In this document: positions 1 to 64,000 of the stretch, one piece after another | Numbering within the stretch: position 1 is the first letter of the stretch | Layout: each line of letters begins with the position of its first letter | Assembly (NCBI RefSeq): GCF_000166275.1 | Contig: NZ_CM001023.1 | Coordinates: 4,694,501-4,758,500 of the forward strand | Direction of reading: 5' to 3' | DNA length: 64,000 nt | DNA from: Algoriphagus machipongonensis | GTDB lineage: Bacteria > Bacteroidota > Bacteroidia > Cytophagales > Cyclobacteriaceae | The notes under the pieces: generated by a model | The model's database searches: none | What the model saw: the letters and a program-made list of their open reading frames with translations, nothing else | What the model was told of the DNA's origin: nothing | Position numbers and translations under genes: made by a program

Positions 1-496
1 GATAGCGAATGGATTGGTTTACATTTTTGAATTTCGCTGCTGTGATTTTTGCATTGATATAAACTTGTTCACCTAATTGTTCTAATAAAGGGCCTTTTTT
101 TACACTTACTTGCTCCAGCACTTTTACGTATTCCTTGATCTTACCATAGGAATGAATAATGTCTCCAAAAAAGAAAACACTCTTATCAAACTTATCCTCT
201 ATTTGAGGCATAAAACACCTAAAGCTATAATAAATTGAAGTGACGCTAAACAGGAACCAAAAAGCTAAGAAACCATAGATAAAAGGATCATCTACAGCCA
301 CCTCAATCAAATGATCAGAAAATTGGAAAAACACATTAATAAGCAATCCATAAAAAGAAAGAACTAGGCCTGCTTTTATTTCAGAAGCCTTAATCAAATC
401 TCTCAAGTAATTAATGAGGTACCAATAATTATCAACGATATCTATTCCTTCATCGATCTCGGGAAGATCTAATTTATCATCTTTCTTTTTGGTCAT
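1..496 (-). CDS. Pycsar-effector-like membrane protein (PycTM/DUF5706 type), 3' end cut by window edge
   Basis: The gene starts at 496 and runs off the left edge, giving 165 visible residues. After a charged N-terminus (MTKKKDDKLDLPEIDEG), residues 28-46 read LRDLIKASEIKAGLVLSFY and lead into a first membrane helix. A second helix follows near residues 73-90 (FIYGFLAFWFLFSVTSIYY). The rest holds FFFGDIIHSYGKI and, near the edge, QVYINAKITAAKFKNV. This order (a helix with a KAG-type motif, two membrane segments, an FFGDI motif, a Q-Y-NAKI-AAKF helix) matches what I recall of the DUF5706 family, renamed Pycsar effector (PycTM). In anti-phage Pycsar systems such proteins disrupt the membrane when bound by cCMP or cUMP. 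No pyrimidine cyclase is visible; the upstream neighbour is not one, and a partner could only lie beyond the left edge. Many Bacteroidota carry solitary members, so a defence role is an inference. Confidence 0.65.
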   Translation of the reverse strand, partial: MTKKKDDKLDLPEIDEGIDIVDNYWYLINYLRDLIKASEIKAGLVLSFYGLLINVFFQFSDHLIEVAVDDPFIYGFLAFWFLFSVTSIYYSFRCFMPQIEDKFDKSVFFFGDIIHSYGKIKEYVKVLEQVSVKKGPLLEQLGEQVYINAKITAAKFKNVNQSIRY

Positions 497-589
497 TTAT
501 TTTACGTGGTTAGAAAAAAAATCCCTTTAAATTCAAGATATTCTATGATTTTACCAAATTAAGAGATTCTGATTAAGGGAAAGAAGGTA

Positions 590-622
590 AAAAAATAAAA
601 GGGCATCCTAGAATGCCCTTTT
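590..622 (-). terminator. Intrinsic terminator of the 644-1762 gene
   Basis: On the minus strand a 10-bp stem (AAAAGGGCAT / ATGCCCTTTT, 597-622) is followed by an ATTTTT tract. It lies about 20 bases past the stop of the 372-residue gene and separates it from the Pycsar-effector-like gene. Confidence 0.8.
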
Positions 623-643
623 CATCAATCAAACAAATAAGGA

Positions 644-1762
644 TTACTCCCCATCAAATTTTCTATAAACTAATAACAGAAACTCCTGAACAGGCTCTGT
701 TTCTGTTTCCCAGTGTAACTCGTTCACATATCGAGCATTAACTAACTGGATAGCTTCATTAAAGTTATGACATTCATCGATAGATTTCAAGGCGTGAGTC
801 AATAAGTCTGAGTTACCATCAAAAAGTTCTTTGGTAAACATAAACCTCTGATTTATAGCAAGGCTATCGGATAGCTCACCTATCACCCCTTTCATTCCAG
901 GATATGATTCTGTTGCAAATTTTGATTTTAAGGCATTTGCATTCAATCCAGAACCGTTCGAGCTAAAAGAAGAAGTAACGGGTGCTGGAGATTCTTTCAG
1001 CTCTGCTTCTACCCTTTCCTCAACTTTTACTTCCTCTTTTTGAATGCTTGTTGGTTGAACTTCATCCATCTGATCAAAAAAGGACCCTTCTGTTGAAGGC
1101 TCTTTGGTGCTAGGCTGAGATGCAGGTATTACCTGCTCATCTGATTGACGATAGGCATCCAGATTAAAAGCTTTTACATCTCCTAATGTTGCCAAAAGTA
1201 GATTTTCAGACTCCAAAGAATCATTGACCGCTTGATAATTGGCGCTTATTGCACGTAGGTACTCTCCTTTATCATGTCCAAAGCCAGCTTTGTCAATCAA
1301 AAAACTTACTACGCGATCATGCCACTTATAGTATTTTTTATTCTCTTTAAGGTACTCATTGATTTTACCTACAGGAGCTTTCTCTATTTCAGATTGGTAA
1401 TAACCCACTGGGTCAGTTGCCAAAATTATTGCCTGCTGAACGGCCGATTCTATGAGTGGCATAAGATGCTCTTTCTCTACTTTGATCCTTCTCGACAGCA
1501 CATTCATAAACTGCGTTAAGGCCTCGTGCACTGCAATATCTCTGTAATCGAAGTAAGGATTGCTTTTCAGATTCTCCAATTCTTCCTGCCAAAGTTCGAA
1601 AAGTCGCTTAATTACAAAAAAATTAACCTGAGTACTGCTTGTTAACTTGATGATATCCTGGCCTGTAATGTATTGTTTGGATGAAAAATAACCGTCACAA
1701 ACGATGCCTGCATAGTCACTGGCATATTTTTCTAAATAATTGCTGTTAATTTGATATGTCAT
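644..1762 (-). CDS. Conserved Bacteroidota protein of unknown function
   Basis: I do not recognise a named family. I chose the ATG at 1762 (MTYQINSNYLEKYASDYAG, 372 residues) over a start at 1816, because the longer form would run over the start of the divergent ferredoxin gene at 1796. No signal peptide or membrane helix is seen, so the protein is probably cytosolic. The N-terminal 200 residues look mainly helical. A low-complexity Ser/Pro/Glu linker follows (about residues 215-275). The C-terminal 80 residues contain SLAINQRFMFTKELFDGN and end in VQEFLLLVYRKFDGE. That tail resembles a short module I associate with several uncharacterised Bacteroidota proteins, from memory only. Only 33 bases separate its start from the ferredoxin start, so the two probably share a divergent promoter. 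A terminator follows at 590-622. Confidence 0.75.
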   Translation of the reverse strand: MTYQINSNYLEKYASDYAGIVCDGYFSSKQYITGQDIIKLTSSTQVNFFVIKRLFELWQEELENLKSNPYFDYRDIAVHEALTQFMNVLSRRIKVEKEHLMPLIESAVQQAIILATDPVGYYQSEIEKAPVGKINEYLKENKKYYKWHDRVVSFLIDKAGFGHDKGEYLRAISANYQAVNDSLESENLLLATLGDVKAFNLDAYRQSDEQVIPASQPSTKEPSTEGSFFDQMDEVQPTSIQKEEVKVEERVEAELKESPAPVTSSFSSNGSGLNANALKSKFATESYPGMKGVIGELSDSLAINQRFMFTKELFDGNSDLLTHALKSIDECHNFNEAIQLVNARYVNELHWETETEPVQEFLLLVYRKFDGE

Positions 1763-1795
1763 TGATACGTTCAGTTTATAAAACACAACGAACAA

Positions 1796-2122
1796 ATGCC
1801 CCGAATCGTCATTCAAAATCTATTTAACAAAGAAATATTTTCGAAGGCCCCTGATCGTAAAGTTATCGAATTAATTCATGAAAATGGTATAGATTGGATG
1901 CATGCCTGTGGTAAAAAAGGCAGATGCACTACCTGCAAATTCATTTTAGTTAAAGGTGAACAAAATCTAGGCCCTTTCACTGAAGCGGAGGAGAAATTTG
2001 CAAATATGGGCAGATTAAAAGCCAATGAACGCTTATCTTGCCAAGCTGAATTGGTATCCGGTGAGATTATTATCCGGGTCGCAGAAGTAAACAAATTCCC
2101 TCATTTAGAATATAGCAAGTAA
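1796..2122 (+). CDS. [2Fe-2S] ferredoxin
   Basis: This 108-residue protein is a plant/adrenodoxin-type ferredoxin, a soluble electron carrier. The cluster ligands are visible as C38-x5-C44-x2-C47 in the segment HACGKKGRCTTCKF, with the fourth ligand C82 in ERLSCQAEL. The length is normal for a stand-alone ferredoxin. It is followed after 3 bases by tdk and then recO, so the three genes are probably co-transcribed. The electron donor and acceptor cannot be told from the sequence. A link to the divergent unknown gene (644-1762) is possible but unsupported beyond position. Confidence 0.9.
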   Translation: MPRIVIQNLFNKEIFSKAPDRKVIELIHENGIDWMHACGKKGRCTTCKFILVKGEQNLGPFTEAEEKFANMGRLKANERLSCQAELVSGEIIIRVAEVNKFPHLEYSK

Positions 2123-2125
2123 GGT

Positions 2126-2719
2126 ATGTTTATAGAACCTTCAATAGGAAGGAGCAAGTCCTCTGGAGGCAAAGGCCAAATTGAAGTCATCTGTGGATCG
2201 ATGTTTTCCGGTAAAACTGAGGAATTGATCAGGAGGCTAAATCGGGCTAAGATTGCTCGCCAAAAGGTGGAAATCTTCAAACCTGCGGTGGATAAACGAT
2301 ACAGTGATTCAGATGTAGTATCTCATGATGAAACTATGATCCGTTCCACGCCTGTTGATTTTGCCGGAGATATTCTCTTACTCAGTGGAGATTGCGATGT
2401 GATAGGAATCGATGAGGTTCAGTTTTTTGATGAAGAAATCATAACCGTAGTCCAAAAACTATCTAGGCAAGGTAAACGTATCATACTCGCTGGATTAGAT
2501 ATGGATTTTGAAGGCAGGCCTTTTGAACCCATGCCCAGCTTGATGGCAATTGCAGAATTTGTCACCAAAGTCCACGCAATCTGTATGAAATGTGGGGATT
2601 TAGCAGCTTTTTCTTTTCGTCTTTCTGATTCTAAAATGAAAGTGATGCTTGGGGAAAAAGAAGCCTATGAAGCTCGCTGCAGAAAATGTTTTTTTGAGGA
2701 GCGAAGGGATGTTACATAA
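2126..2719 (+). CDS. tdk: Thymidine kinase
   Basis: This 197-residue type II thymidine kinase phosphorylates thymidine to dTMP in the pyrimidine salvage pathway. The P-loop is GSMFSGKT at residues 24-31. The segment [12 protein letters not shown] holds the Walker B/catalytic acid region. The structural zinc site has two cysteine pairs, CMKC and CRKC, near the C-terminus. The start follows the ferredoxin stop by 3 bases, and the last 11 bases overlap recO, which suggests translational coupling. Length and motifs agree with the bacterial tetrameric family. Confidence 0.95.
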
Positions 2720-3398
2720 AACAAAAGGTATCGTTTTAAGCTATTTCCGATACAAGGAAACCAGTATCATTGTGAAAATTTTCACAAGAGAACTTGGGCT
2801 TAAACCCTATCTGGTTAATGGTGTCAGATCCCAAAAAAGCAAATCTAAAATTGCCCTCTACCAACCGATGACTTTACTGGACTTGGTGGTGTACAATAAA
2901 GAAAATTCAGGTCTTCAAAGGATTTCTGAAGCTAAACTTGCAAAGGCTCAACAACTGACTCCATTTGATTTTAATCGTACGGGCTTAGCTCTGTTTATGA
3001 CAGAAATTGTGAGTAGATCGATTTTTGAAAATTATCAAAATGAGCATCTATTTGATTTTCTATCCATGAGTATTCTTGTTCTGGATCAAAAAGATACTTC
3101 CTTAAAGCATTTTCCGCTGGTATTTCTAATGGAGCAAGCCAAGTATTTGGGTTTTGCCCCAGACAGTGCAAGCGGGTTTTTAATGGAAAACCGAGGTCAG
3201 CCCTTTTCTCCAGAAGAATATTTGATTGTCAAAGAGTTTTTGGAACAACTTATGCAGTATTCGTATCATTGCGATACTCAGGTTACTTTAGCAATAAGGC
3301 GAAAACTAATAGATCACTTACTGGAATTTTACAGTCAACAGCTAGAATCTAATGCTACTTGGAAATCCATGAGTATTCTTCGACAGCTAATGAGTTGA
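2709..3398 (+). CDS. recO: DNA repair protein RecO
   Basis: RecO loads RecA with RecR during RecF-pathway recombinational repair and binds single-stranded DNA and SSB. The N-terminal OB-fold begins [19 protein letters not shown] and continues with [20 protein letters not shown], the usual opening of RecO. The rest is helical. I chose the ATG at 2709 because the family begins with this motif; an upstream in-frame ATG at 2649 would add 20 residues that belong to the tdk reading region. The product is then 229 residues. The gene overlaps tdk by 11 bases, and a purine-rich GAGGAGCGAAGGG sits just upstream of the start. The zinc cysteines found in some RecO proteins are not obvious here. Confidence 0.9.
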
Positions 3399-3504
3399 AA
3401 ACAAATAAATTATATTAAAATTTAAATCAAAAAAATAAAAATTTGCTAAATCCAAATCGATCCTTTAATATTGTGTCGAAACGAGATGAAGCAAGTCAGC
3501 CCAC

Positions 3505-3534
3505 TTTGACTTGAGTTTTTCCTGCATATCTTTT
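3505..3534 (+). promoter_or_regulatory. Probable rho promoter (Bacteroidota sigma-A type)
   Basis: TTTG at 3505-3508 is followed after 18 bases by TATCTTTT at 3527-3534, one base from the Bacteroidota -7 consensus TAnnTTTG. Transcription would begin near 3541, leaving a leader of about 64 bases before rho. Confidence 0.5.
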
Positions 3535-3604
3535 TTGCTCAGAAAATTCACCTCGATCCCAAATACCGCATTTTACAATATCTTATTATTTTCATACCCT
3601 CTTT

Positions 3605-5350
3605 ATGTACAACATAGAAGAACTCAGAATCAGACTTTTGTCTGAACTGAAGGAAATCGCAGAGGAACTTGGGGTTAAAAACTTTAAAACCCTCAAAAAA
3701 GACGACCTAGTCTACGCGATCCTTGACCAACAGGCTATCACCCCAGAAAAAGCCCTTCCAAAGAAAAAGCCCTCCGCAGTAGAGGCTAAAGCCCCTGAGA
3801 ATAAACCCGATTCTCCCAATAAGGAAGCCGAGCCTGAATATAAACCGAAATTCAAAAGGCAGAATGTAACTGAAATCCCAAAAGAGCAAGCATCTGAAGC
3901 TCCTGCTCAGGAAGAAGACAAAAAGCCTAGTAGAAAACCAGACTGGAAACAGAAAAAGGAACAAGCTCCTAAGCCGAAAGAGGAGAAAAATACTGCTGAT
4001 TCACAGCCTAGCGATGATTCAAAAACTTTCAGACCTAGAAAAAGGGTTGTAGATGAATCAGCAAAAAAAGAAGATCCTAAGCAGTCCAACTCCAATAAAG
4101 GAGCTGACAAGCCAGAACCTGAAGTAGAGCTTCCAAGAAGGAAAAACTTCAAATCTCAGGATGAAGTAATGGCTCCAGCTGCAGAAACTACCCCACATTC
4201 CAATAGAAAAAGACCACATTCCAATCCTAAAGAATTTGATGGTGTGATCGTCAATGAAGGAGTATTGGAAATGATGCAGGAAGGCTACGGATTTTTAAGG
4301 TCTTTAGATTATAATTACCTAGCCTCTCCAGATGATATTTATGTTTCACCAAGCCAGGTAAAATTATTTGGATTAAAAACCGGTGATCATATCAAAGGGT
4401 CTATTCGACCACCAAAAGAAGGTGAGAAATATTTTGCCCTTCTTAAAATTGAAACTGTCAACGGAAAAACTACGGATGAAATCAGAGACCGTGTTCCTTT
4501 TGAATACCTCACTCCGCTTTTCCCTGAAGAACGTTTAAACCTATCCACTACTCCGGACAAGTTTTCCACTCGAGTATTGGATTTATTTGCTCCTATCGGT
4601 AAAGGGCAAAGAGGTATGATCGTGGCACAGCCAAAAACTGGTAAGACGGTTCTTTTGCAACAAATAGCAAACGCTATCACTAAAAACCACCCAGAAGTTC
4701 ACTTGATGATACTTTTGATCGATGAGCGTCCTGAAGAGGTGACAGATATGGCAAGATCAGTAAATGCTGAGGTGATTTCCTCCACATTTGATGAGACTGC
4801 TGACAGACATGTAAAAGTGTCCAATATTGTTTTGGAAAAAGCGAAGCGAATGGTGGAAGTGGGTCATGATGTAGTGATCCTTCTGGACTCCATTACCCGA
4901 CTTGCACGAGCACATAATACGGTAGTTCCTAGCTCTGGAAAAATTCTTTCCGGTGGTGTGGATGCCAATGCACTCCATAAACCAAAGAGATTCTTCGGTG
5001 CAGCTAGAAACGTAGAACATGGTGGTTCATTGACCATCATTGCTACTGCCTTGGTTGAGACAGGTTCGAAAATGGATGAAGTAATCTTTGAAGAATTCAA
5101 GGGTACTGGTAACATGGAACTTGCTCTGGATCGTAAGTTGGCAAACAGAAGAATTTATCCTTCTATCGACGTGCTTAACTCAGGTACCAGAAGAGAAGAT
5201 CTATTGATGGATAAAGAAGAGATGCAAAGAGTTTGGATCCTTCGTAAACTGATGAGTGATATGAACTCTCAGGAATCGATGGAATTCCTTCTTCAGCGAA
5301 TGAAAGGAACCAGAGATAATGCTGAATTCTTGATCAGTATGAATGGGTAA
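3605..5350 (+). CDS. rho: Transcription termination factor Rho with large N-terminal insertion
   Basis: Rho is the hexameric RNA-dependent ATPase that ends untranslated transcripts. Residues 1-45 form the Rho N-terminal helical region ([20 protein letters not shown]). Residues about 47-208 are a disordered insertion rich in Lys, Glu, Pro, Asn and Ser. The cold-shock-like RNA-binding domain starts near residue 211 and contains GYGFLRS. The ATPase domain has the Walker A motif PKTGKT at 343-348, the Walker B segment [15 protein letters not shown], and the Q-loop/R-loop region. The length of 581 compares with about 420 for E. coli Rho; the difference is the insertion, as is typical in Bacteroidota. 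An intrinsic terminator follows. Confidence 0.97.
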
Positions 5351-5372
5351 ACACTCATTTTAAAATAATTTC

Positions 5373-5407
5373 AAGCCCTTGAGTTGAACAATTCAAGGGC
5401 TTTTTTG
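5373..5407 (+). terminator. Intrinsic terminator of rho
   Basis: A 10-bp stem (AAGCCCTTGA at 5373-5382, TCAAGGGCTT at 5393-5402) is followed by a T run. It starts 23 bases after the rho stop codon. Confidence 0.85.
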
Positions 5408-5524
5408 TTTTCTAGAACTGCCAAATTTGGTTAAAAAACCAATATTTCTAGAAATATTGAAGTATATCTAAAAAAAATTAAACTCATGGCAACCTCATTA
5501 TAAATGCAATTTTTTATTAAATAA

Positions 5525-5556
5525 TTTAAATTTTTATTAATTCAACTATACCTTTG
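5525..5556 (+). promoter_or_regulatory. Probable promoter of the 5627 gene
   Basis: A consensus -7 box TACCTTTG lies at 5549-5556. Twenty bases upstream is TTTA (5525-5528), three of four matches to the TTTG -33 box. The leader would be about 65 bases. Confidence 0.45.
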
Positions 5557-5626
5557 TCCAACCCTTAGTAGTACAATTAAAAAAATTCGGGCAGACCCTA
5601 ACCCGTCATTTCTTAGTTTTCAATCG

Positions 5627-6916
5627 ATGAAGTATAGAATAGTTATTTTTCTTCTAATCTATAATTGCGCACAATTCCTAAATCCAGGAGTGGCCAATGG
5701 GCAACAGTGTGCTGAATGCGGAAGTCCTCGAGAATATATCAGCGGGACGACCACGTTAGATGATAAAAGAAATGGTGGCTTGAATAATAATAGATGGAGT
5801 GGTTCAGGAGATTTTTCAGCTGGACAGATAGCAAAATTCTCTGGTAATAATGTAGGTTATACCTGGGCTGCTTCAGATTTTAACCTTGGTGGTGTCATTT
5901 TAGAAAATGGGGCAGATCTAACGCTCAACAGAGATAATCAAGGAGACAATCCCAGTTTCACAATTACCAATGGTTGCATAGTGGTCGGAGCTGGATCAAT
6001 TCTCAATTTGATCTACATAACTAAATTAGAAAATATTACAATTTGTGTTGAGGACGGTGGGCAGGTTAAATTTGACTCAAGATCAGGAGCTAGAAATGAT
6101 TTTACGCTTGATCAAGTTGTAATAAATTTACAAGGTCCAAATGCCAATATAGACTTTGGTGAGGCAGAAATAATTATTGAAGAAAGGGGTCTTGAAATTA
6201 CAGGTTGGACGGGCAATGAATCTGACCTTTGTGAAAACAGCAACCCACCTATTCCTGGAAGAGCAGGTAATATTTCATGGACAGATAAAATTCAACATGA
6301 AGAGCTTTGCAAAATCTTAAATGGAAGAATTTTGCCAATAGAATTACTTTATTTTTCAGCGACAAAATCCACAGATTTTAGGACAAATCTATTAAAATGG
6401 GAGACCTCTAAAGAATGGGGGAATTCCCATTTTGAGATTGAACGTGCTATAAATAATCTCGAGGAATGGAAAACTGTGGGGCGAGTAGAAGGGAATGGGT
6501 ATTCTAATGAACCTATTAAGTATAATTTTTTAGATTCTGGGCTTCCAATTACTGCTGGAAACATTTTCTATAGGCTGAAACAAGTTGATTATACAGGCAA
6601 TTACAGTTACAGCAAAACAATAGCAATTCAACTGAAAGCTACCAATAGTAAAAATACTTGGTTGTCTTACCCTAATCCAAGCACAATGAGATCAGGGATT
6701 TCTGTTGATCTATTAGATGTTTCTCAATATCAGGACGAATTGATTACTATTAGTCTAAGTAATATGATGGGACAAAGACAATCTTTTTTAATCAATTCTC
6801 CAGGAGATATCTCTCAAATCGTATCAGAGTGGCTACTTTTCAAGAATTCGGGGATATATATTTTGGAAATACGATGGGGCGAAAATTCCCAGCAAATCAA
6901 ATTGTTAAGAAATTGA
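5627..6916 (+). CDS. T9SS-targeted secreted protein
   Basis: The 429-residue product begins with a signal peptide (hydrophobic stretch VIFLLIYNCAQFL, cleavage probably after NGQ near residue 26). The next 200 residues look like a beta-rich, parallel-repeat region (GGVILENGADLTL, CIVVGAGSILNL) with scattered Cys. From about residue 238 comes a beta-sandwich module with HFEIERA, IFYRLKQVDYTG and YSYSKTI. The last 75 residues are a type A T9SS sorting domain: YPNPST, then GIYILEIRWG and QQIKLLRN. The protein is therefore expected to be exported and released or anchored at the surface. The C-terminal 190 residues are clearly paralogous to those of the neighbouring 7311 gene. The substrate or function of the N-terminal part is unknown. 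Confidence 0.85.
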   Translation: MKYRIVIFLLIYNCAQFLNPGVANGQQCAECGSPREYISGTTTLDDKRNGGLNNNRWSGSGDFSAGQIAKFSGNNVGYTWAASDFNLGGVILENGADLTLNRDNQGDNPSFTITNGCIVVGAGSILNLIYITKLENITICVEDGGQVKFDSRSGARNDFTLDQVVINLQGPNANIDFGEAEIIIEERGLEITGWTGNESDLCENSNPPIPGRAGNISWTDKIQHEELCKILNGRILPIELLYFSATKSTDFRTNLLKWETSKEWGNSHFEIERAINNLEEWKTVGRVEGNGYSNEPIKYNFLDSGLPITAGNIFYRLKQVDYTGNYSYSKTIAIQLKATNSKNTWLSYPNPSTMRSGISVDLLDVSQYQDELITISLSNMMGQRQSFLINSPGDISQIVSEWLLFKNSGIYILEIRWGENSQQIKLLRN

Positions 6917-7074
6917 AAGTTCATTTTTTTGAAAGAAGAATATACCACTTTGAACAGAAATTCTCTTTCCAAATAGTCGTACATAGATCATCATTAGAGG
7001 TGCTGAAATGCTAAAGAATATCAAAAACATAAAATAGCTTATTAAATAAAGGTATTCTTCAATCAACAAACATG

Positions 7075-7105
7075 AAAAGCCAATCTATTCTAGATTGGCT
7101 TTTTC
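7075..7105 (+). terminator. Intrinsic terminator downstream of the 5627 gene
   Basis: A perfect 13-bp stem (AAAAGCCAATCTA, 7075-7087, with its complement 7091-7103) has a 3-base loop and ends in a T run. It lies about 160 bases past the stop at 6916, so the message has a long 3' tail. Confidence 0.8.
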
Positions 7106-7228
7106 TATAAACTAATTTAATAATGTTAATGAAATAATATGGAATACAATCTATAAGTACTATTTTCCCTCCTTATTTCAATATTTAATGAATGAGAACA
7201 CTTTTATTTTTAGGTAGTTACACGAAAA

Positions 7229-7263
7229 GTTGATAGGAAACTAGTCAAAACCTGTTAAATTTG
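7229..7263 (+). promoter_or_regulatory. Probable promoter of the 7311 giant gene
   Basis: TTG at 7230-7232 is followed after 23 bases by TAAATTTG at 7256-7263, an exact TAnnTTTG -7 box. The leader would be about 40 bases. Confidence 0.5.
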
Positions 7264-7310
7264 AACTGCAATTTTATTTATATGAAATTCACCTAGTGAA
7301 TAAAAATTAA

Positions 7311-10300
7311 ATGAGTAGAAATCTACCCGTAAGTATTTTATTATTCTTACTGATTTTTGTCGGGTGGGATAGTTTTGCTCAAACGCATACAGTAACCCTT
7401 ACTTCACCGGCATCTGGTAACTTCACTGTTCCCGATAAAATCACCTCCTTAAATGTTCAATTATGGGGAGCAGGAGGAGGAGGAGGATTTAATTCACAAA
7501 ATAATAGGCCCGCCGGTGGCGGTGGTGGTGGTGGATATTCAGCTTCTCCTTCTTATATAGTTGCTCCTGGACAAATTATTAGTATAACGATTGGAGCCGG
7601 GGGATCGGGTGCTACTTCTTCTTCTGCTTCTACAAATGGAGGAAATTCAGTTTTTGGTACACTTACAGCAAATGGGGGAGGCAGAGGAAATGTATTAACA
7701 GGTGGTACTGGTGGAACAGCCACTGGTGGAACTTTAAATAATACAGGAGGAAATTCTTCTAACGCTGTAAATGGAAATAATAATGGAGGATCTGGTGGAG
7801 GTGGCGGAGCTGGCCCTACCGGCAACGGTGGGCTAGGTGCTTCTTCTAATAATACAACTGGAGGTGCTGGTGGCACAGCAAATGGAGCTGGACCTGGAGG
7901 AAAAGGAGGAGATAATAATGCTGCAGGTTCTAATGGAATTTCTCCAGGCGGCGGCGGCGGCGGTGAAGGAGGAGATGGCGCTAGGGGAGGAAATGGAGGA
8001 GATGGTCAAATTAGCATTACATGGGCTTGTTCAAATACATTAACTTCTGCAGCAAATTCAAGTAATCAAACTGTATGTAACGGTACTCCCATCAATGATA
8101 TTACTTATGAAATAATAGGTGCTTTTGGAGCAACATTTTCCGGTCTTCCTTCTGGTGTGACTGGAAATTACAGTGGAGGTGATGTTACAATCAGTGGAAC
8201 ACCAACTGTGTCTGGGGTTTTTAATTATACAATAACTCCTACAGGTAGTTGCACCGGTTCTACAGTGACTGGAACAATTAATGTAACAGCGAATCAAACC
8301 GTTGGTCCAGCTTCCAGTACTCCTACACTTTGTATCGATGACCCATTAACTGACATTACCCATACCACTACCGATGCAACAGGAATTGATGGCGATGGAG
8401 TTGACGGTGCTAACGGATTGCCTGCTGGACTATCTGCAACTTGGGCCGGAAATACCATCACTATTTCAGGAACTCCTTCTGAGTCTGGGTCTTTCAATTA
8501 TTCAATCCCTGTTGAAGGATGTCAGGGGTCTGGAGTCAATGCTACTGGAACAATTAATGTAACAGCAAATCAAACCGTTGGTCCAGCCTCCAATACTCCT
8601 ACACTTTGTATCGATGACCCATTAACTGACATTACTCATACCACTACCGATGCAACAGGCATCGATAGCGATGGAGTTGACGGTGCTAACGGATTGCCTG
8701 CTGGCCTATCTGCAACTTGGGCCGGCAATACCATCACTATTTCAGGAACTCCTTCTGAGTCTGGGTCTTTCAATTATTCAATCCCTGTTGAAGGATGTCA
8801 GGGGTCTGGAGTCAATGCTACTGGAACAATTAATGTAACAGCAAATCAAACCGTTGGTCCAGCCTCCAATACTCCTACACTTTGTATCGATGACCCATTA
8901 ACTGACATTACTCATACCACTACCGATGCAACAGGCATCGATAGCGATGGAGTTGACGGTGCTAACGGATTGCCTGCTGGCCTATCTGCAACTTGGGCCG
9001 GCAATACCATCACTATTTCAGGAACTCCTTCTGAGTCTGGGTCTTTCAATTATTCAATCCCTGTTGAAGGATGTCAGGGGTCTGGAGTCAATGCTACTGG
9101 AACAATTAATGTAACAGCAAATCAAACTGTTGGTCCAGCTTCCAGTAATCCTACACTTTGTACCGATGACCCATTAACTGACATTACCCATACCACTACC
9201 GATGCCATAGGCATCGACAGCGACGGAGTTGACGGTGCTAATGGATTGCCTGCAGGTCTGTCTGCAACTTGGGCCGGCAATACCATCACTATTTCAGGAA
9301 CTCCTTCTGAGTCTGGGTCTTTCAATTATTCAATCCCAGTTCAGGGGTGTCTAAGCTCAGGTGTAAATGCTACCGGTACTATTACTGTAAATCCTGCAAC
9401 GTCCATAGATAGTGAAAGTTTGGATTCCCAATCAGCATGTATTGGACAAACATCATTCTCTCCTATTTCTGTTTCGGCTAGCGGAACAGGAACACTTTCC
9501 TATCAATGGTATAGTAATTCAAATCCATTGAATTCTGGTGGCACTCCTGTAGGTACGGATTCCCCTTCCTATGTGCCAGATGCTTCAACCCTTGGCACTT
9601 TGTATTATTACGTAGAAGTGTCTAGTGATTGTGGGCCTACTGTAACATCCAATATTTCTGGTGCATTTATCGTAGATCCCATTACTGCGATTACAACTCA
9701 GCCAGATAATACTGATCGTGTTGAATGTTTTGGAGATGGTTTTAACCCTTTATCAGTTGTAGCAGAAGGTGGAGACTTAAGCTACCAATGGTATTCTGTT
9801 CCAACACAAACAAATACCGGTGGTACTGCAGTATCTGGAGCTACCTCAGACACATTTACTCCTCCTTCCACAACAGAGGGTATTTCATATTATTATGTTG
9901 TTGTGACAGGAAATTGTGGAATTGAGACCTCCACAGTTTCGGGAGAATTTAGAGTTAATCCTCCAAAAACGGTCATTGATATTGATCCTTCCAATTCAGA
10001 TGAAACAGAGTGTTTGGGAGACCCTTTTCCAACATTATCCGTTTTAGCGTCTGGTGAAGGAACTGTAACTTATCAATGGTATAGAAATACTTCAGATTCA
10101 AATACAGGAGGAACCTTAATATCAGGTGCTAATAGTGAGGATTATACCCCATTATCAGACGAGGTTGGAACCTATTATTATTACGCAGTCGCTTCAAGTA
10201 ATTGTGGAACGGTCCATACTGCTGTATCTGGCGCATTCACAGTAACCCCTCCAACCTCTATTGATAGTGAAGATTTGGCTGGGCAAACTATTTGTGATGT

Positions 10301-13300
10301 AGATACTTTCGATCCTATCTCAGTAAATGCTATTGGAACAGGAACACTTCAATATCAATGGTATAGTAACACCTCTGCTTCCACGACTGGACCAAATGTT
10401 ACAGCTGTTGGAACAGATTCGGATACATTTACTCCCCCAACAACAGCTCAAGGAACCACCATGTATTATTTTGTTGAGGTTTCTAGTGCTTGTGGAACTA
10501 ATGTGATTTCAAATCCATCTGGAGCATTTACAGTTAGTATGGATAATACTGCAGCTGCTCCATCTTCTGACCCAACAGTTTGTATTAATACTGCTTTGCC
10601 AAGTGTTACAATTGCCACCACTGGCGCAACAGGTATTGCAAATGATGGGGACAATTCAGGAGTAAATGGTTTACCCGCTGGAGTTTCTGCAACATGGGCT
10701 GGAGATGAAATCACTATTTCTGGTACTCCTTCAGTTTCAGGAACATTCAATTATTCTATCCCTTTAACTGGTGGTTGTGGAATTGTAGAAGCAACTGGAA
10801 AAATAACTGTAACTCCTGACAATATAGCAGACGCTCCATCCTCTACTCCAACTCTTTGTATTAATAATGCCTTGACTAGTATAACGATAGGAACTACTGG
10901 AGCAACAGGAATTGCTAATGATGGCGATGCAAGTGGAGTTAATGGCCTTCCAGCGGGGGTTTCTGCAACTTGGTCTGGAGATGAAATAACGATTTCTGGA
11001 TCACCTTCAGAATCAGGAACATTTAATTACTCAATTCCTATGACAGGAGGTTGTGGAACTGTGAATGCCACAGGAACCATAACAGTTACACCAGATAATA
11101 CTGCAGCAGCACCTTCTTCTAATCCAACACTTTGTATTGGTACAAGTCTTACAGATATAACGATCGCTACGACAGGAGCAACGGGAATTGCAAATGATGG
11201 AGACAATACAGGCGTAAATGGTCTTCCAGCTGGGGTTTCTGCAACTTGGGCAGGAAATACCATCACTATTTCAGGAACACCTACTGTTTCAGGAACTTTT
11301 AATTATGCTATTCCATTAACGGGAAGTTGTGGAACTGTAAATGCTACTGGTACAATTGAAGTTACCCCTTTAGCAACAGTAGGACCTCCTTCTGTGTCAT
11401 TCCCAAGTGTATGTATAAATAGCCCAACACTTACACCTTTTACACAACCAACTACAGGTGTCACCGGAATTGGAGCTCCAACAGGTCTTCCATCAGGAGT
11501 TACCGCAACTTTCAATTCTTCTACCGGTAATATTGAATTCTCAGGCGAAGTTAGCACTGCAGCAACCGGTCTTTATACATATAGCATTCCATTAACAGGA
11601 AGTTGTATTAATGGTCTAACAGCCACAGGAACAATAGATGTCACACCGGTTTATAATATCACTTCAATTTCTTCTGTATCAGCTACTACTTTAGGGGGAG
11701 CAGCAACTGTTACTTTTTATGGCGATCCAACCCAAATGTTGAATGGATCATATCAGCTTTTTTACCAGATCAAACAAGGCTCTGGTGCATTTTCTGCACC
11801 AATAGCAGCCACTGCAACAGTAGTAAATGGTAAAGGAACTTTTACTACAACCCCCATAAACAGTAATGTTGACACCTATACTGTTCAAATATTGAGTATA
11901 AAGAAATCAACTGACCAGTGTTTGATTACATTACCAAGTCCTCCAACAACTTATTTTGGCGTATGCTCGGCAGTATTCACTTCAAACAGCACCTTTTTTG
12001 TTCCAGCAAATGTATATAGCGTTACCATCGAAGTATACGGTGGCGGTGGTGGTGGAGATAATGGAGGCGGCGGAGGCGGCGGATATTCTATTCGTCAAAA
12101 TGTTCCAGTAACACCTGGCGAACCTTTAGCTGCAATTATTGGGTCTGGAGGAACAAAAGGAGCAGATGGAGGAGTGACATATGTAACACGCGATTCGAAT
12201 ATTGCAAATCAATTGACTAATAGCTTAGTATTAGCAAATGGAGGCAAAGGAGCTACAACTGGAAATGCTGCAGGAGGAACCTTTGATTCTAGATATTCAG
12301 GAAGTGATGGAAATAGTGCATCAGGAAATACCGGTGGAAAAGGTGGGGGGCCTTTAGGAGGAAATGGTGGCGCAAACAAGAGTAATGGAAATTCACCAGG
12401 TGGTGGTGGTGGTGCATGGTCCGGCACCAAAGGTGTTGGTGGAAATGGTTTAGTAGTAATTTCCTATTCTTGTCCAGACGCTGATAATACTGACTGTATT
12501 AAAATTATCGATGATGGCACTAAGTCAGGAACTACAGTTGTTGAATATACATGTGATGATACTTGGGTAGCTCCTGAGGGTTTAGCAGAATTCACCGTAT
12601 TAGTAGGTAGTGGCGGAGGTGGCGGCGGCGGCGGTGAAGGCTCTGGCGGTGGTGGATCTGGAACTTTAATCATTCAATCTTTTTCAACAACCAATCCATA
12701 TGGATTACCTGCTGGAACTGGTTTTGACATTGTTGTAGGTGAAGGTGGACCTGGTGCTCCTGCACTAAATTTAAATGGCTTTTCAGGTCAACCCTCTTCA
12801 TTTTCTGGAACTATAGACAATATTGGAATTGGAATAATAGTCCCAGGTGGAGGAGGGGGCGGATCTCGGTCTTATACCCCTGGAGCTGATGGTGCCTCTG
12901 GAGGAGGAGGAGGAGCAGATAATGACCCAAATGATCCGGATGCAGGTACTTTTGGTTTGGGAGGCAACCCTATACCTATTAGTTACAGTGGACCAAATGT
13001 TACAGTTTATCAAGGAAATACTGGAGGCAGCGGTGATTTCAGTAAACCTCAAAATTCAATTGCCGGAGGTGGTGGTGGTGGATTGGTACCATGGGGTAAT
13101 GGAAATGACGGACAAAATGGAAAAGCTGCAGGTAATGGTCAAGGTGAAGGCGGAAAAGGTGGTGATGGAATAGTGTTAACTTTAGGTGATTCAACCAGAT
13201 ATTATGGTGCTGGAGGAGGAGGAATAGGTGAATTCTTCAATGGAACAGATAAGATTGGATTAGGAGGTAATGCAGATGGAATTAAAATCGGTGGAGATGG

Positions 13301-14018
13301 TAATTTAAATAGCACAACTGCAATAGGTGGCCAAGGAATAGATAAAACCGGATCTGGTGGCGGAGCTGGATATGGAGGAGGAGGAAGAGGAGGTAATGGT
13401 GTAGTTTATATCGTATACGTTAACCAAAGAATCCTACAAGTAGAATACCAATCCTTTGAAGTAAGCTTCAATGCTGAAGACCGAACCGGAGATCTTTCGT
13501 GGACTACTTCGCAAGAATGGGAGAACTCTCATTTTGAAATAGAAAGAGCAGTCAACAACACCAATAATTGGGAGAAAATAGGTGAAGTAAAAGGTCAAGG
13601 GTATGCGGAACTTCCTACCAGCTATTCTTATATCGACCAAAATCTCCCAACGACAGGTGGAAATGTATTCTATCGATTAAAACAGGTGGATTATGATGAA
13701 ACCTACTCCTATAGTGTAACAAGGTCTATTCAAGTGCCAGGGCTCAAAGGAAAAACAAAATGGATCATTTATCCAAACCCAAGCGCCAATGGCTCTCAAG
13801 TAACTGTAGGCCTTTTAAATACTTCTGTTTATAACGACGAAGCCATCTATATTAGGATTACAGATGCTAGAGGAGTTTTGAGTACGTATTCTGTCAATTC
13901 CATTGATGATGTGACAAGTGCCGTTAATTCCTATCTTGAGAATGCTATCTCTGGATTGCATATTGTACAATTGATTTGGGGAGATCAAAGCGAGCAAATC
14001 AAGTTGATTAGAAAGTAA
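7311..14018 (+). CDS. Giant glycine-rich, Ig-like repeat protein secreted by T9SS
   Basis: The 2235-residue product begins with a signal peptide (VSILLFLLIFVGWDSFAQ). A first glycine-rich domain (about residues 30-240) opens like adhesin Gly-rich modules (LNVQLWGAGGGGGF). Four 92-residue beta-sandwich repeats at 328-694 have the core GLPAGLSATWAGNTITISGT and one Cys pair each. Ig-like modules with YQWYSN and YYYVEVSS cores cover about 695-1080, and a second family of SGTP repeats about 1080-1450. Two further glycine-rich domains lie near 1550-1720 and 1760-2037. The C-terminal 200 residues are a beta-sandwich plus a type A T9SS sorting domain (YPNPSA, then GLHIVQLIWG and QIKLIRK). It is expected to be an exported adhesin or matrix protein; the ligand is unknown. 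Confidence 0.85.
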   Translation: MSRNLPVSILLFLLIFVGWDSFAQTHTVTLTSPASGNFTVPDKITSLNVQLWGAGGGGGFNSQNNRPAGGGGGGGYSASPSYIVAPGQIISITIGAGGSGATSSSASTNGGNSVFGTLTANGGGRGNVLTGGTGGTATGGTLNNTGGNSSNAVNGNNNGGSGGGGGAGPTGNGGLGASSNNTTGGAGGTANGAGPGGKGGDNNAAGSNGISPGGGGGGEGGDGARGGNGGDGQISITWACSNTLTSAANSSNQTVCNGTPINDITYEIIGAFGATFSGLPSGVTGNYSGGDVTISGTPTVSGVFNYTITPTGSCTGSTVTGTINVTANQTVGPASSTPTLCIDDPLTDITHTTTDATGIDGDGVDGANGLPAGLSATWAGNTITISGTPSESGSFNYSIPVEGCQGSGVNATGTINVTANQTVGPASNTPTLCIDDPLTDITHTTTDATGIDSDGVDGANGLPAGLSATWAGNTITISGTPSESGSFNYSIPVEGCQGSGVNATGTINVTANQTVGPASNTPTLCIDDPLTDITHTTTDATGIDSDGVDGANGLPAGLSATWAGNTITISGTPSESGSFNYSIPVEGCQGSGVNATGTINVTANQTVGPASSNPTLCTDDPLTDITHTTTDAIGIDSDGVDGANGLPAGLSATWAGNTITISGTPSESGSFNYSIPVQGCLSSGVNATGTITVNPATSIDSESLDSQSACIGQTSFSPISVSASGTGTLSYQWYSNSNPLNSGGTPVGTDSPSYVPDASTLGTLYYYVEVSSDCGPTVTSNISGAFIVDPITAITTQPDNTDRVECFGDGFNPLSVVAEGGDLSYQWYSVPTQTNTGGTAVSGATSDTFTPPSTTEGISYYYVVVTGNCGIETSTVSGEFRVNPPKTVIDIDPSNSDETECLGDPFPTLSVLASGEGTVTYQWYRNTSDSNTGGTLISGANSEDYTPLSDEVGTYYYYAVASSNCGTVHTAVSGAFTVTPPTSIDSEDLAGQTICDVDTFDPISVNAIGTGTLQYQWYSNTSASTTGPNVTAVGTDSDTFTPPTTAQGTTMYYFVEVSSACGTNVISNPSGAFTVSMDNTAAAPSSDPTVCINTALPSVTIATTGATGIANDGDNSGVNGLPAGVSATWAGDEITISGTPSVSGTFNYSIPLTGGCGIVEATGKITVTPDNIADAPSSTPTLCINNALTSITIGTTGATGIANDGDASGVNGLPAGVSATWSGDEITISGSPSESGTFNYSIPMTGGCGTVNATGTITVTPDNTAAAPSSNPTLCIGTSLTDITIATTGATGIANDGDNTGVNGLPAGVSATWAGNTITISGTPTVSGTFNYAIPLTGSCGTVNATGTIEVTPLATVGPPSVSFPSVCINSPTLTPFTQPTTGVTGIGAPTGLPSGVTATFNSSTGNIEFSGEVSTAATGLYTYSIPLTGSCINGLTATGTIDVTPVYNITSISSVSATTLGGAATVTFYGDPTQMLNGSYQLFYQIKQGSGAFSAPIAATATVVNGKGTFTTTPINSNVDTYTVQILSIKKSTDQCLITLPSPPTTYFGVCSAVFTSNSTFFVPANVYSVTIEVYGGGGGGDNGGGGGGGYSIRQNVPVTPGEPLAAIIGSGGTKGADGGVTYVTRDSNIANQLTNSLVLANGGKGATTGNAAGGTFDSRYSGSDGNSASGNTGGKGGGPLGGNGGANKSNGNSPGGGGGAWSGTKGVGGNGLVVISYSCPDADNTDCIKIIDDGTKSGTTVVEYTCDDTWVAPEGLAEFTVLVGSGGGGGGGGEGSGGGGSGTLIIQSFSTTNPYGLPAGTGFDIVVGEGGPGAPALNLNGFSGQPSSFSGTIDNIGIGIIVPGGGGGGSRSYTPGADGASGGGGGADNDPNDPDAGTFGLGGNPIPISYSGPNVTVYQGNTGGSGDFSKPQNSIAGGGGGGLVPWGNGNDGQNGKAAGNGQGEGGKGGDGIVLTLGDSTRYYGAGGGGIGEFFNGTDKIGLGGNADGIKIGGDGNLNSTTAIGGQGIDKTGSGGGAGYGGGGRGGNGVVYIVYVNQRILQVEYQSFEVSFNAEDRTGDLSWTTSQEWENSHFEIERAVNNTNNWEKIGEVKGQGYAELPTSYSYIDQNLPTTGGNVFYRLKQVDYDETYSYSVTRSIQVPGLKGKTKWIIYPNPSANGSQVTVGLLNTSVYNDEAIYIRITDARGVLSTYSVNSIDDVTSAVNSYLENAISGLHIVQLIWGDQSEQIKLIRK
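8292..9393 (+). repeat. Four coding tandem repeats of 276 bp
   Basis: Units start at 8292, 8568, 8844 and 9120, each encoding a 92-residue beta-sandwich repeat. By eye the second and third units are identical over the full 276 bases; the first and fourth differ at scattered positions. This points to recent expansion by unequal exchange or slippage, and repeat number may vary between strains. Confidence 0.9.
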
Positions 14019-14030
14019 GCATTGATACAA

Positions 14031-14068
14031 AAAAAGCCAGCATGAAAATATTTTCATGCTGGCTTTTT
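14031..14068. terminator. Perfect palindromic bidirectional terminator
   Basis: The 38 bases form one perfect palindrome with A5 on the left and T5 on the right of a GC-rich core (GCCAGCATG). It sits between the convergent genes ending at 14018 (+) and 14086 (-) and can terminate transcription from both sides. Confidence 0.9.
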
Positions 14069-14085
14069 GTTTCGAAAACTAATTT

Positions 14086-17000
14086 TTACTCCTCCTCTTC
14101 TTTCCTTCTTGGAACTTTTGCTTGGCCCAATCCTAAGGCTCCTTTTAACCCACTAAAAGTTGCACGCCACCAAGCACCAAAAACAAATTTGGATTTATCT
14201 CGCTCAAAATAAATTCTAGAATTAACCGATTTATTAAATAATTTTCTTGGGTTGGAGTTCTTTGCAATGGTGTTCGCCATAAATGTCATAAATCCCAATT
14301 TTCCTTTTCCCCTTTCCAAAGTCAAGCTATCTAAGAACTCTATTTTTAAATCCTCATAATGGAAATTCATGTCGCCAATAGCTTCCTCTTCATCTAAGGT
14401 GAATCTCCAGTCTCCATCAATCACTTTCCCTTCTAAAATCCTCACAAAAACTCCCCTACTCACCATATTATTTATTTTCGTCAAATCAAACGCCCCCAAT
14501 TCAACTTCAATATCCATAGGATAGGGATCCTCATAAAATAATTCTCCCTTTAACTTGATCTCTCCCTCCCCCATTAATCGTGTAGAGGCAATCATCTGCG
14601 AGGATTTTAAGGGATATTCTGTCCCCTCTTTGCTCAAAACAAATGGTGTTAACCTAACATTCATTTGATCAAAAAACACAGAACCTGGCAACATGGATTT
14701 AGGTCCAAATTCCTGATACCTCACGATACCATTCTCTACGAGAACAGAATCTATTTCCAAATCAAAAGCGGCCGAACTCATCAATGCTTGTGGCATTGCT
14801 TTATAAATCCCTTCCTCTTCCGGAAGCCTTTTATCCCTAAACACATCTAATTCCAAATCATTTAAAATCAAAGCCTGTGCTTTCAGGTTTTTTGATTGAA
14901 AATACTGATCAAAATCAATGTTTTTCAGCGTTAATTTTTTAACCTGCCCATCAATAGCATCTGATTGAAAGCCTTTTTGATTCAGGTAATTATACCTACC
15001 CATTGATGGCCCAAAGGAAATGTTTTCTACAATGATATCATCATCCAGTAAACTCACTTTCCCTATTTTTACTCGATTCATACTATCCTTACTAAGGAAG
15101 TGATAATTTGAAATTGATAACCTCAGGTCCTTTTCTAAAATAAACTGCGGACTGATATTTTGACTATTACCTAATAGGTCAAGATTTAAATCATCAAGTT
15201 CCAAATTGATACTTTCAAAGGCTAATCGATCGATTGCTCCCTGGCTTTTATTATGCAAGGCAACTCTCCCATCTAGAATTTGAATATCCTGCAGTAAAAT
15301 AGATTGTACTAACCCTTCTTTATCCGCTGACTTTGGTGTTTTCTTCTCCTTTTTATTTTCAGCTGAATCCAGATATACGTTTATTTCTGGACTATTTAAG
15401 GTGATTTTATTTAACTCAAAAACACCTGTTTCTTGAATATCCTTTAATGTATTATTCTCTAAGGAAAGTGACTCTAATTGTGCAGAAATAATCGGCTTGC
15501 CAGGACTTCCGGTAGTGTTTTTAGGTATGATCTGGAAATCTGAAAATATAGTCGCATCCAAGGTATTATCCACATTGACACTAGAAAATTTAATCGTATG
15601 CATACTATCAGGTAAGGCAAAAGAAAAATCCTCTAAGGATAAATTAATTTCAGAAAATAGCCCTGATAAGTCTTCTTTGGTATTAGTTGTGGAATCAAAA
15701 ACAAACCCATTAATCGCAATTTCAAACTTGGTCAAAATAGATTGTGCTCCGCTGGTTCCAGTTCTAAAATTTATCCCTAATGTTGAATTGACTGCCTGAA
15801 TAGAATCAATTTGGATGGATTCAATGGATTTCGGTAGATTAGTCTTTACTTCAGATCTAATAGTATCCGCCTCAAAGTCCCTATTGATCTCAATATTAAT
15901 TTGCCCCCCTGTGAGACCTAACTTGTTTAAATCCAGTACATTTTGAAAAAGAAAAGACTCTATGTCCACACCTTGAAATGCCACTTGAGGCAACATCAAT
16001 GAAAGTGCAATTTTGTTATTGAGGTTGGGTCCTGGTTCTAAAGACAAACTATCAATGATGATGGTTTTTTCTAAAGAATTATACTTCAGGTCGCGAGTTG
16101 TGGCAATGTAATTTCCATTCGCTAAGTTAAATGCATAATTACCTAGGCTTAAATCAATCTCTTCAGAGAAGAAGGTTCTATCCTCATTGGCAAGTCCTTC
16201 TCTATTAACATAGAAACTCTTTAGTTTAAGCCCCAAATTATCTTCTTGGAACTGGATATCTTTTTTGCCTGAATAGTTTTGATATTTAATTTTCCCATCC
16301 GAAAAGCTTACTGAATCAATTGATATTTCATTGAAATAAGAGGTAAGCAAACTGCTCACATCATCTGAAGATTCTGGACCACCACCCACTTTGCTTTGCT
16401 GACTCTTACGGAAACGCCTCATCGCAATTTCAGGACTCGGAATAAGAATCTGTTGAATTTCTAACCTTTCATCTTCAAAAGCCGCTCTAACATCAAAACC
16501 CTCAGCCCTAAACTCAGGGATGTTAATACTTAAAATCATACTTTTCCCATATGCATCTAAAGCTTCCTGAACCTGATCTGGATTTTCAGGGCCAATGTTC
16601 AAATTGGAAACAGTAACAATGGAATCTTTTGAATTAATCGTCACATTGTCGGCAGTAAACTCATGCAAATTATCCCTCAACTTCAGTCTATATTGATCTA
16701 AACTCAATATGACTCCTTTAGCCAAGAGAAAATCACTAATATTTTTTGAGGTATTTGGTTGAAAATAGACATCATCCAACTCTAAACTAAACTTCTCAAA
16801 ACCAATATCATCACTTCTTTCACCTGCTTCATTTTTGAATTGAATCTCTCCGTTATCCAAATTGAACTTACCTATATTAACTTCAGATAAATAACCTTCC
16901 AACAAGCCTTTAATCGAAACTCGAGAGGTGGAGTCATTTTCTCGTTTTCTCAATTCGGTAATTTCTACTTTAGGAGCATTAAGTCTCATTCCATTCATCT

Positions 17001-18435
17001 CCAATCTCCCTTCATTATAGAGGAGCTTTAAATTCGCATCTTTCAAAGCAATATTGGGAATAGAAACCCTAATAATGTGAAGTGGATCTTTACCTTCCAA
17101 AGCTCCGGGCCTTGGCTGGAAACTTACATTTTGAATATCAATTTCATCTTTAAAAGAGGAAACGCTTATTCTCTCACCCTCTATCAAATGTATTTCATCC
17201 GAGAGATACAAACTGGCATTTCGAATTTCCATAGCTGCATCTTCTCCATAGAAAAACTGATTCTCCTTTCTATTTTCATCATCACCCAAATAAAAATTGA
17301 CCATTTTAAAATCCATTCCCTCGATATCAATTCTATTCTTCAGCGTGTCTAATGCATCGGAAGTAATAAATTTTCCACGATTGATGGATAATTCCTGAAT
17401 GTCAATTGATTTTAAAAGTCCATCGATCAAATCATTTAAATTCTCTGAGCCTGTGGTATCCTTTTCTGCTTTCACCATTCGCTCCACTTTAAATTGAGGA
17501 TCATCCAACACGAGTTCATCTACCATGACTCTGGAGGTCATAAAAGCCTGGTTTAAATCAACATTTCCTAATCTTAGATTATTTAATTGGGCGAAATAAT
17601 AGGCTTTACTTTCTTTGTTTTTATCCGGCGTCAGGAAAAAATTATCTAGTTCAATTTGATTATCCAATGAGCTTACATACACCTTATCAGCAATGACATC
17701 GTGTACTCCATCTGGCAGTTTAAAATTGACTTTCTCAAGATCAAATTCAAATCCCCTAGCATTGAATGGAGTGGTCCACTCCTCTTTATTTGTCAGATTG
17801 ATATCACGAACGAGCAATCGAGTATTTTCGGCCGTAAGCGTATTTTGACTTAAGAAATTCATAAAAAATAAATCGGCATGATCAATATTTAGTTCTCTGA
17901 TCACTACCCCATTTATTTTCATCCGAGCGATGCTTTTTTTCAACTCGTTTTCTAATGCCGTGACAGGAGACTGATTATTTACTTGAACCGAATCTTGCTC
18001 CGCCTTTTCTTTTGAATCAGGCTTATCGGGCAAATTCATTTTGAAATTCGGATTTTCAAATTCTAGACTTCCTATATAGAAAACGTTGTCTGAAAAACTA
18101 AACCAAAGCCCCCTTAATGCTAGCTCATCCAAAGAAAAATCAAAAAGCGTTTGCTCAGCGCTGGACTCAATTCCTTCAGTCGGCTTCATGATTATACCAT
18201 CTAGAAAAATACCTCTCCGAAGAAGCGAAAAATTAATCCTATTAAATTCTACATTATATACTTCTTCAGTAGCTTCTGTTATTTTGTTCCTGGCCCAATT
18301 GGATAGCAATAAATTAGAGCCGAAATACACTACAAACTCTAAAAAAAGAAGAGAAAGAAATGCAACCATAACCCATCTAATTAGCTTTTTCCGGAGGGGA
18401 TGCGGAGATTTTGTATGGTGAACTTCTTTTGACAT
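14086..18435 (-). CDS. Giant AsmA-like envelope protein
   Basis: The 1449-residue protein has one N-terminal membrane helix (about residues 20-42, WVMVAFLSLLFLEFVVYFGS), followed by LLLSNWARNKITEATEEVY, the pattern of AsmA/TamB-type proteins anchored in the inner membrane with a periplasmic beta-rich body. The body repeats elements such as NIDHADLFF, FNLDNGEIQFKN and SFSDGKIKYQNYS, as in the AsmA/DUF748 group, whose members bridge the periplasm and are thought to move lipids or aid outer-membrane assembly. The C-terminus holds a charged KVPRRKEEEE tail. It is transcribed alone and ends at the palindromic terminator. Family membership is by pattern only; the role is inferred. Confidence 0.65.
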   Translation of the reverse strand: MSKEVHHTKSPHPLRKKLIRWVMVAFLSLLFLEFVVYFGSNLLLSNWARNKITEATEEVYNVEFNRINFSLLRRGIFLDGIIMKPTEGIESSAEQTLFDFSLDELALRGLWFSFSDNVFYIGSLEFENPNFKMNLPDKPDSKEKAEQDSVQVNNQSPVTALENELKKSIARMKINGVVIRELNIDHADLFFMNFLSQNTLTAENTRLLVRDINLTNKEEWTTPFNARGFEFDLEKVNFKLPDGVHDVIADKVYVSSLDNQIELDNFFLTPDKNKESKAYYFAQLNNLRLGNVDLNQAFMTSRVMVDELVLDDPQFKVERMVKAEKDTTGSENLNDLIDGLLKSIDIQELSINRGKFITSDALDTLKNRIDIEGMDFKMVNFYLGDDENRKENQFFYGEDAAMEIRNASLYLSDEIHLIEGERISVSSFKDEIDIQNVSFQPRPGALEGKDPLHIIRVSIPNIALKDANLKLLYNEGRLEMNGMRLNAPKVEITELRKRENDSTSRVSIKGLLEGYLSEVNIGKFNLDNGEIQFKNEAGERSDDIGFEKFSLELDDVYFQPNTSKNISDFLLAKGVILSLDQYRLKLRDNLHEFTADNVTINSKDSIVTVSNLNIGPENPDQVQEALDAYGKSMILSINIPEFRAEGFDVRAAFEDERLEIQQILIPSPEIAMRRFRKSQQSKVGGGPESSDDVSSLLTSYFNEISIDSVSFSDGKIKYQNYSGKKDIQFQEDNLGLKLKSFYVNREGLANEDRTFFSEEIDLSLGNYAFNLANGNYIATTRDLKYNSLEKTIIIDSLSLEPGPNLNNKIALSLMLPQVAFQGVDIESFLFQNVLDLNKLGLTGGQINIEINRDFEADTIRSEVKTNLPKSIESIQIDSIQAVNSTLGINFRTGTSGAQSILTKFEIAINGFVFDSTTNTKEDLSGLFSEINLSLEDFSFALPDSMHTIKFSSVNVDNTLDATIFSDFQIIPKNTTGSPGKPIISAQLESLSLENNTLKDIQETGVFELNKITLNSPEINVYLDSAENKKEKKTPKSADKEGLVQSILLQDIQILDGRVALHNKSQGAIDRLAFESINLELDDLNLDLLGNSQNISPQFILEKDLRLSISNYHFLSKDSMNRVKIGKVSLLDDDIIVENISFGPSMGRYNYLNQKGFQSDAIDGQVKKLTLKNIDFDQYFQSKNLKAQALILNDLELDVFRDKRLPEEEGIYKAMPQALMSSAAFDLEIDSVLVENGIVRYQEFGPKSMLPGSVFFDQMNVRLTPFVLSKEGTEYPLKSSQMIASTRLMGEGEIKLKGELFYEDPYPMDIEVELGAFDLTKINNMVSRGVFVRILEGKVIDGDWRFTLDEEEAIGDMNFHYEDLKIEFLDSLTLERGKGKLGFMTFMANTIAKNSNPRKLFNKSVNSRIYFERDKSKFVFGAWWRATFSGLKGALGLGQAKVPRRKEEEE

Positions 18436-18504
18436 TCAATCTATATTTCATCTAAAAATAGAGAATCTGCATCATATCATTGCTACACAGAGCCCCTCAA
18501 AGCA

Positions 18505-18532
18505 AAAAAGCAGCACAAATGTGCTGCTTTTT
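18505..18532 (-). terminator. Terminator of tRNA-like gene copy 1
   Basis: A 13-bp stem (AAAAAGCAGCACA and its complement) with a 2-base loop ends in a T run on the minus strand. It begins 6 bases past the 3' end of the tRNA-like RNA and shares no sequence with the terminators of copies 2 and 3. Confidence 0.85.
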
Positions 18533-18538
18533 CAGTTG

Positions 18539-18662
18539 CTGTAGGAGAAGGATTCGAACCTCCACGGGGTCGTTAGGCAATAGTCCGGTTTGAATTACGC
18601 TTTATGCTGGGTTCCCCACCCCCGAGACAGGAGGGCTTGTCTGCCAATTTCAACATCCTACA
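18539..18662 (-). tRNA. tRNA-like RNA copy 1: Leu-type body, GUC anticodon, oversized variable arm
   Basis: Read on the minus strand, the RNA folds as a cloverleaf. The acceptor stem is TGTAGGA / TCCTACA (7 bp), followed by G73. The linker is U8-G9. The D arm is TTG-AAATTGGCAGA-CAA with G18-G19. The anticodon stem is CCCTC/GGGGG with loop CTGTCTC, giving anticodon GTC (plus-strand 18626-18628). The T arm is GGAGG-TTCGAAT-CCTTC with one G-U pair. Between the anticodon and T stems lie about 55 bases, against 4-24 in normal tRNAs, closed by a GGGG/CCCC stem. CCA is not encoded. U37 is abnormal, since position 37 is nearly always a purine. It has its own promoter and terminator. The amino acid is uncertain (Asp, Ser or Leu). 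Confidence 0.7.
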
Positions 18663-18771
18663 ATGAAGTAAAATAGGTTTATGGTTTGAGTTATTATATC
18701 TTCTGTTATTAAGGATTTGAATAACAACAATTTGTCAATACCAAAATGTCATCCTCTTATAAATGACTGCC

Positions 18772-18803
18772 CAAAATTAGAAATACCTGCCATTTATTAC
18801 AAT
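18772..18803 (-). promoter_or_regulatory. Promoter of tRNA-like copy 1
   Basis: On the minus strand ATTG (18800-18803) is followed after 20 bases by TAATTTTG (18772-18779), matching TAnnTTTG. The 5' end of the RNA body lies about 110 bases downstream, so a leader must be removed by processing. Confidence 0.55.
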
Positions 18804-19001
18804 TTTGACAATATTTTATTTTATTTTTTACAGTATCTATAATTAAATAATAATTTATTTTACTTAATGTAATTCACCTAGTAAATTTTAAGTAATTATT
18901 ATTAAAATGATAATATTTTATCATTTCACTGTATACACATATTTAATTAGGCCGTACTACCACTTGACCAAATCATACAACACCTCTTATCTAAAGGGCA
19001 T

Positions 19002-19034
19002 AAAAAAAACCATGAAATACAATTTCATGGTTTT
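19002..19034 (-). terminator. Terminator of tRNA-like copy 2
   Basis: A 13-bp stem (AAAACCATGAAAT and its complement, loop of 3) is followed on the minus strand by a long T run. It starts about 32 bases past the RNA 3' end. Confidence 0.85.
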
Positions 19035-19065
19035 AGTCAATTAACAATAAACCCAAAATAACCTG

Positions 19066-19189
19066 CTGTAGGAGAAGGATTCGAACCTCCACGGAGTAGT
19101 TAGGCAAATTACGAGCTCGCTAAATGCTTTATCCCATGACCTCCACCCCCGAGACAGGAGGGCTTGTCTGCCAATTTCAACATCCTACA
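19066..19189 (-). tRNA. tRNA-like RNA copy 2: Leu-type body, GUC anticodon, oversized variable arm
   Basis: The arms are the same as in copy 1: acceptor TGTAGGA/TCCTACA with G73, D arm TTG...CAA, anticodon loop CTGTCTC (GTC at plus-strand 19153-19155), and T loop TTCGAAT. The variable stem is GGAG/CTCC here instead of GGGG/CCCC, a compensatory change. The inside of the variable arm differs from copy 1 except for ATAAAGC on the 5' side and TTGCCTAAC on the 3' side. An inner hairpin can form around CGAGCTCG. It is nearly identical to copy 3, differing by one base in the anticodon stem and one missing base in the variable arm. Confidence 0.7.
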
Positions 19190-19289
19190 GTATGTGTTTT
19201 TCGGCCCTATGCCGAATAATCTTTTCTGGAAGTATTACTTTGGGCAAAAGCGTTTTACAGCTTTTCGTCATTCTTGACTTCCATTGTTT

Positions 19290-19321
19290 CAAAAGTAACA
19301 GATCAAACGTTTCATTGCAAA
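19290..19321 (-). promoter_or_regulatory. Promoter of tRNA-like copy 2
   Basis: On the minus strand TTTG (19318-19321), 20 bases, then TACTTTTG (19290-19297): an exact match to the Bacteroidota housekeeping promoter. The RNA body starts about 100 bases downstream. Confidence 0.65.
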
Positions 19322-19488
19322 TAAATTATCATTTAATTTATTTTATTACATTATTTTTAATAAAAAAGCATTTTTAATGATTTTTAAGCAATCCAGAATG
19401 AGATTCAATCATTCACATTTAGAATTTTGCAATATTCGATAAGAAGGATTGTTTGGTAAACAAGGGCAGTCTGAAAAAAATTAGGCAT

Positions 19489-19521
19489 AAAAAAAACCAT
19501 GAAATACAATTTCATGGTTTT
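19489..19521 (-). terminator. Terminator of tRNA-like copy 3
   Basis: It has the same 13-bp hairpin and minus-strand T run as the copy 2 terminator, about 32 bases past the RNA 3' end. Confidence 0.85.
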
Positions 19522-19552
19522 AGTCAATTAACAATAAACCCAAAATAACCTG

Positions 19553-19677
19553 CTGTAGGAGAAGGATTCGAACCTCCACGGAGTAGTTAGGCAAATTTAC
19601 GAGCTCGCTAAATGCTTTATCCCATGACCTCCACCCTCGAGACAGGAGGGCTTGTCTGCCAATTTCAACATCCTACA
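19553..19677 (-). tRNA. tRNA-like RNA copy 3: Leu-type body, GUC anticodon, oversized variable arm
   Basis: At 125 nt this is the best-paired copy. The acceptor stem is perfect over 7 bp, and the anticodon stem CCCTC/GAGGG has no wobble pair. The loop CTGTCTC gives GTC (plus-strand 19641-19643). The variable region is 56 bases with outer stem GGAG/CTCC and an inner stem GC-ATTTA / TAAAT-TT-GC enclosing GCGAGCTCG. The D loop keeps G18-G19 and A14, and the T loop is TTCGAAT, so the normal elbow can form. G73 is followed by CA but not CCA. Its promoter is closer than in the other copies, giving a leader of about 30 bases. Confidence 0.72.
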
Positions 19678-19715
19678 GTATGTGTAAAAGAGAACTTTTA
19701 TCCCTTTTGATGTTT

Positions 19716-19748
19716 CAAATATAGGCACAGCAGATTGATTATTACAAA
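19716..19748 (-). promoter_or_regulatory. Promoter of tRNA-like copy 3
   Basis: On the minus strand TTTG (19745-19748), 21 bases, then TATATTTG (19716-19723), an exact -7 match. This promoter is unrelated in sequence to those of copies 1 and 2 outside the consensus boxes. Confidence 0.65.
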
Positions 19749-19959
19749 TTATCTAAAAAATAATCTAAAAATTTACAGTTTATATAATGAAATCGATTGA
19801 ATTTTGTCAAATCCTAAATTATGGAGGTAAATCAACTTGTTATTTTAACGATATATCAATGAAGAGAATTGAAATTTTCATTATATTTTATAAAAAGCCT
19901 TTTTTTTATTTTTTTCGTAAAATTTTATCGAATAATTATCGATTCTAATAGCAATAACA

Positions 19960-20994
19960 CTATTCAAAATTTACATAAGTCTCCCATTTCTCCAGTACAT
20001 CTGCAAAATCTTTTGGTAAGCCTACTTCATAATAAACTTTTTCTTTGCTTACTGGATGAATGAAACCCAAAGACATCGCATGTAGAGCCTGTCGAGGGAT
20101 CAAATCAAAACAATTTTGAACAAAAGTCTTATACTTTGAAAACTGAGTCCCTTTCCTGATTTTATCTCCCCCATACATCGCATCATTAAATAAAGGATGT
20201 CCAATATATTTCATATGAGCTCTGATCTGATGGGTTCGGCCTGTCTCTAGGTTACATTGAATCAAACTCACATACCGAAGCCTTTTCAAAACTTTCCAAT
20301 GGGTGATCGCATGCTTTCCCTGCTCCCCATCTGGAAAAACATCCATTACCTTTCTGTTCTTGGCGCTTCTCCCAACATTCCCTTCTATGGTTCCTTCATC
20401 CTCTTTAGGCTCTCCCCAAACCAATGCTATATAAGTCCTGTCTATTGTATGATGGAAAAACTGCGAGGCTAAATGCGTCATTGCTTCTTCCTGCTTGGCA
20501 ATTACCAAAAGCCCAGAAGTGTCTTTATCAATCCGGTGAACCAAACCTGGTCTGCCTTCATTCCCTTTCATTTCCGGCAAATCTTGAAAATGATAGACCA
20601 AAGCATTTGCCAGAGTCCCGGACCAATTTCCATGAGCTGGATGAACAACCATTCCTGCAGGTTTATTGACGATCAGCAAATATTTATCTTCATAAATAAT
20701 ATCAAGCTCGATCTTTTCAGGATAAACTTCCGTATCCCTAGGTGGCTTTTCCATCATAACCTTGATGTCATCCATGGGCTTGATTTTATAATTTGCCTTT
20801 GTAGGTTTACCATTCACCAAAACCGAACCTGCATCAATGGCCTGCTGCACTTTATTCCGAGTAGCGTTGGCTAATTTTTCGCTTAGAAACTTATCAATCC
20901 TGATATTTTTCTGCCCTTTATCTATGGAAATCTGGTAATGCTCAAATAATTCGACTTCCTCGTCTTCAAAGTCTTCTGCTGGATTATTGCTCAT
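19960..20994 (-). CDS. RluD-type 23S rRNA pseudouridine synthase
   Basis: The 344-residue protein converts specific uridines to pseudouridine, most likely in 23S rRNA helix 69 if it is a true RluD. An acidic N-terminus (residues 1-20) precedes an S4-like RNA-binding domain (about 30-85, IRIDKFLSEKLANATRNKVQ). The RluA-family catalytic domain carries VHRIDKDTSG with catalytic Asp156. The conserved GRTHQIRAH and GHPLFNDAMYGG motifs follow. It lies to the right of the tRNA-like array on the same strand, but those RNAs have separate promoters, so co-transcription is not implied. RluA family members can also act on tRNA, so the exact target is not settled by sequence. Confidence 0.92.
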   Translation of the reverse strand: MSNNPAEDFEDEEVELFEHYQISIDKGQKNIRIDKFLSEKLANATRNKVQQAIDAGSVLVNGKPTKANYKIKPMDDIKVMMEKPPRDTEVYPEKIELDIIYEDKYLLIVNKPAGMVVHPAHGNWSGTLANALVYHFQDLPEMKGNEGRPGLVHRIDKDTSGLLVIAKQEEAMTHLASQFFHHTIDRTYIALVWGEPKEDEGTIEGNVGRSAKNRKVMDVFPDGEQGKHAITHWKVLKRLRYVSLIQCNLETGRTHQIRAHMKYIGHPLFNDAMYGGDKIRKGTQFSKYKTFVQNCFDLIPRQALHAMSLGFIHPVSKEKVYYEVGLPKDFADVLEKWETYVNFE

Positions 20995-21050
20995 GTTACA
21001 AAAATAGAAGTATCAAGGTTAACTTTGCTACAAACATTGAAATCAAGCTT
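20995..21050. promoter_or_regulatory. Compact divergent promoter region
   Basis: Only 56 bases separate the two start codons. A plus-strand -7 box TAACTTTG lies at 21020-21027 and a minus-strand -7 box TATTTTTG at 20999-21006. Neither has a clear -33 box at ideal distance, and the minus one would leave almost no leader for the pseudouridine synthase. Confidence 0.35.
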
Positions 21051-21974
21051 ATGCTTTTAGAAAATCCAGTACAAAATCAATGGTTAGACCACCCCCTTTT
21101 TGAGGAAAAAGAGGTGGAAGTAGCGATAAAACGTCTGGATTTAATACATCCTGTAATTTCTGGAAATAAGTTTTATAAGCTCAATTACAATTTAGAAGAG
21201 GCATTAAAAACCAACAAGAATATAATTTTAACATTTGGCGGAGCCTATTCAAACCACATTTCCGCTGTTGCCCTTGCTGCCAAAGTAGCCGGATTGAAAT
21301 CGATTGGAATAATACGTGGAGAAAAAGTAATGCCGTTGAATCCCACTTTGGAAGAAGCTGAATCCAATGGAATGCATTTACACTTTATTAGCAGGGAGTC
21401 CTACCGAAACAAAACCCAACCCGATTTTATGGAAGAGCTCAAATCTCAATTTGATGATTTCTATCTTATTCCAGAGGGTGGGACAAATGCTTTAGCCATC
21501 CAGGGAACAAATGAAATCCTGAAAGAAACCGATTCCATTTTCAGTCATATTTTTACCCCCATTGGGACTGGGGGCACTTTTGCCGGATTATCCAAGTCTT
21601 TGGAGAAGGGACAAAATTTATTAGGAGTATCTTCTTTGAAAGGAAAATTCATCCATTCTGAAATAGAAAACTTACTCACTCAATACGATATTTCACCCAA
21701 AGGAAATTTCAAAATTTTGGATCAATATCATTTTGGAGGATATGCAAAATATAACCAGGAATTGATTGAGTTTATCTGGAGTTTTTTTGAAGATTTTGGA
21801 ATTATTCTAGACCCTATTTATACCAGTAAAATGGCCTTTGCAGCCTGGGATCTGGTAGCTACCAATCATTTCTCCAAAGGATCAAAAATTCTTCTCCTTC
21901 ATACAGGAGGTCTCCAAGGAAATAAAGGATTTACTAATCGAACAGGCATTAAACTTCCTGATTTTTCAGAGTAA
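21051..21974 (+). CDS. PLP-dependent D-cysteine desulfhydrase / ACC deaminase-like enzyme
   Basis: The 307-residue protein belongs to the fold II PLP family that includes 1-aminocyclopropane-1-carboxylate deaminase and D-cysteine desulfhydrase. The lysine that binds PLP is in the segment ISGNKFYKLNYN (about residue 40). The substrate loop is TFGGAYSNHISAVA, and the phosphate-binding loop is PIGTGGTFAGL. The C-terminus has LLLHTGGLQGN, as in this family. The protein is slightly shorter than most ACC deaminases (about 335-340), and D-cysteine desulfhydrase or another D-amino-acid lyase activity is as likely as ACC deamination. It is transcribed divergently from the pseudouridine synthase, and its 3' end overlaps the convergent AlbA_2 gene by 26 bases. 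Confidence 0.8.
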   Translation: MLLENPVQNQWLDHPLFEEKEVEVAIKRLDLIHPVISGNKFYKLNYNLEEALKTNKNIILTFGGAYSNHISAVALAAKVAGLKSIGIIRGEKVMPLNPTLEEAESNGMHLHFISRESYRNKTQPDFMEELKSQFDDFYLIPEGGTNALAIQGTNEILKETDSIFSHIFTPIGTGGTFAGLSKSLEKGQNLLGVSSLKGKFIHSEIENLLTQYDISPKGNFKILDQYHFGGYAKYNQELIEFIWSFFEDFGIILDPIYTSKMAFAAWDLVATNHFSKGSKILLLHTGGLQGNKGFTNRTGIKLPDFSE

Positions 21975-22593
21975 AATAGTCCTCCGATTCTTGGGGGTGA
22001 ATTTTTAAAACATTAGCCAGAACTAACCTCACCAATGTTCGAGATGCCAAAAACTTAGGGATTTTAGCAAGCTTGGAATATTCTTTTAAGGTAATTTTTT
22101 GATTCTCTTCCAGAGCTTTTAGCAGGACTTCCTCTTTTCTTCCATATGTAAAAACCATGTCTTTTGGAGATTTCCCTCTTCTCAAAATTTCCCAAACCTC
22201 CATGCTGGCCTGCACACTCCTGTCAGCCACACGTATGTATGACTGCTTTTTCTTGTTTTCTTTAAGGTAATGAGGCCGATCTGGGCTAAATTCAACTTTA
22301 AATACAGCTACTCCTTTTTTTGGGTTGAGCGAAAAAGTAAAAAGCTCATAGCTTAACTCAGGAAAAATCAATTCACGAATAGCTTTTTCCATTACATAAA
22401 CCTCTTCCTCTATAAACCGTTGGCCGGAAACCGTCCCGTCATCATCTACACCTATCATCAACACTCCCCCTGAGGTGTTTGCAAAGGCAATCAACTCACG
22501 CACAATTTTTTCAGGATGTGCAGCTTTCTTCTTAAACTCAATTTTTAACCCCTCCCCTTTTGAGGCAAGGCTCTTAACTTCTTGAAGAGTCAT
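21949..22593 (-). CDS. AlbA_2 (Schlafen-like) domain protein, putative regulator
   Basis: The 214-residue protein begins with an AlbA_2 domain (about residues 1-125), marked by LKIEFKKKAAHPEKIVREL, IAFANTSGGVLMIGVDDDG and SYIRVADRSVQAS. This domain occurs in predicted transcriptional regulators and in Schlafen-type nucleases. The C-terminal 70 residues look like a winged-helix segment (LKALEENQKITLKEYSKLAK, then SRTLVRLVLANVLKIH). It lies 22 bases downstream of uvrB on the same strand and is probably co-transcribed with it. Its target is unknown. Confidence 0.75.
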   Translation of the reverse strand: MTLQEVKSLASKGEGLKIEFKKKAAHPEKIVRELIAFANTSGGVLMIGVDDDGTVSGQRFIEEEVYVMEKAIRELIFPELSYELFTFSLNPKKGVAVFKVEFSPDRPHYLKENKKKQSYIRVADRSVQASMEVWEILRRGKSPKDMVFTYGRKEEVLLKALEENQKITLKEYSKLAKIPKFLASRTLVRLVLANVLKIHPQESEDYFTLKNQEV

Positions 22594-22615
22594 CTCTTAA
22601 TAGTTCAACCGTATT

Positions 22616-24655
22616 TTATCCCGGAATTCGGGAAAGCTCTTCCAAACGTGATTTTTGAGACTGCCACTCATCGCGCAATCTTGCAGCTTCCATAAAATTT
22701 AATTCCTTGGCAGCTTTTTCCATCTGTTTTTGAGTTTGAACAATCAGCTTCTCAAGCTTCTCTTTGCTCAAATACTGGACAACAGGATCGGCAGCCATAT
22801 TTTCCTCTCCAGGCATTGGACCAGCGTAAACTTTTGGATTTCTTTTGGAATCCGCCACTTTAGTTTGACCCATGATTTTATCTCTGGACTTAATCACTGT
22901 AGTTGGAGTAATGCCATGCTCTTCATTATAGGCAATCTGCAAAGCTCTTCTCCTTTTAGTTTCATCGATGGCCATTTTCATAGAAGGAGTTATCTTATCG
23001 GCGTACATGATTACCCTTCCCTCTTGATTTCGAGCTGCTCTACCTATGGTTTGTACCAAACTTCTTTCATTTCTAAGAAAGCCTTCTTTATCTGCATCCA
23101 GAATTGCTACTAATGATACTTCAGGCAGATCCAATCCCTCTCTAAGTAAATTTACTCCCACCAGCACATCAAAAATCCCCAATCGAAGTTCCCTTAGAAT
23201 TTCTACCCGATCCAATGTTTTCACTTCCGAGTGGATATATCGTGACTTCACTCCTGCACGCTCCAAGTATTTTTGGAGTTCTTCCGCCATACGTTTGGTC
23301 AATGTAGTCACCAAAACACGCGCATCAGTTTTTATGGTTTGATCTATCTCTTCGAGCAAATCATCTATTTGATTTTGACTTGGTCTTACGTCAATGGTAG
23401 GATCCAAAAGCCCCGTAGGTCTAATAATCTGTTCCACTACTTCACCCTCGGTTAGGTTAAGCTCATAGTCTGCCGGAGTCGCGGAGACATAAACCACCTG
23501 ATTTGCTAGTGTTTCAAATTCCTCAAATTTCAAAGGCCTATTATCCAAAGCAGAGGGAAGTCGGAAACCAAAATCCACCAAATTTACCTTCCTTGACCTG
23601 TCTCCTCCCCACATGGCACGAACCTGCGGAACTGTCACATGGCTTTCATCAATGACCAAAAGAAAATCATCAGGGAAATAATCTATCAAACAGAAGGGTC
23701 TGGCCCCTGGCTCTCTTCTATCAAAATACCTGGAATAATTCTCAACTCCAGAACAATAGCCTAACTCTCGAATCATTTCCAAATCAAACTCTGTTCTCTC
23801 CTGCAACCTTTTTGCCTCCATAAATTTCCCTTCTTTTTCAAAGAAATTTACCTGAGCCACCATGTCATGTTGTATTTCATGAATCGCAGTTTGCAAGGTG
23901 TCTTTTCCTGTGACAAAAAGGTTAGCTGGGAAAATCGAAATGATTTTTTCATCGTTAAGCTTTTTACCACTTTTTGGATCAATCCGCTGAATAGCTTCAA
24001 TCTCATCTCCCCAGAAGAAAATACGATATCCCCAATCTGCATAGGCAACAAAAATATCTACTGTATCTCCTTTGACCCGGAATGTACCGTGTGTCAAATC
24101 TTGCTGTGTTCTGCTGTATAAAATATCTACCAGCTTAAATAATAGCTGATTTCTGGGGATACGATCACCTTCCTGTAATCGAATCACGTTTTTCCCAAAT
24201 TCCTCAGGGTTTCCAATACCATAAATACAGGATACGGATGCAACTACAATCACATCTCTTCTTCCAGTAAGCAAACTTGAACTAGCGCTCAGCCTAAGTT
24301 TTTCTATTTCATCATTGATCGAAAGATCCTTTTCAATGTAGGTACCCGAACTCGGGATAAATGCTTCGGGCTGGTAGTAATCATAATAGGAGATAAAATA
24401 TTCAACAGCATTCTCAGGGAAAAACTGCTTGAATTCACCATATAGCTGAGCTGCCAAAGTTTTATTATGGCTTAAAATCAAAGTAGGCTTTTGAACCTGC
24501 TGTATTAAGTTAGCTATTGTAAAAGTTTTTCCCGAACCGGTAACGCCGAGCAACACCTGGGCTTTTTCACCATTGTTCACTCCTTCCGAAAGCTTCTCTA
24601 TTGCCTTTGGTTGATCTCCAGTGGGTTGATAATCGGATGTTAGTTTAAATTCCAT
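22616..24655 (-). CDS. uvrB: Excinuclease ABC subunit B
   Basis: UvrB is the damage-verifying helicase of nucleotide excision repair, passed DNA by UvrA and partnering UvrC. The 679-residue product has Walker A GVTGSGKT at residues 37-44 and the beta-hairpin segment [12 protein letters not shown] that inserts between DNA strands. Further helicase motifs include [19 protein letters not shown] and QTIGRAARN. The C-terminal UVR domain ([20 protein letters not shown]) contacts UvrC. The length is normal. It follows the DUF4105 gene after 63 bases and precedes the AlbA_2 gene by 22 bases, so the three may form one transcription unit. Confidence 0.97.
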
Positions 24656-24718
24656 GGTTCTTTCTAAGCTATTCCAACACGCATTTACATCACAATAGTT
24701 TACTTTCTAACCAAATAA

Positions 24719-25918
24719 TCAGACAAGTCTCTTTTTAAAACGCTCCAAATTATAATACAGGTAGTTGGTTCGAAGAATTACCACAAGCATTAATGGTATC
24801 AAACTTGGGTGAAATGATTGCCAACCCAAAATCCAAAATACAATTGCTGCATCGGCTAAAATCAAAGCGATTAATAGGTATTGCTTTACCCAAGGTTTGA
24901 AGGTCTTGGAAAGTAATCCAGGAATCAACAATAAATGCCCTGGGAAGGCCCAAAGAATATTCCAATTATACTTGGTGGAAGGTATGTCGGATGCTATCCA
25001 CAAGGCTGCCATCACCAAACCAACCAAACCTAATATTCCAAAAAACGCTAAGTCAAAACCTATAAATAGTTTTTTCTTTTTAAAGCCAATATAGGTGGTG
25101 ATTATAAACAAAATAGCCACTATCCAAAATAGTAAATAAGGATTAAAAGTACCCAATGTACCCTGGGGAGCCTGAAAATCAAGTATCACGCGATTGTTAC
25201 TTACCAAAGAGCGCGTGGGTCCATCCCCTTCAATTTCTGCCCTTGCAAATGCCTCTTCCATATAAGAGGGTAGAAACTGCTCCTCTCTTGGACTTGCATC
25301 CTGATCAAGCCTAGAACCCAAAGCCAGGTCAATTCCTAAATCTGACCAAGGCATATAAAACACTTTTTCATCAATAAGCTGCCTAAAGGTTTTTTCTACT
25401 GCTTGCTGTTCTTCATTATGCCAAACCAATTGATCTCCTAGAACTTCATCCATCAAATCAATAATTCGCGTGGCACAATTATCATAGAAGAAATCGTATC
25501 TATAGGCTCTATTCTGAGGCATATAGTTGATCTCTAATAACTCCATTAAGGCCAATTTTTGTGCTTGATTGAGAGCCAGTTCTTGTTCTCTCACACTTCG
25601 CTCAAAATAATTGTACTCTGCAATAAACCTCTCAAACGTGGATCGGGATAAAAAATAATCTAACCTGCCTGTGGCAAAATTCAACACAAAGTTAGGGGCT
25701 CCAAAATCAAAGGTTCCATAATTATAAACCAAGTCCTGACCGGTTTGTAAATCCTGTACTCTAACAGCACTATGCCCAAATGAACTATAAATCTCTTCAC
25801 CAGGGTCACAGGTCAATAAACTGATTCTATACTGCTGGGCATAAGACTCTGAAAACCCAGTACTTAAAAGAATGAAAGAAAAAATTATTTGAAAGAAACT
25901 CTTCTTTTTCAGATTCAT
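24719..25918 (-). CDS. DUF4105 (Lnb N-terminal-like) membrane protein
   Basis: The 399-residue protein begins with a signal peptide or membrane anchor (FFQIIFSFILLSTGFSESYAQ). Its periplasmic domain (about 30-240) contains SLLTCDPGEEIYSSFGHSAV, YNYGTFDFGAPNFVLNFATG and YDFFYDNCATRIIDLMDEVL. These are the conserved Gly-His-Ser and Asn-Cys-Ala motifs of the DUF4105/Lnb-N family, a papain-like or permuted NlpC-type fold. Four to five membrane helices fill the C-terminal 140 residues. The candidate catalytic residues are the Cys in DNCATR and the His in FGHSA. The role in Bacteroidota is unknown, although an envelope hydrolase acting on lipid- or peptide-linked substrates is a reasonable inference. 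The start lies only 38 bases from the divergent T9SS gene. Confidence 0.8.
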   Translation of the reverse strand: MNLKKKSFFQIIFSFILLSTGFSESYAQQYRISLLTCDPGEEIYSSFGHSAVRVQDLQTGQDLVYNYGTFDFGAPNFVLNFATGRLDYFLSRSTFERFIAEYNYFERSVREQELALNQAQKLALMELLEINYMPQNRAYRYDFFYDNCATRIIDLMDEVLGDQLVWHNEEQQAVEKTFRQLIDEKVFYMPWSDLGIDLALGSRLDQDASPREEQFLPSYMEEAFARAEIEGDGPTRSLVSNNRVILDFQAPQGTLGTFNPYLLFWIVAILFIITTYIGFKKKKLFIGFDLAFFGILGLVGLVMAALWIASDIPSTKYNWNILWAFPGHLLLIPGLLSKTFKPWVKQYLLIALILADAAIVFWILGWQSFHPSLIPLMLVVILRTNYLYYNLERFKKRLV

Positions 25919-25956
25919 TTTTAGTATATTAGTTATACTTTTTAAAATTACTTTTT

Positions 25957-28272
25957 ATGTTAGCAAAGGCTACATATTCCCTTTACAGGATGTTTTTTAC
26001 CTGCCGAATATACAGGTTTCTTTTGGCAGTTGTATTGATTTGTGCCTATTGGCAAGAGCTCTTTTCTCAAGAAACCGGAGCATTCAAGACTATCCAATCT
26101 GGAAATTTTTCTGATTTAAGTACCTGGAATATTTATGATGGTTCCAGTTGGAATGCAGCTACTTTTAAACCCGGACCCAGTAATGATATTTACATAGATC
26201 AAACTCACACATTAACTTTAATAGGAAACGAATCTGTCAAAAGTATTTATATAAATGCAGAAACAGGCGCTGCAATAAAGCTCAACTTAAACAGCTATTC
26301 TCTATCTATTTATGGAAGTCTTAACGCATTTTCCGGAATGGCACCAGGCACTCTTTCAGGAAGCTGGAACAGTCAAAACTGGATTGGGAATTCCATAACC
26401 AGCAGATTGATTTTCAAAGGGACATCGAGAATCATCATTTACAAGGACTCCTGGAGTGGATTCACTACTAATAGCCGATATTCAGTAGAATTTGATCCCG
26501 GGGATGGAGTCATCCTTGAGGTCGAAGAACCAATAAAAGCCTTGAATTTCATTATTAAGTCAGGTACAGTCCTCCAAAAAATAGATAATTCAGTCATCCC
26601 TGCCTCCTGTGCAACATTTTCATTCAATAATGAAAGTATAAATGGAACGGGTGCCTTTGGTGACTTCACCATTGAAGCTGGTGGCACTCTAATTTCTCAA
26701 TGCAACGATGGAATCATTTTTAGATCAGGAATCTCGGGTACTCCCAATAGCGCAGCAAACTTTATTTTAGAAGATGAAGGTCAGCTTATTTTAGAGGGTA
26801 CTTCTCCTCAAATTGAAGCGGCAAATTTCACACTTGATGGTCAAGTGATTTTTAACAACGATGATTTTACGCAAAACTTTTTATCGAGCTCCTATCTAGG
26901 CTCGGCTGTTCCAATTGCATTTCATGACATTGAAATTCAAGGTTCCCAAGACCTGAATTTACCCACTTTTTTAGAAGTCTTTGGTGATTTGAAAAAATCA
27001 GGTTCAGGTAACTTCTTGATGAGCAGCACTGAAATTGAATTCTCTGGACCCCATAATCAACAAGTGCAAGGCTTCAGTATGAATGTGGGCAAATTGGAAA
27101 TCAATAAAAGCGGTGGAACAGTGGCTTTTGAAGAAGACCTACAAGTACTAGGCGATTTTACGCAAGCCGCCGGAATATTAGATTTGGGAGGGAATAACCT
27201 TTCTATAAACACTTCACTAACTGGAGGCCTCAATTATTCCGGAGGTTCTTGGAAGAATATTCAGCAATTTACCTATTACGGCGTGCCTCCACTACTCACC
27301 CCTTCCAATGGAACATTTCCCTTTACTGACCAATTTCAAGGTGGGATTAGAAAAGTCCAGTTGCTAGGAGCAAATACAGGTGGTAACCTCGAGATAAATT
27401 TTATAGAGTATAAGGGCGTAGACTTCAATCCTGGCTTTAATGATTCAGATGCTACTCCAATTCTCTATCGACTCTTTAGCTATTTTCAATTTTCTGGCCT
27501 AAACCCTTCAAGCCTTCCTCTTGAGCTTCGAATTTCAGCAGATAAACTAATTGTGGATGACGTGGACGATTTACGGATCGTAGGAACTGGTTACGCTGCT
27601 CCAGGCAGCCATTTGGCGGGTTTAGACCCAGTGGAGTTATGGGCAAGGCGAGAATTGAATGCAGATGAATTATCAGGAGTAAATTTTACGGTAGGTAGCT
27701 ATAGAACACTTTCCATTCTCCCCTTGACCTGGTTATCTACAAAAGCAATTTCGAAGCAAGGGTACAGTCTCATTTATTGGGAAATAGCGAATGAAAACTC
27801 TATTCAACAATTTGAAATTTATCGATATTCAAACAGCCTAAATGACTCTACTCTTATAGGAAAATTTACTGCAGAGAATAATACCTTCAGCAAATCCAAA
27901 TTTCAATTCAAGGATCAGGAATTGCTTCCTTCCGGAGAAATTTATTACCAATTAAAAGGTCTTGATACAAAAGGAAAAGAATCCTGGAGTAAGGTCTTTA
28001 GACTAAAAGGTAAAAGAGAGCTTGAGGCTCAAATCAAATTATTCCCTAATCCATATGATGGCTCAACACCAATTAAGTTGTTCATCCCCCAAGAAATTGG
28101 ATCAAGCGATATGCAAATAAGTATAGTGAGTTTCTTAGGAGAGCACATAAGCACAGCACCATACCAAGTGGAGTCTTTTGCCAATGAAGTAAATCAGTTA
28201 TCACCGGGAATTTATATGATATATTTACAAGCAGAGGGTGAAGCTTATCAAGTAAAACTTTTAAAAAAGTAA
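25957..28272 (+). CDS. T9SS-targeted surface or secreted protein
   Basis: The 771-residue protein begins with a signal peptide (FLLAVVLICAYWQELFSQ); starts at 25957 or at an internal ATG (25990, MFFTCRIYRF) are both possible. The N-terminal part resembles the beta-helix of polymer-binding exoproteins: FKTIQSGNFSDLSTWNIYDG, GPSNDIYIDQTHTLTLIGN and similar strand repeats up to about residue 560. The pattern GNFSDLSTW is common in Bacteroidota T9SS proteins. A beta-sandwich module (about 585-690, IYWEIANENSIQQFEIYRYS) precedes the type A sorting domain with LFPNPYDG, GIYMIYLQAEG and YQVKLLKK. It is transcribed alone and divergent from the DUF4105 gene. No enzymatic motif was recognised. Confidence 0.82.
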   Translation: MLAKATYSLYRMFFTCRIYRFLLAVVLICAYWQELFSQETGAFKTIQSGNFSDLSTWNIYDGSSWNAATFKPGPSNDIYIDQTHTLTLIGNESVKSIYINAETGAAIKLNLNSYSLSIYGSLNAFSGMAPGTLSGSWNSQNWIGNSITSRLIFKGTSRIIIYKDSWSGFTTNSRYSVEFDPGDGVILEVEEPIKALNFIIKSGTVLQKIDNSVIPASCATFSFNNESINGTGAFGDFTIEAGGTLISQCNDGIIFRSGISGTPNSAANFILEDEGQLILEGTSPQIEAANFTLDGQVIFNNDDFTQNFLSSSYLGSAVPIAFHDIEIQGSQDLNLPTFLEVFGDLKKSGSGNFLMSSTEIEFSGPHNQQVQGFSMNVGKLEINKSGGTVAFEEDLQVLGDFTQAAGILDLGGNNLSINTSLTGGLNYSGGSWKNIQQFTYYGVPPLLTPSNGTFPFTDQFQGGIRKVQLLGANTGGNLEINFIEYKGVDFNPGFNDSDATPILYRLFSYFQFSGLNPSSLPLELRISADKLIVDDVDDLRIVGTGYAAPGSHLAGLDPVELWARRELNADELSGVNFTVGSYRTLSILPLTWLSTKAISKQGYSLIYWEIANENSIQQFEIYRYSNSLNDSTLIGKFTAENNTFSKSKFQFKDQELLPSGEIYYQLKGLDTKGKESWSKVFRLKGKRELEAQIKLFPNPYDGSTPIKLFIPQEIGSSDMQISIVSFLGEHISTAPYQVESFANEVNQLSPGIYMIYLQAEGEAYQVKLLKK

Positions 28273-28351
28273 GACTAGTCGGATAGACGTAATTTCCAGA
28301 ATGCAATTCCACCATTTTTTTTATCTTGCTCATTAAACCCAATCTTGACCT

Positions 28352-29665
28352 ATGACCATTCTTTTAGTACTGCTCAGTATTGCCATATTAGTTCTGCTTA
28401 TTGTCTGGGCTAAACTCAATCCTTTTCTAGCATTTATTATTTCATCCATTATTGCAGGCTTTTTATTAGGCATGCCGGCAGATCAAATTGCGGGATCAGT
28501 TCAAAAAGGAATTGGTGACCTTTTAGGAGGTTTGGTTATTGTTATTGTTACAGGTGCTATGCTAGGAAAGCTTGTCGCGGAAAGTGGGGCAGCACAGCGA
28601 ATTGCTGACTTCCTTATGGGTATTTTTGGACAAAAAAATATCATATGGGCCATGTCAATCACTGGATTGGTTGTCGGCATTCCTCTCTTTTACAATGTTG
28701 GATTTGTATTATTGGTGCCCTTGGCCTTTACCGTAGCCTATCAATACAAAATTTCTGCTGTGTACGTAGGGATTCCCCTGCTTGCTGCTTTATCCGTAAC
28801 ACATGGATTTTTACCACCGCATCCTTCACCAGCTGCATTAGTTGCACAGTTTGATGCCAACATGGGCTTAACCTTATTTTATGGTTTCATTATAGCCATC
28901 CCCACCATCATTATAGCGGGCCCAATTTTCGCCAAGACTTTAAAAAATGTCAAAGCGAGTCCCTTAAAAACCTTCCAAGCAGAAACCCGACCTGAGTCTG
29001 AGCTTCCGGGAACTTTCAACAGTTTTTTTACTGCCTTACTCCCTGTGTTTTTATTGGTTGGAATGACTGCATTAAACCTAAATACTAGCGCAGAGAGCAG
29101 CATAGCTCCGTTGATTGGATTTGTAGCTGACCCAGCGATTGTGATGTTGATTTCTGTCTTGGTTGCTACATACACTTTGGGACTCAGAAGGAATTTTAAA
29201 ATGACCCAATTGATGGATATATATACCATCGCTACAAAAGATATCGCCATGATTTTATTAATTGTGGCAGGTGCAGGAGCATTGAAACAAATCTTTACGG
29301 ATACCGGCGTGAGTCAGGTTATTGCTGATGGATTAAGTACCTGGGATGTCCAGCCGCTATTCTTAGCCTGGGTAATAACTGCAATTATTCGAGTTTGTGT
29401 AGGGTCTGCAACAGTAGCAGGCTTGACTACGGCTGGAATCATAGCACCATTGGTAGGTACCATGAATGTTGACCCAAATTTGCTGGTACTCTCTATCGGG
29501 GCAGGAAGCTTGATGTTTTCCCACTTCAACGATGCGGGCTTCTGGATGTATAAGGAGTTTTTTAATGTGAGTATCAAAGACACTATCCGTACTTGGTCCT
29601 TAATGGAAACGCTGGTGGCAGTCTTTGGATTAATTGGAGTCCTTATTTTAAATTTATTTATCTAA
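28352..29665 (+). CDS. GntP-family proton symporter
   Basis: The 437-residue polytopic protein fits the GntP gluconate:H+ symporter family, which also includes transporters for D-serine and short hydroxy-acids. About 11-12 hydrophobic helices are visible. Family signatures are LAFIISSIIAGFLLGMP, VGIPLFYNVGFVLLVPLAF, LPPHPSPAALVAQF and SHFNDAGFWMYKEFF. The gene is followed after 22 bases by a RidA-like protein, so a hydroxy- or amino-acid substrate that yields reactive enamine intermediates is plausible. Gluconate itself is not supported because no gluconokinase or dehydratase is present. Confidence 0.88.
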   Translation: MTILLVLLSIAILVLLIVWAKLNPFLAFIISSIIAGFLLGMPADQIAGSVQKGIGDLLGGLVIVIVTGAMLGKLVAESGAAQRIADFLMGIFGQKNIIWAMSITGLVVGIPLFYNVGFVLLVPLAFTVAYQYKISAVYVGIPLLAALSVTHGFLPPHPSPAALVAQFDANMGLTLFYGFIIAIPTIIIAGPIFAKTLKNVKASPLKTFQAETRPESELPGTFNSFFTALLPVFLLVGMTALNLNTSAESSIAPLIGFVADPAIVMLISVLVATYTLGLRRNFKMTQLMDIYTIATKDIAMILLIVAGAGALKQIFTDTGVSQVIADGLSTWDVQPLFLAWVITAIIRVCVGSATVAGLTTAGIIAPLVGTMNVDPNLLVLSIGAGSLMFSHFNDAGFWMYKEFFNVSIKDTIRTWSLMETLVAVFGLIGVLILNLFI

Positions 29666-29687
29666 CCCTATTTATCCTCTCAAAATC

Positions 29688-30161
29688 ATGGGAACACCTG
29701 AAAGTAATTTTGCAAAACTTGATCTAATATTACCCCCGGCTCCAAAGCCACTGGGAGTATACAAGCCCTGCCTTATTGATGGAAACTACTTATATCTTTC
29801 CGGACACGGCACTGTCCAAGAGGATGGTAGCTTGATTATAGGTAGAATCGGTGTGGATATGGATATTGAAGAAGGAAAATTGGCTGCACGACAAGTTGGC
29901 TTGGCTATGCTTGCTACTATCAAAGCTAATCTTGGTTCTTTAAACAGAGTAAAGCGAGTGATCAAAGTCTTAGGAATGGTCAACTGCAAGGATGATTTCC
30001 TCAAACACCCCTATATTATCAATGGCTGCAGTGAATTATTTGCTGAGGTATGGGGAACCGAAAATGGAATTGGAGTAAGGTCCGCTGTAGGCATGGGATC
30101 CTTGCCAGACAATATCCCCGTGGAAGTGGAAGCCATGTTTGAGCTACACGAAGGAGCTTAA
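29688..30161 (+). CDS. RidA/YjgF-family protein lacking the catalytic arginine
   Basis: RidA proteins hydrolyse enamine/imine intermediates formed by PLP enzymes. The 157-residue product contains YLYLSGHGTV, ARQVGLAMLATIKANLGSL and RSAVGMGSLPDNIPVEVEAM. In classic RidA the segment before LP carries the key Arg (position 105 in E. coli). Here that position is Ser (GMGSLPDN), and the protein is longer than the usual 128 residues, so it belongs to one of the Rid subfamilies without imine deaminase activity. It is probably co-transcribed with the GntP transporter. Its stop overlaps the convergent MltF-like gene by 4 bases. Confidence 0.88.
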   Translation: MGTPESNFAKLDLILPPAPKPLGVYKPCLIDGNYLYLSGHGTVQEDGSLIIGRIGVDMDIEEGKLAARQVGLAMLATIKANLGSLNRVKRVIKVLGMVNCKDDFLKHPYIINGCSELFAEVWGTENGIGVRSAVGMGSLPDNIPVEVEAMFELHEGA

Positions 30162-31552
30162 GGTTCAACTAGTGCCTTATAGGAATCAAAAATACTGAGG
30201 ATGTCTTTGACATAATTGACAGCAAGGTGGCCTTTTGCAAAACCGCTTTTTACCACTGGATCTTTATAATACTTTGGATCAGTTTTTAACTCGAGAAATT
30301 CAGAGACATCTTCCCAACTTTGGGTATTACGACCATACTTCATTGCAAGTCTCCAGGCATCTTCCACATGTCCATGCCCTATATTATAGGAGGCCAAAAT
30401 ATACTTGACACGTTCATTCGTTTCAGGCACTCTCTCCATCCAAAACTTATCCAGATAGCGTAGATATCTCACACCGCCAGAAAGTGACTCTATAGGATCA
30501 TGAGGATTGCTGACTCCAAACCTTTCTAAAGTGACAGGCATCAATTGAAGTAATCCTGTGGCTCCAGCGTAGGAAGTTGCCGTTGTGTCAAACCTAGACT
30601 CCTTGTATACCAAAGATGCAAGAAGTCTCCAGTCCCAGCCCAGCTGCTCTGCTCCACTTTGAATAATTTCGTCAAAATTTGAAATACGGTTTCCTGCCAA
30701 GGATGAAAATGGGCTGTTGGAGCGAAAATAGCTGTTTTTAGAGTTCAAAAAGTATTTCGCGTATAAATCTGGAATAAATCGCTTTTGCTTATCCTCCATC
30801 CAAGTATTGACTGTTGACAATAATTGTGGAGAATTATTTCTAACAACCCAAGACACCTCACCTGCTTTTTCTACATTCCAGGAGATATCCAACCCATCAT
30901 AATAGGTGCCGTTGGCCTGAGCAATATTTTGATCGGCAATTGTCCATTTAATTTCATCCTGAACAATTTTGTCTATCAAGGTCTCTTCATGGTCGGGACT
31001 TTCTAAGACAGTAAATTGAACCTTCATAGAATCTTTCACGGCGCAAAGCTGTGATTTATAGATTGATCCTTGACGAACCACAATAGTATCGCCTTCCAAA
31101 TCTGACCATGATTCCACCTTACCTGAAGATTTTCTCCCCACCAGGACTGTATTCATTTTTCCTAAAGGCAAAGTAAACTCAGCGCGGTTTTGTCGTTCTT
31201 CATTTTTAACGAGGTTCATGGCAATGATATCCACTTTTCCATCTTCCAAATAATCGAAGGCATCATTAATGTCAGAAACCAAAACTAGGTGTAATTGAAC
31301 TTTCAGCCTTTTGGCAAGGTCGCGTAGCAATTCATACTCATACCCCATCCTTCTTCCTCGGTATATGTAATATCCCGTAGAGTTATTATCCACAGCTGCA
31401 CGTATATAACCTCTAGTCTTGATTCCAGGTAGGTCCAGGATATAGGCTTCTTCTTCCACCTTTTTACCGAAGTTTTTTTCCAGAAAGGTGCATTGTACCC
31501 CAAAGATTAATAGGGTTACTACAGCAAAGAAAAGAATGAGTGCTTTCTTCAT
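30158..31552 (-). CDS. MltF-like membrane-bound lytic transglycosylase
   Basis: The product (464 residues from the ATG at 31552; an upstream TTG at 31558 is less likely) has a hydrophobic leader ending in FGVQC. It may be a lipoprotein, although Gln before the Cys is not canonical. Residues about 45-270 form a type 3 solute-binding-protein domain (DLPGIKTRGYIRAAVDNNST, MGYEYELLRDLAKRLKVQLH, VDIIAMNLVKNEERQNRAEF). Residues about 290-450 form an SLT lytic transglycosylase domain with the catalytic Glu in VYKESRFD and the motif SYAGATGLLQLMP. This order is that of MltF, which cleaves peptidoglycan glycan strands in the periplasm. It is downstream of, but separated by a terminator from, the efflux operon. 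Confidence 0.88.
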   Translation of the reverse strand: MKKALILFFAVVTLLIFGVQCTFLEKNFGKKVEEEAYILDLPGIKTRGYIRAAVDNNSTGYYIYRGRRMGYEYELLRDLAKRLKVQLHLVLVSDINDAFDYLEDGKVDIIAMNLVKNEERQNRAEFTLPLGKMNTVLVGRKSSGKVESWSDLEGDTIVVRQGSIYKSQLCAVKDSMKVQFTVLESPDHEETLIDKIVQDEIKWTIADQNIAQANGTYYDGLDISWNVEKAGEVSWVVRNNSPQLLSTVNTWMEDKQKRFIPDLYAKYFLNSKNSYFRSNSPFSSLAGNRISNFDEIIQSGAEQLGWDWRLLASLVYKESRFDTTATSYAGATGLLQLMPVTLERFGVSNPHDPIESLSGGVRYLRYLDKFWMERVPETNERVKYILASYNIGHGHVEDAWRLAMKYGRNTQSWEDVSEFLELKTDPKYYKDPVVKSGFAKGHLAVNYVKDILSIFDSYKALVEP

Positions 31553-31648
31553 GAACAAGGACTAGTAAAGTCCGAATGGTTCTCGAAAGCAGGATTTGGC
31601 AAATGCTATGCCAAAACAATTGCAAAGCATTTCCTAAAAAAAGCAAAT

Positions 31649-31677
31649 AAAAAAATGAGCCTGATAAAATCAGGCTC
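31649..31677 (-). terminator. Intrinsic terminator of the efflux operon
   Basis: On the minus strand a 9-bp stem (GAGCCTGAT / ATCAGGCTC, 31657-31677) with a 3-base loop is followed by a T run. It starts about 10 bases past the TolC-like gene stop. Confidence 0.85.
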
Positions 31678-31687
31678 AAATTCTTTT

Positions 31688-33034
31688 TTAATTCTCTGTT
31701 GGCAAATCTAACTCTTCAAAACTATTCTGGAAAAAGATTCTCCCAGATAGCCTCATCAGTTCGATTTCCATCTCCTTAATATTATAAATCGAGGTAATTA
31801 ATCGGTTTTCTGCAGTCAATAAATTGACTTGAGCATCCCTAAATTCCAAGTAGGAGGATATTCCCAGTCTAAACCTTTCCAAAGCAATATCGGTGTTTTC
31901 TTTCGCCACTTCGTAATTACTCTTTTCGATTTCCAATAAGTTTCTGTTCGTCTCATACGTGTTATATGCTCTATGAATATCAGAAGTCAATTGAATTTCA
32001 TATTGATCTAAGGCATAGCCCTGAATTTTCTTTTGGACTTTGGCATTTTGAATTCTTCTATTCAATGTCAATCCGCTGAATAGGTTCAACGTAATATTTC
32101 CGCCAAAATTAAAACCTTGTCTTTGGTTTTGAAGCAAGAAACCAGCATCTGAATTAGACGTGTTATTCACATATGTGCCCGTTAGATTTATCTGAGGAAG
32201 CCTTGACGTTTGAAGTTCTTTCAGTTGAAGGAATGCCACGTTTTCCTGTCTTTGCGACACTAATAACTGCTTATTTTCCATAAAGGCATTTTCTTCCAAA
32301 TCCAATAATCTAAGCTGATCACCCACCGTAATGGTGTCATTCACTTGAAATTCAGTATCAGGTGCTAAAGCCATCAACTCATTCAAGTTAATTCTTGCTG
32401 CTCTAATGATTTGCTCTTGATTGACCAACAAGGTTAAATCTGAATTGTAATCCACTTCTGCCGTAAGGAAATCCCTCTTTCCAGCTCCACCTAGCTCATA
32501 CTGAGCTTCGGCAATATCCAGTCTGGATTGACTCAGCTCAAGGGTTCTTTTTAAAACCTCATATCTCTGGAGTTCAAGCACCAATCGGTAATAGGCGGTA
32601 GAAATTCCTGCTACCGTATTTTCAACCACTATTTTAGCATCAAGTTCTGAAATTTCAGTCAGTTGACCGAGTCGTTTCATTACCACAATATTCTCTGGTT
32701 GAAATCCATAAATCCCCACTATACTAAAATTCTCTGTTCGGGATTTAGCGTTATCGATAGTACGAGGGTCTGGGTCATTGATAAACTTTTGCTCTACGTC
32801 CTCTTTACTGAAATTCCGGGCATAGGTCGCATCAATTACTGGAAGAAAATAATCGCCAACACCGATTTTTTCATTCGTTTCGTTGACCGTGACATTTTCC
32901 ACAGCAATTTTTATCTCCAGATTTTTTTCCAAGCCAATTTGAATCGCTTTTTCTAGATCAAGAGATTCTGGACTTTGGGCAAAAAGAGTAGTACCTATAC
33001 TGCTCATTAAGAGCACTGCAATAAAATTCTTCAT
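31688..33034 (-). CDS. TolC-family outer-membrane efflux protein
   Basis: The 448-residue protein has a signal peptide (MKNFIAVLLMSSIGTTLFAQ) and two repeats of the outer-membrane efflux fold. The first begins DLEKAIQIGLEKNLEIKIA. The long helical segments are seen at LVLELQRYEVLKRTLELSQS and DIHRAYNTYETNRNLLEIEK. A trimeric channel of this kind forms the exit duct for the RND pump. Its ATG shares one base with the stop of the pump gene (TAATG), strong evidence for a coupled operon. A terminator follows. Confidence 0.93.
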   Translation of the reverse strand: MKNFIAVLLMSSIGTTLFAQSPESLDLEKAIQIGLEKNLEIKIAVENVTVNETNEKIGVGDYFLPVIDATYARNFSKEDVEQKFINDPDPRTIDNAKSRTENFSIVGIYGFQPENIVVMKRLGQLTEISELDAKIVVENTVAGISTAYYRLVLELQRYEVLKRTLELSQSRLDIAEAQYELGGAGKRDFLTAEVDYNSDLTLLVNQEQIIRAARINLNELMALAPDTEFQVNDTITVGDQLRLLDLEENAFMENKQLLVSQRQENVAFLQLKELQTSRLPQINLTGTYVNNTSNSDAGFLLQNQRQGFNFGGNITLNLFSGLTLNRRIQNAKVQKKIQGYALDQYEIQLTSDIHRAYNTYETNRNLLEIEKSNYEVAKENTDIALERFRLGISSYLEFRDAQVNLLTAENRLITSIYNIKEMEIELMRLSGRIFFQNSFEELDLPTEN

Positions 33035-36000
33035 TAAATTCTGGCTAATCTTCCTTCTTTGGATGTGAGATAAGTATAAATAGCTGGGATCACGAAAAGG
33101 GTTAATATGGTCGCAAAGGTCAAACCTCCAATTACTGCAGCTCCCATCGGAACACGGCTTTCGGCCCCTGCTCCTAGCCCTAGCGCAATTGGCAAAATCC
33201 CTAATATTGTCGATAAACTTGTCATCAAAATCGGTCTGAATCGTGCCACAGCAGCTCCATAAATGGCTTCATGAATTGACATCCCTGAGGCCTTTCGTTG
33301 ATTGGCAAATTCCACTATCAGAATACCATTTTTGGTCACCAGACCTATAAGCATGATGATACCGATCTGACTAAAGATATTTAAAGTGAAACCTAGAGAC
33401 CAAAGGGTAAACAGCGCTCCAAAAATCGCAAGTGGAACTGTAAACATAATGGTTAATGGATCCAAGAAACTTTCAAATTGAGCAGAAAGGACAAGGTAAA
33501 TCAATACCAATGCAAAAAGGAATGCAAAGAGTAAGCTGTTTGAACTCTCTCTGAATTCTTTGGAAGGTCCTGATACGTCCGTGGCAAATGACTCATCCAG
33601 TACTTCAGCTGCGATTTTGTCCATCTCGGCCAATCCATCTCCAATCGTGTAACCAGGAGCCAAGTTGGCAGAAACAGTACCACTCACAAATCGATTAAAT
33701 CTATACAATTGTGGTGGCGTACTTTTTTCTGTCACCTTCACAAGGTTATCTAGCTGAACCAAACTTCCATTTTCAGCACGTACATAAAGCATTCTTAGAT
33801 TGACTGGTTCATTTCGATCTTCCAATCTCATTTCACCGACAACTTGGTATTGCTTACCATTCTTGATAAAATAAGCAAAGCGCTGGCCTGAATAGGATAA
33901 TTGTAGGGTTCTAGCAATCTCCTGAACAGAAACTCCAATATTTCTTGCTTTTGCCCTATCAATTTCTATTTCAAGTTCAGGTTTGGTGAATTTCAAATTG
34001 ATATCTGAGAATATAAACGCTGGGCTTTTACCTACTTCCTCCATAAAGGTAGGAATGGCTTCCTTCAGTTTTTCCAAGGTAGGTGCCTGCAGTACATACT
34101 GAACTGGAAGTCCCCCTCTTCTATTACCAATAGACTGCGGCTCGGAAGCAAAAGCTCTAACTGCAGTGTATTCTTTGAGCATTTCATTGATCTCATTGAA
34201 GTAATCATTTTGAGACCTTTCCCTATTTTCAGAATCTGTCAAAATAAAGCGGATAAACCCTGAATTCGTGCTGGAAGAACCAAAACCAGGTGAAGTCACA
34301 GAAATCAAACCAGTAACTTCATCAGGTGGGAATTCGGCCTTAAAATCTGCTACCATCTGATCGATTACTCGGTCCATGTAGGAAAAAGTTGCTCCTTCTG
34401 GACCACTTAATTGAATCCTAATTTCTCCTCTATCCTCCACTGGAGCTAACTCACTTGGAATTTGATTAAATAACCAATAGATACCGATACCCATGAATGC
34501 AATAAGTACAAAGGATACCCATCGGAACTTCATAAAACCTCCAAGCATGCGGTCGTATCCATCATTCAACCAAACAAAAATTGGCTCTGTTGCATTGTAA
34601 AATCTATTGTGCTTTTCTCTTCTCTTCAGCAATCTAGAGCTTAGCATCGGCGTCATGGTCAATGCTACAAAAGATGAAATAATTACTGCTCCTGCTACCA
34701 CAATACCAAATTCACGGAATAGTCTACCTGTCGTTCCAGTTAAGAATATTACAGGAAGGAATACCGCGGCCAAGGCTACTGTAGTCGCAATTACCGCAAA
34801 GAAGATCTCTTCAGCGCCTTTTTCTGCTGCTGCTAAAGGTTTCTCTCCCTTTTCTATTCGGGTATAGATGTTTTCCAATACCACAATAGCATCATCCACC
34901 ACCAGTCCAATCGATAGCACGATACCCAGCAATGTCAAAACATTGATGGAAAAATCCATCACATACATAATGAAGAAAACTCCAATTAAGGAAATCGGGA
35001 TTGTCAATACTGGAATAAAAGTCGTTCTCCAATCCCTAAGGAAAAGGAAGATAATCGCCACTACCAGAATAAAGGCGGTGAGTATAGTTTCCTGAACTTC
35101 TTGAATGGAACTTCGGATATACTCTGTGGAATCAAATCCAATTTCCAAGCCCACATCTTCTGGAAGATCTTTCTTGATGAATTCTAATCTTCTATAAAAC
35201 TCATCTACGATTTCAATGTTATTGGATCCTGGCAAGGGTACTAAAACCACCCCAACCATGGGAACGCCATCTCTTTTCAAAACGGTTCGCTCGTTTAAAG
35301 CAGCCAATTCAGCATGTCCTACATCTTGAAAACGAACAATGTTATTTTGATCTTCTTTGATGATCAATGAATTGAATTCCTGCGGTGTGCTCAATCTACT
35401 TTTTGTCCTTACGGATAATTCAATTGCTTCACCTTCTATTCTTCCCGAAGGAAGCTCTACATTCTCACTTTGTACTTTTGAGAGCACATCCAATGGTGTG
35501 ACGCCATAAGAAGCCATCTTTAACGGATCCATCCTTAGGCGTATTGCGTACTCTTTCTCTCCCCAAATTTGTACTCGGCTGACACCAGGGATAGTTTGCA
35601 AACGCTCTTTGAATATATTTTCCGCAATATCAGAAAGCTCCAATAAAGTTCTTTCGTCACTTTTTACATTCAAAAAGACGATAGGCTGAGAATCCGCATC
35701 GGCTTTGGAAACTACAGGTGGTTCTGCATCTGGAGGCAAATTCCTCTGTGCACCAGAAACTTTATCTCGAACATCATTTGCTGCTGCTTCCAGGTCAGCC
35801 CCAACATCAAATTCCACAGTAATACTACTTCCTCCATCATTACTGGTAGAAGTTAGAGACTTAATCCCTTGTATACCGTTAATCGCTTCTTCCAGAGGCT
35901 CGGTAATTTGTGCTTCAATGACATCAGCATTGGCTCCTACATAGGTAGTCCGAACATTGATCACAGGAGGATCCACACTTGGAAACTCCCGGATACCCAA

Positions 36001-36096
36001 TAATGAAATCCCAATAGCACCAAAAAGTATGATGACTAGTGACATCACTATTGCCAATACCGGTCGGTTGATACTTACATTTGATAAGCTCGCCAT
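33034..36096 (-). CDS. RND (AcrB/HAE1-type) efflux pump
   Basis: The 1020-residue inner-membrane proton antiporter shows the full RND layout of 12 helices with two large periplasmic loops. It opens SNVSINRPVLAIVMSLVIIL. The proton relay is visible as two adjacent Asp in TM4 (LVVDDAIVVLENI) and Lys in TM10 (GLVTKNGILIVEF). FPSVDPPVINVRTTYVGANA and the porter-domain motifs match multidrug HAE1 pumps. The gene lies between the adaptor (1-base gap) and the TolC gene (1-base overlap). Substrates cannot be told from sequence; drugs, detergents or lipids are usual. Confidence 0.95.
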   Translation of the reverse strand: MASLSNVSINRPVLAIVMSLVIILFGAIGISLLGIREFPSVDPPVINVRTTYVGANADVIEAQITEPLEEAINGIQGIKSLTSTSNDGGSSITVEFDVGADLEAAANDVRDKVSGAQRNLPPDAEPPVVSKADADSQPIVFLNVKSDERTLLELSDIAENIFKERLQTIPGVSRVQIWGEKEYAIRLRMDPLKMASYGVTPLDVLSKVQSENVELPSGRIEGEAIELSVRTKSRLSTPQEFNSLIIKEDQNNIVRFQDVGHAELAALNERTVLKRDGVPMVGVVLVPLPGSNNIEIVDEFYRRLEFIKKDLPEDVGLEIGFDSTEYIRSSIQEVQETILTAFILVVAIIFLFLRDWRTTFIPVLTIPISLIGVFFIMYVMDFSINVLTLLGIVLSIGLVVDDAIVVLENIYTRIEKGEKPLAAAEKGAEEIFFAVIATTVALAAVFLPVIFLTGTTGRLFREFGIVVAGAVIISSFVALTMTPMLSSRLLKRREKHNRFYNATEPIFVWLNDGYDRMLGGFMKFRWVSFVLIAFMGIGIYWLFNQIPSELAPVEDRGEIRIQLSGPEGATFSYMDRVIDQMVADFKAEFPPDEVTGLISVTSPGFGSSSTNSGFIRFILTDSENRERSQNDYFNEINEMLKEYTAVRAFASEPQSIGNRRGGLPVQYVLQAPTLEKLKEAIPTFMEEVGKSPAFIFSDINLKFTKPELEIEIDRAKARNIGVSVQEIARTLQLSYSGQRFAYFIKNGKQYQVVGEMRLEDRNEPVNLRMLYVRAENGSLVQLDNLVKVTEKSTPPQLYRFNRFVSGTVSANLAPGYTIGDGLAEMDKIAAEVLDESFATDVSGPSKEFRESSNSLLFAFLFALVLIYLVLSAQFESFLDPLTIMFTVPLAIFGALFTLWSLGFTLNIFSQIGIIMLIGLVTKNGILIVEFANQRKASGMSIHEAIYGAAVARFRPILMTSLSTILGILPIALGLGAGAESRVPMGAAVIGGLTFATILTLFVIPAIYTYLTSKEGRLARI

Positions 36097-36097
36097 G

Positions 36098-37180
36098 TTA
36101 GTTAATTTGAGTGTACTCTACAGGTGACCCCTGCCTTGCTTGTAAAACCCCAGTGGTAAGAACCAGATCACCCACTTCCAGACCACTCGTGATCTGAACT
36201 TGCGTATCTGTACGTGTACCGATTTCTACTGTGCGTACCTCAGCTTTATTATCAGCACCTACTACAAAAACTTTATATCCTTGAAGTTCCGGGATGATTG
36301 CTTCTGATGGAACCATCATAGCATTTTCTGTTTCTCCCAAAACAAATCGTATTCTCACAAACATTCCAGGCAAGAACTTCTTCTCCTTATTAGGGCTTTC
36401 AGCTCTTAATTTCAAGGTTCTAGTAGCCGCATCAATCTGAGTTTCGAATGCATACACAGTTCCTGTTACCTCCTCAGGGGAAGACTCATTGGTAAAAAAA
36501 ATCTCTGATCCTACAGTTACTTGATTGGCATATCTTTCTGGAATAGAAAATTCAATCTTAATCGGGTCAATATTGACAAAATTGGCAATGACATCCGCCG
36601 TACCGATCACACTACCTTCACTTATTTGTCTCAATCCCAAAACTCCATTGAAAGGAGCTCTTATCACTGTCTTTGCAAGTTGAGCCTCCACCAACTTTAA
36701 ATCTGAAAGCGTGGTATTGTATTGGTTTAATACAATATCATATTCTTCCTGACTAATCGCCTCACGTGCCAATAATTGCTTTTGTCTATTTTCCTGACTT
36801 TCAAAAAGTTTTTGGGTATAAACCAAACGTTGATATTGAGCTTGTAACTCATCGTCATTTAAATAGACCAATGGAGTTCCTTTTGTTACGTACTGACCTT
36901 CCTTAAAAGATATACGAGTTACCAAGCCAGAAACTTCTGATCTCAAATCCACCGATTCATTAGGTATAATCGTACCAGTGACAGAAAGTTGATTTCTTAA
37001 AGTTTCCTCTCGGATTTCAACCACTTTTACAGGCAAAGTGGTAGGCGCCCCTGGTCCAGCCCCAGAAGCTGCAACACTTGCCTCATTGGAATTACGATTG
37101 TCTAGCCTTGGATATAAAAAAGCTGCAATGATGATGAGGACAATCCCTACTATCAGGATAATCTTAGTCTGGTTTTTCAT
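36098..37180 (-). CDS. RND periplasmic adaptor (membrane fusion protein)
   Basis: The 360-residue protein bridges the RND pump and the TolC channel. An N-terminal membrane anchor (IILIVGIVLIIIAAFLYP) precedes a linker and the lipoyl/barrel-sandwich halves (SGLVTRISFKEGQYVTKGTP and VIRAPFNGVLGLRQISEGSV). A helical hairpin of about 60 residues lies between them. The beta-barrel (IKIEFSIPERYANQVTVG) and membrane-proximal domain (ALIP-like segment MMVPSEAIIPELQGYKVFVV) follow. The C-terminus is QGSPVEYTQIN. It is second in the operon after the alpha/beta hydrolase, 21 bases downstream of it. Confidence 0.94.
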   Translation of the reverse strand: MKNQTKIILIVGIVLIIIAAFLYPRLDNRNSNEASVAASGAGPGAPTTLPVKVVEIREETLRNQLSVTGTIIPNESVDLRSEVSGLVTRISFKEGQYVTKGTPLVYLNDDELQAQYQRLVYTQKLFESQENRQKQLLAREAISQEEYDIVLNQYNTTLSDLKLVEAQLAKTVIRAPFNGVLGLRQISEGSVIGTADVIANFVNIDPIKIEFSIPERYANQVTVGSEIFFTNESSPEEVTGTVYAFETQIDAATRTLKLRAESPNKEKKFLPGMFVRIRFVLGETENAMMVPSEAIIPELQGYKVFVVGADNKAEVRTVEIGTRTDTQVQITSGLEVGDLVLTTGVLQARQGSPVEYTQIN

Positions 37181-37201
37181 AAATAATGAAAGTACTCCGT
37201 T

Positions 37202-37984
37202 TTAGTTTTGACTATGTATAAAAGCTAGTGCATGTTTATTAAATCGTTCTGGCTGCTCCACATTCACTACATGCCCGCAAGCTTCCACGATTTCCAACAC
37301 CGCATTTTTATGTTCTTTAACAATTTTTTTCACTGGTTCTAAAAACATCAAATCCTGATCTCCCATCACATATAAAGTGGGTATCTCCGTTTTTTTCTCT
37401 TTGAAATACCTCAATAATGGGTTTATGTCTTTGGTTAACTTAAACCAGCGAATAAACTCTTTTTGACAAAGCTTTTTCGCTTCATTAATAAATAAATTCC
37501 TAGACTCAGAATGTTGCTTTCTCGGCATAATAATAAAAGCAAACAGACTATAAAGCCACATATATGGAATTACTTTCTTACCTGCATTACCTAAAAACAC
37601 CAGAAACCTCGACCGGATGTTTAACCTGGTTATAGCTCCTGCTAACACCATAGTCTTCACTCTATCTGGCTCAAGCTCCGCTAGGTTTCTAGCAATAATA
37701 GTCCCTAGAGAAACTCCTGCAAAATGTGCTGGAGGAATCTTCCAATAGTCCAGAACTTCAATAATATCCTTTGTTATTTCTCTAAAAGTGTAATCATCCT
37801 CCCAAATGGCTTGTGGAATATTTGCCGACTTACCATGACCTCGAAGGTCTAATAACAAGACGTTGTAATTTTCCTTAAAATCCCTCAATTGTTTATACCA
37901 AACAACTGATGAACCACCTGCCCCATGAATGAAGACTACCCATTCAGAACTACTAGGGTGTAAGTACCTTTTATTATAGAGCAT
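37202..37984 (-). CDS. Alpha/beta hydrolase
   Basis: The 260-residue cytosolic hydrolase has the oxyanion region FIHGAGGSS, the nucleophile elbow GVSLG with Ser92, a catalytic acid near Asp209 (GDQDLM) and a catalytic His near 238 (CGHVVN). These make a complete triad. The cap region (about 115-195) is rich in aromatic residues and Lys/Arg. It is the first gene of the efflux operon, 21 bases before the adaptor, so it may act on a compound exported by the pump or on an ester precursor of it. The substrate is unknown; esterase, lipase and dehalogenase-like families share this fold. Confidence 0.85.
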   Translation of the reverse strand: MLYNKRYLHPSSSEWVVFIHGAGGSSVVWYKQLRDFKENYNVLLLDLRGHGKSANIPQAIWEDDYTFREITKDIIEVLDYWKIPPAHFAGVSLGTIIARNLAELEPDRVKTMVLAGAITRLNIRSRFLVFLGNAGKKVIPYMWLYSLFAFIIMPRKQHSESRNLFINEAKKLCQKEFIRWFKLTKDINPLLRYFKEKKTEIPTLYVMGDQDLMFLEPVKKIVKEHKNAVLEIVEACGHVVNVEQPERFNKHALAFIHSQN

Positions 37985-38133
37985 ATAGATTAAACCCCTA
38001 GGCTAAACAAAGGTTTCGAGGTTAAATTTAATTGGATAAAATTTAGAAAGAGGTCAAAAAAGATACTGGAGGCAAATCTTCACTATCAATGGAAAAAATA
38101 CAGGATGTTTTCTTCTGAAAAATTAAAAAAAAC

Positions 38134-39207
38134 TTAAAATTTCCACCCAAGTGTACTTTGAAGGACATAATCAAAATCTGTTGCACCTACTGTCGGTTTG
38201 CTATCATAATTCACTGCTAATCCGATTTTTAAAAAAAAGTCATCGATAAACTTATACGTTGTATCTAACCTTCCATCTGCTCGATACCTACCTTTTTCTG
38301 AGAAACTTTTATAACCGTTCAAGGCACCAGAAAAATTAAATTTCCCAGCATCAAAAATGCTAAAGTCAGTACCAAAAATTGCTTCTCTGGTACTATTTGA
38401 AGGCAAATCCCCGGCAAAATTCTCATCGTTATTGTTAATACCCGCTTGAATATTCCAATACGAGTGGTTGGTATGAATTAGATAAAATCCAGCACCCACT
38501 ACAGTGTTTACCCGAAGGTCAATTAATTGCTGGGTATTGCTCAACAAATTGATCATCCCAACCAAAAAGAAGTCTCTTGGTAAGTAAAAAAGCACATAGG
38601 CTGTCCCATCATACCTTTCAATTGGTTTTGTAGATTCTTGGATGGATCGAATCGCATTGAAGCTGAGTCCTCCTCCCCATCGATCTCCTGAATAGTTCAA
38701 GTTACTTCGAAAGGAATACTGTCTCAGCTTATTAGATCTGGCAAGGTTAAAACCCAAACTTATTTCTCCATTTAACTTACTCGCAAAGCTTTCATTGATT
38801 TCATTTAGCTGCACGACCATTTCTTTATGAACCAACGCCTGATCCTCAGTATCCAAATCTATATTATTTCTTGTCCTTTGACTGGGATCAAAAACAGACA
38901 GTTTCAAAGAATCATTGGAAATAGTTTCCAGTTTTGCTTTTAATCTCTCTCCACTTTGTAAGGTTACCAAATACAGGTGAGCGGTATTTATTTCACTTAC
39001 CTCTTTCCATTTTACCTCGATATCGGAATTAGAATATACTGTTTTGACATAAAGAACTCCTTTGTCCAGATACTTTATTTCCCCAACCAAAATATCTTCG
39101 TTGGATAATCTTAACGTGTCTTTCTGGGCATAGCAAAAATGATGAAACCCTACCAAAAGCAGGGTTCCTAGTACTAGTACTCTATGATAAAGTTTTACAA
39201 TTCCCAT
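38134..39207 (-). CDS. DUF481-family outer-membrane barrel protein (downstream copy)
   Basis: The 357-residue protein has a signal peptide (VLVLGTLLLVGFHHFCYAQ). Residues about 30-125 form a small beta domain (LRLSNEDILVGEIKYLDKGV) that the upstream paralogue shares. From about residue 140 the sequence alternates as membrane strands (GEISLGFNLARSNKLRQYSF, GGGLSFNAIRS, YVLFYLPRDFFLVGMINLLS) and ends with an aromatic C-terminus (STLGWKF), as expected of an outer-membrane barrel. This is the DUF481/YdiY type. It overlaps the upstream paralogue by 13 bases; the pair is a tandem duplication. Function unknown. Confidence 0.82.
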   Translation of the reverse strand: MGIVKLYHRVLVLGTLLLVGFHHFCYAQKDTLRLSNEDILVGEIKYLDKGVLYVKTVYSNSDIEVKWKEVSEINTAHLYLVTLQSGERLKAKLETISNDSLKLSVFDPSQRTRNNIDLDTEDQALVHKEMVVQLNEINESFASKLNGEISLGFNLARSNKLRQYSFRSNLNYSGDRWGGGLSFNAIRSIQESTKPIERYDGTAYVLFYLPRDFFLVGMINLLSNTQQLIDLRVNTVVGAGFYLIHTNHSYWNIQAGINNNDENFAGDLPSNSTREAIFGTDFSIFDAGKFNFSGALNGYKSFSEKGRYRADGRLDTTYKFIDDFFLKIGLAVNYDSKPTVGATDFDYVLQSTLGWKF

Positions 39208-40265
39208 CCAACAGTGGTTTGAAAGATATAATCCAGGCTAGTTGCCCCTTCAATAGGCATATTATCGTAGTTCATGGTGGTTCCCACTTTTACATAAAAA
39301 TCATCCAAGAATTCATATTTCACATCCAAGCTAAAATCTGTTCTGAAACGTCCTGACTCTGTGAGAGAGGGGTATGAAATCAAACTTGTGAGTAAAGTCA
39401 AATCACCTATGTCATAAAGATTTAACTGGGCACCTAGCATAGCTTCCCCAGATTTTCTAGAAGGAGTATCATCAAAATAAGTTTCAGAGTTTAAGTTGAT
39501 ACCGGCCTGAAAACCAAAATAAGTCTGGTTGGTGTGGATAAGGTATTTACCTAGACCTATTTGGTTACCAATCCTGCTTTTTATCAGCTGCTCTGTATTA
39601 GATAAATAGGTAAGATTGTAAAGTAAAAACCAATCCTTTGGTAGAAAGAAGTTAAATACTCCATTAGCGTCCGTACGCTTTACTGGGTCTACTTCATCTT
39701 GATTCGAGCGGAGAGAGTTATATGAAGCGTTGGCTTTCCAACGATCTGCTAAATATCCCAGACCACTCCTTACATTAAACTGCCTCAAATTATTTGCTTT
39801 GGTAACACTCCAACCCAAATCAATATTCGCTGACAGTCTACTCCAAAACCCATCATCCAAGGCATTTAAATAAACAATTTCCCCAAATGGAACATCTATG
39901 GAACCTCCACCTAAATCTTCTGTGTTATCGTTTTTCTTCTTTTTACCTATAGTAAGAAGTCGATCAGGATCGTAAGTGTTTATACTTATGGTACTATCAT
40001 TCACGCTATTAATGGTACCATTGTAACGTTTTCCATTTGATAGTGTAATTAGATATTTGGTTTCGGAGAAAAGCTGCGAAATACCATCCCAGGAAATCTT
40101 AAAATCTGAGTCACTATAATCTGTCTCTACTGTGACCACCCCTTTGTCCATACTTTTTATTTCACCTATGATGACATCCTTATTTTTCAGTATCAAAGAA
40201 TCTGTTTGTGCATAGGCTCCGAATGACAAACTAAAAGCAAATAATAATTGTAAAAATTTCTTCAT
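39195..40265 (-). CDS. DUF481-family outer-membrane barrel protein (upstream copy)
   Basis: I chose the ATG at 40265, which starts the signal peptide MKKFLQLLFAFSLSFGAYAQ (356 residues); an ATG at 40277 would add four residues. The layout equals that of the downstream copy: a shared N-terminal beta domain (LILKNKDVIIGEIKSMDKGV), then barrel strands (SANIDLGWSVTKANNLRQFN, GVFNFFLPKDWFLLYNLTYL), and an aromatic end (TTVGWEL). The similarity to its neighbour is clear over nearly the whole length. It is separated from the TonB receptor gene by a terminator and is probably co-transcribed with its copy. Substrate and partners are unknown. Confidence 0.82.
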   Translation of the reverse strand: MKKFLQLLFAFSLSFGAYAQTDSLILKNKDVIIGEIKSMDKGVVTVETDYSDSDFKISWDGISQLFSETKYLITLSNGKRYNGTINSVNDSTISINTYDPDRLLTIGKKKKNDNTEDLGGGSIDVPFGEIVYLNALDDGFWSRLSANIDLGWSVTKANNLRQFNVRSGLGYLADRWKANASYNSLRSNQDEVDPVKRTDANGVFNFFLPKDWFLLYNLTYLSNTEQLIKSRIGNQIGLGKYLIHTNQTYFGFQAGINLNSETYFDDTPSRKSGEAMLGAQLNLYDIGDLTLLTSLISYPSLTESGRFRTDFSLDVKYEFLDDFYVKVGTTMNYDNMPIEGATSLDYIFQTTVGWEL

Positions 40266-40290
40266 ATGATATACCATTTACAGTAAAAAT

Positions 40291-40323
40291 AGAAAAACAC
40301 CTCTAAAAAGTAGGTGTTTTTCT
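40291..40323 (-). terminator. Intrinsic terminator of the TonB-dependent receptor gene
   Basis: On the minus strand a 10-bp stem (AAAAACACCT / AGGTGTTTTT, 40293-40321) is followed by TCTATTTTT. It lies about 35 bases past the receptor stop. Confidence 0.8.
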
Positions 40324-40356
40324 ATATGAACTTTATGATTTTAAAACTTTCAAGGT

Positions 40357-43300
40357 TTAAAATAAATATCTCAAACCAAACTGCATGCTCCAGGTAGTAG
40401 AGAAATTACTAACATTCTGATAAGGGGAAGAAGCTAAGTTTCCAGAAACCTGACCCATCACGTAATTTGGATTTACGCTTACGTCTCCAGATCTAGACAG
40501 CAAATTCTGAGATCCATTCAATCTCTGCTGAATACCCCAGTCCTTATTAAGAAGGTTACCAAAATTGACGATATCCAAACTCAATTGAAGCGTATTTCTT
40601 GTATCTCCAATATTGGTGAAAATATCTTGTAGAATTCTCACATCAAATCTGCTCAAATAAGGCATTACTAGCGCATTTCGAGGTACATAGTCTCCTCTGA
40701 ACTCTTCTAGGTCATTGTCCTCAACATATTGATCAAATGCGGCTGCTTGCTCTGCAGCAGTATAAACTACATTTCCATTAGACACAATATCTACGAAGTT
40801 GAAGTCGCTCGTATTTTCAGGAATGAATAGCAAGTCAGCATTGACACCATCACCATTCAGGTCATTTCCATAAGTGTAAGAATATCTTCCTTGGTTAGCT
40901 CCAGAATAATAAACACCTACAGTGGTGGCAAAATGGTTGGCATACTCCACTCGATAGCTAAAGTTAGCAACCACTCTATTTGGCACTGCAAAATCAGAAA
41001 TGTGTAGCATCTGATCATTTGGAGAGTTGATGTTAGGACTTGCTCCCCAAGCCGAACTTGCATTCGAACCAGAGTTAGCACTCACTTCTTTTGCTGCTGA
41101 ATAGGTATAGAAAACACTTCCAGAGAAGCCATTGTACTCAGGCACAGAAATACCTAAAGTAGCCGAGAAAGCATGACCTTTAACATCTGTGTTTGAAAGG
41201 ATCGTCGCATTGTTTGCTCCCATCACAGGGTTGTAAGTGATATCATCCGTATCCAAAACCAATTCTCTATCATCGCCTGCGCTGTTCATTCTATCAGGAG
41301 AAATAGCTCTGTTAGCACCAAACTGGAATACCCCGTTTATGTCTCTTGTGTAAAGTAAATCAGCTGTCAACATAAATGGAGAGTTACCCAATTTATAATC
41401 AGCACCTAAACTTGATCTCCAAACCATTGGCATTTTGAAGTCTGTATCTACCAAAGCAAAAGAACTTGGCGCTCCCTGTTCGGGCGTTTTAATAAATACG
41501 TCTTCTGCACCTTCTGGCGGGTTTTCTACATAGTAATATCTTTCTGGCTGGAAAGTTACATTTCCTATCCAACCTTCAACCTGCCCGTAGCTTCCTGGCT
41601 CTACATTATTTTGCAATACACCTGCGCCTGTTGGCATGTTTGTTAACCAAACAAATGGAACTCTTCCTGAGAATACACCGGTACCACCTCTAAGGATAAG
41701 GCTTCTATCACCGTTGACATCATAATTAAATCCAAATCTTGGCGAAAGCATCAATTTGGAGTCAGGCCAGCTTCCAGAGTCATAATTCTTCGGATTGTAC
41801 TCTGTATCCAATAATGTGATATCGTTAATGGAAGGATTTGGAGTCAAATCATTTAGATAAATAGGTAATTCAGCTCTTAAGCCAAGCGTCAAGGACAACT
41901 GGTCATTCACTGAAAATTTATCTTGTGCATAAAGAGAGGCTAAGCCGAAATTAACTCTGGCATAGGTCTCTTGCCCTTCGTAAGGATATGTCAATCCAAA
42001 CATGATTGGAGCTACTTCATTAGCAGTACCAGTGGTCAAGAAATCTTCTACAGAAGCATACCTGTAATAAGAAGTACCCATTCTCACATAAGAGTTACCA
42101 AATTTTTGAATTTCAAAAGCAGCACCTCCAGTGATTGTATGACGGCCTTCAATATAGGTCAGGTTGTTAATAAATGAGAAGTTATCATTTACCACATCAT
42201 TATTGTAAGAGAACAACTCCGTACCGAAGGTCATATAGTTCATATCACCGTTTCCGATTCCACCATCCCAGATATCAACCATTGGAAATAGTTGGTCACC
42301 TGGAGTAGTTCTAGTATCCTGGATTTTAGAGTAGGTAAACAAGAACTGGTTGGAAACTTTTGGACTGAAATAAGAATTCAATTCCGCTGTGATAGATTTT
42401 ACTGAGTTTTCAAATCCATAGGCAGAATTTTCAAAAGCAATAGAATTAGGACCTACCCTTGCTCCTGCCGGAAAAGGCGTTCTTGGTCTAGGACCAGAAG
42501 TAGCATTGGTTGTCTGAGGGGAAGTACCCACCACTTGATTATACCTTACTGCTAACTTGTGCTTATCGTTAATGTTCCAGTCAATTCTAGCCAAAAACTT
42601 CGTACTCGCTTGTTCAGCTTCATTTGCGTAACCTTGATATCTTCCTGGGTCATATCCCCATTGGTTGATCAAATGATCTCTAACACTTTCGAGGTCAGAA
42701 ACAGTCGTTCTAGAAATGTTATTTTCAGGATTAGAAACCCCATCTGTAGAAGCTTTCCAAAGGTTTGCTCCAGAGGCATTTGCTCCTGTGTTTACTTCTC
42801 TTTCACCATTTACAAAGAAGAAAAGTTTGTTTTTGATGATTGGCCCACCTAGTCTGAAACCAAAATTCTTAGTCGCTGCATCCACTTTTTCCAGCTCATT
42901 TTCTCCAATCTTTCTTCCTTGAAGACTTTGGTTTTTCCCAAAGAAATAAGCTGAACCTGACATTGTGTTGGTACCGCTACGGGTTACCGCATTGATACCT
43001 GCTCCTGTAAAACCTGATTGAGTAACATCAAATGGAGCAATGTTTACAGAAATTTGCTCAATCGCATCTAAAGAAATTGGCTGAGAGTTTCCTCCTGGAA
43101 GGGGGTTGCTACTTAAACCAAACCCATTATTGAAGTTAGCACCATCAATTTGAATGTTATTGTATCTAGCATCTCGTCCTGCGAAAGAAGTTCCGTTAGC
43201 CTGTGGAGTCAATCGAGTGAATTCCGTGACACTTCTATTGATTTGAGGCAGCTCTGTTAATTGCTTTGTAGAAATACTGGTAGAGGTACCTGTTTTATCA

Positions 43301-43698
43301 GATTCAAGTTCACCAGTCCTACTACCCGTCACCAAAACTTCTCCTAATTCTGTAGCATCATCCCCTAGGACCACATTCACTACATAGGGCTCACCTAATC
43401 TTAGGATTATCCCAGAGAAAGTGGAAGTTTCATATCCAATAAAACTTACTGTAACAGTGTATGGCCCCCCAATTCTCATATTTGGAATCGTGAACCTACC
43501 ATCTAAGTTTGATACAGCACCGTATCTTGTTCCTGATGGCTCGTGTGTCGCAACGATATTTGCCCCTGGAAGGGTCTCGCCATCCGCATCATTAATCTGC
43601 CCTTGAATAGAGCTTGTTGTTACCTGTGCCTGAGCCATTCCTAATCCCAAGGAAATGAACAACATAACAAGGAAACTTCTCAGTAAATTTTGCCTCAT
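40357..43698 (-). CDS. Oar-like TonB-dependent receptor with carboxypeptidase-like regulatory domain
   Basis: The 1113-residue outer-membrane protein has a signal peptide (SFLVMLFISLGLGMAQAQ). A carboxypeptidase-regulatory-like (CarboxypepD_reg) domain spans about 28-112 (SIQGQINDADGETLPGANIV, GPYTVTVSFIGYETSTFSGI). The plug domain (about 120-240) contains EVLVTGSRTGELESDKTG and YNNIQIDGANFNNGFGLSS. A 22-strand barrel fills the rest and ends LRYLF with a C-terminal aromatic. This matches the Oar-like TonB receptors of Bacteroidota rather than SusC, and no SusD is beside it. The ligand is unknown. A 13-bp inverted repeat lies 80-127 bases upstream of the start. Confidence 0.9.
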   Translation of the reverse strand: MRQNLLRSFLVMLFISLGLGMAQAQVTTSSIQGQINDADGETLPGANIVATHEPSGTRYGAVSNLDGRFTIPNMRIGGPYTVTVSFIGYETSTFSGIILRLGEPYVVNVVLGDDATELGEVLVTGSRTGELESDKTGTSTSISTKQLTELPQINRSVTEFTRLTPQANGTSFAGRDARYNNIQIDGANFNNGFGLSSNPLPGGNSQPISLDAIEQISVNIAPFDVTQSGFTGAGINAVTRSGTNTMSGSAYFFGKNQSLQGRKIGENELEKVDAATKNFGFRLGGPIIKNKLFFFVNGEREVNTGANASGANLWKASTDGVSNPENNISRTTVSDLESVRDHLINQWGYDPGRYQGYANEAEQASTKFLARIDWNINDKHKLAVRYNQVVGTSPQTTNATSGPRPRTPFPAGARVGPNSIAFENSAYGFENSVKSITAELNSYFSPKVSNQFLFTYSKIQDTRTTPGDQLFPMVDIWDGGIGNGDMNYMTFGTELFSYNNDVVNDNFSFINNLTYIEGRHTITGGAAFEIQKFGNSYVRMGTSYYRYASVEDFLTTGTANEVAPIMFGLTYPYEGQETYARVNFGLASLYAQDKFSVNDQLSLTLGLRAELPIYLNDLTPNPSINDITLLDTEYNPKNYDSGSWPDSKLMLSPRFGFNYDVNGDRSLILRGGTGVFSGRVPFVWLTNMPTGAGVLQNNVEPGSYGQVEGWIGNVTFQPERYYYVENPPEGAEDVFIKTPEQGAPSSFALVDTDFKMPMVWRSSLGADYKLGNSPFMLTADLLYTRDINGVFQFGANRAISPDRMNSAGDDRELVLDTDDITYNPVMGANNATILSNTDVKGHAFSATLGISVPEYNGFSGSVFYTYSAAKEVSANSGSNASSAWGASPNINSPNDQMLHISDFAVPNRVVANFSYRVEYANHFATTVGVYYSGANQGRYSYTYGNDLNGDGVNADLLFIPENTSDFNFVDIVSNGNVVYTAAEQAAAFDQYVEDNDLEEFRGDYVPRNALVMPYLSRFDVRILQDIFTNIGDTRNTLQLSLDIVNFGNLLNKDWGIQQRLNGSQNLLSRSGDVSVNPNYVMGQVSGNLASSPYQNVSNFSTTWSMQFGLRYLF

Positions 43699-44043
43699 AA
43701 TTTATTGGTTTTGATATAAGTTGGTTTGATTATTAAATCACAGCAAAAGTAAAATTGTGATACGGCATTCTGGGATATTTATTGTTAAATTTCAACACTC
43801 GAATTTCACATTATTTAACAATAAATTAATATAAATCAGCTATTAATATTCTCTTTCCTACAAAAATTCTTTCGATTTTTTAGTGCTAGACAGAAGATTT
43901 TAAGAGTTTATTGAATTTTTTGTTGTTAGTCAGGTATTATACTTAGACTTAAAACAAATTTGTAATTCTTTAAATTGATCGGGATTTCATCCTGTGATTA
44001 CAGAATAAGAAGGTTAATTTTACCTCTCAAATAATTATTCCCT
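43699..44043. other. Divergent intergenic region of the TonB receptor and YhhN genes
   Basis: This 345-base AT-rich gap has no gene. It holds a perfect 13-bp inverted repeat (43778-43825, listed separately) and a minus-strand -7-like box TACTTTTG (43744-43751) without a clear -33 box. The plus-strand promoter of the YhhN gene could not be placed. Confidence 0.55.
43778..43825. promoter_or_regulatory. 13-bp inverted repeat, candidate operator for the TonB receptor
   Basis: TTTATTGTTAAAT (43778-43790) and its exact complement ATTTAACAATAAA (43813-43825) flank a 22-base spacer. The repeat lies 80-127 bases upstream of the receptor start codon and just upstream of its candidate -7 box. There is no T run, so it is not a terminator. 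The protein that would bind is unknown. Confidence 0.45.
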
Positions 44044-44733
44044 TTGAAAGATAAAAGCATAGTCTGGCTGTATTTATTCCTTTTTGCGACCTTAGTAGAT
44101 ATCGCTTTTCTACTGGAGTACAAATCTCATTTAAGGTTTTTTTCAAAGCCATTAATACTTCTAGGCCTGATCATTTACTTCTTTAAAATCACTAAGCCAA
44201 TAGCAAGTACATTATTGACAAAAGCTATTTTGGGAGCCTTAATTTTCTCTTGGATTGGTGACATTTTACTGCTTTGGCCTCAACTATTTGCCTATGGTCT
44301 CGGGGCATTTTTATTGGCACATGTTTGCTATATCATTGGGTTTAAGGTTGCTCAAAAGAATCCCGGGCAAATCAAAAATGTAAATTTTATCAAGATTTTC
44401 TTTTTAAACCTCCCCTTTTACATTTTGGCGGCCTTTGTTTACTATTTGACCCAACCTAATCTTGGTATTTTAAAAATTCCCGTAATCATCTATATCATTG
44501 CAATCGTATCGATGGTTACCACAGCAAGAGAAAGGTTTGGGAAATGCAACATTGCTAGTTTTTGGCAAGTGATGATCGGAGCCTCCCTGTTTTTTATCTC
44601 AGATGGTTTATTAGCTCTTAATCGCTTTTACCTAGAATTTCCCGAATCAGGAATATTGGTGATGGGTACATACGCTGTTGCCCAGCTACTGATCGTGATG
44701 GGAATTAGAAGCCATTTAATCCAGCCGCAATAA
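44044..44733 (+). CDS. YhhN-family membrane protein (lysoplasmalogenase-like)
   Basis: The 229-residue protein has about seven membrane helices. Family signatures are FSWIGDILLLWPQ near residue 75 and FFISDGLLALNRFYL near 185. Eukaryotic members (TMEM86B) are lysoplasmalogenases, and bacterial ones are of uncertain function. The start is a TTG at 44044, because the frame is closed by TAA at 44032 and no ATG lies between. A DUF3820 protein gene follows after 29 bases and may be co-transcribed. Confidence 0.8.
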   Translation: MKDKSIVWLYLFLFATLVDIAFLLEYKSHLRFFSKPLILLGLIIYFFKITKPIASTLLTKAILGALIFSWIGDILLLWPQLFAYGLGAFLLAHVCYIIGFKVAQKNPGQIKNVNFIKIFFLNLPFYILAAFVYYLTQPNLGILKIPVIIYIIAIVSMVTTARERFGKCNIASFWQVMIGASLFFISDGLLALNRFYLEFPESGILVMGTYAVAQLLIVMGIRSHLIQPQ

Positions 44734-44762
44734 ACATAACTTCAACACCTGCAAAATTCCTT

Positions 44763-44978
44763 ATGGACAAGCAAATCCTCATCGATTTAGTTACCAAGAG
44801 AATGCCTTTTGGTAAATACAAAGGAAAGCTTCTTTGTGATATTCCAGAACATTACCTAGTCTGGATGCATGGTCAGGGCTTTCCTGAAGGGAAACTTGGG
44901 ATGTGGCTTCACACACTTTATGAGATAAGACTTAATGGGTTGGAGGATATTTTGAGAGAATTAAGGAGGAATTATTGA
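44763..44978 (+). CDS. DUF3820 family protein
   Basis: The 71-residue protein begins MDKQILIDLVTKRMPFGKYK and has the conserved GKYKGKLLCDIPEHYLVWM pattern of the DUF3820 family. Members are small, often annotated as putative quorum-sensing-regulated virulence factors, and related to a short exonuclease-associated module. Function is not established. It follows the YhhN gene closely and is convergent with nagA, ending 17 bases before the nagA stop. Confidence 0.8.
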   Translation: MDKQILIDLVTKRMPFGKYKGKLLCDIPEHYLVWMHGQGFPEGKLGMWLHTLYEIRLNGLEDILRELRRNY

Positions 44979-44994
44979 TCTTAAACCATTAGAA

Positions 44995-46149
44995 TCAATG
45001 CTTCTTTGAATACACCAGCTCTCCAGCTTTTACCGCCTGTAGGATTTCCAATTCGGTTGCTTTGAAATCTAACACCAGCAAATCTGCTTTATTTCCTCTC
45101 CTTAGTCCGACAGATTTCTCCTTATTAATATATTGTAAGGGTCTTATGGAAGCCATTTCAATAGCCTCTGGCAAAGTAGCTAGCTGATGCTTCACCAAAA
45201 AATTCACGCATTGAAGTAAAGAAGAAGCGGAACCTGCCAATAATTCGGGCTTTTTCTCCATAAACAATCTTCCATATTTGTTTAGTACTACTTCTCCACC
45301 AATTGGACTTTGATATTTCCCAGGAGGAAGCCCCGCAAACTGTGTGGAATCGCTGATAAGAAAAGTGTATTCAGGCTTCACTTTCATAAAAACTTTAATG
45401 ACTGCTTCCGGTAGATGAAATCCATCAGCGATGATACTCATCCACAGTTTTTCAGATGCTAGCTGATCCCAAAGATAGTTGGGATGTCTCGGCAGCATGA
45501 GGTGGGCAGCATTTCCGAGATGGGTGGATAAAGTGGCACCTGCTTTTACCGCAGCTTCTATCTGGGAAGTATTTGCAGCTGTATGCCCAATCGCTACTTT
45601 TACTCCCGATTCGACACATTTCTCAATAAACCCATTAGATTCCGTCCATTCTGGGGAAACTGTAATCAGTTCAATCCTTCCTTCAGTCTCCTCTTGCCAA
45701 GCACAGAACTTTTCCCAATTGGGTGCTTGAATATATTCTAAAGGATGTGCTCCTCTAGGACCTTCCTCTTTTGATAGAAAAGGACCTTCTAAGTGAATCC
45801 CCTGAATCGTATTTTGAACGAGTTTATTAGAGGAACAAGCTTTGGAAATGGTTTTTAATGATCTTCGAATAGATTCATCACTATTGGTGATAACAGTTGG
45901 GAAATAGGTGGTTACCCCATTTTCTAACAACGTCTGTGTAACATTTTGAATTTCAGACTCCTCTAAATTTGAATCGTTAAAATCTATCCCTTGGAAACCA
46001 TTTACTTGAAGGTCAACAAACCCTGGTGCAATCAGGCTTTTCGATTCTGTTGCTTCCAATTCTATGATCTCTAAAATGATTCCATCTTTAATAATCACTT
46101 TGATTGGTTTCCCAGTCTGATAATGTATCCCTTCTATGCTGTTATTCAT
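44995..46149 (-). CDS. nagA: N-acetylglucosamine-6-phosphate deacetylase
   Basis: NagA removes acetate from GlcNAc-6-phosphate to give GlcN-6-phosphate, which NagB then deaminates. The amidohydrolase motifs are IAPGFVDLQVNGFQG, the metal/catalytic segment IHLEGPFLSKEEGPRGAHP, VAIGHTAANTSQI, TLSTHLGNAAHLMLPRHPN, and the catalytic Asp in FLISDSTQFAGLPPG. The start is uncertain: the ATG at 46149 (MNNSIEGIHY, 384 residues) avoids overlap with the symporter gene, while an ATG at 46173 would add 8 residues and overlap by 14 bases. It is the last gene of the nagB-symporter-nagA operon. Confidence 0.92.
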   Translation of the reverse strand: MNNSIEGIHYQTGKPIKVIIKDGIILEIIELEATESKSLIAPGFVDLQVNGFQGIDFNDSNLEESEIQNVTQTLLENGVTTYFPTVITNSDESIRRSLKTISKACSSNKLVQNTIQGIHLEGPFLSKEEGPRGAHPLEYIQAPNWEKFCAWQEETEGRIELITVSPEWTESNGFIEKCVESGVKVAIGHTAANTSQIEAAVKAGATLSTHLGNAAHLMLPRHPNYLWDQLASEKLWMSIIADGFHLPEAVIKVFMKVKPEYTFLISDSTQFAGLPPGKYQSPIGGEVVLNKYGRLFMEKKPELLAGSASSLLQCVNFLVKHQLATLPEAIEMASIRPLQYINKEKSVGLRRGNKADLLVLDFKATELEILQAVKAGELVYSKKH

Positions 46150-46159
46150 AAGGATGGGT

Positions 46160-47632
46160 TTAATCTTTCGCACTCAGGTTACTTAAAAGTTGCTTCACTT
46201 CTATCGAAGGTTCTTTTTTACTTAGCCAACCAGAAATGGTGTATAATAATAAAGAAACAATAGTAGGCGCACCTATAGAAACTGCCAACAAATCCACTGG
46301 GAATAATTTAAGAAGTATAAAAGTTATCAATCCACCCAGAATAGAAATCACAGCAATTTTTCCATCACTCCGCTTAAATGCCGGCAATAAACCTAAAATC
46401 ATCGGGATTGCTATTGGCCCCAACAAGGCTGCAAACCAAGAGATTATTAAGCCGATAACTCCACCAAAATGAGATGAATTTAAGGCAGTAAGTATGGTCA
46501 GAAGGGTAAAACTAAATGTCGTTATTCTGGCTAACCTTAAACTTTTCGCCTTTGATAGGATTCTCACTTTAGGAAATAATATTGGTAAAATATCTCTACT
46601 GATGACTGCTGATATGGTATTGGAATCCGAAGCCGTCATGGAAAGTGTATTCGCAAATAGGGAGGCTAATATCAACCCTACCAGCCCTGCAGGCAAAAAT
46701 TGTAAGACCAGCTTCCCATAAGAAAGAGTAGGGTCAGCCAGATTTTCAAAAAATATTGGAGCTGCGAACATTGGGTAGAATAAGATCAAAGGCCAGATGA
46801 AATACAATAAAGAGGATAATATTGCTGCTTTTTTTGCGACGAGCCCTGAAGTTGTAGAAATGAATCTAGTAGCCAAATTCCATGTTCCACCACTATAACT
46901 GAAAAAATTAATTACCAACATCACTAAGGCAAAACCTAAGGTATATGGATCATGAAAAAACTGGGAGTTTTCAGCTGGCAACCTATCCCATAAAGATACA
47001 ATGCCTCCAATTCCATCTCCCAATTGAACAAGGATCATCACAAACATGGTCAGTCCAGCCAAAACCTGGATTACAAATTGTCCTAAATCATTCCAGACAT
47101 CCGCCCAAAGTCCCCCAATAGTAATATATATCAGTGAAACAAACCCAACCAAGAGCACTCCAAAAGTAATGGAAGAACCACTGAATACATTTAATAAAAT
47201 TGCGATGGCAGCCAATTTTCCTCCGGTGTCAAAAACCTTGATCAAGGTGCCTACCCAGGCAATTAATTGCTGGGTGGGTAAATTGTATCTCACTAATAGG
47301 TACTCTGTTGGGGACTGAATTCCAGAAAGTATTCTCAAACGAGACCAACGAGGCGCGATATAAAATGCGGCAATCAACACTGAAATCCCCACAGTAAATG
47401 CCCACCACACATAAATTGTAAATCCATGGGTATAGGCAATGCCTGCGTAGGCGACAAAAACTGCTCCACTATAACCTGAAACATGGTGAGAAATACCGGA
47501 TAGCCACCAAGGTAATTTTCCTCCTGCAGTAAAAAAATCAGCAGAATTATTCACCTTGAAATAAGCCCATACACCTATGGATATAAGCATCAGGAAATAC
47601 AAAGCGAGAATAATCCAATCCAGTAACTCCAT
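46160..47632 (-). CDS. Sodium:solute symporter (SSS family), probable amino-sugar transporter
   Basis: The 490-residue protein has about 13 membrane helices. SSS signatures are FTAGGKLPWWLSGISHHVSG, IYITIGGLWADVWNDLGQFV and SMTASDSNTISAVISRDI. The family couples sugar or solute uptake to sodium. Its place between nagB (3-base gap) and nagA suggests that it imports GlcNAc, glucosamine or a related sugar. An SSS transporter does not phosphorylate its cargo, so a separate kinase is needed, and none is in the window. Confidence 0.9.
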   Translation of the reverse strand: MELLDWIILALYFLMLISIGVWAYFKVNNSADFFTAGGKLPWWLSGISHHVSGYSGAVFVAYAGIAYTHGFTIYVWWAFTVGISVLIAAFYIAPRWSRLRILSGIQSPTEYLLVRYNLPTQQLIAWVGTLIKVFDTGGKLAAIAILLNVFSGSSITFGVLLVGFVSLIYITIGGLWADVWNDLGQFVIQVLAGLTMFVMILVQLGDGIGGIVSLWDRLPAENSQFFHDPYTLGFALVMLVINFFSYSGGTWNLATRFISTTSGLVAKKAAILSSLLYFIWPLILFYPMFAAPIFFENLADPTLSYGKLVLQFLPAGLVGLILASLFANTLSMTASDSNTISAVISRDILPILFPKVRILSKAKSLRLARITTFSFTLLTILTALNSSHFGGVIGLIISWFAALLGPIAIPMILGLLPAFKRSDGKIAVISILGGLITFILLKLFPVDLLAVSIGAPTIVSLLLYTISGWLSKKEPSIEVKQLLSNLSAKD

Positions 47633-47635
47633 GAA

Positions 47636-48406
47636 TCAATTAGTAGTGAAATGAAACTGAGGAAGTTTACTTACGGCATCTGCATCAAAATAAAATTTGC
47701 ACTGAGGATGTGTCATCAAAATGGAGGCAGGACATGTTTCAGATAGTGGTCCAGTCAAGGTGTTTTTCACTGCTTCACTTTTATTCTTACCCAGTACCAC
47801 ACAAAATAAATTATCTCCAGACATCAGAGCTGGAATAGTTAAAGTAAGGGCCTTTCTAGGAACTTTATCTAGGCTTTCAAAGCATCCATCATTCACTTGC
47901 TGAGTCCTGCATGCCTGATCCAATAACACTTCTTTAATGAATACTGGATCCTGAAAATTCGCAACGGGCGGATCGTTGAAGGCAATATGTCCATTCTCCC
48001 CTATTCCCAAGCAAACAATGTCAATTGGAGCTTTCTTCAACAAATTTGAATACCACTTGATCTCCAACTCTTGTTTCCCTTGGGTTTGAATCAAATGCAC
48101 TTCTTTGAAAGGTACTTTGGAGAACAAATTCTCTACCAAATACTTGGAAAAAAATTGAGGAGACTCTGGAGGAAGACCAATGTATTCATCCATATGCATA
48201 GCCACTACTTTCTCCCATTGGATCTTTTTGGAATTAGCCAAGTAGTTCAGCATACCAGTTTGAGAGGGGGCTGCAGCAAAAACCATCCTGATTTCTTCTT
48301 GTCTTTCCTGAAGATCTACGATACACTTTTCTACCGCTTCTCCTGCCGACTTCCATGTTAAGTCTCTTGTAGAAAATACTTGAATCTCCTGTTGAATTTC
48401 TTTCAT
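47636..48406 (-). CDS. nagB: Glucosamine-6-phosphate deaminase
   Basis: NagB converts GlcN-6-phosphate to fructose-6-phosphate and ammonia. The 256-residue protein shows MHMDEYIGLPPESPQFF with the catalytic Asp, and GIGENGHIAFNDPP with the catalytic His. Sugar-phosphate contacts such as KNTLTGPLSETCPAS and the C-terminal HPQCKFYFD segment follow. The length fits the short NagB group. It is the first gene of the operon and lies about 150 bases downstream of the aspS terminator, so the operon has its own promoter. Confidence 0.93.
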   Translation of the reverse strand: MKEIQQEIQVFSTRDLTWKSAGEAVEKCIVDLQERQEEIRMVFAAAPSQTGMLNYLANSKKIQWEKVVAMHMDEYIGLPPESPQFFSKYLVENLFSKVPFKEVHLIQTQGKQELEIKWYSNLLKKAPIDIVCLGIGENGHIAFNDPPVANFQDPVFIKEVLLDQACRTQQVNDGCFESLDKVPRKALTLTIPALMSGDNLFCVVLGKNKSEAVKNTLTGPLSETCPASILMTHPQCKFYFDADAVSKLPQFHFTTN

Positions 48407-48553
48407 CTCTTGGAATATCTCTTAATTCCCCCAAATAGATCTGGCAGATTATCAGGGGCTATTTCTTAAATATAAGATATCCTTATTAGATCAAAAGCAA
48501 TTTCATATTCTGTCTTTTCTATAAATTACGGGATATAAAAAAGGTCTTTACAC

Positions 48554-48578
48554 AAAAAAAAGAGGCCGAAGCCTCTTT
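48554..48578 (-). terminator. Intrinsic terminator of aspS with UUCG loop
   Basis: On the minus strand the stem AAAGAGGC / GCCTCTTT (48559-48578) closes a UUCG tetraloop, an especially stable hairpin. A T run follows. It starts immediately after the stop codon. Confidence 0.88.
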
Positions 48579-48579
48579 A

Positions 48580-50334
48580 TTATTTTTTAATATTCAATTG
48601 TATGGAAAGCTCTCCCAGCTGTTCGGGCGCTATCGAACTTGGTGAATCAATCATCACATCCCTTCCAGAATTATTTTTAGGGAAGGCAATGTAATCTCTA
48701 ATGGAATCAGAACCACCAAAAATGGCACATAGCCTATCAAAACCAAATGCAATTCCTCCATGGGGAGGTGCTCCGTATTCGAATGCTTCCATCAAGAATC
48801 CAAACTGCTTCTGAGCTTCTTCATCAGTGAATCCAAGGTGTTTAAACATCAACTGCTGAGTCGCTCTGTCGTGGATACGAATAGATCCGCCTCCAATTTC
48901 AACCCCATTGATCACCAAATCATAGGCGTTGGCTCTAACAGCCCCTGGATCAGAATCCAATAATGGAATATCTTCTTTCTTGGGTGAGGTAAATGGATGG
49001 TGCATCGCATGGTAGCGCTCAGTTTCCTCGTCCCATTCTAATAATGGAAAATCTACCACCCAAAGTGGTTTAAATACATTTCTATCACGAAGTCCCAAAT
49101 CCTCGCCCATTTTCAAACGAAGTTCTGAAAGCTGTTTTCTCACTTTATTAGCATCTCCGCTGAGGATCAACATCAAGTCTCCTGGCTCAGCTTCAAATGC
49201 TGATGCCCAAGCTTGTAAATCCTCCTGAGAATAAAATTTATCTACGGTAGATTTGATCGTTCCATCCGCATTGTATTTGGCGTAAACCATCCCCTTCGCT
49301 CCAATCTGAGGTCTTTTGACCCAATCAGTTATAGCATCCAGTTGTTTTCTAGTATACTCTGCAGCGCCTTTGGCACAAATCCCTACAACCAATTCTGCAT
49401 TATCAAATATGCCAAAACCCTTTCCTTGAGCAAGCTCATTCAGTTCGACAAATTTCATATCGAATCGAAGGTCTGGCTTGTCATTACCATAATACTTCAT
49501 GGCATCTGCATAAGTCATACGCTTCACTTCTTCCAGCTCGACCCCTTTGACATTAGCAAATAGGTGTTTGGTCAAGCCTTCAAAAGTTGATAAAATATCT
49601 TCCTGCTCCACAAAAGCCATTTCACAGTCAATCTGAGTGAATTCTGGCTGGCGATCTGCTCTCAAATCTTCATCACGGAAGCACTTGACAATCTGAAAAT
49701 ACCGGTCAAAACCGGATACCATCAACAATTGCTTAAAAGTCTGAGGTGATTGTGGCAAAGCATAAAACTCTCCAGGGTTTACCCTACTTGGAACGACAAA
49801 ATCTCGGGCTCCCTCAGGAGTGGACTTGATTAATACAGGAGTCTCTACTTCCATAAAATGCTCCGCATCCATGTATTTACGAGTCTCTTGCATCATTCTA
49901 TGTCTCAGATGTAGCTTTTCCCTAACCACATTTCTTCTAAGGTCAAGATACCTGTATTTCATGCGAAGCTCCTCACCCCCATCCGTATCATCTTCTATAA
50001 TAAAAGGAGGAACTTTAGCAGCATTTAGAACTTGCAGATCTGTTGCTTTGATCTCGATAGATCCTGTGGGGATTTTATCATTTTTGGAAGTCCGTTCAAT
50101 GACAGTTCCTGTTGCTTGCACAACAAATTCACGGCCTAATTCTGCCGCTTTTTCCAATAGAGCTTTATCCGTAGATCCTTCTTCAAAAATTAATTGGGTA
50201 ATACCATATCTATCTCTTAGGTCTACCCATACGAGACCTCCTTTGTTTCTTACTCGCTGTACCCAGCCAGACAAAGTGACTTCTTGATTGACATGATCTA
50301 GGCGTAATTCGCCACAAGTATGCGTCCTCAGCAT
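48580..50334 (-). CDS. aspS: Aspartyl-tRNA synthetase
   Basis: AspRS charges tRNA-Asp with aspartate. The 584-residue class II enzyme begins [20 protein letters not shown] with the OB-fold anticodon domain (about 1-110). The catalytic domain has [20 protein letters not shown] (motif 1 region), [18 protein letters not shown] (motif 2) and [15 protein letters not shown] (motif 3), with the bacterial insertion of about 120 residues in between. GGGSIRIHD is the conserved amino-acid pocket segment. It is transcribed alone and ends at the UUCG terminator. AspRS reads the GUC anticodon and G73, both present in the tRNA-like RNAs at 18.5-19.7 kb. Confidence 0.97.
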
Positions 50335-50356
50335 GATGTTAGTTTTTTTGGGAGGT

Positions 50357-50364
50357 CAAAGATA
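50357..50364 (-). promoter_or_regulatory. Candidate -7 box of aspS
   Basis: TATCTTTG on the minus strand is a consensus TAnnTTTG box and would start transcription about 17 bases before the aspS ATG. The -33 TTTG is missing at the usual distance. Confidence 0.4.
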
Positions 50365-50569
50365 AAGAAATGCCATGGAGTACACCACCTTCTTTTTGGG
50401 ATTCATTAGGATTCTGTACAATTCTATGTAAAAAGTGCTCTTCTTCACCCATTTCTTTGAAAGAATTTCAATTTTTTCTTAAGCTTTCCTTCTTCTGAAT
50501 AAATACTTTACACAAATGATTTGAAATATGTAGACGGTTGATTTCGTTGGTATGATAGTTGACAAGCCC

Positions 50570-50592
50570 TTTATGCAAGGAAATTGCATAAA
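50570..50592. promoter_or_regulatory. 9-bp inverted repeat upstream of the M23 peptidase gene
   Basis: TTTATGCAA (50570-50578) and TTGCATAAA (50584-50592) flank a 5-base spacer. It is 72-94 bases before the ATG and lacks a T run, so it may be an operator rather than a terminator. Confidence 0.35.
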
Positions 50593-50663
50593 AACTTGGA
50601 AAAACAAGTCATTTTTCCTTGCTTGAAAGGTTATTCGATCATCCCAAAAAAGAAAATAAATTA

Positions 50664-51989
50664 ATGAACAAAAAATGGATTGTTGCTGGTTCGCTCATTC
50701 TCACCCTCGCAACAGCAGCCCTTTTCCAGTATTTTGGCTTTTCCCCTGAAAACAAGCCAACTCCAATTCCAACTGAAGAACTGGTTTTAGAAGACACTAA
50801 TGATGATGTTTTCTTGTATGGAATCAATGTCACTGATCTTAATATTGTAGAGGGAACCGTAAGTAAAAATCAAACGCTGGCTACCATCTTAGCGCCTTTC
50901 AACGTTCCATATCAAATCATTGACGAAATCGCTAAAAAATCCAAAGAGGTTTTTGATGTTCGCGGTATCGCAACCAATAAAAAATTCACAGTACTTACTC
51001 CTGCTGATTCAACCATTGCTCAATTTTTTATTTATGAACCTAATCCTGTTGAATATGTAGTTTTCAATTTGGACTCCAAGGATATCTACAAAGCAGAAAA
51101 GCCAATAGAATTTGTCAAAAGAGAAGTTGCAGGTGTCATCAGAAAGCACAGCAATCTATCGGACGAAATGACCAATCAGCAGGTCAGTTATGATATCGTC
51201 GATCAATTTGCTGATTTGTATGGATGGTCTGTTGATTTTGGAGCTTTACAAGAAGGAGACAAGTTCAAAGTCGTTTTTGAAGAGAAAATGATTGAAGGGA
51301 ATGTAGTTGGTGTAGGAGATATCAAACTCGCCTATATGGAACACCGAGGAGAGCAATTTCACGCTATTCCATTTGAACAGAATGGGGAAATGAATTTCTT
51401 CGATCAAGAAGGAAATAGCCTCAAAAAGGCATTTCTAAGAGATCCAGTTAAATATACAAGAATCAGTTCCCGTTACAGCAAAAGAAGATTCCACCCTGTA
51501 CAAAAGCGCTATAAAGCTCACCTTGGAACGGACTATGCTGCGAGAAGAGGAACCGAAATTAGATCAGTTGGTGATGGATTGGTTACCCATGCAAGTTACA
51601 CTGGAGGTAATGGAAATTATGTGAAGATTAAGCATAACGGAACTTACACCACGCAGTACCTGCATATGTCCAAAATAGCAAGTGGTATTAAACCTGGAAC
51701 TCGCATCAAGCAAGGTCAAGTGATTGGTTATGTTGGTAGTACTGGTTTGGCCACCGGCCCACACTTGTGCTTCCGATTCTGGAAAAATGGGAAACAAGAA
51801 GATTGGTTGAGAGAGAAAATCCCTCCTTCCGAGCCAATATTAGCAGCAAATAAGGCCGCCTTTGAGTCAACTAAATTTGAATCTCTTCAACTTTTGGCTA
51901 ATATCAATTACCCAGGAGAAGGCCCAAAACTGGTAGCAGAGGTTGAAAAAAATCCAAATGCTGCGACTTTGAAAGCTAAAACGGATTAA
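50664..51989 (+). CDS. M23-family metallopeptidase (LysM-free, membrane-anchored)
   Basis: I chose the ATG at 50664 (441 residues; MNKKWIVAGSLILTLATAAL) over an in-frame TTG at 50619, because the membrane anchor or signal starts there. The region of about residues 40-290 resembles the OapA-like and Csd3-type N-terminal domains of cell-wall endopeptidases (GTVSKNQTLATILAPFNVPY). The M23 domain has HLGTDYAARRGTEI with the first metal His and Asp, then YLHMSKI and TGPHLCFRFW with the other His residues. The zinc site is complete, so active peptidoglycan endopeptidase is expected. A terminator follows. Confidence 0.92.
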   Translation: MNKKWIVAGSLILTLATAALFQYFGFSPENKPTPIPTEELVLEDTNDDVFLYGINVTDLNIVEGTVSKNQTLATILAPFNVPYQIIDEIAKKSKEVFDVRGIATNKKFTVLTPADSTIAQFFIYEPNPVEYVVFNLDSKDIYKAEKPIEFVKREVAGVIRKHSNLSDEMTNQQVSYDIVDQFADLYGWSVDFGALQEGDKFKVVFEEKMIEGNVVGVGDIKLAYMEHRGEQFHAIPFEQNGEMNFFDQEGNSLKKAFLRDPVKYTRISSRYSKRRFHPVQKRYKAHLGTDYAARRGTEIRSVGDGLVTHASYTGGNGNYVKIKHNGTYTTQYLHMSKIASGIKPGTRIKQGQVIGYVGSTGLATGPHLCFRFWKNGKQEDWLREKIPPSEPILAANKAAFESTKFESLQLLANINYPGEGPKLVAEVEKNPNAATLKAKTD

Positions 51990-52010
51990 TCTTTTACATA
52001 AAAAAATTGA

Positions 52011-52045
52011 AAAATGGCTCCAAAATGTGTTTGGAGCCATTTTTT
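52011..52045. terminator. Terminator between the convergent M23 and OmpA genes
   Basis: A 14-bp stem (AAAATGGCTCCAAA and its complement, 52011-52043) with a 5-base loop ends in a T run on the plus strand. A-rich sequence to the left may let it act for the OmpA operon too. Confidence 0.88.
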
Positions 52046-52058
52046 ATTTATGATACTT

Positions 52059-54464
52059 CTACATCACATCGACTTTCTTTTGTCTGCCTGAGTAGGTAAA
52101 CTGGGACTTGCCCACCCTGAGTTCGGTCCTTCTGTTCAGCTGGTGCATCGCAGAGGTACAGTCCAGTTCACTGCAGTCGTTCACCGGTTTGGTCTCCCCG
52201 AACCAGGTCTCTTCCATTCGCTCCCCTTCAATGCCACGCTTGGTCAGATAGGCCTTCACCGCATCCGCTCTTCTTTCTGACAGGCTCTGGTTGTATGCAT
52301 CATCACCTCGCTGGTCGGTATGCCCCTCGATGTACAGCATCAGGTTCGGCATACGCTTCAGCATGATCGCGGTACGCTCCAGCTCCTTCTTGTGAACACT
52401 TCTCAACATGCTCTTGTCAAAGTCAAAGTAAATCGTCGGGATCTGGGCAATCTCGTCCTGGATTTGCGTGAACAGGTCCTCCGGGTCACAGAAGTCCTTG
52501 TCCTTCAACTCCTCGGGAATCTCATACTGCTTGCTCGGGTCCGAAAACGCCTCCAGTACCAGTTCCGATCGCCTGTTCAGCTGGTGATCCGTCTCCGGAC
52601 ACGGTACCCCGTCCCCACAGTCATTGACCAGCTGCTGCTCCCCGAACCATTCCAGACGGATACGCTCCGCAGGGATGTTGTACTGGGCCATGTATTCGGT
52701 CACGGCCTCCGCACGGTTGTTGGACAGCGTAATGTTGTATTCGTCACTCGCCCTGGAGTCTGTGTGGGAGCCCACCAGTAAATCCAGGAACTCGTAGCGG
52801 TTCATCAGCTCGCCCAGCTTGTCCAGTACCGGTTTCGCATCTTCCCTGATCTGGTACTTGTCCAGGTCGTAGTACACAATGTCCACATACACCGGCAACT
52901 GGTAAGGAATCGGGATCAGCTTATACTCTCGCTTCAACGTGTCCCCCTCAAAGCCCTTCGTGCTGATATCCTCATCGGTGATACTGAAGTAACCCGGCTT
53001 GGAGATCTTGATCCCGAAGTCGCTGTCCGGCTCCAGTTCGGCCGTCAGCTCCCCTTTGGAGTTTCTGCTTGTCTGCACATCCCCGTTATGGGTCTTGTCC
53101 CTTAAGGTGGCCAGGTAGCTGTCACCGATCACCAGTCCTTCGCAGTCGATCACACGTGCCAGAAACTGCTTGTAAACCTCTGCCACACTGTAAATATCAT
53201 CCAGTCCCATGCCCCCTTTTCTGTTCGAGGACAGGTACACTTCCTCTTTTCCTTCCCTCTCCACCTCACGGTAGGCAAAATCATCTGCCAGCGAGTTGAC
53301 AGGTGAACCCATGTTCATCACATTGCTCATCCCCGTGGCACTGTAGTCGGCCATGAAGATATCCATGCCTCCCATGCCTTTGTGGCCCGTGGAGCTGAAG
53401 TAGAACTTATCCTCTTTGCGGAACGCATGGGATTCGTTGCCCGGGGTGTTCACCGGGGAGCCCAGGTTCACCGGGGTCCCGAAGGTCATGTTCTCGTCGT
53501 ATTCTGAATAGTACAGGTCGGTGCCGCCCATGCCGCCCGGCATATCCGAGGTGAAGTAAAGTCTTTTTGCCGCCTCGTCCACATAGGGATTCATCACCGC
53601 ATAGCCGATCGAATCGTTGAACGGGACAGCTGTAAAGCCCGTCAGCGTACCGTCTTCGTTCACCTTGCTGTAATAGATCTCCGGCTGTACCACGATGTCA
53701 CGGGTCTTCTTCACTTTCGTGATCCCTCGGGTCACCGAGTAAAAAAGCATCCCCGATTCCTTGGCAAAGCTCGGGTCGGAAAAATTGTAGGTGTCCGGGA
53801 TATTCGATACCACTTCACTCACATTCCCTTCTGTATCCTGCTTATACACCGAAAAATATTCCCGGTCGGTATAATCCTGTTTCTCTTCACTGAAAATCTT
53901 GTTTCTTCCGTCGATTCGAAGGCTCGGCATCTTGCTCGGATAAGTCCCGCCACGGTCGGAAACAAAGTACCTGTTGCCCGAGCCGTCCACGGCCATCTCA
54001 AAGTCTGAGCCGCTGGAGTTCAGTCCTTCCACGCCTTCCACCTTCAGCTTTCGCCTGCTCTGAACATTCAGAAGCTCTTCCACCTGAATGCTGTCCCCGC
54101 TCACTCCCTTGCTCTCCAGAATGCTCTTCGCCTCGGATAGCTGGTCGGTCAGCTGACCATACCGCAACAGCTGCATATAGTCTCCCGGTGTAGCCTCATC
54201 GTATTCCGATACCGTCGTCTTCCACCAGTCATAGCTGTTGTCATAGTCACGCAGGACTTCATAGGCCTGCGCCGTCTTCTTTGCCGCCTCATACGTCGGC
54301 TTCTTCGCATAGGCTTCCTGATACACTTCCACCGCATGCTGGTAGTTCATCAGCTCCATCTGCTCGTCGGCATAGCGTATCTTGCTCTTCTGTGCCTCCG
54401 TGGTTCCCACTGTTACCAGTGTCATTGCCGCGGCTATACTCAATATCGTCAATGTCTTTTTCAT
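52059..54464 (-). CDS. OmpA-family protein with PD40 propeller and two OmpA domains
   Basis: The start at 54464 (MKKTLTILSIAAAMTLVTVG, signal peptide; 801 residues) leaves a 2-base gap to the porP stop; an ATG at 54476 is possible. A TPR-like segment (about 30-120, MELMNYQHAVEVYQEAYAKK) is followed by a WD40/PD40-type propeller with repeats such as YFTSDMPGGMGGTDLYYS and YLSSNRKGGMGLDDIYSV. Two OmpA peptidoglycan-binding domains come next: one with SHTDSRASDEYN, the other with GHTDQRGDDAYN, each followed by WFGE and QLNRR. A carboxypeptidase-like linker sits before the first. It is third in the adhesin-PorP operon. The base composition is far more GC-rich than that of most neighbours. Confidence 0.9.
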   Translation of the reverse strand: MKKTLTILSIAAAMTLVTVGTTEAQKSKIRYADEQMELMNYQHAVEVYQEAYAKKPTYEAAKKTAQAYEVLRDYDNSYDWWKTTVSEYDEATPGDYMQLLRYGQLTDQLSEAKSILESKGVSGDSIQVEELLNVQSRRKLKVEGVEGLNSSGSDFEMAVDGSGNRYFVSDRGGTYPSKMPSLRIDGRNKIFSEEKQDYTDREYFSVYKQDTEGNVSEVVSNIPDTYNFSDPSFAKESGMLFYSVTRGITKVKKTRDIVVQPEIYYSKVNEDGTLTGFTAVPFNDSIGYAVMNPYVDEAAKRLYFTSDMPGGMGGTDLYYSEYDENMTFGTPVNLGSPVNTPGNESHAFRKEDKFYFSSTGHKGMGGMDIFMADYSATGMSNVMNMGSPVNSLADDFAYREVEREGKEEVYLSSNRKGGMGLDDIYSVAEVYKQFLARVIDCEGLVIGDSYLATLRDKTHNGDVQTSRNSKGELTAELEPDSDFGIKISKPGYFSITDEDISTKGFEGDTLKREYKLIPIPYQLPVYVDIVYYDLDKYQIREDAKPVLDKLGELMNRYEFLDLLVGSHTDSRASDEYNITLSNNRAEAVTEYMAQYNIPAERIRLEWFGEQQLVNDCGDGVPCPETDHQLNRRSELVLEAFSDPSKQYEIPEELKDKDFCDPEDLFTQIQDEIAQIPTIYFDFDKSMLRSVHKKELERTAIMLKRMPNLMLYIEGHTDQRGDDAYNQSLSERRADAVKAYLTKRGIEGERMEETWFGETKPVNDCSELDCTSAMHQLNRRTELRVGKSQFTYSGRQKKVDVM

Positions 54465-54466
54465 AA

Positions 54467-55444
54467 TCAGAACCATCTTTGGTTTTTCATTGCTGCTTTT
54501 CTAGGGGTCATGTAGAAGCCTACTGACAGCTCATGGGAGTTGTTCTTGTAGTTGCTCAGTACGTTCAGGTTATGGTCATACGCATAACCCAGTCTCAGAC
54601 GGTCCGTCGCAAAAATCTCGATGATCGCCGCCACCGCGTTCCGGTTGTTCAGGTTCTCGGCAAGGTTGTCGTTCCAGATCTTTACGTTGCTCCGGTAACT
54701 TCCTCCAAGCCAGATCCTGTCGTAAAACAGAAACATCGCGTTCAGATCGTAGTTCGTCGGGGCTCCCTTCACTTCCTTGATCAGGAAGCTCGGCTTGAAC
54801 TGTACCTGATCGGAGAAGGGGATCATCACACCCGCGGTCAGGTAATAGTGAAAATCATGATAGGCCAGCGCAACATCCTCTTTCTCCAAAGCCTTGCTCC
54901 CTACCATGTTGTACATACTGAAGCCCGCATAAAATCGGTCCGTATGGAAAAACAAACCCGTGTTCAGGTTCGGGGTCATCAGGTTGATACGTCCGTCGGG
55001 TATCTCGCTGTCAGGATAATCGTTCGGATCCAGCATGCTCCCGTCTATCGAATACTGGCTGAAACCAGCACTCACTCCAAGACCCAGCCAGCTCTTCGCT
55101 CCCGTCTGGATTCGATAAGCATACGTCAACAGACCTCCGGTCGTCTTCGCAGGACCCAGATTGTCGCTCATAAAACTCACCCCAAAGCCCATCGTTCCCT
55201 CGTTCGCCGCCAAATCAGCCGTCACCGTGAACGTCTCAGGCGCTCCCGGAAAATTGATCCACTGGCTGCGGTACGTGCTCTGGATATAGGGCTCGCCCTT
55301 GTAACCCGCATAACCCGGATTGATGTGCAACCCGTTGAAAATGTACTGGCTGAACTGCGGAAGCTGTTGGCCATTTCCCTCATGTACGCCGATAAAGATG
55401 GAAACCAAAAATGCAATACTTAAAATCCTGAAAAACGTTCTCAT
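54467..55444 (-). CDS. PorP/SprF-family T9SS membrane protein
   Basis: The 325-residue outer-membrane protein has a signal peptide (ILSIAFLVSIFIGVHEGNGQ) followed by the family opening LPQFSQYIFNGLHINPGYAG. The alternating strands and the C-terminal LSVGFYMTPRK fit the barrel. PorP/SprF proteins are partners that let T9SS cargo with type B C-terminal domains be secreted or attached; F. johnsoniae sprF is next to sprB in this way. Here it follows the giant adhesin by about 70 bases and precedes the OmpA gene by 2, the same arrangement. GC content is high, like that of the OmpA gene. Confidence 0.92.
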   Translation of the reverse strand: MRTFFRILSIAFLVSIFIGVHEGNGQQLPQFSQYIFNGLHINPGYAGYKGEPYIQSTYRSQWINFPGAPETFTVTADLAANEGTMGFGVSFMSDNLGPAKTTGGLLTYAYRIQTGAKSWLGLGVSAGFSQYSIDGSMLDPNDYPDSEIPDGRINLMTPNLNTGLFFHTDRFYAGFSMYNMVGSKALEKEDVALAYHDFHYYLTAGVMIPFSDQVQFKPSFLIKEVKGAPTNYDLNAMFLFYDRIWLGGSYRSNVKIWNDNLAENLNNRNAVAAIIEIFATDRLRLGYAYDHNLNVLSNYKNNSHELSVGFYMTPRKAAMKNQRWF

Positions 55445-55515
55445 ATCGATAGAGATTTAATGCTATAACAGATGGAAAGGAAATCACTTCTAATTTCCTT
55501 TCCCTTTGTGACTCG

Positions 55516-64000
<8,485 letters not shown>

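Follow-up and report, generated by a model that had tools for sequence, protein, structure and literature searches.

In the tRNA-dependent asparagine synthesis described for Bdellovibrio, Deinococcus and Thermus, a relaxed, non-discriminating AspRS acts with decoding tRNA-Asn as the substrate, and GatCAB, which recognises the U1-A72 pair on tRNA-Asn, is kept despite the presence of AsnRS and GlnRS (PMC4206432; this and the papers below are cited from excerpts). Bacteroidetes appear in the same excerpt among the genera that have AsnRS, GlnRS and GatCAB and no Asn synthetase, with tRNA-Asn named as the carrier (PMC4206432). The RNA family described here is similar to this system in its predicted enzymes and chemistry, in U1-A72 and G73, and in the retention of GatCAB. 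It differs in being a separate hybrid that joins Asp anticodon determinants, an Asn/Gln-type first pair, a Leu-type body and a long arm.

A second relevant system is the asnC-asnA pair of Escherichia coli, two adjacent and divergent genes. In E. coli, AsnC is an activator of asnA whose effect is reduced or abolished by asparagine (PMC8707732 and PMC4482635, in excerpt). The locus in Bacteroidota likewise ties an AsnC-type regulator to a predicted asparagine-synthesis gene, but the neighbour of the regulator is an RNA and not a synthetase. Two kinds of unusual tRNA are also comparable. The tRNA-Other of Bacillus cereus is a regulated tRNA-like RNA outside translation, itself poorly aminoacylated; in contrast to the RNA here it has a Trp anticodon and flanks a pathogenicity island, and no link to GatCAB or AsnC is noted in the excerpt (PMC3399842). 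The allo-tRNAs and selC-like tRNAs share the long variable arm and include GUC among their anticodons (PMC7609411, in excerpt). They carry other amino acids, and their 8/4 or 9/3 acceptor branches are absent from our family, which has a 7-bp acceptor stem, a 5-bp T stem and a class II body of the Leu type, with a Leu-type D arm and a GU linker before the T stem.

We think it likely, from comparative sequence analysis, that this RNA is a dedicated, predicted non-decoding tRNA for tRNA-dependent asparagine formation by AspRS and GatCAB under AsnC control, probably a carrier on which aspartate becomes asparagine and not an adaptor for reading genes. No description of the RNA, or of a dedicated RNA for asparagine, was found among the matches listed in open-access PMC; the chemistry would be of a known kind, and a separate RNA for asparagine formation appears to be new.

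Three tRNA-like units in Algoriphagus machipongonensis

The window, a stretch of 64,000 nucleotides of the A. machipongonensis genome (contig NZ_CM001023.1, positions 4,694,501 to 4,758,500), had been proposed in a sequence-only reading to hold three cloverleaf-like loci of 124-125 nt with perfect 7-bp acceptor stems and variable regions of 55-56 bases, each with its own Bacteroidota promoter (spacers of 20, 20 and 21) and its own terminator, that of copy 1 being unrelated to the others. Coordinates, stems and T loop were reproduced on the minus strand, a script search recovered the three promoters with the same spacers, and copy 1 was found to have its own hairpin while copies 2 and 3 share one (Table 1). 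The copies have the acceptor stem TGTAGGA/TCCTACA, a 3-bp D stem with GG, a Leu-type D loop of 11 nt that is similar in most relatives, the T loop TTCGAAT and a variable region of about 55 nt. The units are flanked by a pseudouridine synthase gene (PF00849 plus S4, 19960-20994) and, downstream of copy 1 on the minus strand, by an open frame of 1449 aa (14086-18435) for which Pfam gave no match at E 0.001; a related frame comes after the RNA in 54 loci.

Table 1. Window coordinates of the RNA units, their signals and the predicted charging enzyme; RNA lengths run from base 1 through base 73.
Feature	Position	Strand	Remarks
tRNA-like RNA copy 1	18539..18662	minus	124 nt; type A apical loop; base 73 at 18539, C74 at 18538
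tRNA-like RNA copy 2	19066..19189	minus	124 nt; type B apical loop with CGAGCTCG; C74 at 19065
tRNA-like RNA copy 3	19553..19677	minus	125 nt; type B; C74 at 19552; anticodon stem CCCTC/GAGGG
Promoter of copy 1, TTG-N20-TAATTTTG	18772..18802	minus	script search
Promoter of copy 2, TTG-N20-TACTTTTG	19290..19320	minus	script search
Promoter of copy 3, TTG-N21-TATATTTG	19716..19747	minus	script search
Intrinsic terminator of copy 1, GCAGCACATTTGTGCTGC + T run	18504..18532	minus	
Intrinsic terminator of copy 2, CCATGAAATTGTATTTCATGG + T run	19002..19031	minus	
Intrinsic terminator of copy 3	19489..19518	minus	hairpin identical to that of copy 2
3' trailer of copy 2	19032..19065	minus	near-identical in most, not all, type-B copies of related genera
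3' trailer of copy 3	19519..19552	minus	same element as in copy 2
Aspartyl-tRNA synthetase gene core	48673..49974	minus	predicted charging enzyme; partner by inference, no synteny link

Within the window ARAGORN reported no gene and Rfam 15 no match at the gathering score; permissive Rfam scans of the window stretch and two relatives gave low-scoring matches only, all below gathering, and the single gathering match of Rfam 15 in 16 fetched loci was a normal tRNA. Single-sequence folding energies were not better than those of shuffled sequences (z 0.24, 0.29 and -0.34, with copy 2 entered one base off), so that folding energy is no evidence here, and conservation is.

The expression signals recur outside Algoriphagus. 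In 57 of 82 intergenic regions between a divergent regulator (see below) and the RNA, TANNTTTG occurs at most 75 nt upstream of the RNA (4.2 expected from shuffles), and TTG-N17..23-TANNTTTG lies at most 110 nt upstream in 36 (0.6 expected). A terminator-like hairpin with a T run follows within 70 nt in 96 of 105 copies of types A and B and in 58 of 166 others, against 6 of 271 shuffled sequences; the lower fraction makes independent termination less clear outside these two types. The type-B trailer is near-identical in Algoriphagus, Cyclobacterium, Belliella, Echinicola, Mariniradius, Cecembia and Arthrospiribacter, where the terminator stems covary, and is missing from type-B copies in L125, L187, L197 and L228 and from the second copy in L129, L171 and L233. 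A separate function of the trailer is possible. No further trailer copy with at most 3 mismatches over 26 bases was present in the Algoriphagus genome, and short pairing targets are still possible.

Distribution and structure of the RNA family

A DNA search matched 48 of 58 relatives, covering 13 of 22 genera. For a wider survey, 295 genomes of the class were searched with the covariance model R1, built from 21 copies. Some match was returned in 286 of them, and 51 genomes from 19 families stood above a score gap between 68.5 and 60.2 bits, in which the line for RNA-positive genomes was set at 65 bits after the gap had been seen. Matches below that line, among those listed, scored 52-60 bits at 76-87 nt, the size of ordinary tRNA-Leu, which they are taken to be. 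A genome counted as RNA-negative thus has no R1 match of at least 65 bits under the first-look filter, a definition that misses diverged forms such as L244. The sequence-only reading had made its case depend on homologues with conserved arms in Bacteroidota, and the covariance-model search supplied them in these 51 genomes. A pattern scan of GTDB genomes gave at least 119 stretches, all with Bacteroidota titles, and the matches listed include Algoriphagus, Cyclobacterium, Echinicola, Dyadobacter, Spirosoma, Runella, Emticicia, Flammeovirga, Portibacter, Saprospiraceae and others; the scan used an exact anticodon-arm pattern and is therefore of no use for judging that arm. In Flammeovirga pacifica five copies lie in tandem at intervals of about 197 bp (L176:3688-4630). 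Phage origin of the RNA was rejected, with one weak partial match in 50,697 records.

The fold is judged to be real from covariation and not from folding energy. In the consensus of 37 diverse copies, both partners vary in 18 of the 33 predicted pairs. The alignment is 91.7% paired, a figure lowered by an anticodon helix set one column off, and with this same offset its covariation score is 0.463, against 0.197 for shuffled alignments (none of 500 reached the observed score) and at most 0.132 for slid ones. The variable region spans about 30 to more than 100 nt across 230 copies and is composed of a 4-bp stem, a 3-bp stem, an internal loop AUAAA / CUAAC, an 8-bp stem and an apical part, which contains GACCAC in 81 of the 230 distinct copies and is cut down to two conserved types, A and B, in Algoriphagus and its relatives. 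The long arm is a covarying, conserved structured domain. Since this is so, splicing to a normal tRNA, which had been named as a possible refutation, is not indicated; one species has a naturally 75-nt form. The earlier argument that the units are hard to explain by decay also holds, as covariation and conservation across 19 families rule out decay as a general account.

Three further readings of the structure were rejected. A twister or other ribozyme in the arm, considered for a resemblance to what we take to be the twister motif, found no such Rfam match at E up to 10 in the window stretch and up to 5 in two relatives. Pairing between the D loop and the anticodon loop, and kissing self-pairing of the apical loops, are both disrupted by sequence variants as read from the copy alignments.

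Several odd forms were noted. The 75-nt relative (L259:939-1014, minus strand, G047) lacks the long arm and is called tRNA-Asp(ATC) by ARAGORN, and its genome has AsnA. In L260:1037-1143 (plus strand, G215) the anticodon loop is CGTTCTA, with UUC as a Glu anticodon and a stem mismatch; this copy could be a Glu/Gln version or a product of decay, and its genome has no AsnC-like gene match at E 1e-30. The anticodon loop is deleted in L287:61-206 (plus strand, G174), either by decay or by an assembly error, and the RNA of G338 has another arm.

An AsnC-like regulator and its divergent slot

In an all-against-all comparison of 1011 frames around the copies, no neighbour was shared as widely as a divergent Lrp/AsnC-type regulator, which occurs in 82 of 197 loci; in 33 loci sufB lies close to this regulator. 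Two other neighbour clusters (59 and 54 loci) represent the flanks seen in Algoriphagus and its relatives. The RNA is divergent from the regulator in 31 of the 51 genomes and 15 of the 19 families, with a gap of 122-278 bp. In Algoriphagus the RNA has moved away from the regulator, which is found elsewhere, still upstream of a sufB-like frame. The best solved chain for this regulator is AsnC (2cg4, which we take to be from E. coli), at 125.8 bits against 88.2 for the next. Two regulators compared with NCBIfam had PRK11179 as their best family, at 173.1 and 164.4 bits; both are below the curated AsnC cut-off of 227, and the protein is therefore named AsnC-like. A match of at least 171 bits, a line of our own setting with no score gap (the next match has 170.2), is present in 50 of 51 RNA-positive and 17 of 244 RNA-negative genomes; at E 1e-30 the counts are 50 of 51 and 42 of 244.

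The 17 RNA-negative genomes with a regulator of at least 171 bits were inspected for what occupies the slot, 25 genomes with weaker matches lying outside this set. In five (G333, G309, G155, G275 and G228) the slot divergent from the regulator holds an asparagine synthetase gene scoring above the NCBIfam cut-off, three of them AsnB and two AsnA-type proteins related to AsnRS. A sixth (G184) has a diverged RNA upstream of the AsnC-like gene (L244:1270-1382, minus strand) that keeps the acceptor stem, the T arm and G73-C74 and has a single hairpin in place of the D and anticodon arms. No asparagine gene was recognised in the other 11, judged by Pfam in 2 and by the first 70 residues in 9. The frames L245:2-1024 and L246:70-1143 (minus strand), divergent from the AsnC-like gene, have similar N-termini and no Pfam match, and their genomes have AsnA and neither the RNA nor GatB. 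Riboswitch-like control of the downstream gene was rejected in general, as downstream genes vary by lineage and are on the same strand in 99 of 155 cases; it is possible in single lineages.

This neighbourhood bears on two rival accounts. The RNA could be a dedicated aminoacyl donor whose Asp or Asn is passed to a lipid, the cell wall, a protein or a small molecule; its acceptor end is that of a real tRNA, and non-decoding tRNAs serve as donors in other bacteria. However, the top neighbour is the AsnC-like gene, accompanied by sufB in the loci noted above, and no transferase was recognised beside the RNA among recurrent neighbour clusters that are annotated in part, and we regard the donor account as improbable. 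Alternatively, an RNA under AsnC control might be bound or charged by AspRS and GatCAB and yet act by sensing or titration, as a charge sensor, a decoy or a base-pairing sRNA. Divergence from an AsnC-like gene, the elaborate arm with its conserved apical parts and the 3' trailer conserved in many relatives of Algoriphagus fit such a regulator, and tRNA-Other offers a precedent as a tRNA-like element inside a regulatory RNA (PMC3399842, in excerpt). Regulation alone does not account for the asparagine synthetase genes in the same slot of five genomes, nor for a canonical-scoring GatB that is kept beside GlnRS only together with the RNA (see below), and this account is unlikely, though less so than the donor.

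Co-occurrence with GatCAB and asparagine synthetases

GatCAB was scored by GatB alone (PF02934), GlnRS by PF03950 (present in 101 of 295 genomes), and AsnRS was checked in the Algoriphagus genome only, which has AspRS, AsnRS, GatB and GlnRS. GatB is present in 51 of 51 RNA-positive and 175 of 244 RNA-negative genomes. Bacteria without GlnRS use GatCAB to make Gln-tRNA (PMC4206432, in excerpt), so that the informative comparison is within the 101 genomes that have GlnRS, where GatB accompanies the RNA in 26 of 26 genomes and occurs without it in 15 of 75. These 15 matches score lower (eight in family f32 at about 1e-93 to 1e-99, six in f35/f81 at about 1e-40 to 1e-45, one at 1e-4), and with a line at E < 1e-100, drawn afterwards, the contrast becomes 26 of 26 against 0 of 75. 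In the other 194 genomes, which lack GlnRS, GatB accompanies the RNA in all 25 cases and is also present in 160 of the 169 RNA-negative ones; GatB alone is thus no predictor of the RNA.

The GlnRS-containing genomes of families f22, f55 and f60 comprise 13 with both RNA and GatB and six with neither (G173; G132 and G308; G097, G200 and G310), which implies three or more joint changes provided that the families are clades. AsnA is present in three of the six, alone in G173 and with an AsnB-type protein in G097 and G310; G200 and G308 have an AsnB-type protein, and in G132 neither was detected at the thresholds used. Genome-wide, the presence of AsnA or AsnB is not a simple mirror of the RNA. 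No anti-correlation with AsnA was seen over the 295 genomes (2 of 51 RNA-positive against 12 of 244 RNA-negative, p = 1; Fisher p values of co-occurrence here ignore phylogeny). AsnB-family proteins, with four candidates scored per genome, occur in 269 of 295 genomes and 49 of the 51 with the RNA, the exceptions at E 1e-50 being G058 and G215, and the Algoriphagus genome itself has three matches. As this family is nearly everywhere, the RNA is not in general the sole asparagine route. The role in asparagine formation is nevertheless favoured, because the divergence from an AsnC-like gene, the asparagine synthetases in the same slot and the co-occurrence with GatB converge on it.

Identity elements of the RNA

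A filter requiring TG..CA ends and UC/C38 in the loop had dropped 95 of 325 raw script hits, which makes the table of 230 copies circular for those positions. Identity counts were therefore redone unfiltered, with one best copy for each of the 51 RNA-positive genomes. U1-A72, G2-C71, G73 and C74 are present in 51 of 51 (the 5' end of G284 reread), and in the anticodon loop, with misplaced ones read by eye, U35 and C36 occur in 50, C38 in 48 and G34 in 47. The bacterial Asp identity set comprises G73, G34, U35, C36, C38 and G10 (PMC9976931, in excerpt). Compared with that account, the RNA keeps U35, C36, C38, G73 and G2-C71, mostly G34, and not G10, which appears in 9 of 230 copies only. The RNA has U1-A72 where tRNA-Asp has G1-C72, a pair that helps AspRS, and the anticodon is GUC in most copies, with the A73 and Leu anticodon of tRNA-Leu absent. 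The lack of G10 in most copies and the replacement of G1-C72 count against the proposed role, and so does the D loop: extra nucleotides 20a/20b are unfavourable for GatCAB, whose substrate has no nucleotide 20A, and the Leu-type D loop of the RNA carries them.

Most normal tRNA genes of the Algoriphagus genome encode N73-C74 and not CA, Gly-GCC being a possible exception. With C74 in all 51 genomes and the 75th base free (230-copy table), the RNA looks like an ordinary substrate of the tRNA 3' pathway.

The anticodon loop of the window copies (CTGTCTC) differs from that of the genome's tRNA-Asp (CTGTCAC) at position 37 only; U33 is present, but position 37 is U. In 40 of the 51 genomes this position is U; six others have G, three C and one A, and one has lost the base, whereas the normal tRNAs compared have a purine there (two Lys rows A, and a Leu-TAG row G, by eye). 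A purine at 37 in 7 of 51 and U33 in 42 of 51 make the non-decoding character a tendency only. Since the Asp set is mostly kept, U1-A72 is kept and positions 33 and 37 vary, the features relevant to AspRS and GatCAB appear to be largely retained and those relevant to the ribosome not. Two other identities, an atypical tRNA-Asp that decodes and a tRNA-Leu gene in decay, would fit the GUC anticodon of most copies, the name ARAGORN gives to the short L259 form and single damaged copies such as L287. Both are highly improbable given the predominance of U37 and the strong covariation, and a decoding tRNA-Asp would be added to two normal tRNA-Asp genes already in the Algoriphagus genome.

Proposed pathway and its meaning

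Conservation and covariation speak for a functional RNA, the best reading of which is an unusual tRNA used outside the ribosome, one of the options first suggested; asparagine formation is its likely role. In the proposed pathway, AspRS would charge the RNA with aspartate by way of U35, C36, C38, mostly G34, G73 and G2-C71, and GatCAB would then amidate Asp to Asn on the RNA because U1-A72 replaces the G1-C72 of tRNA-Asp. The altered positions 33 and 37, and perhaps the long arm, would keep this Asn from Asp codons; the variable domain may be a docking site for AspRS or GatCAB, or a means of holding the RNA away from EF-Tu and the ribosome. Free Asn would be released by hydrolysis or by a helper, although we know of no such release step, and could then be used by AsnRS. 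The divergently encoded AsnC-like regulator, presumably asparagine-sensing, would bind and set transcription, so that synthesis of the RNA goes up when Asn is low.

A bolder form of this proposal has, in our estimate, a slightly better than even chance of being right. It holds that biosynthetic tRNAs are a new class of RNA, that the RNA with AspRS and GatCAB replaces asparagine synthetase wholly, that the long domain scaffolds a standing AspRS-RNA-GatCAB complex, and that the RNA has been swapped with protein asparagine synthetases at an AsnC-controlled locus in Bacteroidota evolution.

In the literature excerpts covered here, tRNA-dependent asparagine synthesis has so far run on decoding tRNA-Asn with a relaxed synthetase, and a separate RNA would avoid mistranslation. 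If the proposed role is correct, it would explain why GatCAB is kept in some Bacteroidota beside GlnRS (and beside AsnRS, in the one genome checked), and it would add a missed RNA gene to many genomes, as ARAGORN and Rfam report nothing at this locus. A noncoding RNA would then occupy the place of a biosynthetic enzyme gene.
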